A stretch of 64,000 nucleotides of DNA from Gammaproteobacteria bacterium (GCA_029882915.1 JAOUJZ010000004.1:20254-84253), one strand, 5' to 3'; numbered from the stretch's first letter, positions 1-64,000 are shown. Numbers and translations: made by a program. The notes: generated by a model from the letters alone, not told the origin.

Positions 1-1
1 C

Positions 2-1165
2 GAAGAAATGGATGGCGTATTTGATTTGCCATACAGTCGTGTTGCACATAAGCAATACGGTGACAAAAACATTCCTGCTTATGAAATGATCCGTTTTTCG
101 GTCAATATCATGCGAGGTTGTTTTGGTGGTTGTACCTTCTGTTCTATTACTGAACATGAAGGACGGATTATTCAAAGCCGATCTGAAGATTCGATCATTA
201 AAGAAGTGGAAGCCATTCGTGATACGACACCGGGCTTTACGGGTGTGATTTCAGATTTGGGTGGCCCGACAGCCAATATGTATCGGCTTGCATGTAAGAG
301 CGAAGAAATTGAAGCCAGTTGTCGTCGCTTGTCCTGTGTTTACCCTGGGATCTGTAAAAATCTTAATACAGACCACACGCCATTGATCAATCTTTATCGT
401 CGCGCTCGATCATTGCCGGGCATTAAAAAGATCTTGATTGCATCAGGATTACGATACGATCTAGCGGTGTTATCACCTGATTATGTCAAAGAACTGGTGA
501 CCCATCATGTTGGTGGTTATTTGAAAATCGCCCCTGAACACACGGAAGAAGGGCCGTTACATCAAATGATGAAGCCGGGTATTGGCACCTATGACAAGTT
601 TAAAGCTATGTTCGACAAGTACTCAAAAGCAGCTGGCAAAGAACAGTATTTGATTCCATATTTTATCGCTGCTCATCCAGGCACTACCGATAAGGATATG
701 ATGAATCTTGCCATCTGGCTGAAACGCAATGGTTTTCGCGCTGATCAGGTTCAAGCCTATTTGCCATCACCGATGTCAGCGGCTGCCGCTATGTATCACT
801 CGGGCAAAGACACCTTGCACAAAGTACGGCGCAAAGGTGGGGATATAGTGGTTCCTAAAGGCATTAAAGTCAGGCGTTTGCATAAGGCCTTTTTGCGTTA
901 CCACGATCCTGAAAACTGGCCGATGTTACGAGAAGCCTTGCAAAAAATGGGTCGAGCCGATTTGATTGGCAATGGTAAAAAACATTTGATTCCAGCATGG
1001 CAACCAGCAGGTACCGGCGGTCAGAGTGAAGGCAGTCGTGTCACTCGCAAAGCGAACAGACCTAATGGGGAAAAACTGTCTTCAAATGGAAAAAGTTTTC
1101 GTACTCAACATGTACGAAATTCAACGAAACCTAAGCCCAAAGCTGCTAAAAGAAATCGTCGTTAG
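2..1165 (+). CDS. YgiQ family radical SAM protein, 5' truncated by window edge
   Basis: Radical SAM CxxxCxxC motif ([17 protein letters not shown]) and YgiQ-like context; frame open to the window start. Confidence 0.9.
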
Positions 1166-1397
1166 CATCAGCCAGCAGGTATAAGCGATCAAATTCCTGT
1201 TCCAGCGTGTTATTGGGTAGATCCTCACCAACACGGCTATACCAGTAACTGGCATTACCAAGATCGCCTTCTTCACGATGTAAATAGCCGTGAATCAGGC
1301 AGGCGAGTTCATCGTGATAATCCTGGATTAGCTGGTGTGCACCATTCCAGTCTCCCTGAGCGGCAAGATCCAGTGCTTCTATGTGTTCAGATGCCAT
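1146..1397 (-). CDS. Small conserved hypothetical protein, convergent with the ygiQ-like gene
   Basis: 83 aa ORF, coding-like composition, tail-to-tail overlap with upstream gene. Confidence 0.6.
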
Positions 1398-1507
1398 GAC
1401 TATGTCTCATAAATGATTGGACAATTGTATGGTAATACAGGAGTAGAATAAGGGGAAAGAGTGAAAGAGCGTTACAGTCTGGTTAAAAATAGTAATTTTG
1501 CAGATAT

Positions 1508-2842
1508 TTATTCGGATTTGGCCTGCTTCAATTGAACCCTTAAACCACCAAGTTTAGGGGATTGGTCCAACTGTAAGTCAAAGCGGTAAATCTCGGCAAT
1601 TTCTTTAACAATAGAAAGGCCAAGGCCATGCCCAGCAATGGATTCATCAACTCGTGATCCACGGGTAGTGATCAGCTTTAGTTGCTGCTCTGAGCATCCC
1701 GGGCCATCATCTTCAACTGTAATGGTAATCAATGGCTCAGTGATAATGTTACAGATGATGGTGCTTTTAGCCCACTTACAGCTGTTATCCAGTACATTTC
1801 CGAGCAGCTCTAACATGTCATGTCGGTCGGTATTAGCAAATGCCCCATCATCGACATGGCAATCAAACCTCAGATCTTTGTCGCGATAGATTTGTTGGAG
1901 CACTTTTATAAGATCAGGCAACTCCTTTGAAGGAATAAATTGCTGGCCGGGCGTGCCAGCTCCAGCAATACGGGCTCGAGTGAGCTCATGGTCAATAATT
2001 TGTTGCATACGAGTTGTATGTTCCTGCATTTCATCATGAACATCAGGAAGGTGTTTTATCTTTTCATTGTCAGATAGTTGAGTCATTAAATTCAATGGCC
2101 CTTTTAAAGTATGGGCCAGATTACCCAGGGCATTACGGGACCTTTCCAATCGTTGGGTCATGAGTGACAACAACTTGTTGACAGCAACGACAAGAGGTTT
2201 AATTTCATCAGGAACCTGTTCAGTCAAACGCCCTTGTTGACCATCCGATAATTGCTGTATTTCGACGTGGATTTGCTTTAGGGGACGGAAAGAATACTGA
2301 ACAATAACCCTTTGAATTAACAGCAGTAATAACAGTGCAAAAATGGCAATACTGATGAATATTGAGCTGTATGTTTTCAGTTGCTGATAAATAGGGCCAA
2401 CATCTTCTGCGATTGCAATGGTCAGGTTCTGCCCTTGCTTGTTATAAGTAGCTATATGAATCAGCAAAGATTGCTCATCAGGCCCTGTTTGGTGCAAGGT
2501 CTGAACCTGACCTAACGGTGGAGGGGAGAAGCTGAGTCTGGTATCCCAAAGTGAACGCGAGTGGAGTGGGGACTGTCCATTAACAAAAGTGACTTGATAA
2601 TAATGCCCGGAATAAGGTTGAGAATAGACCGTACCAAGTTTGGATTCTGTGAGAATCGGTTTTGCATTGGCATCAAACTGGATGGAAGCCAGAAGACTTT
2701 GACTGTCGTGCTCGGATCGTGAGGCAATAAAACTCTCAGTCAACTGTCGTACCACAGAGTATTGTGCCCAACCCAGAACTATCATTAACAAAATCAGACT
2801 GATAGCCAGACCGGCCTGTAGACGATGCTCAAGTGAATTCAT
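1508..2842 (-). CDS. Sensor histidine kinase (PhoQ/QseC-like)
   Basis: Two TM segments, HAMP-like region, NLAHTLKGPL H-box, GHGLGLSIVKEIAE G-box; overlaps response regulator gene. Confidence 0.9.
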   Translation of the reverse strand: MNSLEHRLQAGLAISLILLMIVLGWAQYSVVRQLTESFIASRSEHDSQSLLASIQFDANAKPILTESKLGTVYSQPYSGHYYQVTFVNGQSPLHSRSLWDTRLSFSPPPLGQVQTLHQTGPDEQSLLIHIATYNKQGQNLTIAIAEDVGPIYQQLKTYSSIFISIAIFALLLLLLIQRVIVQYSFRPLKQIHVEIQQLSDGQQGRLTEQVPDEIKPLVVAVNKLLSLMTQRLERSRNALGNLAHTLKGPLNLMTQLSDNEKIKHLPDVHDEMQEHTTRMQQIIDHELTRARIAGAGTPGQQFIPSKELPDLIKVLQQIYRDKDLRFDCHVDDGAFANTDRHDMLELLGNVLDNSCKWAKSTIICNIITEPLITITVEDDGPGCSEQQLKLITTRGSRVDESIAGHGLGLSIVKEIAEIYRFDLQLDQSPKLGGLRVQLKQAKSE

Positions 2843-3507
2843 GCTGCAGGATCTTCAAACACATACCCTTGACCACGTCTTGTTTTGATAGTGTCCTTGC
2901 CTATTTTCTGTCGCAGTCGACTTATATGAACTTCAAGTACATTGCTTTCATGCTCTGAATCACCTTCGTATATGTGTTCGTTGAGTTGTGACTGAGAGAG
3001 TATTTTTCCAGATTTACTCATAAAATAACGCAATAAACGAAACTCCATCCCTGACAGTACAATGATTTCACCCGAGGGCAAAATAGCGTGCTGCCGTTCT
3101 TCATCCAGACTGATACCCGCTACTTTAAGTTGAACGCCGGTTCTTTCTTGACTGCGTCTAAGCAGTGCATCAATACGAGCAAGTAGCTCTTCAGTATGAA
3201 AGGGTTTACCAACATAGTCATCTGCACCAGCCTTTAAGCCTTCGACCCTTTCATGCCAGCCATCACGTGCAGTGAGTATAATTACAGGCAGAGCTATCTC
3301 CTGACTACGCCAGTTTTGCAAGACAGCAATGCCCGGTTTACCGGGAAGCCCCAGATCGAGAATGACACAATCATAGGGCTCTTCAAAACCTTGAAACTCA
3401 GCGTCAATACCGTTATCCACCAGATCAACAGCAAAACCTGCACGTTTCAACTCCCGTTTAAGGCGAGATCCAAGTCGAGGATCATCTTCAGCTAATAGTA
3501 ATCGCAT
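2839..3507 (-). CDS. OmpR/PhoB family response regulator
   Basis: REC domain (EDD, DLGLPG, LTARDGW, GKPFH) plus winged-helix C-terminus (HISRLRQKIG, GQGYVF). Confidence 0.93.
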   Translation of the reverse strand: MRLLLAEDDPRLGSRLKRELKRAGFAVDLVDNGIDAEFQGFEEPYDCVILDLGLPGKPGIAVLQNWRSQEIALPVIILTARDGWHERVEGLKAGADDYVGKPFHTEELLARIDALLRRSQERTGVQLKVAGISLDEERQHAILPSGEIIVLSGMEFRLLRYFMSKSGKILSQSQLNEHIYEGDSEHESNVLEVHISRLRQKIGKDTIKTRRGQGYVFEDPAA

Positions 3508-3546
3508 GAGTTATGTCCATAGACGGTTAAATTAGGTACGGATAAA

Positions 3547-3846
3547 TTAGTCATCAATCAATTTCAGTTCCTGACCAGTTTTGGCATCGAACATAAGTTT
3601 GTGTACATGTCCCTGTTGATCGAGAAGCTCAACTTCATAGATCAGACGATCATCTTCCGGTTCCAGTTCTATCTCCAGTATTTGCCAATCACCATGCTGG
3701 CGTATAGATTGAAGCAGTGTTTCAAGGGACACAATCTTCCCACGTTCATGTAATGCTCTGGCACGATCATTATCATCATCTGAATACGCTGAAAATGAGG
3801 CCATCACAATTACGATTAGCCCAATTAAAAGGGAACCGAGTTTCAT
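3547..3846 (-). CDS. PepSY domain secreted protein
   Basis: Signal peptide; ILEIELEPEDDRLIYEVELLDQQGHVHKLMFDAKTGQEL PepSY pattern. Confidence 0.85.
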   Translation of the reverse strand: MKLGSLLIGLIVIVMASFSAYSDDDNDRARALHERGKIVSLETLLQSIRQHGDWQILEIELEPEDDRLIYEVELLDQQGHVHKLMFDAKTGQELKLIDD

Positions 3847-3849
3847 TGT

Positions 3850-4413
3850 TTAGTTCCAGCCACGTCTGGATCCTGGAATTTTGATTTCACGCTCATTAAA
3901 TGATCCCTTATCTGCTTGACTGTGGCAGGCTATACAATTACTGAAGCTACCAATTTCAGGGTTGTTTTTAACCCGTGTTAGCGAAATCTCACGATGTTGT
4001 CGTTTAAAGTATAGCGTATCCGTAATTCGCAATGGCGCCTCATCTGGTGACAGCGAATTAGTAATTCTGCGAGACCGTTTGTAATTACTTAAATCAGCGG
4101 CATTTTTTACCAGATATCGCAAAAGACGAGCATGCGAATCTGGATCAAGCTCAGCATTGTCGCCAAAATGATCCTCTAAGCCTGACATGATCTTTACCCA
4201 TGAACGAGCAGGCAATAAGCCAGGTTGATACCCAAAATGACAGCTGGCACATTCGCTACGATAGAGTTCGTTATTAACAGGTGCAACATCTAATCGTGAT
4301 GCTTTTGACCAGCCTGTAATACCGCCAGATTCTTCGCCACTTCCACTACAATATACAAGTGAGGCAAAGATTGAACCAGTGATAAAGGTACCTATAAGCA
4401 GTGTTTTTTTCAT
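3850..4413 (-). CDS. Diheme cytochrome c (DHC family)
   Basis: Signal peptide and two heme motifs: CASCH and CIACH. Confidence 0.88.
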   Translation of the reverse strand: MKKTLLIGTFITGSIFASLVYCSGSGEESGGITGWSKASRLDVAPVNNELYRSECASCHFGYQPGLLPARSWVKIMSGLEDHFGDNAELDPDSHARLLRYLVKNAADLSNYKRSRRITNSLSPDEAPLRITDTLYFKRQHREISLTRVKNNPEIGSFSNCIACHSQADKGSFNEREIKIPGSRRGWN

Positions 4414-4437
4414 GATGAAGTCCTCAACGTCAATTCT

Positions 4438-4842
4438 TTATTGTTTACTTAGAAAAAGAAGCATGTCGCCTTTTTCTTGAGCTGTGCATTCACGCCCCCA
4501 CGTCCATTTACAGTTACGACGGAACCATTTTTCTATTTTCTCCTGATCGGTGAATCGTTTTGGGTTGGCGGTCGGTGACATGGGCTTTATCGTCTTGCCG
4601 GTTTTAATGTGTTTGCCAGTGGTGTTGAAATCATTACCGTGACAGCTGGCACAACTACGAGTGACGGGACTCTTTGAATGAATAATTTCATTATTCCAAA
4701 GAGTTTTTCCAGCATCGACACTGAATTCGCCAGCACCTTGTGATTGATAACCCTGTAGCGTCGTGTCAACCACTTCAGTTGCAAATACGGGGCTTTGGAG
4801 TGTTATAAACATTCCTGTTAGTAACAAAATATATTTAGGCAT
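4438..4842 (-). CDS. DUF1924 / sphaeroides heme protein (SHP)-like c-type cytochrome
   Basis: Signal peptide, one CASCH heme motif, RFTDQEKIEKWFRRNCKWTWGRECTAQEKGD signature. Confidence 0.87.
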   Translation of the reverse strand: MPKYILLLTGMFITLQSPVFATEVVDTTLQGYQSQGAGEFSVDAGKTLWNNEIIHSKSPVTRSCASCHGNDFNTTGKHIKTGKTIKPMSPTANPKRFTDQEKIEKWFRRNCKWTWGRECTAQEKGDMLLFLSKQ

Positions 4843-4872
4843 AGCAATTTCCTTAAATGGTGGAGACGAATA

Positions 4873-5448
4873 TTATTTTTCTTCATCTTTGTAGCCGGTA
4901 AACATGGCGCGTACGAGGTTCTCTCTGTGAGAGATACTGGCTGCAATCACCCCCAGAACATGCAGCCCCACAAGTATTAATGTGAAATTGGCAAAGAATT
5001 CGTGTATGTCTTCAGCTTCGTCATAAATAAAGTCTGGAACAGTCTGCATGAGGTTAACCAGGGGCCCAGACAATTCTTCTGTGGCATAGGCCATAAGACC
5101 GGTGAGTGTGGTGATGGCGAGACTCACTAGCAAGGCGATAACCATCGCGCCGCCAGCAGGATTGTGCCCGAGATAGCGTTTCGCTCGGTTATAGAAAATG
5201 TCTTTAAGATAACTGGCAATAACGCTGGGTTTACAGACAAAGTCAGTGAAGCGGGCATGTCGAGTGCCAATCAGACCCCATATGACACGAAACACGATCA
5301 AGCCGATAATGGTATAGCCGGCATAGGCGTGAAGAGTCATGAAATCATCTTCGGTCAGGTATGCGATTAGAAAGTAGGAAACCAATGTCCAGTGAAAAAT
5401 TCTGACTGCGGGGTCCCATACTTTGATTTGTTGGTTAGTGTTCATCAT
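4873..5448 (-). CDS. Cytochrome b561 family membrane protein
   Basis: VWDPAVRIFHWTLV start and multiple TM helices with His; internal ATG preceded by AGGAGAGAT preferred over the longest ORF start. Confidence 0.87.
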   Translation of the reverse strand: MMNTNQQIKVWDPAVRIFHWTLVSYFLIAYLTEDDFMTLHAYAGYTIIGLIVFRVIWGLIGTRHARFTDFVCKPSVIASYLKDIFYNRAKRYLGHNPAGGAMVIALLVSLAITTLTGLMAYATEELSGPLVNLMQTVPDFIYDEAEDIHEFFANFTLILVGLHVLGVIAASISHRENLVRAMFTGYKDEEK

Positions 5449-5609
5449 ATCTCTCCTGATGTTGTTTGGTGACATCATAGCTATCAAAGATGAAATGAAG
5501 CTGAAAACACACAACACAATGTAAAATTTTATTGTGAATTTTTTCTGTTCTTAAGTTGGATTGAACTATAATGAACGGCTGTAATCATTGACCGATGTTG
5601 TGTTATTGA

Positions 5610-6302
5610 ATGAATATTCTTGCTTTAGATACCTGTACTGAATCATGTTCTGCTGCCTTGCTTTATCAAGGTCAGTTGTATGAATTAACCGAAGGGACTC
5701 AACGGGGTCATTCCGACATGATTCTGGGTATGATGGACGCACTTTTCGAGCAGGCTGGAACTTCTATTTCATCTATTGATGCAGTGGCTTTTGGTAGAGG
5801 ACCGGGATCATTTACTGGTGTACGTGTGGGTGTAGGTGTTGCACAAGGTATTGCATACGCTCGTGATGTGCCTGTCATTCCTGTCTCATCATTGGCCGCT
5901 CTGGCTCAAGATGCTGTCGATACACTGAATGTTGAACAGGTGGCAGTGGCAATGGATGCTCGAATGGGTGAAATATATTGTGCCAGTTATCACTGTGAAG
6001 ACGGACTGGTTCATTTGCTGGATCAGGAGCGTGTTTGCCCACCAGAACAGTTTATTCCAGAATCAGACCAACAATGGGTTGGCGTAGGATCAGGTTGGAG
6101 TGAGTATGACTCAATATTACGACAAAACTTTTCGGGCAACTTAGCTCAAGTCAGTGTTGAACACTACCCTCAGGCATCGAGCATCATCAAGTTGGCTCAA
6201 CGTGAAATAGCCGCTGGGCGACTATTACCGGCAGAGCAGGCATTGCCTGTTTATTTACGAAATAATGTAGCCAAAAAAAGGGCGAACAGTAGCCATGCAT
6301 AA
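5610..6302 (+). CDS. tsaB: tRNA threonylcarbamoyladenosine biosynthesis protein TsaB
   Basis: [40 protein letters not shown]. Confidence 0.95.
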
Positions 6303-7026
6303 ACCAGACAAACTTTATGCATCACCGCTTGATGACTTGATTGATTTTCGTTTTGATGAGCGAGTAGTGAATGTCTTCCCTGATATGATTCAACGCTCGG
6401 TGCCTGGTTATGGCACTATCATTTCAACCATTGGTATTCTGGCAGCCAGATATGCTCAGCCCAATAGTCATTGTTATGATTTAGGTTGCTCATTAGGCGC
6501 TGCAACGTTATCTATGCGTGCCCGTATCAACCAGCCAGGTTGTGACATTATTGCTGTCGATAATTCAGCTGCAATGATTGAACGTGGTCAACAAATTCTT
6601 GCTTCAGATTCAACATCAGATGTTCCGGTAACCCTACTATGTGCTGATATACAGGACGTTGCGATTGAAAAGGCATCGGTTGTTGTGATGAATTTTACCT
6701 TACAGTTTATTCCCCTTGAGGATCGTCTGGCCCTGATAGAACGGATTTATCAAGGATTAAAGCCGGGTGGAGTGTTGATATTATCTGAAAAAATTGCATT
6801 TGAAGATCCGCAACAACAGAACTTTCAGACCGCTATTCATCATGATTTTAAACGTGCCAATGGCTATAGCGACCTGGAAATCAGCCAAAAAAGGACTGCA
6901 CTGGAAAACGTGCTGATTCCGGAAACCTTATCCAGCCACCAACAGCGTTTGCATGCAGCTGGATTTGGTTTTAGTGATATCTGGTTTCAATGTTTTAATT
7001 TTGTTTCATTGGTTGCCATTAAATGA
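6295..7026 (+). CDS. cmoA: Carboxy-S-adenosyl-L-methionine synthase
   Basis: [35 protein letters not shown]; adjacent to cmoB. Confidence 0.95.
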
Positions 7027-7994
7027 GTGGCTATCGTTCGTTGTATAAACAGCTTGACGATATGGGGCTGACGGAATGGTCACAGCAGTTGCAACAGATT
7101 ATTCCAGCAAAACTAAGTGCCGATACTCACGGAAAAATGAAAGTATGGCAAGCGGCATTGAACTCATTACCTGAAATAACACCCTCATCTATTGAGCTGA
7201 AAGATAAAGTTAAAATAGGGACGGCAGATGATCTGGCATGTATTGATCGAAATCTGTTTATCGAACAATTAAAGACCTTTCATCCTTGGCGTAAAGGACC
7301 CTATGAACTGTTTGGTGTTGATATTGATACTGAATGGCATTCAGACTGGAAATGGGATCGCCTGTTACCGCATATTCAACCTTTAGCAGGCAGGAAAGTG
7401 CTGGACATTGGTGGGGGCAACGGCTATCACGGTTGGCGAATGTTGGGTGAAGGAGCCGATTTGGTGCTAGGCATCGACCCAACATTGATTTTTGTCATGC
7501 AATACCTTTTTATGCAAAGGTATATTGGTGATAGTAATCATTATGTCCTGCCATTGGGTATTGAAGACCTGCCTGATAACTTAGCCTGTTTTGATACCGT
7601 TTTTTCAATGGGCGTGTTGTATCATCGACGTTCGCCGTTAGATCATCTATTAGATCTACGATCCTGTTTGCGTTCTGGTGGTGAACTGGTGTTAGAAACA
7701 TTGATTATAGATGGCGAACATGGCGATGTATTAATGCCAGAAGAGCGTTATGCAAAAATGCGAAATGTGTGGTTTATCCCATCTCAATCAACCATGGAGT
7801 TGTGGTTACGTCGCTGTGGTTTTAAAAACGTGGGATGTGTGAATAGTACTATCACCAGTTTGGATGAGCAGCGACAGACGGACTGGATGCATTTTGAGTC
7901 CTTAGCTGATTTTCTTGACCCACAAGACAAGACGAAAACCATCGAAGGCTATCCTGCACCACTACGAGCCATATTCACTGCTATCGCGCCATAA
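7023..7994 (+). CDS. cmoB: tRNA U34 carboxymethyltransferase
   Basis: [37 protein letters not shown]; overlaps cmoA. Confidence 0.95.
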
Positions 7995-8032
7995 AAAAAG
8001 CCACAGTACATGTCTTATACTGTGGCTTTTTT
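7994..8032. terminator. Bidirectional rho-independent terminator
   Basis: aaaaaagccacagta / tactgtggctttttt perfect 15-bp inverted repeat, A/T flanks, between convergent genes. Confidence 0.9.
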
Positions 8033-8063
8033 GTCATTGCGATCAATATTGATGATGCAATAT

Positions 8064-8444
8064 TTAATTCATAGAATCCATATCTAACTGTGCAATCCAG
8101 TGACCTTCATAATTCATACAAGAATTCAGTTCTTTTTCCTCAGTAACTGAATTGTGTTTAACGGTCAGGTCATAGCTGATGCAAGGACGAAGATCCTGAC
8201 TATAGTGTTGGCCAATTTTCAATTCATAGTGTGTTGTAGTGTCAATATTGTACCAAGTGTTCAATGCACCAGTCGGCTGTGATGACAGAATATCCTGCGT
8301 TCTATTTAAATCAGAAATGGTCATCACGGTGCCTGCGTCGATTCCTGCTTCAACGCCAGCAAGTAGTTCTACTGGTGATTCTGATGCATTGATGCTCATT
8401 GATAAAACAGAACCGAATAAGGTTAAAGCTATTAATTTTTTCAT
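8064..8444 (-). CDS. Secreted hypothetical protein
   Basis: Signal peptide MKKLIALTLFGSVLSMSINA; SD-like AGAAGGA upstream. Confidence 0.65.
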   Translation of the reverse strand: MKKLIALTLFGSVLSMSINASESPVELLAGVEAGIDAGTVMTISDLNRTQDILSSQPTGALNTWYNIDTTTHYELKIGQHYSQDLRPCISYDLTVKHNSVTEEKELNSCMNYEGHWIAQLDMDSMN

Positions 8445-8702
8445 TTAATTGTAGTTCCTTCTGGCCAGCTAACCGGGATAGTTAACAATACGAACAGAAT
8501 ACAGACCAGAACTAAAAAAGAAACGAGATAACCAACTAATTTTATCGGGAATTTATTCCTTAAGGTGAGAGTGAATATTTTCCCTGTAGGTATTAATAGT
8601 AAGAAAATCAGATTGGAAGAGATAGATCTCTTGCTAAAAGCTAGCGGTGCGTTATGATTGTCCTTGATGTAGTTAGAATGTTTAACTGAAGGGATTTGAT
8701 GC

Positions 8703-10916
8703 ATGGCCATGAGAAAATCGGATTTTAAATTACGAATCAGCACAATCGTCATAGTTGCTTTGATTCTAATTGCCGCTGTAATTAGTTGGGCGGTGATTGT
8801 GAATAATCAATTTTCTCAGGTCCATCACATATGGACAAATCATGAACAGCAATCAAACGACGGCTATTCACTATTAAATGATTTAAATCGTCAAATGGGC
8901 TTTGGTGGTTTTATACATAATTATAAAAATTTTCTTTTGCGGGGTGACAAGAAAAGTCGTGAGGCCACTAAAGAAAATCTGGTGGATGTATTCATGACAC
9001 TTGATCGGCTTGAGACTATTTTTGTTACTCCGAATGAATTTTCGGCCTTGGCTAAAATTCGTGCGGGATTTGAAAAATATAAAACTAATTTTGAGTTGAT
9101 TATGCTGTTGAAATCTAAAGGAAAGCACCCCAATGCAATCGATAATATAGTTAAGATCAACGATGAGCCTATTCTAAATGGACTTAGCATATTGTATGAA
9201 AATAGCTACAGGCGCCACTTGCAGGTCAGAAAGGATACAGAAGTAGCATTGATAAAAGCCGAGCAGTTTTTGCTTAGCGGGGTACTATTTATTCTCCCCA
9301 TTTTTTGGGTTACCTGGTTAATCATTCACTTCATGAGACAACTTCTCTTTGCTCAAGAATATGCAGAGTCTGCCAGTCAAGCCAAAAGTGACTTTCTTTC
9401 CAATATGAGTCATGAAATTCGTACACCGATGAACAGCATTATAGGTATGACCTATCTGGTGCTACAGACGGAGTTGAACAGCAAACAAAAAGACTATATT
9501 AGAAAAGTTCACATTTCAGCAGAACACTTACTGTACATCATTAACGATATTCTGGATCTTTCTAAGATTGAGGCTGGGAAATTAGAGCTAGAGAACGCCC
9601 CATTCCATCTAAAAGAAGTACAAGAACATCTGAAAAGTATGTTTTTAGACAGGGCCTTAACCAAGGGAGTTAAGCTATCGTTCGATTTTGACGAAGTTGG
9701 TGATTGGTATGTGAATGGCGATGAGGTGCGCTTTGAACAAATAATGATAAATCTCGTCGGTAATGCCATTAAATTTACTGAAAGTGGCGGTGAAATTAAT
9801 GTCAGGTGCAGATTAGAGTATGAAAATCATTCCACCTGTATTATAAAAATGGAAATTAAAGACAATGGTATAGGGCTCTCAGAAGAGCAGCAAAGCCACC
9901 TGTATGCCTCTTTTGAGCAAGCAGATAGTTCAATAACTCGTAAATATGGTGGAACAGGTTTAGGTTTGGCTATATGTAAACAACTGGTTACCATGATGAG
10001 AGGAGACATAGGTGTTAGCAGTGAGCTTGGAAAGGGCAGTTGTTTCTGGTTTACAGTTGAGTTTCCTAAAATCTCAGCAACGACTATATACATAGATGAA
10101 AGGGAGGTTGTCGCGCTGGATCGCATTGCTGGACAGAAGATTTTACTGGTCGAAGATAATGAATTTAATCAACAAGTGGCTACAGATATTTTGGAAAGCG
10201 CTGGAGCCATTGTCAAGATAGCAAATAATGGTGTCGAAGCAGTGTTGGCGATGGCAAAAAAAAATAATAACGTATCTTTAATATTAATGGATATGCAGAT
10301 GCCAGAAATGGACGGTTTAAAAGCGACAGAAATTATACGAAGACTTGGCTATGATGACTTGCCCATCATAGCGATGACAGCAAATGCCTCGTTTGACGAT
10401 CAAGAAAAATGTTTCAGTTCGGGCATGAATGATTTTATTAGTAAGCCATTTAAGCCAGATGAGTTATGCGAAAAAATTAGGCGTTGCATCACGGAAGAAA
10501 GTGGCTCTAGAAAACAATCCGTGATAACACGCAATTCTGAAGAACAAGCTAAAAAGGAGGTGGGCAAACTTGATTTGTCTATTCTGGTCGATATGATTGG
10601 TACAGATGAGGCCGACAAACTTGCAGTGTATTTAAATAAGTTTCTGGAATCAGCACAGCGTGGCATGGCTGATATTGATGAGGCATATCAGCATCAGGAT
10701 ATTGATGCATTGAACAAAATAGGGCATAAAATTAAATCTTCCGCCAGAACTGTTGGTGCCCTCACTTTTGCTGATTTATGTGAAGCTTTAGAAGAATTGA
10801 CTGGTGAATATGCACTAAGCAAATCCAGAACGATTATTGACCGTATGCTTGTTGAATTAGTGCACCTTGAACATGAGATTGCTCATTTCTCTGATAACCC
10901 TGACCAAGAAAAATAG
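8703..10916 (+). CDS. Hybrid sensor histidine kinase with REC and Hpt domains
   Basis: Two TMs, [33 protein letters not shown] ([24 protein letters not shown]), Hpt ([14 protein letters not shown]). Confidence 0.93.
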
Positions 10917-11202
10917 CTTCGTCATTATGTAAAATATGGACATATGAGGTAATCAGGCGTCAGCGTAATTTTCATAGGGAGGGGAGAGGCTAACACGCCA
11001 CGCATGTTGGTCATATAACAATGAATATCGAATCAGCTCTTAGTAAAGAAGAACCAATAGTCATTATTATTTAGCACGAATTGATTGGTCGTATTAGTGA
11101 GGAGATGCTGATGTTAGTAGATTCAATCAGGTGTTATTTTCCTATTTTATCTAACAAATTATATTGACGGTTTACCTGGTGGTTTTTATTAGCAGTAGGA
11201 AC

Positions 11203-11235
11203 AAAAAAGCCCCATGTATATGATACATAGGGCTT
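11203..11235 (-). terminator. Rho-independent terminator downstream of tRNA-Ser
   Basis: Minus strand: AAGCCCTATGTATCATATACATGGGGCTTTTTT. Confidence 0.8.
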
Positions 11236-11241
11236 AATATA

Positions 11242-11331
11242 TGGCGGAGAGTCAGGGATTCGAACCCTGGGTAGGGATAAACCTACGCTGGTTTTCAAGA
11301 CCAGTACATTCAACCGCTCTGTCAACTCTCC
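11242..11331 (-). tRNA. tRNA-Ser (anticodon TGA)
   Basis: Minus strand 90 nt: GGAGAGT acceptor, CTGGT-CTTGAAA-ACCAG anticodon arm, long class II variable arm, GGTTCGAATC T-arm, encoded CCA. Confidence 0.95.
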
Positions 11332-11490
11332 AAGACGCGAAATAATACTAGGATTGCGGGCACAAAACAACCTGAAAAGTTAAATTCCTTTATTTTATTC
11401 ATAAGGCTTGCACTTCTGAACTTATTAGGTAGGATCATGGTCTGAGATATACAATGTATACATGACCTATTACATATCGGAGATTAACTG

Positions 11491-12162
11491 ATGAACTATA
11501 ATGCACAATCAACTGTTGTTCGTTCACAACAGTCGGTATTAGAAACAAATAAGCTGCTACGTAATACATACAGCCTTCTGGCGTTGACGTTAGTGTTCAG
11601 TGCACTGACTGCTGGTCTGTCAATGGCGTTTAATTTGCCTCATCCCGGATTGATCATTACTTTGGTCGGTTATTTCGGGTTGTTATTTCTGACTACAAAG
11701 CTACGTAATAGTGTATGGGGAATAGCCTCAGTTTTTGCTTTGACTGGCTTTATGGGGCTGACTCTTGGGCCTATCATTAACGCATATCTTGGTTTGCCGA
11801 ATGGTAGCGAGATTGTCATGCAAGCGCTCGGTGGCACAGGACTTATCTTTTTTGCGTTATCTGCGTATGCAATAAAAAGTGAAAAAGACTTTAGCTTTAT
11901 GGGTGGTTTTTTGATGGTCGGTATCCTAGTCGGATTTCTGGCTGGTTTAGGCGCTATTTTCTTTGAAATGCCAGGGCTGTCTTTAGCAGTATCGGCAATG
12001 TTTGTATTGTTGATGTCTGGCTTGATATTGTATGAAACAAGTCAAATCATTCACGGTGGTGAAACCAATTACATCATGGCTACAGTAACGTTATATGTCA
12101 CTATCTACAATCTGTTCACCAGCTTGCTACATTTGCTAGGTGCGATGTCTGGTGATGATTAA
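11491..12162 (+). CDS. Bax inhibitor-1/YccA family membrane protein
   Basis: Seven hydrophobic segments; NKLLRNTYSLLALTLVFSALTAG, NLFTSLLHLLGAMSGDD. Confidence 0.92.
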   Translation: MNYNAQSTVVRSQQSVLETNKLLRNTYSLLALTLVFSALTAGLSMAFNLPHPGLIITLVGYFGLLFLTTKLRNSVWGIASVFALTGFMGLTLGPIINAYLGLPNGSEIVMQALGGTGLIFFALSAYAIKSEKDFSFMGGFLMVGILVGFLAGLGAIFFEMPGLSLAVSAMFVLLMSGLILYETSQIIHGGETNYIMATVTLYVTIYNLFTSLLHLLGAMSGDD

Positions 12163-12190
12163 TCACTACAGATTTCCTATGATATAGATC

Positions 12191-12229
12191 ACAAACAAGC
12201 CTCGTTAAATACGAGGCTTGTTTGTTTTT
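12191..12229 (+). terminator. Rho-independent terminator
   Basis: acaaacaagcctcgt / acgaggcttgtttgt perfect inverted repeat followed by ttttt. Confidence 0.88.
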
Positions 12230-12248
12230 ACGATAGAATAAGCACTGT

Positions 12249-13261
12249 ATGAATAATTCAGAACAACAGCCACAATTGATTGATCGCTTCGGCCGCAAAG
12301 TGACATATGTAAGGATGTCCATTACCGACCGTTGTGATTTTCGATGCGTGTATTGCATGGATGAAGAAATGACTTTTATGCCGCGTGAACACCTGTTGAA
12401 TTTGGAAGAAATTGTTTTTTTACTTCGCGCTTTTTGTGAGCTTGGAGTTGAAAAAATCAGAATCACGGGTGGTGAGCCATTAGTTCGACGTAATGTGGAT
12501 TGGTTGTTTGAACAGCTTGGTCAGCTTAAACAATCAACAGCGTTGAGGAATTGACGTTGACCACCAATGGTTCACAACTGACCAAATATGCAAGTTCAAT
12601 GGCTTCAGCAGGCTTAGATAGGATTAATATTAGTCTTGATTCCCTCAAGATTGATCGCTTTCGTGAACTGACACGTAATGGTGATTTGAATACAGTGCTC
12701 GCAGGCATAGAAGCAGCTAATAAGGCTGGGTTTAAACGAATCAAGCTTAACGCCGTTATCATGAAAGGGCGAAATGAGGATGAAATCATTGATCTGGCAC
12801 GGTTTGCTATTAATCATGATTTAGATATTACTTATATAGAAGAAATGCCCTTGGGTCAGGTCAGTCACGCACGTGATGAAAGTTATTGCTCTAGTGATGA
12901 AGTATTAGCTGAGCTAAAAACGGTTTTCGAATTACAACCGTCTGTTACGAACACTGGTGGCCCTTCCCGCTATTACCAGGTGGCAGGGACAAACAGTAAG
13001 ATAGGTTTTATATCACCACATAGCCATAACTTTTGTGAAAGCTGTAACCGTGTGCGAGTTACTACTGAGGGACGTTTGTTACTGTGTTTAGGTCAAGAAC
13101 ATTCTGTCGACTTACGCGACATTATTCGTCGCTATCCAGAGGATAGTGAGCGACTAAAACAGGCGATTATTGACTCAATGTCGATTAAACCTGAAGGCCA
13201 TGATTTTAATATTGAATCAGAAGCCGTCATCAAAAGACATATGAGTGTTACGGGTGGCTAG
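12249..13261 (+). pseudogene. moaA: GTP 3',8-cyclase MoaA with apparent frameshift near 12530-12554
   Basis: N-terminal ORF 12249..12554 ([24 protein letters not shown]) continues in another frame from about 12530 ([14 protein letters not shown] ... SHNFCESCNRVRVTTEGRLLLCLG). Confidence 0.85.
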
Positions 13262-14063
13262 TTACTGCCCTGAAATGACGAATGCAGGCATTCATAGTCT
13301 ACACTCAGCAATGGTGCTTGATGAGCGTGGTGAAACACGAGAGATCTTTCTGACTGGCGAGCGGCCGCTTACTATTTATCTTGATAAACAGGAAATTGTT
13401 ACCCTGATGACAATGGGGGCGCAACCTGAGTTATTAACATTGGGCTATTTGCGTAATCAGGGGTTGGTTCACGCCCTAGAAGATGTGGTAGCGATACAGG
13501 TAGATTGGGATGTTGAAGCTGTTGCCGTGACCACACGGCAAACCCGTTCAGACATCAGTCAATTATTGTCTAAACGTACAGTTACCAGTGGTTGTGGTCA
13601 GGGCACCATGTTTGGGCATGTAATGGAGTCACTCAATCGACTGACAATAAGCTGTCCAGATTTTACTTCTGACTCTATATATCAGGTTCTACATGGCCTG
13701 GACGAATATAATCAAATGTATAAAAAAGCCGGGGCGGTACATGGTTGTGCATTGTGTTCAACAGATGGGGATGTTGAAATGTTTGTTGAAGATGTTGGTC
13801 GCCACAATGCCGTTGATGCTATTTCTGGCTGGATGTGGATAGAAGGCATCACCGGTGCAGACAAGGTGTTTTACACTACTGGACGGCTGACATCGGAAAT
13901 GGTTATTAAAGTCGCACAAATGCAGGTGCCATTATTATTGTCACGCTCTGGTGTCACAGAGAAGGGATTAAGTATTGCCCAGCAAATTGGTATTGGCATG
14001 GTTGCCCGAGCTAAGGGAAAACATTTTCTGGTCTTTAACGGACTAGAAAAATTCAAAAGCTAG
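13245..14063 (+). CDS. fdhD: Formate dehydrogenase accessory sulfurtransferase FdhD
   Basis: GAVHGCALCSTDGDVEMFVEDVGRHNAVDAISGWMW signature; overlaps moaA end. Confidence 0.93.
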   Translation: MLRVASYCPEMTNAGIHSLHSAMVLDERGETREIFLTGERPLTIYLDKQEIVTLMTMGAQPELLTLGYLRNQGLVHALEDVVAIQVDWDVEAVAVTTRQTRSDISQLLSKRTVTSGCGQGTMFGHVMESLNRLTISCPDFTSDSIYQVLHGLDEYNQMYKKAGAVHGCALCSTDGDVEMFVEDVGRHNAVDAISGWMWIEGITGADKVFYTTGRLTSEMVIKVAQMQVPLLLSRSGVTEKGLSIAQQIGIGMVARAKGKHFLVFNGLEKFKS

Positions 14064-14372
14064 TCACTCTAGTGGCGTGGCATAGGCCGTCATAAAGCCT
14101 TTGCAACGACTCCATTAACATCAAATTTATTTATATTAAAGTTTTAATTTAACTTTAATAACATAGATCAATGATTTTACTATATAAAATGGTTTGAATA
14201 ATTTGGCAATGGGTAGTAATATTCCTGTTGAGGAATTTGAGAATGATGTGGTTGCACAGGTAAGTGTGCCGTTATGGAATAGGTATTTATCTGACCCTTA
14301 GCTATTCGGGCTCAGTTTGTACTGATTATTAAAGGAAGGTATTAAACAACACTATTCAGTGGAGAAAAAGTA

Positions 14373-15533
14373 ATGGCTTCTTTAGATAACGATGTTAGTC
14401 AGAACGTTATAAGTGAAACTAACATGAAATCTTTCGAGCAAGGTGAGAAGGAACACCTTCCCAAACAGTCACGACAGGTCGTAATTGTTGATGATGAGTC
14501 GACAGGAAGAACTATTCTTGCCAAGATTGTACAACAAGTGGCTGATGACCTTACCGTTGTTGAATTTGATAATCCTAAAGATGTATTGGTGTGGTTAGAG
14601 TCAAATCATCCTTCTTTGATCATTACAGATTTTCGTATGCCTGACCTTAATGGGGTTGAGTTTATTAAAAAGGTGCGTGAAAAACAGGATTGTCTGAATA
14701 TTCCAATAATGATGATCACTGTTGTCAGTGAGAAAGAGGTACGCTACGAAGCTTTGGATGCCGGTGCTACCGCTTTTCTAACGCGTCCTATCGACCAAAT
14801 TGAGTGTCGTACCAGCTGTCGAAATTTATTGCAGCTACACGAACAACATTTGATTATTCAAGATAGAGCTAATTGGCTAGCTGAACAGGTTGAAATTGCC
14901 ACTCAACAAATTGTGCTTCGTGAACGTGAAACGTTGTTAAGGTTAGCTAAGGCAGGTGAATATCGTGACGAAGAAACCGGGAATCATGTCATAAGGATGG
15001 CGAAATATTCTAGAATTATCGCCGAGGAGATGGGTTTAAGCCATGAGGAATGTGAAGATATAGAATACGCGGCTCCAATGCATGATATCGGTAAAATAGG
15101 TATCCCTGATGGAGTCTTGCTAAAAGCAGCTAAGCTTAATGAAAGTGAGTGGGAAATAATGAAGTGTCATACCACCATCGGGTATGGAATCCTTGCAAAT
15201 AGTCAGTCTAAGTATATGCAAATGGGAGCGATCATTGCACTTAATCATCACGAGCGGATCGATGGTAAAGGTTATCCGATGGGTTTACATGGTGAAGATA
15301 TTCCACTCATTGCCCGCATTGTAGCTGTAGCGGATATTTATGATGCACTCGTGTCAGTGAGGCCATATAAAGATGCCTGGTCAATAGAGGATGCAATTGC
15401 CTATTTGAAAAAACAAGCGGGTACACAGCTAGATCCTCAATGTGTTGATGCTTTTTGCAAACGGATTGCCGATATTGGCAAAATTCAGTCAGATTATGCA
15501 GATGATATAGAACCAAAAAGTCAAACGGATTGA
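14373..15533 (+). CDS. rpfG: RpfG-like response regulator with HD-GYP phosphodiesterase domain
   Basis: REC domain (VDDESTGR, ITDFRMPDLNG) plus HDIGKIGIPD and NHHERIDGKGYP; adjacent to rpfC-like and rpfF-like genes. Confidence 0.87.
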   Translation: MASLDNDVSQNVISETNMKSFEQGEKEHLPKQSRQVVIVDDESTGRTILAKIVQQVADDLTVVEFDNPKDVLVWLESNHPSLIITDFRMPDLNGVEFIKKVREKQDCLNIPIMMITVVSEKEVRYEALDAGATAFLTRPIDQIECRTSCRNLLQLHEQHLIIQDRANWLAEQVEIATQQIVLRERETLLRLAKAGEYRDEETGNHVIRMAKYSRIIAEEMGLSHEECEDIEYAAPMHDIGKIGIPDGVLLKAAKLNESEWEIMKCHTTIGYGILANSQSKYMQMGAIIALNHHERIDGKGYPMGLHGEDIPLIARIVAVADIYDALVSVRPYKDAWSIEDAIAYLKKQAGTQLDPQCVDAFCKRIADIGKIQSDYADDIEPKSQTD

Positions 15534-18109
15534 TTTTATTAATGAAAGAAAAACTAAAAATATTAGACTGGATCAGGCAACGGACAAAGACGACAGGAGA
15601 TTCAGAGCCTGAACAAGCTAGTTTGAGACTGATCATAGGTATTATGTTAGTTTCATATTTCTGTTTACCATGGGCAGAAGGTGAGACTTTTAAGCAGGCG
15701 ATTGGATCGGTAGCGAGTCTAGTAACTATTGGATATTACACTGGAGCATTAGCGATAGCGGTTGCAATCCTAATTCATCCTAAACAGTCTCAGGCAAGAC
15801 GTATCGCAGGTATATTTCTGGACATGACATCATTATCAGTAGTGATGTTTTTAGCTGGTTCTGAAAGTGTGTTTTTATTTGTGTTATATCTATGGGTTAT
15901 TCTCGGTAATGGCTTTCGATATGGGCTTAAATACTTATATATTTCATTGATAGTAGCCGTACTGGGTTTTTCTTCCGCAATAACATGGGGAAGTTACTGG
16001 CAAACTCATCAATCAGAACCTATAGCGCTAAGTCTATTATTTCTACTAATATTGATACCAGCTTATAGCTCTTTTCTGATAAAAAAATTACATGCTGCCA
16101 TTGCTTCTGCAAAACAGGCAAATGACGCTAAAAGTCGATTTTTAGCAAATATGTCTCATGAATTAAGAACACCACTAAATGGGGTTATAGGCATGGGCGA
16201 TCTGTTAAGAGAAACCAAACTTGACAAAGAACAACGTGAATTCATTAATACGATGCACAGTTCTGCTCACACACTTTTAGAGTTAATCGAAAAAGTCCTT
16301 GATATTTCGAAGATTGAAGCGGGAAAAATTACAATAACCCACCGTCAAATTGACTTGCATGCACTTGTTAATTCAGTACTTTCTATGCAAGTACCGATTG
16401 GGGCTGTAAAGGGAATCACTGTTTCATGCACGATCGATTCTGATGTGCCTTTTTTGCTTGAGGGCGACCAGCCTCATATCCGCCAAATACTAATCAATTT
16501 GATCGGTAATGCAATTAAGTTTACTGATCAGGGTTCAGTCAAGCTACATATATTTCAAATCGAAAGTGATGAAGAGAGCGTTATCCTCCGTTTTGAAGTC
16601 AAAGATACTGGTATTGGCATAGATGAACATTTATTGCCCACCGTCTTCGACGACTTTACGCAAGTTGGATCAACGGAACGGACTGTTGGTGGTACTGGGC
16701 TTGGAACGACAATTTCAAAAGAACTAGTCGAATTAATGGGTGGAAAGATTGGCGTAGAAAGCAAACTTCACCAAGGTTCAACCTTCTGGTTTGAGCTACC
16801 TTTTACTATTGCTTTTAATACTAGCCAGGATATTTCAGATAAACACATGTTGGTCATGTCGTCAGAGTCTAGTACAGCGGTGATTAAGCCCATTTTGCAT
16901 GGATGGAATATAGAGTTTGACTTAGTTAAGTCACCAATTCACGCACTGAAGATGTTGACTCGAGCTATCGATGAAAGTGATGGCTACAAGGTTCTTCTTG
17001 TTGATCAACAGAGTCTTGGAGATATTTCACCAGTTCAGTTTGCTGAAATGCTTAAAGCCGATCGCTTGCTGAATGGTTTATCTCTAGTGCTGATTACTTC
17101 TACGAACACTACAATCTATGATGATGAAATAGGTCAATATTACATTTCAATCATTGATGAGATCACTGATAAACGACTGTTGTTTAATGCAATACATGCG
17201 GCACAAAGTATTCGTCTTAATGGTGACAATGTGATCTCTATTTCGGAACATTATGCCAGTCAGGTAGGTGCGAAACCATTAAACATATTGGTAGCCGAAG
17301 ATAATAAAGTAAATCAGCAGGTTATTGAAGGCATATTGAAGCGAGCAGGGCATACCGTACTAGTAGCTGATACGGGTGAAAAGGCGCTAGACATTCTAGA
17401 TGAGGAACTAGATCAGATAGATTTGTTAATTGTGGATAAAAACATGCCAGAGCGTTCAGGCGATGAGGTTGTTCAGGCATTGCGCTATATGGATACGCAG
17501 AAAGAGTTACCCGTTATTATGTTGACGGCAGATGCGACTCCAGAAGCAAGAGAAGTAAGTATCAATATAGGTGTTAATGCATTTTTAACCAAGCCAATTG
17601 ATTCCTTTGCATTGTTGGAAAAAATTGCATTCTTATCAAATCAGGAATTTTCACCGGCTCAGAACCGCAATTACGGTCAGGCTGCGTTAACCACATCTTT
17701 AAAAGAAGATAACGCTGATGTAAAAAAAGACTCAATTAAAGATAACGAATGGTTCGATGAACATGTATTTCATCAGCTAGCAATGTTAGATAGAGACCCG
17801 GCATTTATAAGGCGTTTAATTAATGGCTTTGTCCAAGATGGAGAAAAACACATTGCAGGTATAAAAAACTCAATATCACATGACTACCTTGAGTTTCGAG
17901 AGTCTTTACATGCATTGAAAGGATCGGCTACTGAGCTCGGTGCTAAACGGCTTGCCGAAATCTGCCTTCGTGGAGAACAACATAAACCCTATGATATCGG
18001 AACAGAAAAGCTAGTTCAGTTGGGTAACGACATCGAAATGATCTATCAGAATACGGCAACTGCACTAGATATCGCCGTATCTAATGCTGAGAAGAACTCT
18101 AGAGATTAA
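15530..18109 (+). CDS. rpfC: RpfC-like hybrid sensor kinase (multi-TM, HK, REC, Hpt)
   Basis: About five N-terminal TM segments incl. LWVILGNGFRYGLKYL, LANMSHELRTPLNGVIGMGDLL, REC (LVAEDNKVNQQVIEGIL), Hpt (HALKGSATELGA); 4-nt overlap with rpfG. Confidence 0.85.
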   Translation: MILLMKEKLKILDWIRQRTKTTGDSEPEQASLRLIIGIMLVSYFCLPWAEGETFKQAIGSVASLVTIGYYTGALAIAVAILIHPKQSQARRIAGIFLDMTSLSVVMFLAGSESVFLFVLYLWVILGNGFRYGLKYLYISLIVAVLGFSSAITWGSYWQTHQSEPIALSLLFLLILIPAYSSFLIKKLHAAIASAKQANDAKSRFLANMSHELRTPLNGVIGMGDLLRETKLDKEQREFINTMHSSAHTLLELIEKVLDISKIEAGKITITHRQIDLHALVNSVLSMQVPIGAVKGITVSCTIDSDVPFLLEGDQPHIRQILINLIGNAIKFTDQGSVKLHIFQIESDEESVILRFEVKDTGIGIDEHLLPTVFDDFTQVGSTERTVGGTGLGTTISKELVELMGGKIGVESKLHQGSTFWFELPFTIAFNTSQDISDKHMLVMSSESSTAVIKPILHGWNIEFDLVKSPIHALKMLTRAIDESDGYKVLLVDQQSLGDISPVQFAEMLKADRLLNGLSLVLITSTNTTIYDDEIGQYYISIIDEITDKRLLFNAIHAAQSIRLNGDNVISISEHYASQVGAKPLNILVAEDNKVNQQVIEGILKRAGHTVLVADTGEKALDILDEELDQIDLLIVDKNMPERSGDEVVQALRYMDTQKELPVIMLTADATPEAREVSINIGVNAFLTKPIDSFALLEKIAFLSNQEFSPAQNRNYGQAALTTSLKEDNADVKKDSIKDNEWFDEHVFHQLAMLDRDPAFIRRLINGFVQDGEKHIAGIKNSISHDYLEFRESLHALKGSATELGAKRLAEICLRGEQHKPYDIGTEKLVQLGNDIEMIYQNTATALDIAVSNAEKNSRD

Positions 18110-18990
18110 TTTAATTTGTTTTTAGAACTTTGCCTTTTGACCAAACGTTCCATCATTCGTAAATCTTTCTCTGTTAGGTTAAGCGCTGAGTCTGCCCAGA
18201 CATTAGCGATATCAACTAATTCCTGATAAGTGACTTGATTACAAATATCCTTGATTTTAGACATTGCCCGGTAACTGTTTGGTGAACGTTTGGCGGCTTT
18301 TATGTATTTATATAATTCAAGTTCGCCTTCGCCTGGTTCGGCAAGAATATCAATAACTCCCATCTCATAGAGTTCTTCAGAGTTATAGAGTTTACCCGAC
18401 AGAATCATTTTTTCAGCCGCCGCAGAACCAATTTTTCTTGAAAGTAAGGAATAGGCCCCCATCCCAGGAAACAGGTTAAATAGTACCTCTGGCAAACCAA
18501 GTTTTATACCACGTTCAGCGATAATTAAGTTACTGGATAATGCAGCCTCAAAGCCACCTCCTAATGCATCGCCCTGAATTAATGAAACAGTGGTCAGGTC
18601 AAGGTCAAAGTGGAACATGTTCTGGTAAAGGATATCAATGCATTGGATTGCATAAGATAGCAGACCATCACGATTTTTTTCTTGGATCAATGAGCGGAAT
18701 AAGTGTAAATCACCTCCAAGGTTAAATACGCCTTGCACATTAGAACCGACCACAAGGTAATCATATTTTGTATTACTACTGTATGCCATTTCTGCTTTTA
18801 CATTACTTAGGTACGCTGTTAGATCGTTGAGTAACGTTGGGGTAAAGCATGGTCTGGGTTCACCAGACATTAAGAACCAACCGATCTTGTATTCACTGTC
18901 ATAAAATGTCTTTAATTGTGTATATTTGTTCTCCGTGTGTTGGCCTAGCTTACTATTATAAGGTTCACTTAACTGTACTACAGTATTCAT
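18106..18990 (-). CDS. rpfF: RpfF-like DSF synthase (crotonase superfamily)
   Basis: GEPRPCFTPTLLNDL, GVFNLGGDLHLFRSLI, QGDALGGGFEAALSSNLIIAERGIKLGLPEVLFNLFPGMGAYSLLSRK. Confidence 0.9.
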   Translation of the reverse strand: MNTVVQLSEPYNSKLGQHTENKYTQLKTFYDSEYKIGWFLMSGEPRPCFTPTLLNDLTAYLSNVKAEMAYSSNTKYDYLVVGSNVQGVFNLGGDLHLFRSLIQEKNRDGLLSYAIQCIDILYQNMFHFDLDLTTVSLIQGDALGGGFEAALSSNLIIAERGIKLGLPEVLFNLFPGMGAYSLLSRKIGSAAAEKMILSGKLYNSEELYEMGVIDILAEPGEGELELYKYIKAAKRSPNSYRAMSKIKDICNQVTYQELVDIANVWADSALNLTEKDLRMMERLVKRQSSKNKLN

Positions 18991-19167
18991 CTCGTTCTCT
19001 CCTGAACTTGTATGACTTAATGTTTATAGATGACTAATTTTTGACATAATTAAACTGTCTTACATGAGGCAAGCATAAACTGTGCCGATTTTTAGGAGGA
19101 AATAAAAGGAGTAACCAATTGAAATTGATTACTATATTCTGAAACTTTTATTCAGAAAATGAATTTT

Positions 19168-19572
19168 TCAAGTTTGGCGTGTGAATTTAATGATATGCCG
19201 GCGGTCACGTTTATTAGGGCGGCCTTTTTCGTGTCTGAAACCAAGCGGTTGATTTTTGATTTCTTCACGCAATTGTTCACGTTTGGTGATACTGTCATCA
19301 CTCTCAACATAAAGCAACTGCGCTTCGGGAGCAGGGCGACGTTGTTTTGATACGCCCAAAACCGTGATCACATGTTCATAGGGTGGTTTAGTAATCGTTA
19401 AAACATCATTGGCCTTGATAATACGACTGGGTTTAACGCGGTGCTTGTTAAGATGAACTTTACCACCATTAATGGCTTCAACAGCCAAGCTACGGGTTTT
19501 ATAAAACCGCGCAGCCCATAACCACTTGTCTAGCCGTTGACTGTCATCGTGTTGCTCTTCCTGTTTTGCCAT
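19168..19572 (-). CDS. hslR: Heat shock protein 15 homolog, S4 domain RNA-binding
   Basis: [32 protein letters not shown]4 domain. Confidence 0.9.
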
Positions 19573-19581
19573 TTAATGCCC

Positions 19582-21546
19582 TTATGCCTTTCCTTGTAGC
19601 TGAGGCAAAATGGATTCATTTTCTAATGTGGATGTATCCTGAGTGATTTCTTCACCTTTGGCAATGGTACGTAAAAGTCTACGCATGATTTTTCCGGAAC
19701 GTGTTTTTGGCAGATTGTCTGCATAACGAATGTCATCTGGCTTTGCAATAGCGCCAATTTGTTCGCCAACCCATGCTCGTAGTTCCTGTGTTAGCTCATC
19801 ATCAATACCACCTGTAGGGCGATCTCCTCTTAGCACAACATACGCAAACACAGCCTCACCTTTCACATCATGAGGTTGACCGACCACAGCGGCTTCAGCA
19901 ACACGTGGGTGTGCCACTAATGCCGATTCAATCTCCATCGTGCCGAGGCGGTGACCAGAGACATTCAATACATCATCAATACGGCCCATGATCCAGAAAA
20001 AACCATCTTCATCTCGACGTGCACTATCACCTGCCAGATAATATTTGCCATCAAAATAAGGCCAATAGGTATCTTTATAACGTTGGTTATCACCCCATAC
20101 GGTTTGAATCATAGATGGCCACGGCTGACGAATCACCAAATAACCACCTTCATCTGCATGAGTGATTTCTTCGCCTTCCTGATTAACAACAGCGGCATCG
20201 ATGCCAGGTAATGCCCGGGTGCATGAACCGGGCTTTGTAGTCGTGACTGCAGGTACAGGGGCAATCATATGTGCACCTGTTTCTGTTTGCCACCAGGTAT
20301 CAACAATTGGGCAGCGTCGTTGGCCAATGACGTTGTAATACCACATCCATGCTTCAGGGTTGATAGGTTCACCGACCGTACCCAGTAAGCGCAGTTTTGA
20401 CAGGTCATAACTGTTTGGAATGTCATCCCCCATTTTCATTAAGGCTCGGATTGCAGTTGGTGCGGTATAAAAAATTGTGACGCCTAGGCGGGTGCAGATA
20501 TCCCAGAATCGGCCGCCATTAGGTACAGTTGGAACACCTTCATAAATAACGATAGTTGCACCGGTTGCCAATGGTCCGTATGCAACATAGGTATGACCAG
20601 TGATCCAGCCTACATCAGCCGTACACCAAAAGACGTCTGAGTCCTGAATATCAAAAACCCAGCGCATGGTTGTGATGGCATTTAACAAGTAGCCGCCACT
20701 GGAGTGTTGAATACCTTTAGGTTTTCCCGTTGAGCCAGAGGTATACAGTAAAAATAGCGGGTGAGTAGCATCTACCCAAACTGGCTCACAATCAGAATTG
20801 TGTCCTTTTTCAGCGTCAGACCACCAGATATCACGCTCGGGCTGCATGTTAATGTCATGACCGGTACGCTTGAATACAATCACAGTTTTAACAGAATCAC
20901 AGCCTTGGTTTAATGCAGTGTCAGTGGTGGCTTTAAGTTCTATGATCTTGCCACCGCGATGACCACCATCAGCGGTAATCACTAGTTTTGCCTGAGTATC
21001 TTCAATACGGTCTTTTAATGATGATGCTGAAAACCCACCAAAAACCACAGAATGGATGGCGCCAATGCGAGCACAAGCCTGCATAGCAACAACCGCTTCG
21101 GCAATCATCGGCATATAGATAATAACGCGATCACCTTGAGTAATGCCTTGCGCTTTTAATGCGTTTGAAAATCGGCATACACGAGCATGCAATTCTTGAT
21201 AACTGATATGTTCAATATCACCAGGTTCACCTTCGAAGATAATGGCCGTTTTATCGGCATTATGTTCTAACTGACGATCCAGACAATTGTAGGAAACATT
21301 CAGTTTGCCATCAGGGAACCAGCGATAGAAGGGCGCATTGGATGAGTCTAAAGTGGTAGTAAACGGTGTTTGCCAGTCAATTTCTTTACGAGCCTGTGTC
21401 GCCCAGAACCCGGGATTATCTTGCTCAGCTTGAGCATATAACTCATTGAGCTGTTCGGATGATAACGAAGCAGTGCGAACAAATTCAGCACTAGGTGGGA
21501 AATGGCGGTTTTCATGTAATGTAGATTGAATGTTGTCTTGGCTCAT
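19582..21546 (-). CDS. acs: Acetyl-CoA synthetase
   Basis: [75 protein letters not shown]. Confidence 0.96.
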
Positions 21547-21616
21547 GGTGCAACACCTTTGTAATTATTTGTTTCAGATTCTAGAGTTGGAGTATAGCTT
21601 GGAATGCAAGGCAAAA

Positions 21617-21639
21617 AAAATCTGTCAGGAACAGATTTT
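21617..21639 (-). terminator. Possible intrinsic terminator or attenuator hairpin upstream of acs
   Basis: Minus strand AAAATCTGT-TCCTG-ACAGATTTT followed by T-run; AT-rich stem. Confidence 0.45.
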
Positions 21640-21688
21640 GAATACGAAGCAGCTCCAGAGGAGTGAAATATAGGAACATATTTCATTC

Positions 21689-21727
21689 AAAAACTCCCCC
21701 ATCAACACCGTTAATGGAGGAGTTTTT
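21689..21727 (-). terminator. Rho-independent terminator after aldehyde dehydrogenase gene
   Basis: aaaaactcc-c-cca / tgg-a-ggagttttt inverted repeat immediately downstream of the CDS. Confidence 0.75.
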
Positions 21728-21739
21728 GGCAGTCTTAAC

Positions 21740-23260
21740 TTAGAAAAATCCCAGTGGGCTTGTGCTGTAACTAACCAACAGATTCTTAGTTTGTTGATAG
21801 TGATCTAGCATCATTTTATGGGTTTCACGGCCTACGCCTGATTTTTTGTAACCACCAAATGCAGCATGTGCAGGGTAGAGGTGATAACAGTTAGTCCAGA
21901 CACGACCCGCTTCAATCCCACGGCCCATACGGTAAGCAAGGTTCATGTCACGTGTCCATACACCGGCACCCAGACCAAACTCAGTATCATTAGCAATAGC
22001 CAACGCTTCCGCTTCGTCCTTAAAGGTAGTGACTGAGACGACAGGTCCAAAAATTTCTTCCTGAAAGATACGCATTTTATTGGTGCCTTTAAGCAGCGTT
22101 GGTTCAATGTAATAGCCACTGTCAAATTCAGCGCCGAGTTGTTCAATGTTGCCACCAATCAGAAGTTCAGCACCTTCTTCTTTACCAATTTCCACATAAC
22201 TCAGGATCTTGTCGAACTGTTCTTTTGATGCCTGAGCACCTACCTGTGTGTCAGTATCAAGTGGGTTGCCGCGAATAATTTTCTTGGAACGTTCAATCAC
22301 GATAGAAATAAATTCATCGTAAATGCTTTCCTGAATCAGTGCACGAGAAGGACAGGTACAGACTTCACCTTGATTGAAGAAGGCCAGCACCGCACCTTCA
22401 GCACATTTGCTGATGTAATCTTCTTCCTGTTGCATGATGTCTTCAAAGAAGATGTTAGGCGATTTTCCACCTAATTCAACTGTTGAAGGAATAATGTTTT
22501 CAGCTGCACATTTCAAAATATGCGCACCAACTGGTGTTGAACCAGTAAAGGCTATTTTAGCAATGCGGGTGCTGGTTGCTAGCGCTTGTCCGGCTTCTTT
22601 ACCAAAACCATTAACAATATTAAGTACACCCGGTGGCAATAAGTCACCAATGACTTCAATCAGTTTGAGAATAGAAACTGGTGTTTGTTCTGCTGGTTTC
22701 ATCACAACGCAGTTGCCTGTAACCAGTGCTGGAGCTAATTTCCATGCTGCCATCAATAATGGGAAATTCCATGGAATGATTTGCCCTACAACACCAAGCG
22801 GCTCATGAAACTGGTATGACACCGTGGTTTCATCCAACTCACCCATGGTGCCTTCCTGAGCACGAATACAGCCTGCATAATAACGGAAATGATCAATACA
22901 CAATGGTACGTCAGCGGCTAGAGTTTCACGAACAGCTTTACCGTTATCCCATGTTTCTGCAACAGCCAGCATTTCAAGGTTCTCTTCCATGCGATCTGCT
23001 ATTTTTAGTAGCAGATTAGAACGTTCAGTAACTGATGTTTTACCCCAGCTAGCTTTAGCGGCATGAGCAGCATCTAGCGCTAAATTAATATCTTCTTCTG
23101 TAGAACGTGGGATCTCACAAAAAGCTTCACCCGTTACCGGCGTGCTATTCGTAAAATATTGGCCTTTAACAGGAGCGACCCATTGACCATTAATATAGTT
23201 GCCGTAACGTTCCTTAAATGAAACGATAGCACCGTCTTTACCAGGTTGTGCATAAATCAT
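21740..23260 (-). CDS. NAD(P)-dependent aldehyde dehydrogenase
   Basis: [54 protein letters not shown]; start at MIYAQPGKD preceded by GGAGAG. Confidence 0.93.
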
Positions 23261-23404
23261 AATTCTTCTCTCCAGATCTTTATGAAACATCAAGGATAAT
23301 TCCTCACATGGAGGAGCACTTGACCAATATTCTTATTTACTTGACTTACAGTCCACAACAGACACAAAATTGAATTCACATTTTGTCCAACTGTTAAACA
23401 TACA

Positions 23405-24331
23405 ATGCAAATTGAAAAACTACAACTGGAGAAGCGACGCGAGAAAAGGCAGTTATTGATTGAAAATAAACTGACATTCGCGGGTCCAGAGACCGAGCTA
23501 AGTATCTATGACACCTATCGCGCCACATCGGGTGTTGGGCTGGATGCTGACCAATTGATGTATTGCGGTATGGTCAAGGGCAAAAAAATCATGCATGACT
23601 TCCAGCAAACAGAAGGGCAAGTTTTTTTGCCTCATGAATCCTTTGTAATGCCACCAGGGGAATATGTCGAAATTGATTTTCCTGATGCTACCGAAGATCT
23701 GCCAACTACCTGCTTAACCATAGAAATAGCCAAAGAACGTATTGAAACGATTTCAGAGCGTATGCGAGATCTGACCATGATGGGGGAAATTGATCATGAC
23801 TGGGCGTATCAGCCTCATATTGTTCACACTCACCACACAACCGATACTCAGCAACTTTTAGATAAACTGGTAACTTTGTTTACTACCAACCACCCTGACA
23901 AAGCGATGATGGTTGATTTAGGTGTGTCGGAACTCATTATTCGTCTGTTAAGGCAGCAGGGTAGGGAATTATTACTGGCCTATTGTCGCAAAATGCCTGA
24001 TGCCAGCGGTATCACCGCCGCCATTCATTATCTTGAAAAGAACATTGAAATACCATTAGACATAGACCTGTTATGTCGTCACGCTTGCATGAGCCGAAGT
24101 CGGCTATATATAGAGTTTAAAAAACAATTGGGTTGTTCACCAGGTGAATATCACCAGCAAATGCGCTTAAAACTGGCTGCTGATCAAATACGTACTGGCA
24201 AGACAGTCACACAAGCTTGTTATGACGTGGGGTTTAATGATCTTAGTCATTTCAGCCGTCGATTTACCCGGTTTTTCGGCTGTTCACCAAGTGCATACAG
24301 AGAACAACATAACGCTGCTGTTGTGTCCTAG
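23405..24331 (+). CDS. AraC family transcriptional regulator
   Basis: C-terminal HTH: CRHACMSRSRLYIEFKKQLGCSPGEYHQQMRLKLAADQI, YDVGFNDLSHFSRRFTRFFGCSPSAYR. Confidence 0.93.
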   Translation: MQIEKLQLEKRREKRQLLIENKLTFAGPETELSIYDTYRATSGVGLDADQLMYCGMVKGKKIMHDFQQTEGQVFLPHESFVMPPGEYVEIDFPDATEDLPTTCLTIEIAKERIETISERMRDLTMMGEIDHDWAYQPHIVHTHHTTDTQQLLDKLVTLFTTNHPDKAMMVDLGVSELIIRLLRQQGRELLLAYCRKMPDASGITAAIHYLEKNIEIPLDIDLLCRHACMSRSRLYIEFKKQLGCSPGEYHQQMRLKLAADQIRTGKTVTQACYDVGFNDLSHFSRRFTRFFGCSPSAYREQHNAAVVS

Positions 24332-24359
24332 GTCTTAAAACTGAGCATTACAGACAAAA

Positions 24360-24384
24360 AAACACCCCGAAGAACGGGGTATCT
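24360..24384. terminator. Rho-independent terminator between araC-like gene and dksA
   Basis: accccg-aagaa-cggggt; T-run on minus strand (GTTTTTTT), weaker atctttt on plus strand. Confidence 0.8.
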
Positions 24385-24443
24385 TTTGCCAGCATTAATT
24401 CCTTTATTTAATGGTGGCAGTATGAGGTTTGTTCGTAAAAGTA

Positions 24444-24860
24444 TTAAACGCGGTTCTTTTCTCTAATTTCATCCAGTGTTTTACAGTCAATGCATAACGT
24501 GGCTGTTGGACGCGCTTCAAGACGGCGAATACCAATCTCAGTACCACACGATTCACAGAAACCATAATCGCCTTTATCAAGATCATCTAACGACTGGTTA
24601 ATTTTTTTGATCAGCTTGCGTTCACGATCGCGAGTACGTAGCTCAAGGGTAAACTCTTCTTCCTGAGTAGCTCGGTCATTAGGATCAGGAAAGTTAGCAG
24701 CATCATCTTGCATGTGATGAACAGTGCGATCCACTTCTTCCATCAACTGCTTTTTCCAGTTTTCAAGAATAGCTCGAAAGTGAGTAGTTTGCTCATCATT
24801 CATGTATTCCTCACCCGTTTTTTCTACATATGGGCTGAATTTCGCTTCAATTGAATCCAT
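24444..24860 (-). CDS. dksA: RNA polymerase-binding transcription factor DksA
   Basis: [25 protein letters not shown] zinc finger and coiled-coil. Confidence 0.94.
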
Positions 24861-24974
24861 CTAAAAAAACCTCATAACTTTTCAAAATTTAAGGGCGCAT
24901 CTATACCAGATGAATCCCTGATGTGCAAAAAATTTGTTACTATTCTAGCCTATTTTTTACTAATAAAACGAGTT

Positions 24975-25739
24975 ATGAAGCAATTAAAAGCAGTGATTTT
25001 CGATGTTGATGGTACTTTGGCTGAAACCGAGCGTGACGGTCATCGTGTGGCTTTCAATCGCGCATTCTCAGATGCAGGGCTAGATTGGGATTGGGATGAA
25101 GATTTATACGGCCAATTATTAGCGGTCACCGGCGGTAAAGAACGCATCCAATATTTCTTATCCCATTTTTATACAGACTTCGATTATGACGGCGATATTG
25201 ATGCTTTGATTGCTGAGTTGCATGCTGCTAAAACAAAACATTACGTGGCGTTGTTAGAAAGCAAAGCCATTGGTTTACGTCCTGGTGTATCAAGACTGAT
25301 GGCTGAACTTAGATCATCCGGAGTGCGACTCGCGATAGCAACCACAACTACGCCGGCCAATGTCATCGCATTAATTAAAAGTACACTCGGCGAACATGCC
25401 CTTGAATGGTTCGATTACATTGCTGCTGGTGATGTTGTGCCGGCCAAAAAGCCAGCCTCAGATATTTTTGAACATTGTCTGCAAGAAATTGGTTTGTCAG
25501 CCGATGACTGTCTGGCGCTGGAAGATTCAGCCAATGGTGTGTTGGCATCCTGTGGAGCCAACATTCCCACTGTGGTCACGTTAAATAATTACACTCGTGA
25601 TGATGACTTTACGGGTGCAATCAGTGTTATCACACATCTGGGTGAAGCCAACTTACCATGTGAATATATTTCCGGTGAGCCAATTAATGCCCCATTAATC
25701 ACTGTGGATGTGCTAAAACGGCTACATGCACATGCCTAA
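24975..25739 (+). CDS. HAD family hydrolase (CbbY/phosphoglycolate phosphatase-like)
   Basis: KAVIFDVDGTLAETERDGHRVAFNRAF, CLALEDSANGVLAS. Confidence 0.9.
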   Translation: MKQLKAVIFDVDGTLAETERDGHRVAFNRAFSDAGLDWDWDEDLYGQLLAVTGGKERIQYFLSHFYTDFDYDGDIDALIAELHAAKTKHYVALLESKAIGLRPGVSRLMAELRSSGVRLAIATTTTPANVIALIKSTLGEHALEWFDYIAAGDVVPAKKPASDIFEHCLQEIGLSADDCLALEDSANGVLASCGANIPTVVTLNNYTRDDDFTGAISVITHLGEANLPCEYISGEPINAPLITVDVLKRLHAHA

Positions 25740-26913
25740 AAAAATCGCCCAGCGGGCTAAAGAGATCTCACCTTTCCACGTGATGGATATTCTGGCGCAG
25801 GCGAGAAAGCTGGAAGCGCAGGGCAGGGATATCATTCATATGGAAGTCGGTGAGCCTGATTTTGATACCCCACTGCCGATCATTGATGCAGGACTAGAAG
25901 CTCTAAAATCTGGAAAAACACACTACACGCCCGCTTTGGGTTTGCCTGAATTACGTCAGACGATTGCTGACTGGTATCAACAACGCTATCAGGTTGAAAT
26001 CTCGGCAAGTCGTATTGTGGTGACGCCCGGAGCATCGGGTGCCTTATTGTTGATTATGGGTGCGTTACTCGATCAAGGCCAAAATGTACTGATGGCCGAT
26101 CCGGGTTATCCCTGCAACCGACATTTCGCCCGATTTGTAGAGGGTAGTGCTAAAGCAGTCAATGTTGATGCCAGTACTGATTACCAACTCACCGATGCAC
26201 ATATCGAAACCCATTGGGATGAAAATACAGCACTGGCACTGGTAGCCTCACCCTCCAACCCGACTGGAACAATGTTAAACCACCAGCAACTAGCCGACCT
26301 GTCCAATGCCGTGAAAGCAAAAAATGCTCATCTGGTGGTTGATGAGATTTACCATGGCCTGACCTATGACGGCTTTGAAGCACCGACTGTCCTGTCAGTC
26401 GATCACAATGCCTTTGTGGTCAACAGCTTTTCCAAATTTTTCGGTATGACGGGGTGGCGTTTGGGGTGGCTGGTAGTGCCCGAAGACTATATTGAAGTCA
26501 TGGATAGACTCGCACAAAACCTGTTTTTAGCCGCACCAACAGTTTCGCAATATGCAGCGCTGGCTGCCTTTAAACCAGAAACGGTAGCGATACTGGAACA
26601 ACGCAGACAGATATTTGAACAACGTCGTAATGCTTTATTACCGGGCTTACGCGAGTTGGGTTTTGATATTCCAGTAACACCACAGGGTGCCTTTTATCTG
26701 TATGCCAACTGCTCAGCCTTGCTCAATGACAACTATCCCGACAGTATGGCCTTGTCCAAATATCTACTGGAACATGCCAGTGTTGCTATCACACCGGGGC
26801 TGGACTTTGGTTCAAATCAGGCCGAACAGCATTGTCGTTTTGCCTACACTACGGATTCTGAACGGTTATTAGAAGCTCTGAAACGAATGGCAAATGTAGT
26901 GAAAAAGAGTTAA
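25726..26913 (+). CDS. Class I/II pyridoxal phosphate-dependent aminotransferase
   Basis: SPSNPTGTMLN, SFSKFFGMTGWRLGWLVVP. Confidence 0.93.
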   Translation: MHMPKKIAQRAKEISPFHVMDILAQARKLEAQGRDIIHMEVGEPDFDTPLPIIDAGLEALKSGKTHYTPALGLPELRQTIADWYQQRYQVEISASRIVVTPGASGALLLIMGALLDQGQNVLMADPGYPCNRHFARFVEGSAKAVNVDASTDYQLTDAHIETHWDENTALALVASPSNPTGTMLNHQQLADLSNAVKAKNAHLVVDEIYHGLTYDGFEAPTVLSVDHNAFVVNSFSKFFGMTGWRLGWLVVPEDYIEVMDRLAQNLFLAAPTVSQYAALAAFKPETVAILEQRRQIFEQRRNALLPGLRELGFDIPVTPQGAFYLYANCSALLNDNYPDSMALSKYLLEHASVAITPGLDFGSNQAEQHCRFAYTTDSERLLEALKRMANVVKKS

Positions 26914-27034
26914 GTAAGGTCAATGCTGATATTAGTTTTGAACCGATATTATTAGCTGTTGGATCTAACGATTGATAAACAACAAATGGGACAAGTTATT
27001 ACTCTGACCCATTTATTTTGGAGTAAATATTAAA

Positions 27035-27463
27035 ATGATAACCGATAAAGCTAAAGGTGTTTTTGACAAAACCATTGATGTCGTATTCAGCGTTATACTG
27101 GCATTTATTGTTCTTGGTATTGTAATTGGAACAGCTCAACTTTTTGTTACAACGTGGAAGCTGTTCGCGTTTGAAGGCATCAGTGAACACTACATTAATT
27201 TAATTGCCGATGTGCTTACGCTCTATGTATTAATTGAGTTATCGCGATCGTTAGTGGAGTACTTTAGCACCCAAAAGCTTCGACTTACTTTTATTATTGA
27301 TGCAGCCATAGTGTTTGTTATACGAGAAATATTGATTGCGCTGTTTAAACACGAGGTTGAGCCAGAAATGCTCTATGCTTTTTCCGTTTTCTTATTTGTT
27401 CTAGGTGCGTTAAGAATAGGCTCTATTCTGGTTAATCAACGAGAACGGGAACTCTTAAAATAA
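27035..27463 (+). CDS. PsiE-like (phosphate-starvation-inducible) small membrane protein
   Basis: Four hydrophobic segments; YVLIELSRSLVEYFSTQKLRLTFIIDAAIVFVIREILI. Confidence 0.75.
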   Translation: MITDKAKGVFDKTIDVVFSVILAFIVLGIVIGTAQLFVTTWKLFAFEGISEHYINLIADVLTLYVLIELSRSLVEYFSTQKLRLTFIIDAAIVFVIREILIALFKHEVEPEMLYAFSVFLFVLGALRIGSILVNQRERELLK

Positions 27464-27538
27464 GAGGAATTATGCTCTGATTTTATTTTTTCAAGGAATA
27501 TAGATGAATTTCAATTCAGCCTATGAGCTGTGAGATAA

Positions 27539-29824
<2,286 letters not shown>

Positions 29825-29853
29825 AAAGATTTAAACAGTAGCTTGAAACAAAC

Positions 29854-30060
29854 ATGATTGACATACAGATAGAAAATGCTGACGAAGTGATCTGCGATTG
29901 CAGTGGTACTACTAAAGCCAAGATCGCGAGTTTGGTTGAAAAGGGCGTGTATACCCTTGATGGCATATCAAGAGCCACCGGTGCTAATTCTGGCTGTGGC
30001 TCTTGTGACTATGAAATTGAAAACTTGCTTGATGAACTTGCAGGAATTGGCGATCAGTAA
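29854..30060 (+). CDS. Bfd-like [2Fe-2S]-binding protein
   Basis: CDCSGTTKAKI ... GANSGCGSCDYEI cysteine pattern. Confidence 0.85.
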   Translation: MIDIQIENADEVICDCSGTTKAKIASLVEKGVYTLDGISRATGANSGCGSCDYEIENLLDELAGIGDQ

Positions 30061-30061
30061 T

Positions 30062-30793
30062 TTAGCTTTTTAGATTTTCTAGATATAAAGCCGTGGCGCC
30101 AGCTACGGCCGCTGGAATCACCAGAAAGTTTATAAATGGAATCATCGTTGCCCCTAAGGCAGCCAAACCAAAGCCAAGTACTAATGGGCGACGTTGTTTT
30201 AACAGGGCTCGCTGTTGAGAAAATTTCATCAAGTGATTACCCATCGGATAATCATGATAATCCAGAGCGAGGATCCAGCTTGAAATGGCGATCCACAACA
30301 CTGGCGCGACAAAATTGATCACCGGGATCCACGAGAAAATAAACAGTGGGATCATCCACAACAGAAAGTAAGCAATTTTTTTAACTTCATTCCATAGCAT
30401 GGATGGCGTGTCTTTAATCACCTTCTGCCATTCCATTGATGGTGGTGCTTGCCCAGATAATTTAATTTCGACTGCCTCAGCCAAAATGCCATTGAATGGT
30501 GCGGCAAGTAAATTTGCGATGATCGAAAAACTGAAAAACACTATCATGGTGAGCAAGGCTGCAAATAGCGGCCAAATCAGCCACATGATGGCACTGAGTA
30601 ACCAGTCAGGTAACCAGCTCGGCATGATACTGTTGATCCACTGTTCAAACTGACTGATGCCTAACCAGATGGCAGCGCTGAATAACACGGTGTTGATCGC
30701 CATAGGAATATAGGCAAAGCGACGAATGCCTCGCTGATTAATGAGGCCAAATCCTTTGAATAAATAGCTCGCGCCTTTGAATAAATCTTGCAT
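30062..30793 (-). CDS. cysZ: Sulfate transporter CysZ
   Basis: GASYLFKGFGLINQRGIRRFAYIPMAIN; NLLAAPFNGILAEAVE. Confidence 0.9.
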   Translation of the reverse strand: MQDLFKGASYLFKGFGLINQRGIRRFAYIPMAINTVLFSAAIWLGISQFEQWINSIMPSWLPDWLLSAIMWLIWPLFAALLTMIVFFSFSIIANLLAAPFNGILAEAVEIKLSGQAPPSMEWQKVIKDTPSMLWNEVKKIAYFLLWMIPLFIFSWIPVINFVAPVLWIAISSWILALDYHDYPMGNHLMKFSQQRALLKQRRPLVLGFGLAALGATMIPFINFLVIPAAVAGATALYLENLKS

Positions 30794-30811
30794 TGATACT
30801 CGCTTCCTAAG

Positions 30812-32089
30812 TTAAGTTAATGTAATGCCTTGTGCAATTCGTGCTACACCATATGCGGCTTCGGTGTGTTCAGGTTTAATAAAGGGCACTTTGATATGTT
30901 GCTGACGTATCGTTTGCCAGATCTGGTTTCCCGCGCCGCCACCAACAGTTCGAATACTGTTGAGTGATGATGCTCCCGCTTGTTGAAGACAGTGGTATGC
31001 CTGTTTTTCAATTTTTGCGATACCATTCAACAATCCATGTAAAAATTCTACATTACTACTGGGGCGAGGTGTCAGTCTTGGTTGAAAATTGGGATCGTTA
31101 ACAGGAAAGCGCTCACCGGGTGACAATAAGGGATAAAAGTCCGCAGTAGCAGCCTTAACGGAAATGTGTTCGCTAAACTGTTGTATCTGCTTATCATTAA
31201 AGAAGTGTCGTAATACGGCACCACCGCTGTTAGATGCACCACCAACCAGCCATTTATCACCCAAACGATGACTGTATACCCCTTGTTCGGGTAAAAACAC
31301 TGGCTTGTCGCTGATGAGTTTAACAACCAGTGTTGAACCTAATGATGTCACGGCATCCCCGATTTCATGAGCACCTGTGGCGATAAGTGCTGCAATACTG
31401 TCTGTTGTGCCAGCGATAATATCTGGTACTGTGTTGAGATTTAAATCGCCACATAACTGCGTTGATAATTGACCAATCATTGTTCCGGGCAATACGACAT
31501 CGGGTAATACGGTACGATCAGTAACGCTATCTAACCAGTCTGGCCAACTGCGGTTAACGGGGTCATAACCTGTTTTGAGGGCATTATTTTCATCAGTGAT
31601 ACCCAGAGATGCACCAAGTTTGAAGTTTAGCCAGTCGGCTTGATGCAGGAGTTTGAAGCCTGATGGTAATTCAGCATGCTGCTGAGCATGCAGTAATTTT
31701 GCCAAGCCACTGCTTGCACCATGTGCGCCTGAGTGTGCGGGTGCCAGATCAGCAATGGTTTTACTTTGTTCAACGGCACGGCTGTCGTTGTACATAATAA
31801 TAGGCGTTAGTGGCTTACCTTGATGATCAGTGATTAGAATTGAGCCAGAAGTGGCATCAACAGCAATGGCTTTTATTTCGAACCCCTGACATTGGGCAGT
31901 GAGTTGTTGTAATACCTGTTTTACAAGTTGCCAATGTGTGTCGGGATTTTGTTCTGAGCAGGGAGGGGTTGAGAATGTATTTGCTAGTGGTTGCTGGCTT
32001 TGGGCGATAATCTTTGCCGTGGCATCTATGGCAATAGCTCGACACCCTGAGGTGCCGAGATCAATACCAATCCAGGCATTATTATTCAT
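30812..32089 (-). CDS. FGGY family carbohydrate kinase
   Basis: WIGIDLGTSGCRAIAIDA; AGTTDSIAALIATGA; TVGGGAGNQIWQTI. Confidence 0.9.
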   Translation of the reverse strand: MNNNAWIGIDLGTSGCRAIAIDATAKIIAQSQQPLANTFSTPPCSEQNPDTHWQLVKQVLQQLTAQCQGFEIKAIAVDATSGSILITDHQGKPLTPIIMYNDSRAVEQSKTIADLAPAHSGAHGASSGLAKLLHAQQHAELPSGFKLLHQADWLNFKLGASLGITDENNALKTGYDPVNRSWPDWLDSVTDRTVLPDVVLPGTMIGQLSTQLCGDLNLNTVPDIIAGTTDSIAALIATGAHEIGDAVTSLGSTLVVKLISDKPVFLPEQGVYSHRLGDKWLVGGASNSGGAVLRHFFNDKQIQQFSEHISVKAATADFYPLLSPGERFPVNDPNFQPRLTPRPSSNVEFLHGLLNGIAKIEKQAYHCLQQAGASSLNSIRTVGGGAGNQIWQTIRQQHIKVPFIKPEHTEAAYGVARIAQGITLT

Positions 32090-32109
32090 AATGCGATGGT
32101 GTTATATTG

Positions 32110-32511
32110 TTAAGGTAATTGCACCGGTGTTGGCGCAATCCAGCCTTCTTTACGGTGTTCAGCCACAACAGTTGTGTACACACCGCCACGAACATTAAAA
32201 ATACCGGTAACACGCATAAAACGAGGCTCGCATGCCGCCACTAAATCATCTAAAATCTGGTTGGTTACTTTTTCGTGAAAAGCACCTTGATCGCGATAAG
32301 ACCAGATATATAATTTGTAAGCCTTTAATTCGATACACTTTTGATCGGGTACATAGTCAATTTTGATAGTGGCAAAATCTGGTTGTCCAGTTTTTGGACA
32401 TAAACAAGTAAATTCAGGCGTTTCGATGTGAATGGTATAATCGCGATCAGGCATCGCATTATCAAAGGTTTCCAGCTCTTTGCTTGGTTGTGTAGACATA
32501 GAAAATCTCAA
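32110..32511 (-). CDS. queF: NADPH-dependent 7-cyano-7-deazaguanine reductase
   Basis: [48 protein letters not shown]. Confidence 0.95.
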
Positions 32512-32580
32512 TGTGGTGACGAAAACTATATATTATCCCTTAGTTGCGAGTTCATGAATAGAACAGAGGTTCCAGAATAA

Positions 32581-35394
<2,814 letters not shown>

Positions 35395-35395
<1 letters not shown>

Positions 35396-36444
35396 TGACA
35401 GCACTAACAGAAGCGATTAAAAAAGTCGCAACTGGACCACATTTAAGTAAAGACTTGAGCCTGAATGAAGCCCGACTGGCAATGTTGGAAATACTGTCTG
35501 ATAAGGCTGATCCTGTACAGGCAGCAATTTTCTTTATTGCACTGCGAATGAAGCGCGAAACCAAAGAGGAAAATCTTGGTATTTTGCAGGCACTACAGAC
35601 AAATACTGATCAAGTTTCTATCAATGTTGACCAATTATTAACTATTGCCGATCCCTTTAATGGTTATAACCGCCATTGTCCGATAACTGCATTTTTACCA
35701 GCTGTTTTGGCAGCCTGCGGCTTACCTACGGTGTCTCAGGGTGTGAAGGAAATGGGGCCTAAATTTGGTGTTACCCATTCACAAGTGTTGGCACAAGCGG
35801 GGGTGAAAACCGATCTTTCTGTGCAGGTGGCAGCACAACGTTTGACTGACTCTAATGTAGGATGGACATATATAGATCAAGCTCAGACAACACCCACACT
35901 GCATGATTTACAGGATTTGAGAACAAGGATGATCAAGCGCCCGAGTCTGGCGACACTAGAGAAATTAATCATGCCGATCAAAGCTCGAGGCAAAACCCAT
36001 TTACAGATTGGGTTTGTCCATAAGGCCTATCCAGAAGTATTAGCATGGCTGGCACAACAGGCGGGTTTTTCATCCGTATTGATTGTTCGAGGTCTTGAAG
36101 GTGGGATAGTACCCACACTACGTGAAACATCCAACTGTTTTCGTTCGGTTGCCGGTGAGCTGACTCCTTGTGTTTTTGACCCTACTGACTTTGATATTCA
36201 TCAAGATACACGTGGCACATTACCTGAAACAACGGATGAAGTAACCGCTCAACATACGGTTGAACTTGGCTTAAAAGCACTGGAAGGACAGTCAGGCCCA
36301 GCCTTTGATAGTCTGGTTTATGGCGGGGCAATGGTATTATGGCATTGTGGATTGCAACCTTCACAACATCAGGCTGCACAACATGTACGTCAAGTAATCC
36401 AGTCAGGTAAAGCAAAAGCATGTTTCGAACTGGGGATCGATTAG
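35395..36444 (+). CDS. YbiB family protein (anthranilate phosphoribosyltransferase-like fold)
   Basis: ADPVQAAIFFIALRMKRETKEENLGILQAL; DPFNGYNRH. Confidence 0.85.
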
Positions 36445-36453
36445 GAGTCACTC

Positions 36454-36870
36454 ATGGTATTTCAACAACAGCTGTCATTTGCTACTTCAGGCCGGAGCAC
36501 AACGAATATTACAGCACAGATCCAACAGATAGTGGCACAGTCTGGTATCAACATAGGTACCTGTCATGTGTTTGTTCAACATACCAGCGCATCGTTGATG
36601 CTATGTGAAAATGCCGATCCTGATGTCCGACGGGATCTGGAAATCTACATGCAATATATTGTTCCAGATGGTGATCCAATGTTTTTACATCAGGATGAAG
36701 GTCCCGACGATATGAGTGCCCATATTCGTACGGTGTTAACCAATCCTGATTTAACCATGCCGGTCAGTGGTGGACAGTGTGATCTAGGGATCTGGCAGGG
36801 CATCTATCTTTGGGAGCATCGTACCCATCGCCACCAACGACGAGTCATTGTCACCGTGCAGGGCGAATAA
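36454..36870 (+). CDS. YjbQ/UPF0047 family protein
   Basis: HVFVQHTSASLMLCENADPDVRRDLE; GPDDMSAHIRTVL; LGIWQGIYLWEHR. Confidence 0.92.
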   Translation: MVFQQQLSFATSGRSTTNITAQIQQIVAQSGINIGTCHVFVQHTSASLMLCENADPDVRRDLEIYMQYIVPDGDPMFLHQDEGPDDMSAHIRTVLTNPDLTMPVSGGQCDLGIWQGIYLWEHRTHRHQRRVIVTVQGE

Positions 36871-36966
36871 CTAGTCTAAAAGTAGAATTTACTCACAGCG
36901 TATTGTTACTATTGTTGCTAGTAAAGACGCTCCGACATTTTGAACACACCTTTGAGGGATACAATC

Positions 36967-37548
36967 ATGAGTAAAATTTTAGATGAAGTACTTTCTGCAA
37001 ATGCTGACTATGTAGCCGGATTTGGAAGTAAATGTGATCTGCCGATGCCTCCTGGCAGGAATTTCGCCATATTAACTTGTATGGATGCACGACTGGACCC
37101 TGCTAAATATGCAGGTTTATCAGAAGGTGACGCCCATGTTATCCGTAATGCGGGTGGCAGAGCCAGTGATGATGCGATCCGATCATTGGTGATTTCATAC
37201 AAATTACTCGGCACCAAAGAGTGGTTTGTTATTCACCATACAGATTGTGGTATGGAAACATTTAATAATGAAATAATGGGTAATCTCTTAGCTAGTAGCT
37301 TAAAAAGGTCAAGCGTTGATGCATCAGGTTGGCATGATAGCGGCGATGGTGAAGGAACCACTGACGGTAAATTTATTCAATGGTTGACCATTAATGATCA
37401 GGCTCAAAGTGTGACGGAAGACGTGAAACGTATTCGTAATAGTCCGATGGTACCAGCTGAAATTCCAATTTATGGTTATATTTATGATTGTAAATCAGGA
37501 AAACTGGTTGAAGTTCCAGCAGCTACAGAAGCCGGTAAAGCGAGTTAA
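36967..37548 (+). CDS. Beta-carbonic anhydrase
   Basis: [48 protein letters not shown]. Confidence 0.93.
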
Positions 37549-37562
37549 AAACTTGAAAATGT

Positions 37563-37603
37563 AACCGGTGGGAAAAGCAGTCTGTTCGCTTTTGCCACCG
37601 GTT
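37563..37603. terminator. Strong hairpin downstream of carbonic anhydrase gene, terminator candidate
   Basis: aaccggtgg-g-aaaagc / gctttt-g-ccaccggtt with one mismatch; weak T-tract. Confidence 0.55.
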
Positions 37604-37872
37604 AATACTTCTCTGATACTGAAATCTGTCACTTTTCATCGACAAAGCTACATAAAATCACCAATTTAGAGCCTATAACCCCCCGGTTTTACTGTATAAT
37701 TTCGCTCTTAAATTATTAGGTCTGATGTCATTTTTAAGCCACGTTTAATTTGTATCACCATAGATGTTGGCACTTCGATGATTTTTTCCGATCTTCATGA
37801 GCCACGTACGACCATAAATTTGCAGACATTATTTAATGTCAGCACCTCATTTGTAACAAGGAAAAAATAAAC

Positions 37873-39363
37873 ATGCTGCTATCAGCAAAAAACGATTGGC
37901 TGGCTAATATTCGCGGCGACATTCTTGCCGGGATTGTCGTTGCTCTGGCATTGGTGCCTGAAGCTATTGCATTCTCCATTATTGCCGGTGTTGACCCAAA
38001 GGTTGGTTTATACGCGTCTTTTGCCATTGCGGTCATTATTGCCATTACCGGTGGTCGAGCCGGGATGATTTCTGCTGCTACTGCAGCAACAGCATTGTTA
38101 ATGGTGACTCTGGTTAAAGACTATGGTCTGCAATATTTGCTGGTAGCAACCATACTCGCTGGTGTGCTGCAAATATTGGCCGGTTACCTCAATTTACATA
38201 AGTTTATGAGCTTCGTGTCCAAGTCGGTGATGACAGGCTTTTTGAATGCACTGGCAATATTAATTTTTATGGCACAACTGCCAGAATTAATTAATGTCAC
38301 CTGGCATGTGTATGCTCTGACCACAATGGGTCTTGGAATTATTTATCTTTTTCCTTATGTGCCTAAAATCGGCCAGTTATTACCATCGCCTTTGGTCAAT
38401 ATTATTGTGCTGACTTTAATCGTGTATTACATGGGTATTGATGTTCGTACTATTGGTGACATGGGTGAATTGCCTGATACCTTGCCAGTGTTTTTATGGC
38501 CTGATGTGCCTCTTAATTTTGAAACACTGAGCATTATTTTTCCGTATTCAATCTCAATTGCTATTGTTGGTTTGCTTGAATCATTGATGACAGCAAATGT
38601 AATTGATGAGTTGACAGATACCGAGAGTGATAAAAAACGTGAGTGTAAGGGGCAGGGGATTGCCAATATAGGATCAGGTTTAATTGGTGGTATGGCAGGT
38701 TGTGCCATGATTGGACAATCAATCATCAATGTGAAATCAGGCGGTCGTGGCCGTTTATCAACGATGACAGCAGGTGTTCTATTATTGATTCTAGTTGTAT
38801 TTTTAAGTGATATTTTATCAATTGTCCCTATGGCTGCTTTGGTTGCTGTGATGATTATGGTGTCTATTGGTACCTTTAACTGGACATCAATTAAAGAGCT
38901 TAAAACTAATCCAAAAAGTGCATCCAGTGTAATGATTGCCACGGTTATTGTGGTGGTATGGACACATAATCTGGCATTTGGTGTGTTCACCGGTATATTA
39001 ATTGGTGCCTTATTTATGGCACAGCGTTTAAGTCAGTTTATGTATGTTGAGTCATACTATGATGAGGATGGCGATACCCGTTCTTATAATGTGGTTGGAC
39101 AGATTTTCTTTAATTCTTCCGACAAATTTATTAGCTTTTTTGATTTCAAAGAGGCGGTAGAGAAAGTAGTCATCGATGTTCATCGTGCACACTTTTGGGA
39201 TATTACTGCAGTAGCTGCGCTGGATAAGGTGGTCATCAAGTTACGTCGTGAAGGGGCTGATGTCATCATCATTGGCTTGAATGAGGCCAGTGAAACCTTA
39301 TTAGATAAGTTTGCTGTGCATGACAAACCAGAACAAATTGAAAAAATCATGGGGGGACATTAA
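37873..39363 (+). CDS. SulP family inorganic anion transporter with STAS domain
   Basis: [38 protein letters not shown]-terminal STAS. Confidence 0.94.
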
Positions 39364-39365
39364 TA

Positions 39366-40235
39366 ATGACTGTTTCACAACAAGGTGTAATTCTGGCCGG
39401 TATAGACGGTTCGGATCTTGGAGATGCTGTTGTTGAACATGCAATCTGGATTTCACAAAACACTCAGTTGCCCGTGACATTTTTGCACACCATTGAACAT
39501 TCACATCATAGCGAACATCCTCATCACGAAGGCAATCTAACGCCTAATATTAAAGAACATCTGCTAGATGAACTATCAGAAGAAGATCATCAAAAAAGCA
39601 AACAATTGATAGCTGAAGGAAAGGTGATTCTCGAACAGGCTAAACTAAAGGCAGAGCAGGCGGGGTTAAAAAATAGTATTGCTAAACAACGTCATGGGAC
39701 ATTGCCGGAAGCTTTGGTGGATCTGGAAAATGAAGTCTTGATGGTGGTTTTAGGAGCAAAAGGCGAGGATCATAATGGCGATAATAAAGGCCTTGGTTCG
39801 CAGTTGGAAGAATCAATCCGGGCGATACATAAACCTGTATTTATTATTAAACAGGCTTTTTCTGAACCTAAAAAATTAATGCTGGCCTACAATGGCAGCC
39901 CAACATCCAGAAAAGCGTTGGATATGATTAAACAAGGTACTTTTTGTAATCAGTCGCTTGAAATACACGTGGTCAGTGTTCAAAAAAATCTTGATGATGC
40001 TCAGGCCTTGATTACTGACGTTAGCGATGTGTTGGCCGGTAGTAATATCAAGGTCACAGCTAAGGCAATTGCTGGTGAAGCCATTAATGAACTGACCCAG
40101 TATCAGCAACAAAATGACATTGATGTCACTGCAATGGGGGCATTTAGTCATGGCCAACTTCACGGTTTCTTTTTTGGCAGTTTCACAACCAGAATGTTGC
40201 TGGAAAGCACAACCAACTTTTTGTTGATTCGATAA
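39366..40235 (+). CDS. Universal stress protein, tandem UspA domains
   Basis: GVILAGIDGSDLGDAVVEHAIW; KLMLAYNGSPTSRKALDM; MGAFSHGQLHGFFFGSFTTRMLLES. Confidence 0.9.
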   Translation: MTVSQQGVILAGIDGSDLGDAVVEHAIWISQNTQLPVTFLHTIEHSHHSEHPHHEGNLTPNIKEHLLDELSEEDHQKSKQLIAEGKVILEQAKLKAEQAGLKNSIAKQRHGTLPEALVDLENEVLMVVLGAKGEDHNGDNKGLGSQLEESIRAIHKPVFIIKQAFSEPKKLMLAYNGSPTSRKALDMIKQGTFCNQSLEIHVVSVQKNLDDAQALITDVSDVLAGSNIKVTAKAIAGEAINELTQYQQQNDIDVTAMGAFSHGQLHGFFFGSFTTRMLLESTTNFLLIR

Positions 40236-40260
40236 TTATTCCATGTGGTAGGTAATTCAT

Positions 40261-40788
40261 ATGACTGAGGATTTTGAACACGATGTGACTGAAGGCGATT
40301 TTCTTGAAGAAAAAAGCAAATCTCAGGTCAAGCGTGAGTTACAGGAATTAAAAGATTTGGGTAAGGCATTGATTGACTTATCGGTTAAAGACCTAGATAA
40401 ACTCAATCTTTCTGAACGGTTATATGAACTGATAATTGAAGCACACTCCATGACTCATATTGCCTTAAAAAGGCAGGTGGGTTTTATTGGTAGTGTGATG
40501 GTTCACGAGGACCATCAGGCTATTCAGCAACAGTTGAATAAACTTCGTCAGGCACATAATGGTCAAGTGAGAGCATTCCATCAGTTAGAGCAATGGCGTG
40601 ATGACTTGTTGGCTGGAGATAGTCAGGTTATGACGGTACTACGCAATCAATTTGAAGAGTTTGATATTCAACATGTCAGGCAATTGGTTCGAAATGCCAA
40701 TAAAGAAGCTACGCAAAATAAACCGCATAAATCAGCACGCTTGTTGTTTAAATATTTACAACAATGTCAGTTGGAACAGGATAAGTAA
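40261..40788 (+). CDS. YjgA/DarP family ribosome-associated protein (DUF615)
   Basis: SKSQVKRELQELKDLGKALIDLS; FIGSVMVHEDHQAI; KSARLLFKYLQQ. Confidence 0.9.
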   Translation: MTEDFEHDVTEGDFLEEKSKSQVKRELQELKDLGKALIDLSVKDLDKLNLSERLYELIIEAHSMTHIALKRQVGFIGSVMVHEDHQAIQQQLNKLRQAHNGQVRAFHQLEQWRDDLLAGDSQVMTVLRNQFEEFDIQHVRQLVRNANKEATQNKPHKSARLLFKYLQQCQLEQDK

Positions 40789-40792
40789 GTTG

Positions 40793-42145
40793 CTAGTGCT
40801 TGGGTAGCTCAATAATAATATTGGCTCCACCAAGGCGACTTTTTTCCAGTCTAATTTCACCTCGATAGGCAGACACAATATCACTGACAATCGCTAATCC
40901 TAGGCCATGACCATCAACTTGTGTATCAACACGTTTACCACGTTTGATAATGTCATCTTGAGCATGTTCCGGAATTCCATTGCCATCATCTTCAATATGG
41001 ATTTCCACAGTGTTAGTATGCGGTTGTACAAATATATGAACTTTATTTTTGCAATATTTATACGCATTTTCCAGTAGGTTACCCAATAGCTCGTACAGAT
41101 CACCTTCATCAGCATGAATATAGACGTCGTGTCCAATTTCAAATTGGTGTTTTATTTGTTTTGATTGGTAAACCTTGTCAAGTGACAGCAGTAATTTATG
41201 GATAATTTCTCCTAGGGAGACTGGGGCCAGCAAGCTACTTTGACCTTCGGTCGATGCACGCTGTAGCTGGTAATTAACCAATGCATCAATACGATCCAAC
41301 TGTTCATGTCCAGTTCGTCGTAATTCAATAATATCTGAACTGCTCTCAAGCTCACCGCGAAATACGGCTAAGGGGGTTTTCAGACTATGGGCGAGATCTG
41401 CCAGTGAATTTTTATAACGTTCACGACGTGATTGTTCATGATCGAGCAAGGTATTGATATTTTGGGTGAGTTGATTAAGTTCTTTAGGGTAATCTTTCGA
41501 TAGTCGTTTGCGGTCACCACTTTCAATAGCATGTAGATCGATGGCTGCATCGTGTAGAGGACGTAAACTCCATCTTAAGATAAAGGCTTGGACGATTAAT
41601 AAGATTAGTCCTGTACCACCGAGCCAGGTCCATAAGCTACGTTGAAAGCCAATCTTTTGTTGTTCTATGGCATTCAGATCTTCAGAAATATTCAGGGTGT
41701 ATCCAAATTGTTGGCCTTGCGAGTTTTCCCACACGATGCCATAAGCCAGGTTAAGTAATTTGATGCCAGTATTGAGTGTAATAGTAGAGAAGTACTCCTT
41801 TGAAGGGCTAGGATGATCAGGTAAGGCAATAAATAGTCCTAATGTTGACTTAGATTGCCACACAATATCTCGCCCACTGGTGATTTGTGCGTATAAGCCT
41901 GAATTTGGAGTGGAGAATTCAGGTTCAGCCAGTTCTTCTGGCATGATAACAGCCCCATCTTCACTGAACTCGGCGACTGACAGTATCGTGTAAACGTAGT
42001 TTTTTAATCGTTTTTGATGAGCAGTATCTGCACTGCTCTGAAAGGCATTATTCAAGCTGAATGCTGAAACCCCTAAAAAGGCGGTCAACACTAGGCTAAC
42101 GGCAAGGAGTAGACGGTTGCTAAGAGAGAGTTGCTTAATGATCAC
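40793..42145 (-). CDS. Sensor histidine kinase (PhoQ-like)
   Basis: Two TMs, SLADLAHSLKTPLAVFRGEL, ENAYKYCKNKV, GHGLGLAIVSDIVSAY. Confidence 0.92.
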   Translation of the reverse strand: MIIKQLSLSNRLLLAVSLVLTAFLGVSAFSLNNAFQSSADTAHQKRLKNYVYTILSVAEFSEDGAVIMPEELAEPEFSTPNSGLYAQITSGRDIVWQSKSTLGLFIALPDHPSPSKEYFSTITLNTGIKLLNLAYGIVWENSQGQQFGYTLNISEDLNAIEQQKIGFQRSLWTWLGGTGLILLIVQAFILRWSLRPLHDAAIDLHAIESGDRKRLSKDYPKELNQLTQNINTLLDHEQSRRERYKNSLADLAHSLKTPLAVFRGELESSSDIIELRRTGHEQLDRIDALVNYQLQRASTEGQSSLLAPVSLGEIIHKLLLSLDKVYQSKQIKHQFEIGHDVYIHADEGDLYELLGNLLENAYKYCKNKVHIFVQPHTNTVEIHIEDDGNGIPEHAQDDIIKRGKRVDTQVDGHGLGLAIVSDIVSAYRGEIRLEKSRLGGANIIIELPKH

Positions 42146-42815
42146 GTGCTAATGCTAACCGATATCCACGACCACGTAAGGTTTCAATGGGATTAAGCGT
42201 TTTATCAGGATCGAGTTTGGTGCGTAATCGTTTGATGAATACTTCAATAACATTGCTATCACGGTCATGATCCTGCTCGTAGATATGTTCAGTCAATTCT
42301 GTTTTTGACAACACTTCACCTGCGTGTAGCATTAAATAGTGAAGTAGACGATATTCATAAGCTGTTAGATCAATAATTACCGCATTGTTGGTAACTTCCT
42401 GGTTTGTAGGATTAAGCGCTATTGGGCCACAGGTTAAGGTTGAGTTTGCCCAGCCAGAAGCACGCCTAGCGAGGGCATTGATACGGGCAGATAGTTCTTC
42501 AAAATGAAAAGGTTTAACCAGATAATCATCAGCACCTGATTCCAGTCCTTCTACTTTGTCTTGCCATCGACCTCTTGCAGTCAGAATGAGAACCGGAAAA
42601 TCTTTTCCTGCTTTGCGTAGTTGTTGGATGACTTCGATACCAGATAGTTTTGGTAGACCCAGATCAATAATGGCGACATCATAGGGTTGCTCTAATCCAA
42701 GATATAGGCCTTCTTCACCATCAGCGACAGCATCAACGGTTAAGTTTTGTTTTTTGAGTTGCTGGGTGATTTGTTCACGTAAATGAATTTCATCTTCAAT
42801 GAGTAAAATTCGCAT
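42135..42815 (-). CDS. OmpR/PhoP-like response regulator
   Basis: REC (LIEDEIHLREQI, IIDLGLPKLSG, LTARGRW, VKPFHF) plus winged helix. Confidence 0.94.
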   Translation of the reverse strand: MRILLIEDEIHLREQITQQLKKQNLTVDAVADGEEGLYLGLEQPYDVAIIDLGLPKLSGIEVIQQLRKAGKDFPVLILTARGRWQDKVEGLESGADDYLVKPFHFEELSARINALARRASGWANSTLTCGPIALNPTNQEVTNNAVIIDLTAYEYRLLHYLMLHAGEVLSKTELTEHIYEQDHDRDSNVIEVFIKRLRTKLDPDKTLNPIETLRGRGYRLALARDH

Positions 42816-42964
42816 GAATACTACCTTGTCGGACTAAAGTAAAGGTGATTGAGGGTTATGGATGTAGTCTTGCAGGCATCCTATTGCCCTGTCAAGTATT
42901 TGCAAATTGATTGTTAAACAAGGTGATACGTGATGTCAATATAGCTTGTTAGGGCATTGAATAA

Positions 42965-43267
42965 TCAGTGTTGACGGGCGTGATGTCCAGACTGTGGATC
43001 AAGGCGGTAAATTTTTATTTTTCCGTCCTGATGCAGCACTTTGACTCGAAATAGAATTTTGCCTAGATAGAGTTCTTCATCGACAGATAACACTTTACCA
43101 TTTGATTCTACCTGAATTAATTCAGCAGCTGTTTCTTTGGTAAGTGGTAGCTGAATTTCATTAGTACCATCACCTGGTTCAATGTCATCCGGCAAATGTT
43201 TCGAAGATACAGAGAGTGATATTGCTAACAATGAAAGTAGGGCAATAAGCTTGCGGATCAACATCAA
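42965..43267 (-). CDS. Small secreted protein, PepSY-like
   Basis: Signal peptide; KILFRVKVLHQDGKIKIYRLDPQSG tail. Confidence 0.65.
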   Translation of the reverse strand: MMLIRKLIALLSLLAISLSVSSKHLPDDIEPGDGTNEIQLPLTKETAAELIQVESNGKVLSVDEELYLGKILFRVKVLHQDGKIKIYRLDPQSGHHARQH

Positions 43268-43374
43268 TGAAAGTACCTTTGAATTAACAATTTGTTGTTT
43301 TAAATATTATCAGACTTAAGAATGTAATATCCCCTGCACATATTATGATGCACAAGGGATATTAAACAATCGGC

Positions 43375-43782
43375 TTATTTTGCTTTTTTAGGCTTGACGA
43401 CACCAATGGCACCATCAGCTCGTGCTTTTAAATACGCATACATTTGATCCATGCCTTTAATGACTTCAGGGTTAGATTTCCATGCTGGCATACTACCAAT
43501 AGACCCCGTCTTACCCTCAGTAACTGTGGTGATGTATTCGTCTTTACTGATCACATTTAAACTGTCAGCCAGATTAGGTCCAACCATACCTTGACCGTAA
43601 GTGCCATGACAACGAGCGCACCAGTTACGATACAGCTTGAAACCTTTGTAACTATCAGCATCCAGTTCGTTACCATTTGTGACAGTATATGGCTTGTCAT
43701 CAGCATATGATGGCAAAGTTACAAAACCAAATGCTAAGGTAGCAGCACTGGCAAGCATGATGAAGTTTTTGTTAAGTTTCAT
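43375..43782 (-). CDS. Class I cytochrome c
   Basis: Signal peptide, NWCARCHGTYGQGMVGPNL heme motif, downstream SMPAW Met-ligand region. Confidence 0.88.
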   Translation of the reverse strand: MKLNKNFIMLASAATLAFGFVTLPSYADDKPYTVTNGNELDADSYKGFKLYRNWCARCHGTYGQGMVGPNLADSLNVISKDEYITTVTEGKTGSIGSMPAWKSNPEVIKGMDQMYAYLKARADGAIGVVKPKKAK

Positions 43783-43802
43783 TTTTTTCTCCGATTTAAA
43801 AA

Positions 43803-44360
43803 TTAGAAATAACGATTACGATTAGCTGGACGCACGGATAGTTCAACAGGTATCCATTTGCCGGGATGATGATTCATATAAGTGGTATAGTTTTGACCGT
43901 GGTAACGATAAGTCACACGGTAGCCGTCAATATGGTGTTGTTCTCGAGAATATCGCTTAGCATGGTATTGATTTTGGTGGTCATAATGGTAAGAGGGTTG
44001 GTGCTGATTATCTAAATCACGACCAATGGAGCCTCCTAACAAGGTTCCAGCAACGATCATGGCAGTTTTACCATTGCCTTTGCCGAATTGACTTCCTATT
44101 ACGCCACCTATAATTCCGCCTGCTATCGTTGCAGTATATGAGTCATATTGACGAGGTGTTGTCATTTTTCGAGAATAGCGATCTTTACAATCATTATCCT
44201 GATTGGAAGCACGCACCGTTGAATAGACTGGTTCTACATGAGTTACACGTGCGGTATCATCATATTTATGATTACGATGATGCTTGTTATCAGCCAGTAG
44301 CGCAGTTGAAGACAGCGAAAGTGTGGTTATTAAACTTACTATTATCAATGCCTGTTTCAT
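43803..44360 (-). CDS. Glycine zipper 2TM domain envelope protein
   Basis: Signal peptide; GGIIGGVIGSQFGKGNGKTAMIVAGTLLGGSIGRD. Confidence 0.83.
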   Translation of the reverse strand: MKQALIIVSLITTLSLSSTALLADNKHHRNHKYDDTARVTHVEPVYSTVRASNQDNDCKDRYSRKMTTPRQYDSYTATIAGGIIGGVIGSQFGKGNGKTAMIVAGTLLGGSIGRDLDNQHQPSYHYDHQNQYHAKRYSREQHHIDGYRVTYRYHGQNYTTYMNHHPGKWIPVELSVRPANRNRYF

Positions 44361-44605
44361 GACAGCCTCCTCTATTTTGTTAGCTGTTGAGCGCAGATTA
44401 ACAAAGTGAAACTGAATGGAAACTGAATAAAAATATTTAAAATTATTTTTTGGAAGTGTACGATCACCTTGAAATTTAAAGTAGTGATACTTAAGTGATC
44501 CACCAATGTAAATTGTGAAGTAGTCGATATAAAAAGAGGGCGTATTTTGTTACAGTTGACTGTTTTTGTGATTTATAAAATATAGTTAACGTTAAGGATG
44601 ACTAA

Positions 44606-46951
44606 TTGACCGTTCCCAACAATAAATCTGCTATTGGTTCTCCCGCCAGACACCAATCTCAAATTAATAAAATGAGTTTGGAGTTGCTGGTTAAACAGGC
44701 ACCTATTGCCTGTATTACAGGACTGGTTTTGGCAGTGCTTATGTTTGCTCTTCTATGGCCTGTCATGCAACATCAACTATTAGGTTTTTGGTTGTTTTGT
44801 GCTTGCGTGAGTGCGATTTCACGATTGGCAATAATCAAATATATATCAAAGCACCAAATAGTCGAGTCAGATCTCTCTAAACCTAAGCATTACTTGTTTA
44901 TCAACAATATTACAGCTTCACTCCATGGCGTAATTTGGGGATCTTTGGGTCTTTTCTTGTCACCTGATTGGCCATTAAGTCATCAAGTCGTTATACCAAT
45001 GGTTCTGGCCGGTTTGTGCTCTGGAGGGATTTCAACTTATCTGAGTGATATAAAAAGCTATTATTATTTTGTATTTCCACTGGTTTTACCACTGTGTTTT
45101 GGATTTTATTCAGCAAATCTATACATGGCAGCTTTGGCTGTAATTGTTTATCTACTTGCGATGGTATCGTTGATAAAACGTCTTAATTACCGAATTATTG
45201 AAGGTTTTCAATTGAGATTGAAAAATTCTGATTTAGTCGAACATTTGACGGATATCAATCAACAACAGTCCTCACTTTTAAAGATAGTGAAAGACAATGA
45301 ACTGTTTTTACAGCATGCATTTGACGATGCTGGTGTGCCAATGATTTTGGTCAATAAAAAACTCGACATTATTAATACTAACAAGGCCTCAGCTCTAATG
45401 TCCGGCTATACAAAATCAGAGCTATTATCCATGAGTGCGATAGACTTGTTTCACGATGAGGATTTAAAAGAAGCAAGTTCATACTATAAAGAATTGCTTG
45501 AGGGCAAAATTGATCGTTATCAAATAAAGAAGCGCTTTACTAATAAAGAAGGTAATACGCTGTGGGTGAGTGCCACTATATCAGCTGTGCGTAATGAGCA
45601 GCAGGAATTTAATTATGCTGTTGTTCAGGCTCAAGACATTACTCATGAATATACTCTAACGCAGCATCTTACCTATCAAGCTAAGCATGACGCATTAACC
45701 GGATTACCGAACCGCTATGTTCTGGATGAAAAACTACAGCAAGCTATTGCTGACTATGATGAATCACAGCCCCCACATGTGCTTTGTTATCTAGACCTTG
45801 ACCAGTTTAAGGTAATCAATGATACCTGTGGGCACATGGCTGGTGATGAACTGTTGACTCAGTTAAGTAAATTACTTAAGAAATCAGTTCGACAATCAGA
45901 TTTGCTGGCACGAATTGGGGGCGACGAGTTTGCTATTTTAATGTTGAATTGCCCATTGGACATGGCCAAGCAGTCATTAAATGACTTGATTCAGAAAGTG
46001 AGTGAATTCCGGTTTACAAGTCATGGTCGAACATTCGGTATTGGTGCCAGTCTTGGCCTAACTATGATTGATCATCAAGGCCTTTCAAGTAGTGATGTTA
46101 TGAAGCAGGCCGATAGCGCCTGCTACATCGCCAAGGAAGAAGGCCGTAACCGGATGCATGTCTACGATCATAATGATAAGTTGCTTCAGCAACGACATGG
46201 CGAGATGCAGTGGGTTTCACAAATTCAAGAAGCTATCGAAAAGCATCAATTTGTGCTTTATGCGCAAACAATAACACCACTAGATAGTTCTCTGCCAATG
46301 CATTTTGAGATACTGGTTAGGCTAGTCAATGATGATGGTACGATTGTTCCTCCTGGTAAATTCTTACCAGCAGCAGAACGATATAATTTGTCACCAGCAA
46401 TAGATCTGTGGGTGATAGAGAAAGTCATCGCTCAATTGAAAGAGAGTAGGGAACAAGGAAAGAAACTTACGGGACAATACAATATTAATTTGTCTGGTGT
46501 TTCAATAGGGTCACCTCATTTTAATCAGAAACTGATCGAGTTGATAAGAGACAACGCAGAGTTGGGTCCATATCTGTGTTTTGAAATAACAGAAACATCT
46601 GCTATTGCCAATATTTCAAATGCTCAGTGGTTGATGCAAGAGCTTAGGACATTTAATTGTCAATTTGCTCTTGATGACTTTGGTAGTGGTTTGTCTTCTT
46701 TTTCTTACCTCAAGCAACTACCGATCGATTACCTGAAGGTAGATGGTGTCTTTGTTAAAGACTGTCTGACTGATCCCGTTAATCTTGCGATGCTTCAATC
46801 CTTTCATGATATTAGTAAAGTAATGGGGATAAAAACAGTCGCTGAATATGTGGAAACTGAAGCCATATATAAGAAGTTACAACAATTGGGTATTGACTAT
46901 GCTCAAGGCTATTGGGTTGGTGAACCAACGCTATGGGAGATGGATAAATAG
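44606..46951 (+). CDS. Membrane GGDEF-EAL protein with PAS domain
   Basis: N-terminal TMs, PAS/PAC (VKDNELFLQHAFDDAG), ARIGGDEFAIL, FEILVRL, FALDDFGSGLSSFSYLKQLPIDYLKVDG. Confidence 0.92.
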   Translation: MTVPNNKSAIGSPARHQSQINKMSLELLVKQAPIACITGLVLAVLMFALLWPVMQHQLLGFWLFCACVSAISRLAIIKYISKHQIVESDLSKPKHYLFINNITASLHGVIWGSLGLFLSPDWPLSHQVVIPMVLAGLCSGGISTYLSDIKSYYYFVFPLVLPLCFGFYSANLYMAALAVIVYLLAMVSLIKRLNYRIIEGFQLRLKNSDLVEHLTDINQQQSSLLKIVKDNELFLQHAFDDAGVPMILVNKKLDIINTNKASALMSGYTKSELLSMSAIDLFHDEDLKEASSYYKELLEGKIDRYQIKKRFTNKEGNTLWVSATISAVRNEQQEFNYAVVQAQDITHEYTLTQHLTYQAKHDALTGLPNRYVLDEKLQQAIADYDESQPPHVLCYLDLDQFKVINDTCGHMAGDELLTQLSKLLKKSVRQSDLLARIGGDEFAILMLNCPLDMAKQSLNDLIQKVSEFRFTSHGRTFGIGASLGLTMIDHQGLSSSDVMKQADSACYIAKEEGRNRMHVYDHNDKLLQQRHGEMQWVSQIQEAIEKHQFVLYAQTITPLDSSLPMHFEILVRLVNDDGTIVPPGKFLPAAERYNLSPAIDLWVIEKVIAQLKESREQGKKLTGQYNINLSGVSIGSPHFNQKLIELIRDNAELGPYLCFEITETSAIANISNAQWLMQELRTFNCQFALDDFGSGLSSFSYLKQLPIDYLKVDGVFVKDCLTDPVNLAMLQSFHDISKVMGIKTVAEYVETEAIYKKLQQLGIDYAQGYWVGEPTLWEMDK

Positions 46952-47003
46952 CTTAATGTTACTTCCTCTCACATCATGACTAGTCTTATTGATATTGATT
47001 AAA

Positions 47004-50000
47004 TCAGAATAGTTTCCATTGTTTATCTAACCGTTTGGCCGAAACAGGGTACGCTGTTTTAATGCCCTGAGCGAACAGTGAAACTCGAAATTCCTCCAGC
47101 ATCCAGCGATAGTCATTAAACTCCATTGAAGACAGTTTGTTCGCATTGTTTAGATAACGTTGCCAGTGCGGTAAAATTTCTATCATCCACTGCCGATCAC
47201 GCGTTGGATCGGTGTTTAATTTATCCAGACGCTGGGCAATTGCCTGAAAATAAGCAGGCAGTCGTTTTAACGCTTCATCAGGCGTGTGATGGACAAACCC
47301 CTGATAGAGTAAATGATCGAGCTGCTCACGAATATCTTTTACGGCATTAATCGCTGTAAGTGGTATTTTCCCAGATAATCGCTTCGCGATGGCGTGATAT
47401 TCAGCCAATGGTTTGGCAATTTGTCCTGCAAGTTCAGTGGCAATAGAAATCAGATCACTGCGTTTGTTTTCAAGGCGCTGCTCAAAGTCCTGTTTGTTAT
47501 GAATTGCATCCTGACCCAATATAAAACAGCGTTCGAACGCAACATCAATAAGATCAGTTTTAAGTTGTTCACACGGTGTTTGTTGACCCACTCCTTGTTC
47601 ATCGTCAAATGGAGATGGGGGTACATTAGCGTAATGCATGCACATTTGTTGGATATTCGGCAGATTCTTCTGCAGGTATTTTACGCTATCCGCTTGTGCG
47701 AGCATGAATAAGCGTCTTAATCCTCGACTAGTTTGTTTTTTTGCCTGATTAAGTGTGTCCATTAGAGTTAAATCGACATGATCACCCTTATCGATTAAGG
47801 CAGGATAGGCAGTCATTTCCAAACCGTTCTGAGACAAGGTGACCTGTTCTGGTAGTTCAGAAAATGACCACGAAGTCAGACCGTGTTGTTCGAACTCGTT
47901 GTCAGGTAATTGTCTAAAACTGGCTGCTGCTTCTTTGGCCCAGTCTTGCTTGAGTTGGACGAGATCCCGGCTTTCTGCCAGTAGTTTGCCTTCCTCATCG
48001 ATTAGCCTGAAATTCATTTGAAGATAGCTTGGTAACTCGCTGATATTCCAGTCAGATAATGGAATTTCAACGCCGGTTAGTTTACGCAATTGTTCACTCA
48101 AAGCGGGCAGCAGTGCGCCTGATTCGGCGGATATGTTTTTTATGCAGTCATCAGCGTATTTGGGGACTGGAATAAAGTGACGACGTTGTGACTTTGGCAA
48201 GCTTTTAATCAGGAAGATAATTTTGTCACGTAATAACCCCGGTACTAACCATTCATATTGTTCAGGATTGGTTTGATTAAGTAATGACAACGGAATCGTT
48301 TGGGTAATACCATCATGACTTTTACCCGGCTCAAAGTGATATTCAAGTTCAAGTGGTACTCGATTCACCAGTATTTGATCAGGGAAGCTATCGGCTGTTA
48401 TCTGTTCAGCCTGATGCTGCATCAAATCATCACGATTCAGAAACAGTAATTTTGGCTGTTCTTGCTCGATCTTTTTACGCCATTTCTCAAAGCTTGCACC
48501 ATTCACAATGTGCTCAGGAATGTGTTGTTTATAGAAGTCGAACAACACTTCATCATCGACTAAAACATCGCGACGACGTGATTTTTGTTCAAGTAGTTCA
48601 ATGCTTTTGATTAAATCCAGATTATGTTTGAAAAAGGGTGCACGGCAGAACCAGTCACCTTGAACCAAAGCATCACGAATAAAAATCTCATGAGACATCG
48701 CGGAATCAATTGGGCCAAAATGCACTCGACGACGTGCAACGATAGGTAAGCCATACAATGAAATTTGTTCAAATGCGACTACTTGGGCTGGTTTCTTTTC
48801 CCAATGCGGATCTGAATATTGTTTACGAACCAGATCACCGGCAACAGGTTCTATCCATTCGGGTTCAATTTTGGCAACAATACGCGCATACAATCGACCG
48901 GTTTCAACCAGTTCTGCTGCCATTATCCATTTAGGGCCTTTTTTGTGTAATGCGGAGCCAGGGAAAATTGCCAGTTTGAGATTACGTGTCCCTGTGTATT
49001 CAGATTTATCGGTTTTGACAGCGATATTACTTAGTAGCCCTGATAATAAAGCTTGATGAATTTCTTGATAATCAGCCTCAATCTTATTGGGTTTAAAACC
49101 CATCTGGGTGATCTGGACGTGCAGTTGCTGGTGAATATCATGCCATTCACGTAGACGTAAAAATGATAAAAAATGTTCACGACAGTATTTACGGAGTTTA
49201 TTTTGACTGAGGTGTTTTTTCTTGTCGTGATACAGTGCCCACAGTTTGAGATAACTTAAAAAGTCAGAACGTTCGTCTTTGTATTTACTATGAGCCTCAT
49301 CTGCCGCCTGTTGTTTATCCATGGGGCGTTCACGGGGATCTTGAATACTTAATGCGCTGGCAATGATCAATACTTCAGTCAAACAATTGAGTTTTTTTGC
49401 AGCCAGAATCATTCGAGCAATACGTGGATCTATCGGTAATTTGGCTAGTTGCCGACCGGTTTCTGTTAATTGTCGGTGCTTATCAACAGCACCTAATTCT
49501 TCCAACAAACGAAAACCATCGTTGATCATTTTTTGTGGGGGCGGGTTGATGAATGGAAACTTTGCCGGATCACCCAGTTTGAGTGAAGACATTTGCAAAA
49601 TAACCGATGCTAGATTGGTTCTTAGTACTTCGGGATCAGTAAAGGCCGGACGATTTTTGAAATCATCCTCATCGTAAAGTCGAATAGCCACACCGGCGGC
49701 AACGCGTCCACATCGTCCTGAACGTTGATTGGCACTGGACTGAGATATTTTTTCAATAGGGAGGCGTTGCACTTTATTACGAACACTGTAGCGACTAATG
49801 CGAGCAAAACCTGGATCTACCACATAACGAATTCCCGGTACTGTCAGTGAGGTTTCGGCGACGTTGGTAGCTAGAACAATACGGCGATGACCACCTGTTT
49901 TAAACACGCGGTTTTGCTCGGCAGCTGATTGACGAGCAAATAACGGCAATACTTCGGTTTGTGGTGGGTGATGTTTGCGTAATGCCTCTGATACATCACG

Positions 50001-50897
50001 AATATCCCGTTCACCGGATAAAAATACCAGCACGTCACCTTGACCTTCACGACACAGTTCATCAACCGCCTCAACAATGCCTCGAACCATATCGTAATCA
50101 CGCTGTTCTTCATCATTGCCCATTGGTGGACGGTAGCGCATCTCAACCGGGTAGGTGCGGCCAGTGACTTCAATAACAGGTGCGTTATTAAAATGGGATG
50201 AAAAGCGTTCGGTATCAATCGTTGCAGACGTAATAATAACTTTTAAGTCAGGGCGTTTGGGGAGTAGCTGTTTGATATAACCCAATAAGAAATCAATATT
50301 AAGGCTACGTTCGTGTGCTTCATCAATGATGAGGGTGTCATATTGATTAAGAAACTTATCATTCTGGGTTTCAGCTAGCAAAATACCATCGGTCATTAAT
50401 TTTACATAGCTGCGATCTGCTTTTACCTGATCGTGAAAACGCACTTTATAACCAACGATATCACCCAGTTCGCTGTTGAGTTCTTCAGCAATACGAGTGG
50501 CTACTGTGCGTGCTGCTATACGGCGTGGTTGTGTGTGTCCGATTAATCCAGAAACACCACGGCCCAGTTCCAGACAGATTTTAGGTAACTGGGTGGTCTT
50601 ACCTGAACCGGTTTCGCCACTAAGAATAATAACCTGATTGTCTTTGATGGCCTGAGCGATTTCTGCGCGGCGTTCAATAACGGGTAAATCAGCTTCGAAA
50701 GAAGGTTTCGGTATGGCCTGCTGGCGTAATTCACGGCGGTCAATAGATGCCGTGATTTTATTTTCCAATGCTGTTAGTTGTTCAGGTTTAATTTCTTGTT
50801 GTTTAAGCAAATCCTGCAAACGACGTCTAAGCGGAAACTGATCAGCTAACATAGCTTTGTTAAGTGACTTTTGTAGTTGTTGCAGTGTGTGTTTCAA
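47004..50897 (-). CDS. hrpA: ATP-dependent RNA helicase HrpA
   Basis: SGETGSGKTTQLPKICLELG, IIDEAHERSLNIDFLLGY, SSANQRSGRCGRV; 1297 aa. Confidence 0.96.
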   Translation of the reverse strand: MKHTLQQLQKSLNKAMLADQFPLRRRLQDLLKQQEIKPEQLTALENKITASIDRRELRQQAIPKPSFEADLPVIERRAEIAQAIKDNQVIILSGETGSGKTTQLPKICLELGRGVSGLIGHTQPRRIAARTVATRIAEELNSELGDIVGYKVRFHDQVKADRSYVKLMTDGILLAETQNDKFLNQYDTLIIDEAHERSLNIDFLLGYIKQLLPKRPDLKVIITSATIDTERFSSHFNNAPVIEVTGRTYPVEMRYRPPMGNDEEQRDYDMVRGIVEAVDELCREGQGDVLVFLSGERDIRDVSEALRKHHPPQTEVLPLFARQSAAEQNRVFKTGGHRRIVLATNVAETSLTVPGIRYVVDPGFARISRYSVRNKVQRLPIEKISQSSANQRSGRCGRVAAGVAIRLYDEDDFKNRPAFTDPEVLRTNLASVILQMSSLKLGDPAKFPFINPPPQKMINDGFRLLEELGAVDKHRQLTETGRQLAKLPIDPRIARMILAAKKLNCLTEVLIIASALSIQDPRERPMDKQQAADEAHSKYKDERSDFLSYLKLWALYHDKKKHLSQNKLRKYCREHFLSFLRLREWHDIHQQLHVQITQMGFKPNKIEADYQEIHQALLSGLLSNIAVKTDKSEYTGTRNLKLAIFPGSALHKKGPKWIMAAELVETGRLYARIVAKIEPEWIEPVAGDLVRKQYSDPHWEKKPAQVVAFEQISLYGLPIVARRRVHFGPIDSAMSHEIFIRDALVQGDWFCRAPFFKHNLDLIKSIELLEQKSRRRDVLVDDEVLFDFYKQHIPEHIVNGASFEKWRKKIEQEQPKLLFLNRDDLMQHQAEQITADSFPDQILVNRVPLELEYHFEPGKSHDGITQTIPLSLLNQTNPEQYEWLVPGLLRDKIIFLIKSLPKSQRRHFIPVPKYADDCIKNISAESGALLPALSEQLRKLTGVEIPLSDWNISELPSYLQMNFRLIDEEGKLLAESRDLVQLKQDWAKEAAASFRQLPDNEFEQHGLTSWSFSELPEQVTLSQNGLEMTAYPALIDKGDHVDLTLMDTLNQAKKQTSRGLRRLFMLAQADSVKYLQKNLPNIQQMCMHYANVPPSPFDDEQGVGQQTPCEQLKTDLIDVAFERCFILGQDAIHNKQDFEQRLENKRSDLISIATELAGQIAKPLAEYHAIAKRLSGKIPLTAINAVKDIREQLDHLLYQGFVHHTPDEALKRLPAYFQAIAQRLDKLNTDPTRDRQWMIEILPHWQRYLNNANKLSSMEFNDYRWMLEEFRVSLFAQGIKTAYPVSAKRLDKQWKLF

Positions 50898-50921
50898 ATG
50901 AAGGTGTTCTGTAGCTAATAT

Positions 50922-50960
50922 AAAAAAGAATAGCCGGTTGTTATATTGTAACCGGCTATT
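50922..50960 (-). terminator. Rho-independent terminator downstream of pentapeptide gene
   Basis: Minus strand AATAGCCGGTT-loop-AACCGGCTATT followed by cttttttta. Confidence 0.8.
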
Positions 50961-50985
50961 ATGGAAGAGTTAGACTGTTATTTAG

Positions 50986-51447
50986 TCAACAGCCGCTGTT
51001 ATTTATTTTACCATCTGGCATAGTGGTATTGCAGTAGGTGATGCCGCGCTGGTGTGCACCATCAAGTTTAGCTCCTGTTAAATCAGCATTGCTAAAGTCA
51101 GTAAAAACAAGCTGTGCGCCTTTTAAATTAGCACCTTTCAAATTAGCACCATCAAAAATAGCATAATCGAGTAAGGCAATGGAGAGATCAGCACCTTCAA
51201 GGTTTGCGCCATGTAATTTGGAATGAGTGAACCAGACACCAACTAACTTAGCGTTACTGAAATTGACGCCTTTCAAGTTTGCTTCACTAATATCTACGCC
51301 ACTAAAATCCTGACCACTTAAATCAGCGTCACTTAAATTACAAAAGTTACATTGGCGTGATTCAAGTAAACGTTCAAGATAAATTTGATCAAAGGCTGAT
51401 ACAGCTGTTGCAGTGAGTAGACCAGCAAGTAAAGCGACTAATTTCAT
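50986..51447 (-). CDS. Secreted pentapeptide repeat protein
   Basis: Signal peptide and tandem A(D/N)LxG-type repeats (ANLKGVNFSNAKL..., GANLKGANLKGAQL). Confidence 0.9.
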   Translation of the reverse strand: MKLVALLAGLLTATAVSAFDQIYLERLLESRQCNFCNLSDADLSGQDFSGVDISEANLKGVNFSNAKLVGVWFTHSKLHGANLEGADLSIALLDYAIFDGANLKGANLKGAQLVFTDFSNADLTGAKLDGAHQRGITYCNTTMPDGKINNSGC

Positions 51448-52062
51448 TTATTGTTCTCCTGATTTAATCGGGCTGTTCCAGCCCCCGCTAAAAAACTGTT
51501 CAGATAGTGGACGACGTTCACGTGCCTTAAGTTCCCGTTCCAAATGTTCTTCATTTAAGCTGTCCAATGGTGCAGGATGACCCACAGCTATCATTGCCCA
51601 TAATTCAATATCATCGGGCAATGCAAAAGCAGCGCGAAGTTTATTGCCATCATAACCCCCCATCTGGTGACTGATTAAACCCATTGATGTTGCTTGCAGG
51701 CATAAACTGATACTGGCAGCACCGGTATCATAGCCAACCCAACGATTGTCCTGGCCATTATGACTGAACGTTTTAACAGAGGCTGCTAACACCAATAACG
51801 GTGCATTTTTAGCCCATTCCTGATTACCGGGAGACAGGCAATCTAAAGCCTGTTGCCAACTGCTTTTGTCCTGATGTTGATTCCAGATGATAAAACGCCA
51901 GGGCTGGTCACCATAGCAGGAGGGTGCCCAGCGTGCAGCTTCACACAAAGCAGTAATTTGCTGGTCACTGATTGCAAGTGAAGGGTCAAATGCACGGCCA
52001 CTCCAACGTTCAGCTAGAATTTTATCAATAGGTTGATCTGTGACAGCTGGTTTTTCGATCAC
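51448..52062 (-). CDS. Nitroreductase family protein
   Basis: RWSGRAFDPSLAISDQQITALCEAARWAPSCYGDQPWRFIIW. Confidence 0.92.
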   Translation of the reverse strand: MIEKPAVTDQPIDKILAERWSGRAFDPSLAISDQQITALCEAARWAPSCYGDQPWRFIIWNQHQDKSSWQQALDCLSPGNQEWAKNAPLLVLAASVKTFSHNGQDNRWVGYDTGAASISLCLQATSMGLISHQMGGYDGNKLRAAFALPDDIELWAMIAVGHPAPLDSLNEEHLERELKARERRPLSEQFFSGGWNSPIKSGEQ

Positions 52063-52079
52063 GGTTATAATCCTGATAG

Positions 52080-52379
52080 TTATTTTTTACCGGGGAGTTG
52101 AATGGTAGGTTCTTTTGCAGGACGGTAAAAACCACCGATGTGACCAATCACCATAACAAGGTTTGAACTGGTTTTGTTTGCAATCTCATTCAGCATTTCA
52201 GTGCGTTCGGCCTTTTCCAGGCCACTGACCCGAACTTTAATTAATTCGTGGCGCTCAAGCGCAATTTCGATTTCAGAAAGTACGGTATCGGTTAGGCCTT
52301 TGCTGCCAATCATGACAATAGGTTTGAGAGAATGCGCTAAACCACGTAAGTAGCGCTTTTGTTTGTCATTAACTGCCAT
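52080..52379 (-). CDS. yhbY: YhbY/CRM domain RNA-binding protein
   Basis: KQKRYLRGLAHSLKPIVMIGSKGLTDTVLSEIEIALERHELIKVRV. Confidence 0.93.
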   Translation of the reverse strand: MAVNDKQKRYLRGLAHSLKPIVMIGSKGLTDTVLSEIEIALERHELIKVRVSGLEKAERTEMLNEIANKTSSNLVMVIGHIGGFYRPAKEPTIQLPGKK

Positions 52380-52476
52380 GTGTCTTGATACCATTGATTA
52401 AAATGGCTTAATTATATCAGGATAGGATAATCTACAGGGGAGATAGTAATGAAAGATGCACATGAGGTAAAAAATT

Positions 52477-52746
52477 ATGATTTCTGTTAAGCGTCTGGTT
52501 CTGGATATCCTTAAACCGCATCAGCCAAATGCGTTGGAATTTTCTTGCACTCTTGCAGGAGTTGATGATGATTATCGGGTCGAGTTGACGGTGATAGAGA
52601 TTGATGAGAATACCGAAACGGTTCAGGTTGTGATTGAAGGTGACAATATTAATTTCGAAGCGATTCAATCAGCCATCACCAATATGGGTGGTTCGCTTCA
52701 CAGTATTGATGTTGTGGAAGTACAAAGCGAGCCTGATAACTTATAA
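52477..52746 (+). CDS. DUF211 family protein
   Basis: RLVLDILKPHQP, VIEIDENTETVQVVIEGDNINFEAIQSAITNMGGSLHSIDVVEV. Confidence 0.85.
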   Translation: MISVKRLVLDILKPHQPNALEFSCTLAGVDDDYRVELTVIEIDENTETVQVVIEGDNINFEAIQSAITNMGGSLHSIDVVEVQSEPDNL

Positions 52747-52763
52747 GGTAAAGCTTTTAACGT

Positions 52764-53360
52764 ATGAACAAACTTTTATTGAATGCATTTGAGCAACTCC
52801 GGTTTCTATTACGAATTACTCGTACTCACGGTATTGTTCGCCGTTATTTTGTGGTGAATGGTTTCGATGGCGCGCTCACCATGCTGGGCCTCATCATAGG
52901 GTTTGTTATCAGTGCATCAGCTAATTTGACGGTAGTAATTAATGCCTGTTTAGGTGCCGCTATCGCGTTAGCAGTAAGTGGTGTGAGTAGTGCTTATGTT
53001 AGTGAGCAAGCAGAGTTGCGTCGTGCTCTTAATGATTTGGAAGATGCGATGATGACGGATCTCAAGGAAAGTGCGCATGGCGATGCCGCTCGCTGGGTTC
53101 CTTTATTAATTGCACTCGTCAACGGTATCGCACCATTAATTATTTCTCTATTAATCATTAGCCCACTATGGCTATCTAAATTAGGAATAGTCTTTTTTGT
53201 TTCGCCGCTTTTTATCGCGGTCATTATTGCCTTTATCCTTATTTTTTTACTGGGTGTATTTCTAGGTCGCGTGTCAGGAGTTTCGTGGCTGTATAGTGGC
53301 GTTAAAGCACTGTTAGTCGCACTGGTGACCATGTCACTGATTTTCTTATTTGCGGGGTAA
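52764..53360 (+). CDS. VIT1/CCC1-like (TIGR00267-type) membrane protein
   Basis: VVNGFDGALTMLGLIIGFVISAS, LGAAIALAVSGVSSAYVSEQAELRRALNDLEDAM, multiple TMs. Confidence 0.78.
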   Translation: MNKLLLNAFEQLRFLLRITRTHGIVRRYFVVNGFDGALTMLGLIIGFVISASANLTVVINACLGAAIALAVSGVSSAYVSEQAELRRALNDLEDAMMTDLKESAHGDAARWVPLLIALVNGIAPLIISLLIISPLWLSKLGIVFFVSPLFIAVIIAFILIFLLGVFLGRVSGVSWLYSGVKALLVALVTMSLIFLFAG

Positions 53361-53364
53361 TAGT

Positions 53365-56010
53365 GTGGCACACATTGACTGGCATACTGTTGAATCTGAT
53401 GACGTACTGAAACGGTTTAACAGTTCGGTTGATGGATTGACCACAAATCAGGTTCAACAAAACCGGATGGAACATGGTGCTAACGTTATTCCTGAAACAA
53501 AGAGACGATCTCTACTGAGAATGTTGCTGGATCAGTTTAGCGACTTCATGATCCTAGTATTGTTAGTGGCTGCAGTGATATCGGGCTTTATCGGAGAGCC
53601 TCAGGATACCATTGCCATATTAGTGATTATTGGTTTGAACGCCATTATCGGCATGGTTCAGGAATATAGAGCCGAACGTGCCGTTGCTGCACTGAGAAAA
53701 ATGGCAATTCCGGATGCCAAGGTAATACGTAACGCGACAGCAGTGACTATTGCAGCCTCTGAACTGGTACCTGGTGATATTGTTTTACTGGAAACGGGCA
53801 ATGTGGTGCCAGCGGACTTGAAGTTGCTGGAATCCGAGGAAATGCAGGCCGATGAATCATGTCTTACTGGCGAATCTCATGCTGTTGATAAGCGAAACAT
53901 CATTCTGACTGATACAGGTTTAGCCCTTGGAGATCGAGTTAATCTTGCATTTAATAGCAGTATGATTACACGGGGTCGCGGCAAGGGCATCGTGATCGCC
54001 ACAGGATTGAATACTGAAATCGGTCGTATTGCTGAATTACTCGGCAGCGAAAAGAGTGTGAAAACACCACTGCAGCAAAGATTGACTTTGTTTGGACGTT
54101 ATTTGGCGCTGGCAGTACTGGCAATCTGTGCCATCGTATTTGTTGCTGGTTTGCTGCAGGGGCAACCTGTATTACTGATGTTTTTGACGGCGATCAGTCT
54201 AGCAGTGGCGGCCATACCCGAAGCATTACCAGCAGTGGTGACAGTGTCACTTGCCTTTGGCGCACGTAAGCTCATTCAGAATAATGCTCTAGTGCGTAAT
54301 TTGCCAGCAGTGGAAACACTGGGATCAGTCACATACATCTGTGCTGATAAAACGGGGACTTTGACTCAAAATAGAATGACCGCAGAACTGTTTTATGTGA
54401 CCGGTCAACGTCAACAGCCACTAGATATTGATAGACATACTATGCCGATTGTAGAGTTTGGGCATGCACTGGCTTTAAATAATGACGTGTCAGAAATGGA
54501 TGGTACACCCAGCGGTGAACCGACTGAATTGGCATTATTTCAAGCGGCTTATCAGGCAGGTTATGACAAACATGTTCTGGAACAGCAATTACCACGTTTA
54601 GCGGTCATTCCTTTTGACAGTGACCGTAAGAAAATGACAACTCTGCATCAGTTGGCGGCAGGGGTCGTGGCCTATGTTAAAGGGGCGCCTGAACATGTGT
54701 TAACAGATTGTATTAATGCATTAGGCGTAGATGGCATCATAGAGATTGATGTTAAAGCAGTTACCACTGAAGCAGAACAATTAGCCAGAGAAGGGTATCG
54801 TGTGCTTGCAATAGCAAAACGGCAGTATGCCCAGATGCCTGACCAGATTGAGTCGGAAACGATTGAGCAACAACTCACCTTTCTTGGTCTGGTTGCTCTG
54901 ATTGACCCACCTCGACCGGAAGCCCAACAGGCCGTTGCTGATTGTCTGACTGCTGGCATTACACCCGTAATGATAACCGGTGATCATCCGGGTACGGCGA
55001 TGACCATCGCCAGACGTTTGGGGATAACCGATAGTGATGATGCCTTGTTGACTGGAGGCGAACTGGCAAAATTATCTGATGATGCATTTGCAAGCATTGT
55101 TGAAAAAATAAGGGTTTATGCTCGGGTCAGTCCACAACAAAAACTGAACATAGTAAAAGCATTGCAGTTAAATGGTGAATTTGTTGCCATGACGGGCGAT
55201 GGTGTTAACGATGCGCCTGCTCTGAAACGGGCCGGTATTGGTGTGGCTATGGGTAAAAAGGGCACTGATGTAGCGCGTGAAGCCGCAGACATGGTTTTAC
55301 TGGATGATAATTTCAATACAATTGTTCAAACGGTACGGTCAGGACGACAGATCTTCGATAATATTCGAAAATTTATTAAATATACGATGAGTTCCAATTC
55401 TGGAGAAATATGGACTCTCTTTCTGGCGCCATTTCTTGGCCTGCCCATTCCTTTGTTACCGATTCATATTTTATGGATCAATCTGGTGACTGATGGATTG
55501 CCCGGATTGGCTTATACTGCTGAACCTGCTGAGGAAGGAATTATGAATCGTCCGCCAAGGCCACCAGAAGAACATATATTTTCCCATGGTATGTGGCAGC
55601 ATATTTTATGGGTTGGGCTGTTTGTTGGTGGAATCTCTATCGCTTCACAAGCCTGGGCAATTTCACGAGGGGTCGACTATTGGCAAACTATTATTTTTAC
55701 CGTTTTGACCTTGTCACAGTTGTTTCATTCATTAGCAGTACGGAGTGAAACAACATCGTTGTTTTCACTGGGTTTGTTGAGTAATAAGCCCATGCTGGGT
55801 GCTGTCATCATGACCATTGGATTGCAGATGGCCGTTATTTACATCCCCGTATTTAATGACATCTTCCACACACAACCATTACCAATCTACGATCTGCTCA
55901 TTTGCTTTGCTGTGTCATCATTACTTCTGTTTGCGGTAGAGATTGAAAAGTATTTAGTGCGAAGAGGACTAATTTATGTGGACAGTAAACATTTAGTGCC
56001 TAATGAGTAA
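53365..56010 (+). CDS. Ca2+-type P-type ATPase (P2 family)
   Basis: ICADKTGTLTQNRM phosphorylation motif, CLTGESHAVDK, AMTGDGVNDAPALKRAGIGVAMG; GTG start after GGGG. Confidence 0.92.
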   Translation: MAHIDWHTVESDDVLKRFNSSVDGLTTNQVQQNRMEHGANVIPETKRRSLLRMLLDQFSDFMILVLLVAAVISGFIGEPQDTIAILVIIGLNAIIGMVQEYRAERAVAALRKMAIPDAKVIRNATAVTIAASELVPGDIVLLETGNVVPADLKLLESEEMQADESCLTGESHAVDKRNIILTDTGLALGDRVNLAFNSSMITRGRGKGIVIATGLNTEIGRIAELLGSEKSVKTPLQQRLTLFGRYLALAVLAICAIVFVAGLLQGQPVLLMFLTAISLAVAAIPEALPAVVTVSLAFGARKLIQNNALVRNLPAVETLGSVTYICADKTGTLTQNRMTAELFYVTGQRQQPLDIDRHTMPIVEFGHALALNNDVSEMDGTPSGEPTELALFQAAYQAGYDKHVLEQQLPRLAVIPFDSDRKKMTTLHQLAAGVVAYVKGAPEHVLTDCINALGVDGIIEIDVKAVTTEAEQLAREGYRVLAIAKRQYAQMPDQIESETIEQQLTFLGLVALIDPPRPEAQQAVADCLTAGITPVMITGDHPGTAMTIARRLGITDSDDALLTGGELAKLSDDAFASIVEKIRVYARVSPQQKLNIVKALQLNGEFVAMTGDGVNDAPALKRAGIGVAMGKKGTDVAREAADMVLLDDNFNTIVQTVRSGRQIFDNIRKFIKYTMSSNSGEIWTLFLAPFLGLPIPLLPIHILWINLVTDGLPGLAYTAEPAEEGIMNRPPRPPEEHIFSHGMWQHILWVGLFVGGISIASQAWAISRGVDYWQTIIFTVLTLSQLFHSLAVRSETTSLFSLGLLSNKPMLGAVIMTIGLQMAVIYIPVFNDIFHTQPLPIYDLLICFAVSSLLLFAVEIEKYLVRRGLIYVDSKHLVPNE

Positions 56011-56111
56011 CAGTAAAAGTCACTAGGCTAATATAAAGTTCTATATAATTAAGCACGGGCGTAATTAAGCTCACCACACCCTCGCTACTTTTCTAAATGT
56101 GTACTCGAACC

Positions 56112-58310
56112 ATGACTAAACATAAGTTTACCGTAACAGCTGCTCGTGGCATGCTGCCTTTATTGGCGAAAGAACTCGCTGGAATGGGCATTAAAGAGCT
56201 CAAGCAAGAGCAAGGTAACATCCGATTTACAGGTGGTTTAGAAGAGGCTTACCGCGTTTGTTTGTGGTCACGAATTGCTATTCGGGTGCTGATGCCCATT
56301 GCCCATTTTTCCGCAACTACAACCGATGAGCTGTATCAAGGTATTCATGATTTACCATGGGAAGATCATGTTGATGCTGAAGGCAGTACTATCGCCGTTG
56401 ATTTTAATAGTTTTCGCTCTAAAATTCACCATAGCCAATACGGTGCTCAACGAGTAAAAGACGGGATTGTAGATCGGTTTCGTGAGCAGACAGGGGAGCG
56501 ACCTTCTGTTGATCTGCATCAGCCTGACTTAAGAATCAATGTCTATCTGAAACATAACCAAGCTATCGTGAGCATTGATCTGTCGGGCGAGAGTCTGCAT
56601 AAACGCGGCTATCGTGTGCAAACAACCCCAGCACCTTTAAAAGAACATCTTGCGGCCGCTATTTTGATGACGGCAGAATGGCCGAGACTGGCCAAACAAG
56701 GTTGGGGTCTGATTGATCCGATGTGTGGATCAGGAACCTTTCTAATTGAAGCGGCGATGATAGCTGCTGATATTGCACCTGGGATTTTGAGAGACTATTT
56801 CGGTTTTCTATACTGGAAACAACATGACAAAGAAGCATGGCAGCGTTTAAAAGCCGATGCAGAACGTCGTCGCCACAGTGGTTTGGCACGATTACCCGTT
56901 ATTTCAGGTGGCGATGCTGATGTTAAATCGGTACAGGCAGCCAAAGCCAATATTGCTGAAATTGGTCTTTCAGAATGGATTCAGGTTGAACAACGTGATT
57001 TATTAGATTGGCCATCACAAGCCAAAGTATTACCGACCAGCGGCATGATGGTCTGCAACCCACCCTATGGTGAACGGATGGGGAATCTGGAAGAGTTGCA
57101 CCACCTTTATGAAAGTCTGGGTAATATTATCAGTGAATCATTTCCAGCGTGGCGAACCACATTGATTACTGACAATGAAAGTCTGGGTAAATTTACAGGG
57201 TTAACCTTATTTGACAGTGTGCCATTTGATAACGGTCCGATAGCCTGCAAGGTATTGTGTTACCGGGCACCACGACCAGTATCAGACAGAACAGAGCGCG
57301 TGGACCAATCAGTACAACAGTCCGAAATTATGCCTCAACACCAAAATGCTCAGCCAGTGATACTTTCAGAACATGCAGAAATGTTTGCCAACCGATTGAA
57401 AAAGAACCTCAAGCATCTTGGTAAATGGGCCAGAAAAAATAACATTGAATGTTATCGACTATACGATGCAGATTTGCCTGATTACGCTGTGGCTATCGAT
57501 CTTTATGGCGATTATGTTCATGTGCAGGAATATGCACCACCAAAATCGATTGATCCAGAAAAAGCAGTGCAACGATTAAATGATGTGATGCAGGTGATTC
57601 CACAGGTTTTAGAGCTGCCAGTTTCACATATCGCCCTTAAACTACGCCAAAAACAACGTGGAACACAGCAATACGAAGCACAAGGATCACAGAAACAGCG
57701 AATCACTATTACTGAATCAGATCTGAAATTTTGGGTTAATTTAACGGATTATCTAGATACGGGCTTGTTTCTGGATCATAGACTAACTCGTCAGATGATT
57801 ACTGAACAATCAGCAGGTAAAGACTTCCTTAATTTATTTGCTTATACAGGTTCGGCCACGGTTTATGCTGCTGCAGGTCAGGCAAAATCGACCACGACAG
57901 TAGACATGTCCAATACCTATCTGCAGTGGGCGCAAGATAATATGGTCTTAAATGGCTTTACGGGCAAACAACACCAGTATATTCGGGCAAATTGTTTGGA
58001 ATGGTTGCAGGCAGCACATCAGGAACCCCAGCGCTATGGCTTGATCTTTCTTGATCCTCCTACATTCTCCAATTCAAGCAGGATGGAAGGAGTATTTGAT
58101 ATACAACGCGACCATGTTGCCTTGATTAATATGTCTGTCGATCTACTTTCAGATGAAGGTATATTGCTATTCTCAACCAATCGGCGAGACTTTAAGATAG
58201 ATATTGATACGCTATCAAATCTCACTATTAATGATATCAGCAATATTACCTTACCCAAAGACTTTGAGAGAAACCCAAAAATCCATTATTGTTGGGCAAT
58301 TAGCAAATAA
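56112..58310 (+). CDS. rlmL: Bifunctional 23S rRNA methyltransferase RlmK/RlmL
   Basis: THUMP region, DPMCGSGTFLIEAAMIAADIAPG, NPPYGERMG, FLNLFAYTGSATVYAA, LDPPTFSNSSRM. Confidence 0.95.
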   Translation: MTKHKFTVTAARGMLPLLAKELAGMGIKELKQEQGNIRFTGGLEEAYRVCLWSRIAIRVLMPIAHFSATTTDELYQGIHDLPWEDHVDAEGSTIAVDFNSFRSKIHHSQYGAQRVKDGIVDRFREQTGERPSVDLHQPDLRINVYLKHNQAIVSIDLSGESLHKRGYRVQTTPAPLKEHLAAAILMTAEWPRLAKQGWGLIDPMCGSGTFLIEAAMIAADIAPGILRDYFGFLYWKQHDKEAWQRLKADAERRRHSGLARLPVISGGDADVKSVQAAKANIAEIGLSEWIQVEQRDLLDWPSQAKVLPTSGMMVCNPPYGERMGNLEELHHLYESLGNIISESFPAWRTTLITDNESLGKFTGLTLFDSVPFDNGPIACKVLCYRAPRPVSDRTERVDQSVQQSEIMPQHQNAQPVILSEHAEMFANRLKKNLKHLGKWARKNNIECYRLYDADLPDYAVAIDLYGDYVHVQEYAPPKSIDPEKAVQRLNDVMQVIPQVLELPVSHIALKLRQKQRGTQQYEAQGSQKQRITITESDLKFWVNLTDYLDTGLFLDHRLTRQMITEQSAGKDFLNLFAYTGSATVYAAAGQAKSTTTVDMSNTYLQWAQDNMVLNGFTGKQHQYIRANCLEWLQAAHQEPQRYGLIFLDPPTFSNSSRMEGVFDIQRDHVALINMSVDLLSDEGILLFSTNRRDFKIDIDTLSNLTINDISNITLPKDFERNPKIHYCWAISK

Positions 58311-58319
58311 TAACTAATA

Positions 58320-60392
58320 TTATTTTGCCATCAATTCCAATAGGGTAGCCTGAGCTGAAATAGCTTCAGCGGCTTCAGTACATTCGACACGATGGTATCT
58401 GCCTTCTGGTGACAGCATCCAAGCTTGAGTATTGTCGGCGAGATATATTTCAAGATCATTGATAACTTGTTTCCGTAGTTTTTTGTTTTCTATAGGAAAA
58501 CAAGTTTCAACACGGCGTAATAAATTGCGTTTCATTAGATCGGCACTGCCAGCCCAGACTTCTTCATCTCCTGCATTCTCAAAATAAAATACCCGAGTAT
58601 GCTCCAAGAAGCGCCCGATAATACTTCGGACATGAATATTTTCAGATAAACCTATAACGCCAGGTTTTAAACAGCAAATCCCACGAACAATAAGATCGAT
58701 TTTTACTCCAGCCATTGATGCGCGATAAAAGGCTTGGATTATTTCAGGCTCTACCAATGCATTCACTTTAGCAATGATATGGGCGGATTTTCCGGCTTGA
58801 GCATGAGTGATCTCTCGCTCGATGCGGTTCAATAAACCTTCATGCAATGTAAATGGTGCATGTAGCAGTTTATGCATTTTTGGGATCTTACCGAGACTGG
58901 TTAATTGTACGAATAAATTGCTGACATCCTCGCCAATTTGTTTATCTGTTGTTAACAAACCATAGTCAGTATAGATACGGGAAGTGCTGCGGTGATAATT
59001 ACCTGTTCCAAGATGAACATAGTGACGTAACTTACTGTTTTCACGCCTTAATATTAATAGCATTTTTGCATGAGTTTTATAGCCAACAATACCATACACA
59101 ACATGGACAGCTGCTTGCTGTAATCTCGCTGCTAATGCAACATTGGCAGCTTCATCGAATCGAGCTCGAAGTTCGATTACAACGGTGACTTCTTTTCCTG
59201 CCTGAGCGGCTGATACAAGGGCATCGACAATAGGGGATTTTGCACCCGTGCGATAAAGAGTTTGCTTGATGGCTAAAATAGCGGGATCTGATGCTGCTTG
59301 TTTAAGCAGATCAACCACCGGAGAAAAGGATTGGTAAGGGTGGTGTAATAAAATATCCTGCTTGCGAATTGCAGAAAAAATATCTTCCTTATTAGACAAG
59401 GCGGCCGGTAGACCTTGAGTAAATGGCTTAAATTTAAGATCTGGGCGTTCCACTAGTGAATAAACAGCTTGAAGTCGGCTCAAATTAACTGGCCCATTGA
59501 CCAGATAGACATTATCTTCATGCATACCGCATTGATCACGAAGAAAATCAACCATATCTTCTGGGCAGTTATGGGCAATTTCCAAACGAACTTCATCACC
59601 ATAATTACGGTGGGTAAGCTCATCAGAAATAGCGACTAATAAGTCACTGGTTTCTTCTGTATCTATGGCTAAATCACTATTTCTGGTTACACGAAACTGA
59701 TAGCAGCCTTTAATTTTCATTCCATAAAACAAGTCATCAGCAAAGGCATGGATAATGGATGATAAAAACACGAATTCATGTTCACAGTTCAGTTTAAGCT
59801 CTGGAGGTAATTCAATCACACGTGGTAAAGCACGGGGTGCTTGTAAAATAGCTGAGCTACGATTACGGCCAAAGGCATCTTTGCCTACCAGCGATACAAT
59901 GAAATTCAAACTTTTATTCAATAAACGTGGAAAAGGGTGGGCAGAATCCAGCCCCATTGGACTGAGGATTGGCGCTATTTCTTCAACAAAATAAGCACGT
60001 AACCACTCCACTTGTTCGTCTGACCATTTATCACGTGGCAGAATTTCAATGGATTGGTCAGCCAAAGCAGGTATTAATACTTCATTTAACACCTTATATT
60101 GCTCATCAACCAGTTCATGCGCCCTGATGTTGATAATTTTAAGTGCTTCCTGAGCACTTATCTGGTCAGCTTCAAGGTAGGGATCGCCAATCTCAATCTG
60201 TTGAATTAAGCCAGCCACACGCACTTCAAAAAACTCATCAAGATTGGTGCTGGAAATACAGAGGTAATTTAACCGTTCAAGTAAAGGCACATCGGGATCT
60301 AGAGCTTGCTGTAAAACACGCCAGTTAAATTCCAGTAAGCTCTGTTCGCGATTTAGGTACAGCTCGGGGTTGTTGAGATCAATAGTGTCCAT
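58320..60392 (-). CDS. ppk1: Polyphosphate kinase 1
   Basis: YLNREQSLLEFNWRVLQQA, HHPYQSFSPVVDLLKQAA, LRHYVHLGTGNYHRSTSRIYTDYGLLT. Confidence 0.96.
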   Translation of the reverse strand: MDTIDLNNPELYLNREQSLLEFNWRVLQQALDPDVPLLERLNYLCISSTNLDEFFEVRVAGLIQQIEIGDPYLEADQISAQEALKIINIRAHELVDEQYKVLNEVLIPALADQSIEILPRDKWSDEQVEWLRAYFVEEIAPILSPMGLDSAHPFPRLLNKSLNFIVSLVGKDAFGRNRSSAILQAPRALPRVIELPPELKLNCEHEFVFLSSIIHAFADDLFYGMKIKGCYQFRVTRNSDLAIDTEETSDLLVAISDELTHRNYGDEVRLEIAHNCPEDMVDFLRDQCGMHEDNVYLVNGPVNLSRLQAVYSLVERPDLKFKPFTQGLPAALSNKEDIFSAIRKQDILLHHPYQSFSPVVDLLKQAASDPAILAIKQTLYRTGAKSPIVDALVSAAQAGKEVTVVIELRARFDEAANVALAARLQQAAVHVVYGIVGYKTHAKMLLILRRENSKLRHYVHLGTGNYHRSTSRIYTDYGLLTTDKQIGEDVSNLFVQLTSLGKIPKMHKLLHAPFTLHEGLLNRIEREITHAQAGKSAHIIAKVNALVEPEIIQAFYRASMAGVKIDLIVRGICCLKPGVIGLSENIHVRSIIGRFLEHTRVFYFENAGDEEVWAGSADLMKRNLLRRVETCFPIENKKLRKQVINDLEIYLADNTQAWMLSPEGRYHRVECTEAAEAISAQATLLELMAK

Positions 60393-60629
60393 TTGATGTG
60401 TCTACTTGTTTAATGACTGTATGTAAGTGTTTTTTGAATATAATGTTACTCGCATCAGATTAGCATATAAAGACTTAGTATTTCTTAAACCATAGTGAAA
60501 ATACATCTTGTATGTATAGGAAGACTTAGTGCCATAATTATATTAAGTTTTCTATATAACTAAACATTATTATTGGGCATAAGTCTTGCTATGTCTTTAT
60601 ATGTCAAAAAGGTTCAAACGGAAAAAAAG

Positions 60630-62963
60630 ATGAAACTGAAACAAAAAATCACAATCGCTGCAGTTGTATTATGTGTTGTGCCTATGCTGGCATTAGCCAT
60701 TGTGTCTAACTGGATTGCATCTAATCAATCGCATGCTGCATTAGAGTCGTCAGCTGAAGCAAGATTGATCTCTTTGCGAGATGTGAAAAAGACTCAGATA
60801 GAAGATTATTTTGCCACTATCAGAAATCAGCTACTAAATTTTGCCGCTGCTGATGCGGTCATATCGGCAACAAAGAACTTTGCTACCGCATATGAAAGAT
60901 ACGCTTCTGAAACAGGGCAGACGGATAGAACCAGTTCAGTTAATAAATTAACTGGCTATTACAATAATACGTTCATGCCGGAATACCTGAGCTTGAACCC
61001 AGGGGCATCGGCATTACCAACATCAAATTTGTTGGCTAAGATTGATCTCAATGGTTTGTCATTGCAAAATACGTTAATTGCTAAAAACCCTGCGCCATTG
61101 GGTGAAAAAGACAGTATGACTGATTTGGGAGATGGCTCTCAATACAGTTACTGGCACAATCAATACCATCCCTATTTAAGAGATGTACTGCAACGTTTCG
61201 GTTTCTACGATATTTTCCTGGTTGATTCTACAACGGGCAAAGTTGTTTATTCAGTATACAAAGAACTCGATTTCGCGACATCTTTGATGGATGGCCCTTA
61301 TGCAAATTCCGGTTTAGCTAAAGCATTTAAAGAAGCTAACAAGGCCACGAGATCTGGTGTGGTCGCCATTACAGACTTTGAATCATATACCCCGTCATAC
61401 GAAGGTGCTGCAGCATTTATGGCAACGCCTATTTTCGAAAACGGTGTTAAACGTGGTGTACTCATATTTCAGATGCCTGTTAGCCGCATCAATCATATCA
61501 TGACATTTGATGGTAAATGGTCCGAAGCAGGTCTAGGGAATTCTGGAGAAATCTATCTGGTCGGTGCAGACAAGCGTTCACGTAGTGAAAGCCGCTTTTT
61601 AATGGAAGATAAGTCGGGTTATATAGATGCACTGCGTGCTAGTCCAACAATTAGTAATGAGATTGTCGACACCATAACAGCCAAAGGCACAGCATTAGGA
61701 TTACAACCTGTTGATAGTCGTGGTAGTCAGGCTGCACTTGCAGGTAACTCTGGCTTTGATATTTTCTCTGATTATCGTGGAGTGGCAGTGTTGTCAGCAT
61801 ATGCACCATTGGCGATTGAAGGTTTAAATTGGGTCATATTAGCGGAGATTGATAAAGAAGAGGCCTTTGCTGCAGCCGATGATTTGTCTAATCATTTATG
61901 GTTATACGGTTTTATCATCCTTGCCATTATGGCGGCTCTTGCCGCTGTAATCGCTGCTCAATTAGCTGGCTTGTTATCAAAACCCATTGTGGCATTCAGT
62001 AATTTTATTAGCCAAGTTTCTGAACAACTTGATTTAACCAGGCGCCTTGATATAAATAGAACTGATGAAATTGGTGATGCAGGTAATGCCTTTAACAAGT
62101 TGCTAGATGTATTCCAAAAAGGAATGCATGAAGTTACTGATGCGAGTAGTAGAATTGCTGCAGCGTCAGAAGAAACCTCCGTGATTACTGAGCAAACCAG
62201 CGAAGCCATTCAAACTCAGCAAGCAGAAATCAGTCATGTTGCCACTGCAATGAATGAAATGAGTGCAACGGTGAATGACATTGCCAAAAATACAACACAG
62301 ACAGCAGTTGCATCAGATACAGCACGTGAAAATGTTCAAGCAGGTACTGAAGCGATGAACAAAACAATTGATTATGTTGGTGCTGTCTCTACTGTTATGC
62401 AACAAGCGAGTGAAACAATTGCTCAGTTAGAGCAACGCAGTGTTGATATTTCAGGCGTACTGGATGTCATTAGCGGTATTGCCGAGCAAACCAATCTATT
62501 GGCGTTAAATGCAGCGATTGAAGCAGCGAGAGCCGGGGAACAGGGTCGGGGATTTGCCGTGGTTGCGGATGAAGTGAGAAACCTTGCGAGTAGAACACAG
62601 GAGTCCACGGGTGAAATCACCAAGATGATTGAGGAACTGCAAAATGGCAGCAAACAGGCCGTAGCAGCTATGGAACAAAGTAAATCACAAGTTGATGCGG
62701 CTGTAGAACAGGCTGGAGAAACAGGTGGTACACTTGCCACCATTGCTGAGGTCATCATGCAGATCAATGATATGAGTAGCCAAATTGCAACAGCAGCAGA
62801 AGAGCAGGGCGCGGTTTCAGAAGAAATTAACCGTAATGTTGTCAGAATTAATGATATGACAGAACAGACTGCAGAGGGCGCAGGGCAAACATCTCAAGCC
62901 AGTCAGGATCTGTCTCGTTTGGCCTCTGATTTGGCTCTACTTGTTCAAAAATTTCAAGTGTAA
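60630..62963 (+). CDS. Methyl-accepting chemotaxis protein with periplasmic sensor domain
   Basis: TM-periplasmic-TM, HAMP, signalling hairpin [44 protein letters not shown]. Confidence 0.94.
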
Positions 62964-62976
62964 TTTAAGATGCTGG

Positions 62977-63453
62977 TTACCAGCGGTATTTATCGTAGTT
63001 TTCAGGGTTAGCCCAATGACGACTGTTTAACCAGTCATGGTTGGGCTGATAATTTTCGATAGCATAGCTAAATATCTGATGATGATGGGTCATAGCAACA
63101 CGCTGCATACCCAGCGCTAGAAAGTCCGCTAATTCCCAGCTTTGTCGTACCGCTGCATCAATTTCGCAAATAACAATCATATGCTGGGTGTAACAATTAC
63201 GAATTAAGCCCAACCATTCCATCGCCTGTGATTTGGGTAGGGTGTCGACAATTTCACTGACTATAGCCAGGTCTATGCTGGTGATATTTGCGAATTGTTC
63301 CAGTCTAAACGGTGTTTTCAAAACCTGTGATCTGGTATCTTGCTGTTCTTTATAGCAAGCTAGGGCCGTTTCTCCCACTATCAATACTGAGCTGGGCTGG
63401 AACTCCTCAATCAAAGGTGAAAGTATTGTTGATAAATCTAAATGCGTTGTCAT
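62977..63453 (-). CDS. Conserved hypothetical protein
   Basis: 158 aa ORF, divergent from ycgN-like gene. Confidence 0.7.
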   Translation of the reverse strand: MTTHLDLSTILSPLIEEFQPSSVLIVGETALACYKEQQDTRSQVLKTPFRLEQFANITSIDLAIVSEIVDTLPKSQAMEWLGLIRNCYTQHMIVICEIDAAVRQSWELADFLALGMQRVAMTHHHQIFSYAIENYQPNHDWLNSRHWANPENYDKYRW

Positions 63454-63931
63454 GACTGATCAGGATAAAACATCTACAGAGTTCTGGAAACATACTCGAC
63501 TCAGTCATATGAGTCATGAGCAATGGGAAAGTCTTTGTGATGGCTGTGGACGATGTTGTTTACATAAGCTTGAAGACGAAGATGATGGTCGCATGTATTA
63601 CACACGAACTGCTTGTGCATTGTTAGATATCAGCACATGCCGCTGTATGGATTATCAGAATCGTCAGCAGTTAATGCCTGACTGTCTTCAACTCAGTGTC
63701 GACCAAGCTCACTATTTTGACTGGTTGCCTTCTACGTGTGCTTATCGATTATTGGCTGAGGGCGAGCCATTACCTGAATGGCATCCATTAATTAGCGGTG
63801 ATCCTGACAGTGTCATTAAAGCAGGCATTTCTGTACGTGATATTGCTAAATCTGAAACAGAAGAAACTGATATGTCTGATGAGATTATCGTCTTGTATGA
63901 CCCAATCAATAAAGAAGCTGATGAAGCCTGA
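63452..63931 (+). CDS. YcgN/UPF0260 family protein (cysteine-cluster)
   Basis: WESLCDGCGRCCLHKLEDED, CRCMDYQNRQQLMPDC, FDWLPSTCAYRLLAEGEPLPEWHPL. Confidence 0.93.
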   Translation: MTDQDKTSTEFWKHTRLSHMSHEQWESLCDGCGRCCLHKLEDEDDGRMYYTRTACALLDISTCRCMDYQNRQQLMPDCLQLSVDQAHYFDWLPSTCAYRLLAEGEPLPEWHPLISGDPDSVIKAGISVRDIAKSETEETDMSDEIIVLYDPINKEADEA

Positions 63932-64000
63932 ACAAAGTCGTGATTTCACCGAGCGTTTGGAAAAAGCGGCATTATCCTTATTAAAGATGGAAGTGTTTCG
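63921..64000 (+). CDS. Partial hypothetical CDS truncated by window end
   Basis: ATG overlapping ycgN-like end; MKPEQSRDFTERLEKAALSLLKMEVF open to the edge. Confidence 0.5.
   Translation, partial: MKPEQSRDFTERLEKAALSLLKMEVF

Follow-up and report, generated by a model that had tools for sequence, protein, structure and literature searches.

DUF211 genes co-occur with short VIT-family transporters: a gammaproteobacterial cassette as a candidate divalent-cation export module

VIT homologues are Fe2+/H+ antiporters, and the cytosolic H1-H3 domain of EgVIT1 binds metal and has Glu and Met residues that are required for function (PMC10794610). Several of the corresponding Glu residues are replaceable in PfVIT (PMC8247066). 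The plant VTLs, such as MtVTL8, are VIT-family proteins that lack both the metal-binding domain and Glu72 (PMC10794610). DUF211 is a small protein of most archaea and has no assigned function. Its cluster arCOG04140 is listed as a top-priority uncharacterized archaeal protein, with a solved structure and no clue from genomic context (PMC6393860). The archaeal member 3BPD is a toroidal homoheptamer (PMC9953691), and one archaeal COG1888 cluster has been linked to ArsR regulators (PMC9425974). An open-access literature search returned no paper linking DUF211 to VIT proteins. The cassette described here is an instance of a widespread and apparently undescribed two-gene module. Because DUF211 is tied almost exclusively to one defined subclass of transporters, its function can be tested directly, using two genes and a single assay of metal sensitivity or transport.

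The cassette lies in a 64,000-nucleotide stretch (the window) from a gammaproteobacterial draft genome of 1.9 Mb and 90% completeness. Three plus-strand genes at 52477-56010 encode a DUF211 protein, a VIT1/CCC1-like transporter, and a P2-type Ca2+-ATPase, separated by gaps of 17 and 4 nt (Table 1). An earlier sequence-only reading had reported these coordinates, strand, and gaps, and had called the same three families; the ORFs are confirmed, the DUF211 motifs that it quoted are found in the sequence, and all three products exceed their Pfam cut-offs. It had named the DUF211 assignment as refutable by profile search, and the protein scores 94.2 bits against PF02680 (cut-off 22.1). The VIT-like protein is marginally over the cut-off of PF01988 (VIT1; 30.0 versus 28.1 bits). 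Its best sub-family is TIGR00267, an archaeal VIT-like family, matched over the full length at 72.5 bits, which is under the curated cut-off of 156.95; judged by these scores, it is related to the curated family, yet no member of it. For the ATPase, the Cation_ATPase_N/C, E1-E2_ATPase, and Hydrolase profiles all score far above cut-off. In a promoter and terminator scan, promoter-like sites were no commoner than in shuffled sequences and none lay immediately 5' of DUF211. An upstream Mn-responsive riboswitch was considered and discarded, as the window and 38 related loci gave no such Rfam match and two tRNAs alone were detected.

Table 1. Features of the cassette and its borders (window coordinates).
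Feature	Coordinates	Strand	Basis
DUF211 (PF02680 / COG1888 / arCOG04140) protein, 89 aa, ferredoxin-like fold	52477..52746	+	profile, structure matches, model
putative ribosome-binding site (gaggt) of DUF211	52464..52468	+	sequence reading; inference
short transporter of the VIT1/CCC1 family with five membrane helices, 198 aa, without H1-H3 metal-binding domain	52764..53360	+	profiles, model, fold match, residues
P2-type (LMCA1/PMR1/SERCA-like) Ca2+-ATPase, 881 aa, GTG start	53365..56010	+	profiles, alignment, motifs
yhbY, left border of insertion, outside module	52080..52394	-	profile; comparison with relatives
presumed rlmKL-like methyltransferase, right border, outside module	56097..58310	+	ORF call; comparison with relatives

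The AlphaFold2 model of the window VIT (pLDDT 86.5) has an N-terminal helix and five transmembrane (TM) helices; TM2 is long (residues 55-96) and is joined to TM3 by a loop of 7 residues. EgVIT1 is the best fold match (6iu3/6iu4; probability 1.00, TM 0.65, E 1.3e-3) and the next match is far weaker; by sequence, the short VITs had no match among PDB chains. Window VIT and EgVIT1 (6IU3) share the fold, the five TM helices, membership in Pfam VIT1, and the TM1 aspartate. This residue, equivalent to Asp43 (D35 in the window), is kept in 15/15 aligned short VITs and conserved in 100% of 85 sequences. EgVIT1 residue numbers in the alignment were anchored at Asp43 and verified with Asp36, Glu72, Met80, and Glu102. 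The two proteins differ in the cytosolic metal-binding domain, Glu72, and Met80, which the window VIT lacks. Judged from the alignment and from the window model, the short VITs have no counterpart to about 44 residues of EgVIT1 H1-H3, and 15/15 are without Glu72 and Met80, whose positions are occupied by A65 and G73 in the window. Equivalents of Glu102, Glu105, Met149, and Met150 are also missing from the window protein; among the Glu columns 102, 105, 113, 116, and 153 of the metal-binding domain, only Glu113 and Glu153 align with acids (E93 and E102). The short VITs have their own conserved acidic residues on the TM2 extension, namely E81 (100%), E84 (92%), and E93 (89%), given in window numbering after a conversion of +4. 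Absence of the metal-binding domain does not by itself call for a partner, because plant VTLs also lack it and no DUF211 partner has been described for them.

The window DUF211 model (pLDDT 95.2) adopts a beta-alpha-beta-beta-alpha-beta ferredoxin-like fold and superimposes on 3bpd (TM 0.88, E 3e-9). Further matches within the family are 2raq and 2x3d, and the nearest folds beyond it include the Ni-binding domain of NikR. Residues D10, D43, S76, and D78 are invariant in 152/152 sequences, and K13 (96%), H75 (95%), E41 (92%), H15 (88%), and E47 (86%) are conserved in the same set. Judging from the topology, D10/K13/H15 at the end of strand 1 and H75/S76/D78 at the start of strand 4 would lie at one edge of the ferredoxin sheet. 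By profile, sequence, fold, and invariant residues, the window protein belongs to the same family as archaeal DUF211 (3BPD, 2RAQ, 2X3D). It differs in context, its gene being part of a putative transporter operon, whereas many euryarchaeal genes occur in housekeeping contexts. The heptameric ring of 3BPD is a feature of an archaeal member, and the window DUF211 is known as a single-chain model.

The window ATPase carries the phosphorylation motif DKTGTLT and has full-length homology to human SPCA1/yeast PMR1, SERCA, and Listeria LMCA1, its closest solved relative. It scores 702.9 bits against the PMR1-type model TIGR01522, under the curated cut-off of 798.3, and is likewise under the curated cut-off of the SERCA model. 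Alignment to LMCA1 places ligand motifs IPEALP in M4, SSNSGE in M5, and NLVTDGLP in M6. The Ca2+ ligands are kept in M4 (E), M5 (N, E), and M6 (N, T, D), at positions that we presume from the SERCA sites. It differs from LMCA1 in M5, with Glu (SSNSGE) in place of Ala, and in M8, with Gln in place of Arg. These motifs point to Ca2+ or Mn2+ without settling the choice of ion. A second P2-type Ca2+-ATPase gene of the window genome lies outside the cassette (G000:C11:7638-10280).

For the wider survey, 369 gammaproteobacterial genomes were searched for DUF211 and TIGR00267. Full-length TIGR00267 matches were taken as short VITs, and matches broken in halves as canonical VITs with a cytosolic insert. 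DUF211 is present in 40/369 genomes, and a short VIT was counted in 39, of which 38 also have DUF211. Thus 38/40 DUF211 genomes encode a short VIT versus 1/329 others (38 both, 2 DUF211 only, 1 VIT only, 328 without either gene; Fisher p 3e-48, which ignores shared ancestry and, like the other p values here, is to be taken as an effect size). The count excludes a partial match in G278 (63% complete; 47.6 bits, positions 86-170) and includes G267, where a weak match (29.6 bits) lies 22 nt from DUF211. The exceptions are G215 and G286, which are cut by contig ends, and G273, which has a decayed DUF211 and a canonical VIT only. In this last genome, the DUF211 remnant (L155, 6768-7073, minus strand) is intact in its N-terminal half alone; its decay fits loss of DUF211 after the short VIT had gone. 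A hand compilation of the 17 gammaproteobacterial families with both DUF211-positive and DUF211-negative members shows the short VIT tracking DUF211 in 17/17.

The same association is seen in other lineages. Among 131 Thermoproteota genomes, DUF211 occurs in 67, a full-length TIGR00267-type match in 65, and both in 60, so that 60/67 DUF211 genomes have a short VIT versus 5/64 others (7 DUF211 only, 5 VIT only, 59 neither; Fisher p 4e-23, shared ancestry ignored). Some of these VIT matches are weak (20-40 bits), partly reaching the Pfam VIT1 model, and were accepted on position and length. DUF211 is found in 2/131 Chloroflexota genomes with a short VIT adjoining in both, and no further genome of the 131 has a TIGR00267 match that covers 150 of the model's 171 positions. 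The pair also occurs in haloarchaea, Bathyarchaeia, and Methanocella, and by profile Haloferax volcanii encodes both families. Among 49 genomes reached via other DUF211 loci, mostly archaeal, 44 contain a TIGR00267-type match, often unlinked. DUF211 is therefore encoded almost only in genomes with a short VIT, usually as a neighboring gene.

A VIT-like gene directly adjoins DUF211 in 36/39 gammaproteobacterial loci besides the window (35 by profile, plus L118), and chance is no explanation for the cassette because of this. The three non-adjacent loci are L127, at a contig end, L155 with its decayed gene, and that of G323, where DUF211 (near two tRNA genes) and the short VIT are about 434 kb apart (L145/L207). 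Five Pseudomonadota genomes outside Gammaproteobacteria have the pair adjacent too, and haloarchaeal plasmids show DUF211 followed by VIT1/CCC1 in 6/6 regions read. The 60 Thermoproteota with both genes comprise 39 adjacent and 21 unlinked cases; in the adjacent pairs, VIT is downstream in 25, upstream in 13, and convergent in 1. Matches there are separated by gaps of 14 nt, and at one locus (L176, 1956-2740, plus strand) DUF211 overlaps a 164-aa VIT-like gene by 4 nt. As Pfam barely recognizes the latter (15 bits), the VIT family reaches past current models. No DUF211-VIT gene fusion was found in the surveyed loci; apparent fusions in L136 and L141 proved to be artefacts of stop-to-stop ORFs, the genes being adjacent in different frames. 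Co-inheritance of an old operon is insufficient to account for the pattern, because gene order changes and the genes separate, yet they remain paired at the level of the genome.

The ATPase is less constant. A P2 ATPase lies within 2.6 kb of DUF211 in 14/39 gammaproteobacterial loci and in the window (15/40), against an expected chance rate of about 0.6% per locus at about 2 such genes per genome. It is mostly downstream, twice upstream, and once on the opposite strand. Upstream ATPases score 590-642 bits, far below the downstream ones (mostly 1100-1411), and the two therefore belong to different subfamilies. In haloarchaea, a P2 ATPase occurs at 3/8 loci, in other positions and orientations. 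By hand count, P2 ATPases are present in 36/40 DUF211 genomes versus 161/329 others (p 3e-7, shared ancestry ignored).

These surveys bear on several proposals of the sequence-only reading. Whether the genes co-occur elsewhere had been named beforehand as a point of refutation, and the gene-neighborhood survey does find DUF211, VIT, and ATPase genes together in other genomes. The strong co-occurrence and repeated adjacency also lend support to its putative operon and to its view of DUF211 as a partner protein in the homeostasis of divalent cations. The three-gene unit is upheld in part: DUF211 and the short VIT form the core, and the ATPase, which had been counted as a third member, is a frequent but optional gene.

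The coupling of DUF211 to the short VIT is well supported, and from the gene data DUF211 is probably a dedicated partner of this transporter. On balance, we favor the cassette as a divalent-cation export module with DUF211 and the short VIT as its core and the ATPase as an addition. The core would be a two-protein unit that joins a minimal VIT, without a built-in cytosolic metal-binding domain, to soluble DUF211. DUF211 would most likely bind divalent metal via its conserved Asp, Glu, and His residues and, by contacting the transporter on its cytosolic side, would replace in trans the domain of plant VIT1 that is missing here. It would capture or sense cytosolic metal and then feed or gate the VIT pore. 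The P2 ATPase would additionally use ATP to export the same ion or one that competes with it, with Ca2+ or Mn2+ likeliest and Fe2+ possible. If true, this would reveal how VITs that have no metal-binding domain receive their metal or are regulated. A more specific form, in which DUF211 is a trans-acting, ring-forming, metal-sensing subunit of ancient minimal VITs that are archaeal and were passed to several bacterial lineages, is held tentatively and falls somewhat short of probable. It would give a role to arCOG04140, among the most widespread archaeal genes without an assigned function, with a separate protein supplying the metal binding that plants carry within the same chain.

Other readings account for parts of the evidence. 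The pair could handle Fe2+ under oxidative stress instead of Ca2+ or Mn2+, a variant that is compatible with the other parts of the export model and that we regard as rather unlikely. VIT homologues are Fe2+/H+ antiporters, as noted above, and the COG1814 gene SSO2568 of S. solfataricus is up 7.9-fold with H2O2, alongside Dps-like, peroxiredoxin, and Fur genes (PMC2739297). However, SSO2568 was identified as a COG1814 member and not as a DUF211-linked gene, Ca2+-type P2 ATPases are repeatedly associated with the pair, and Glu72 and Met80 of EgVIT1 are not conserved in short VITs. Somewhat less likely still is a general sensor of divalent metals or ligands, in which DUF211 serves several clients including the short VIT and acts without forming a complex, for instance through an effect on expression or as a diffusible metal buffer. 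Archaeoglobus, Methanothrix, methanobacteria, and others have DUF211 beside other genes, many of them housekeeping, without an adjoining VIT, and Thermotoga maritima and 7 Thermoproteota encode DUF211 with no detected short VIT. The likeness to the NikR sensor domain and the ArsR link of one COG1888 cluster point the same way. An 89-aa protein without a DNA-binding domain fits this poorly, and gammaproteobacterial DUF211 is almost never found without a short VIT, the one such genome with a canonical VIT only having a decayed copy. DUF211 may nonetheless serve further clients beyond the short VIT.

That the three are independent transporter or stress genes sharing a mobile metal/stress island, with no functional dependence, is already disfavored and seems very improbable. 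Three close relatives do have an intact border and no cassette, and haloarchaeal copies reside on plasmids, where the pairs of L031, L032, and L034 adjoin universal stress protein genes. Hitch-hiking predicts neither the persistence of co-occurrence when the genes are unlinked nor the repeated rearrangement of gene order, and the export module with its DUF211-short VIT core is preferred.

yhbY and the gene that we take to be rlmKL are direct neighbors in the three relatives (two congeneric, the third from the same family), with about 35 to 45 nt between their aligned ends. The cassette was therefore either gained as a block or lost in these relatives. It closely matches the neighboring genes in GC and GC3, so there is no compositional sign of recent foreign origin. 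In the VIT tree, 42 Pseudomonadota rows, including the window, form one clade (support 100), as do 44 Pseudomonadota rows in the DUF211 tree (support 97), and the window copy is nearest to other Proteobacteria (72-80% identity). Acquisition from archaea, as the sequence-only reading had suggested, is thus rejected as a recent event for the window; an old archaeal origin of the cassette genes is possible. In G267, a draft genome, a divergent DUF211 and a 175-aa short VIT (L118, 6661-7695, minus strand) are Sulfolobales-like and fall outside the Pseudomonadota clade, which may reflect a second transfer, misbinning, or contamination. Viral carriage of the cassette was not found in IMG/VR. To the left of yhbY, a pentapeptide-repeat protein gene (window 50986-51447, minus strand) adjoins a nitroreductase gene and varies among sister genomes.
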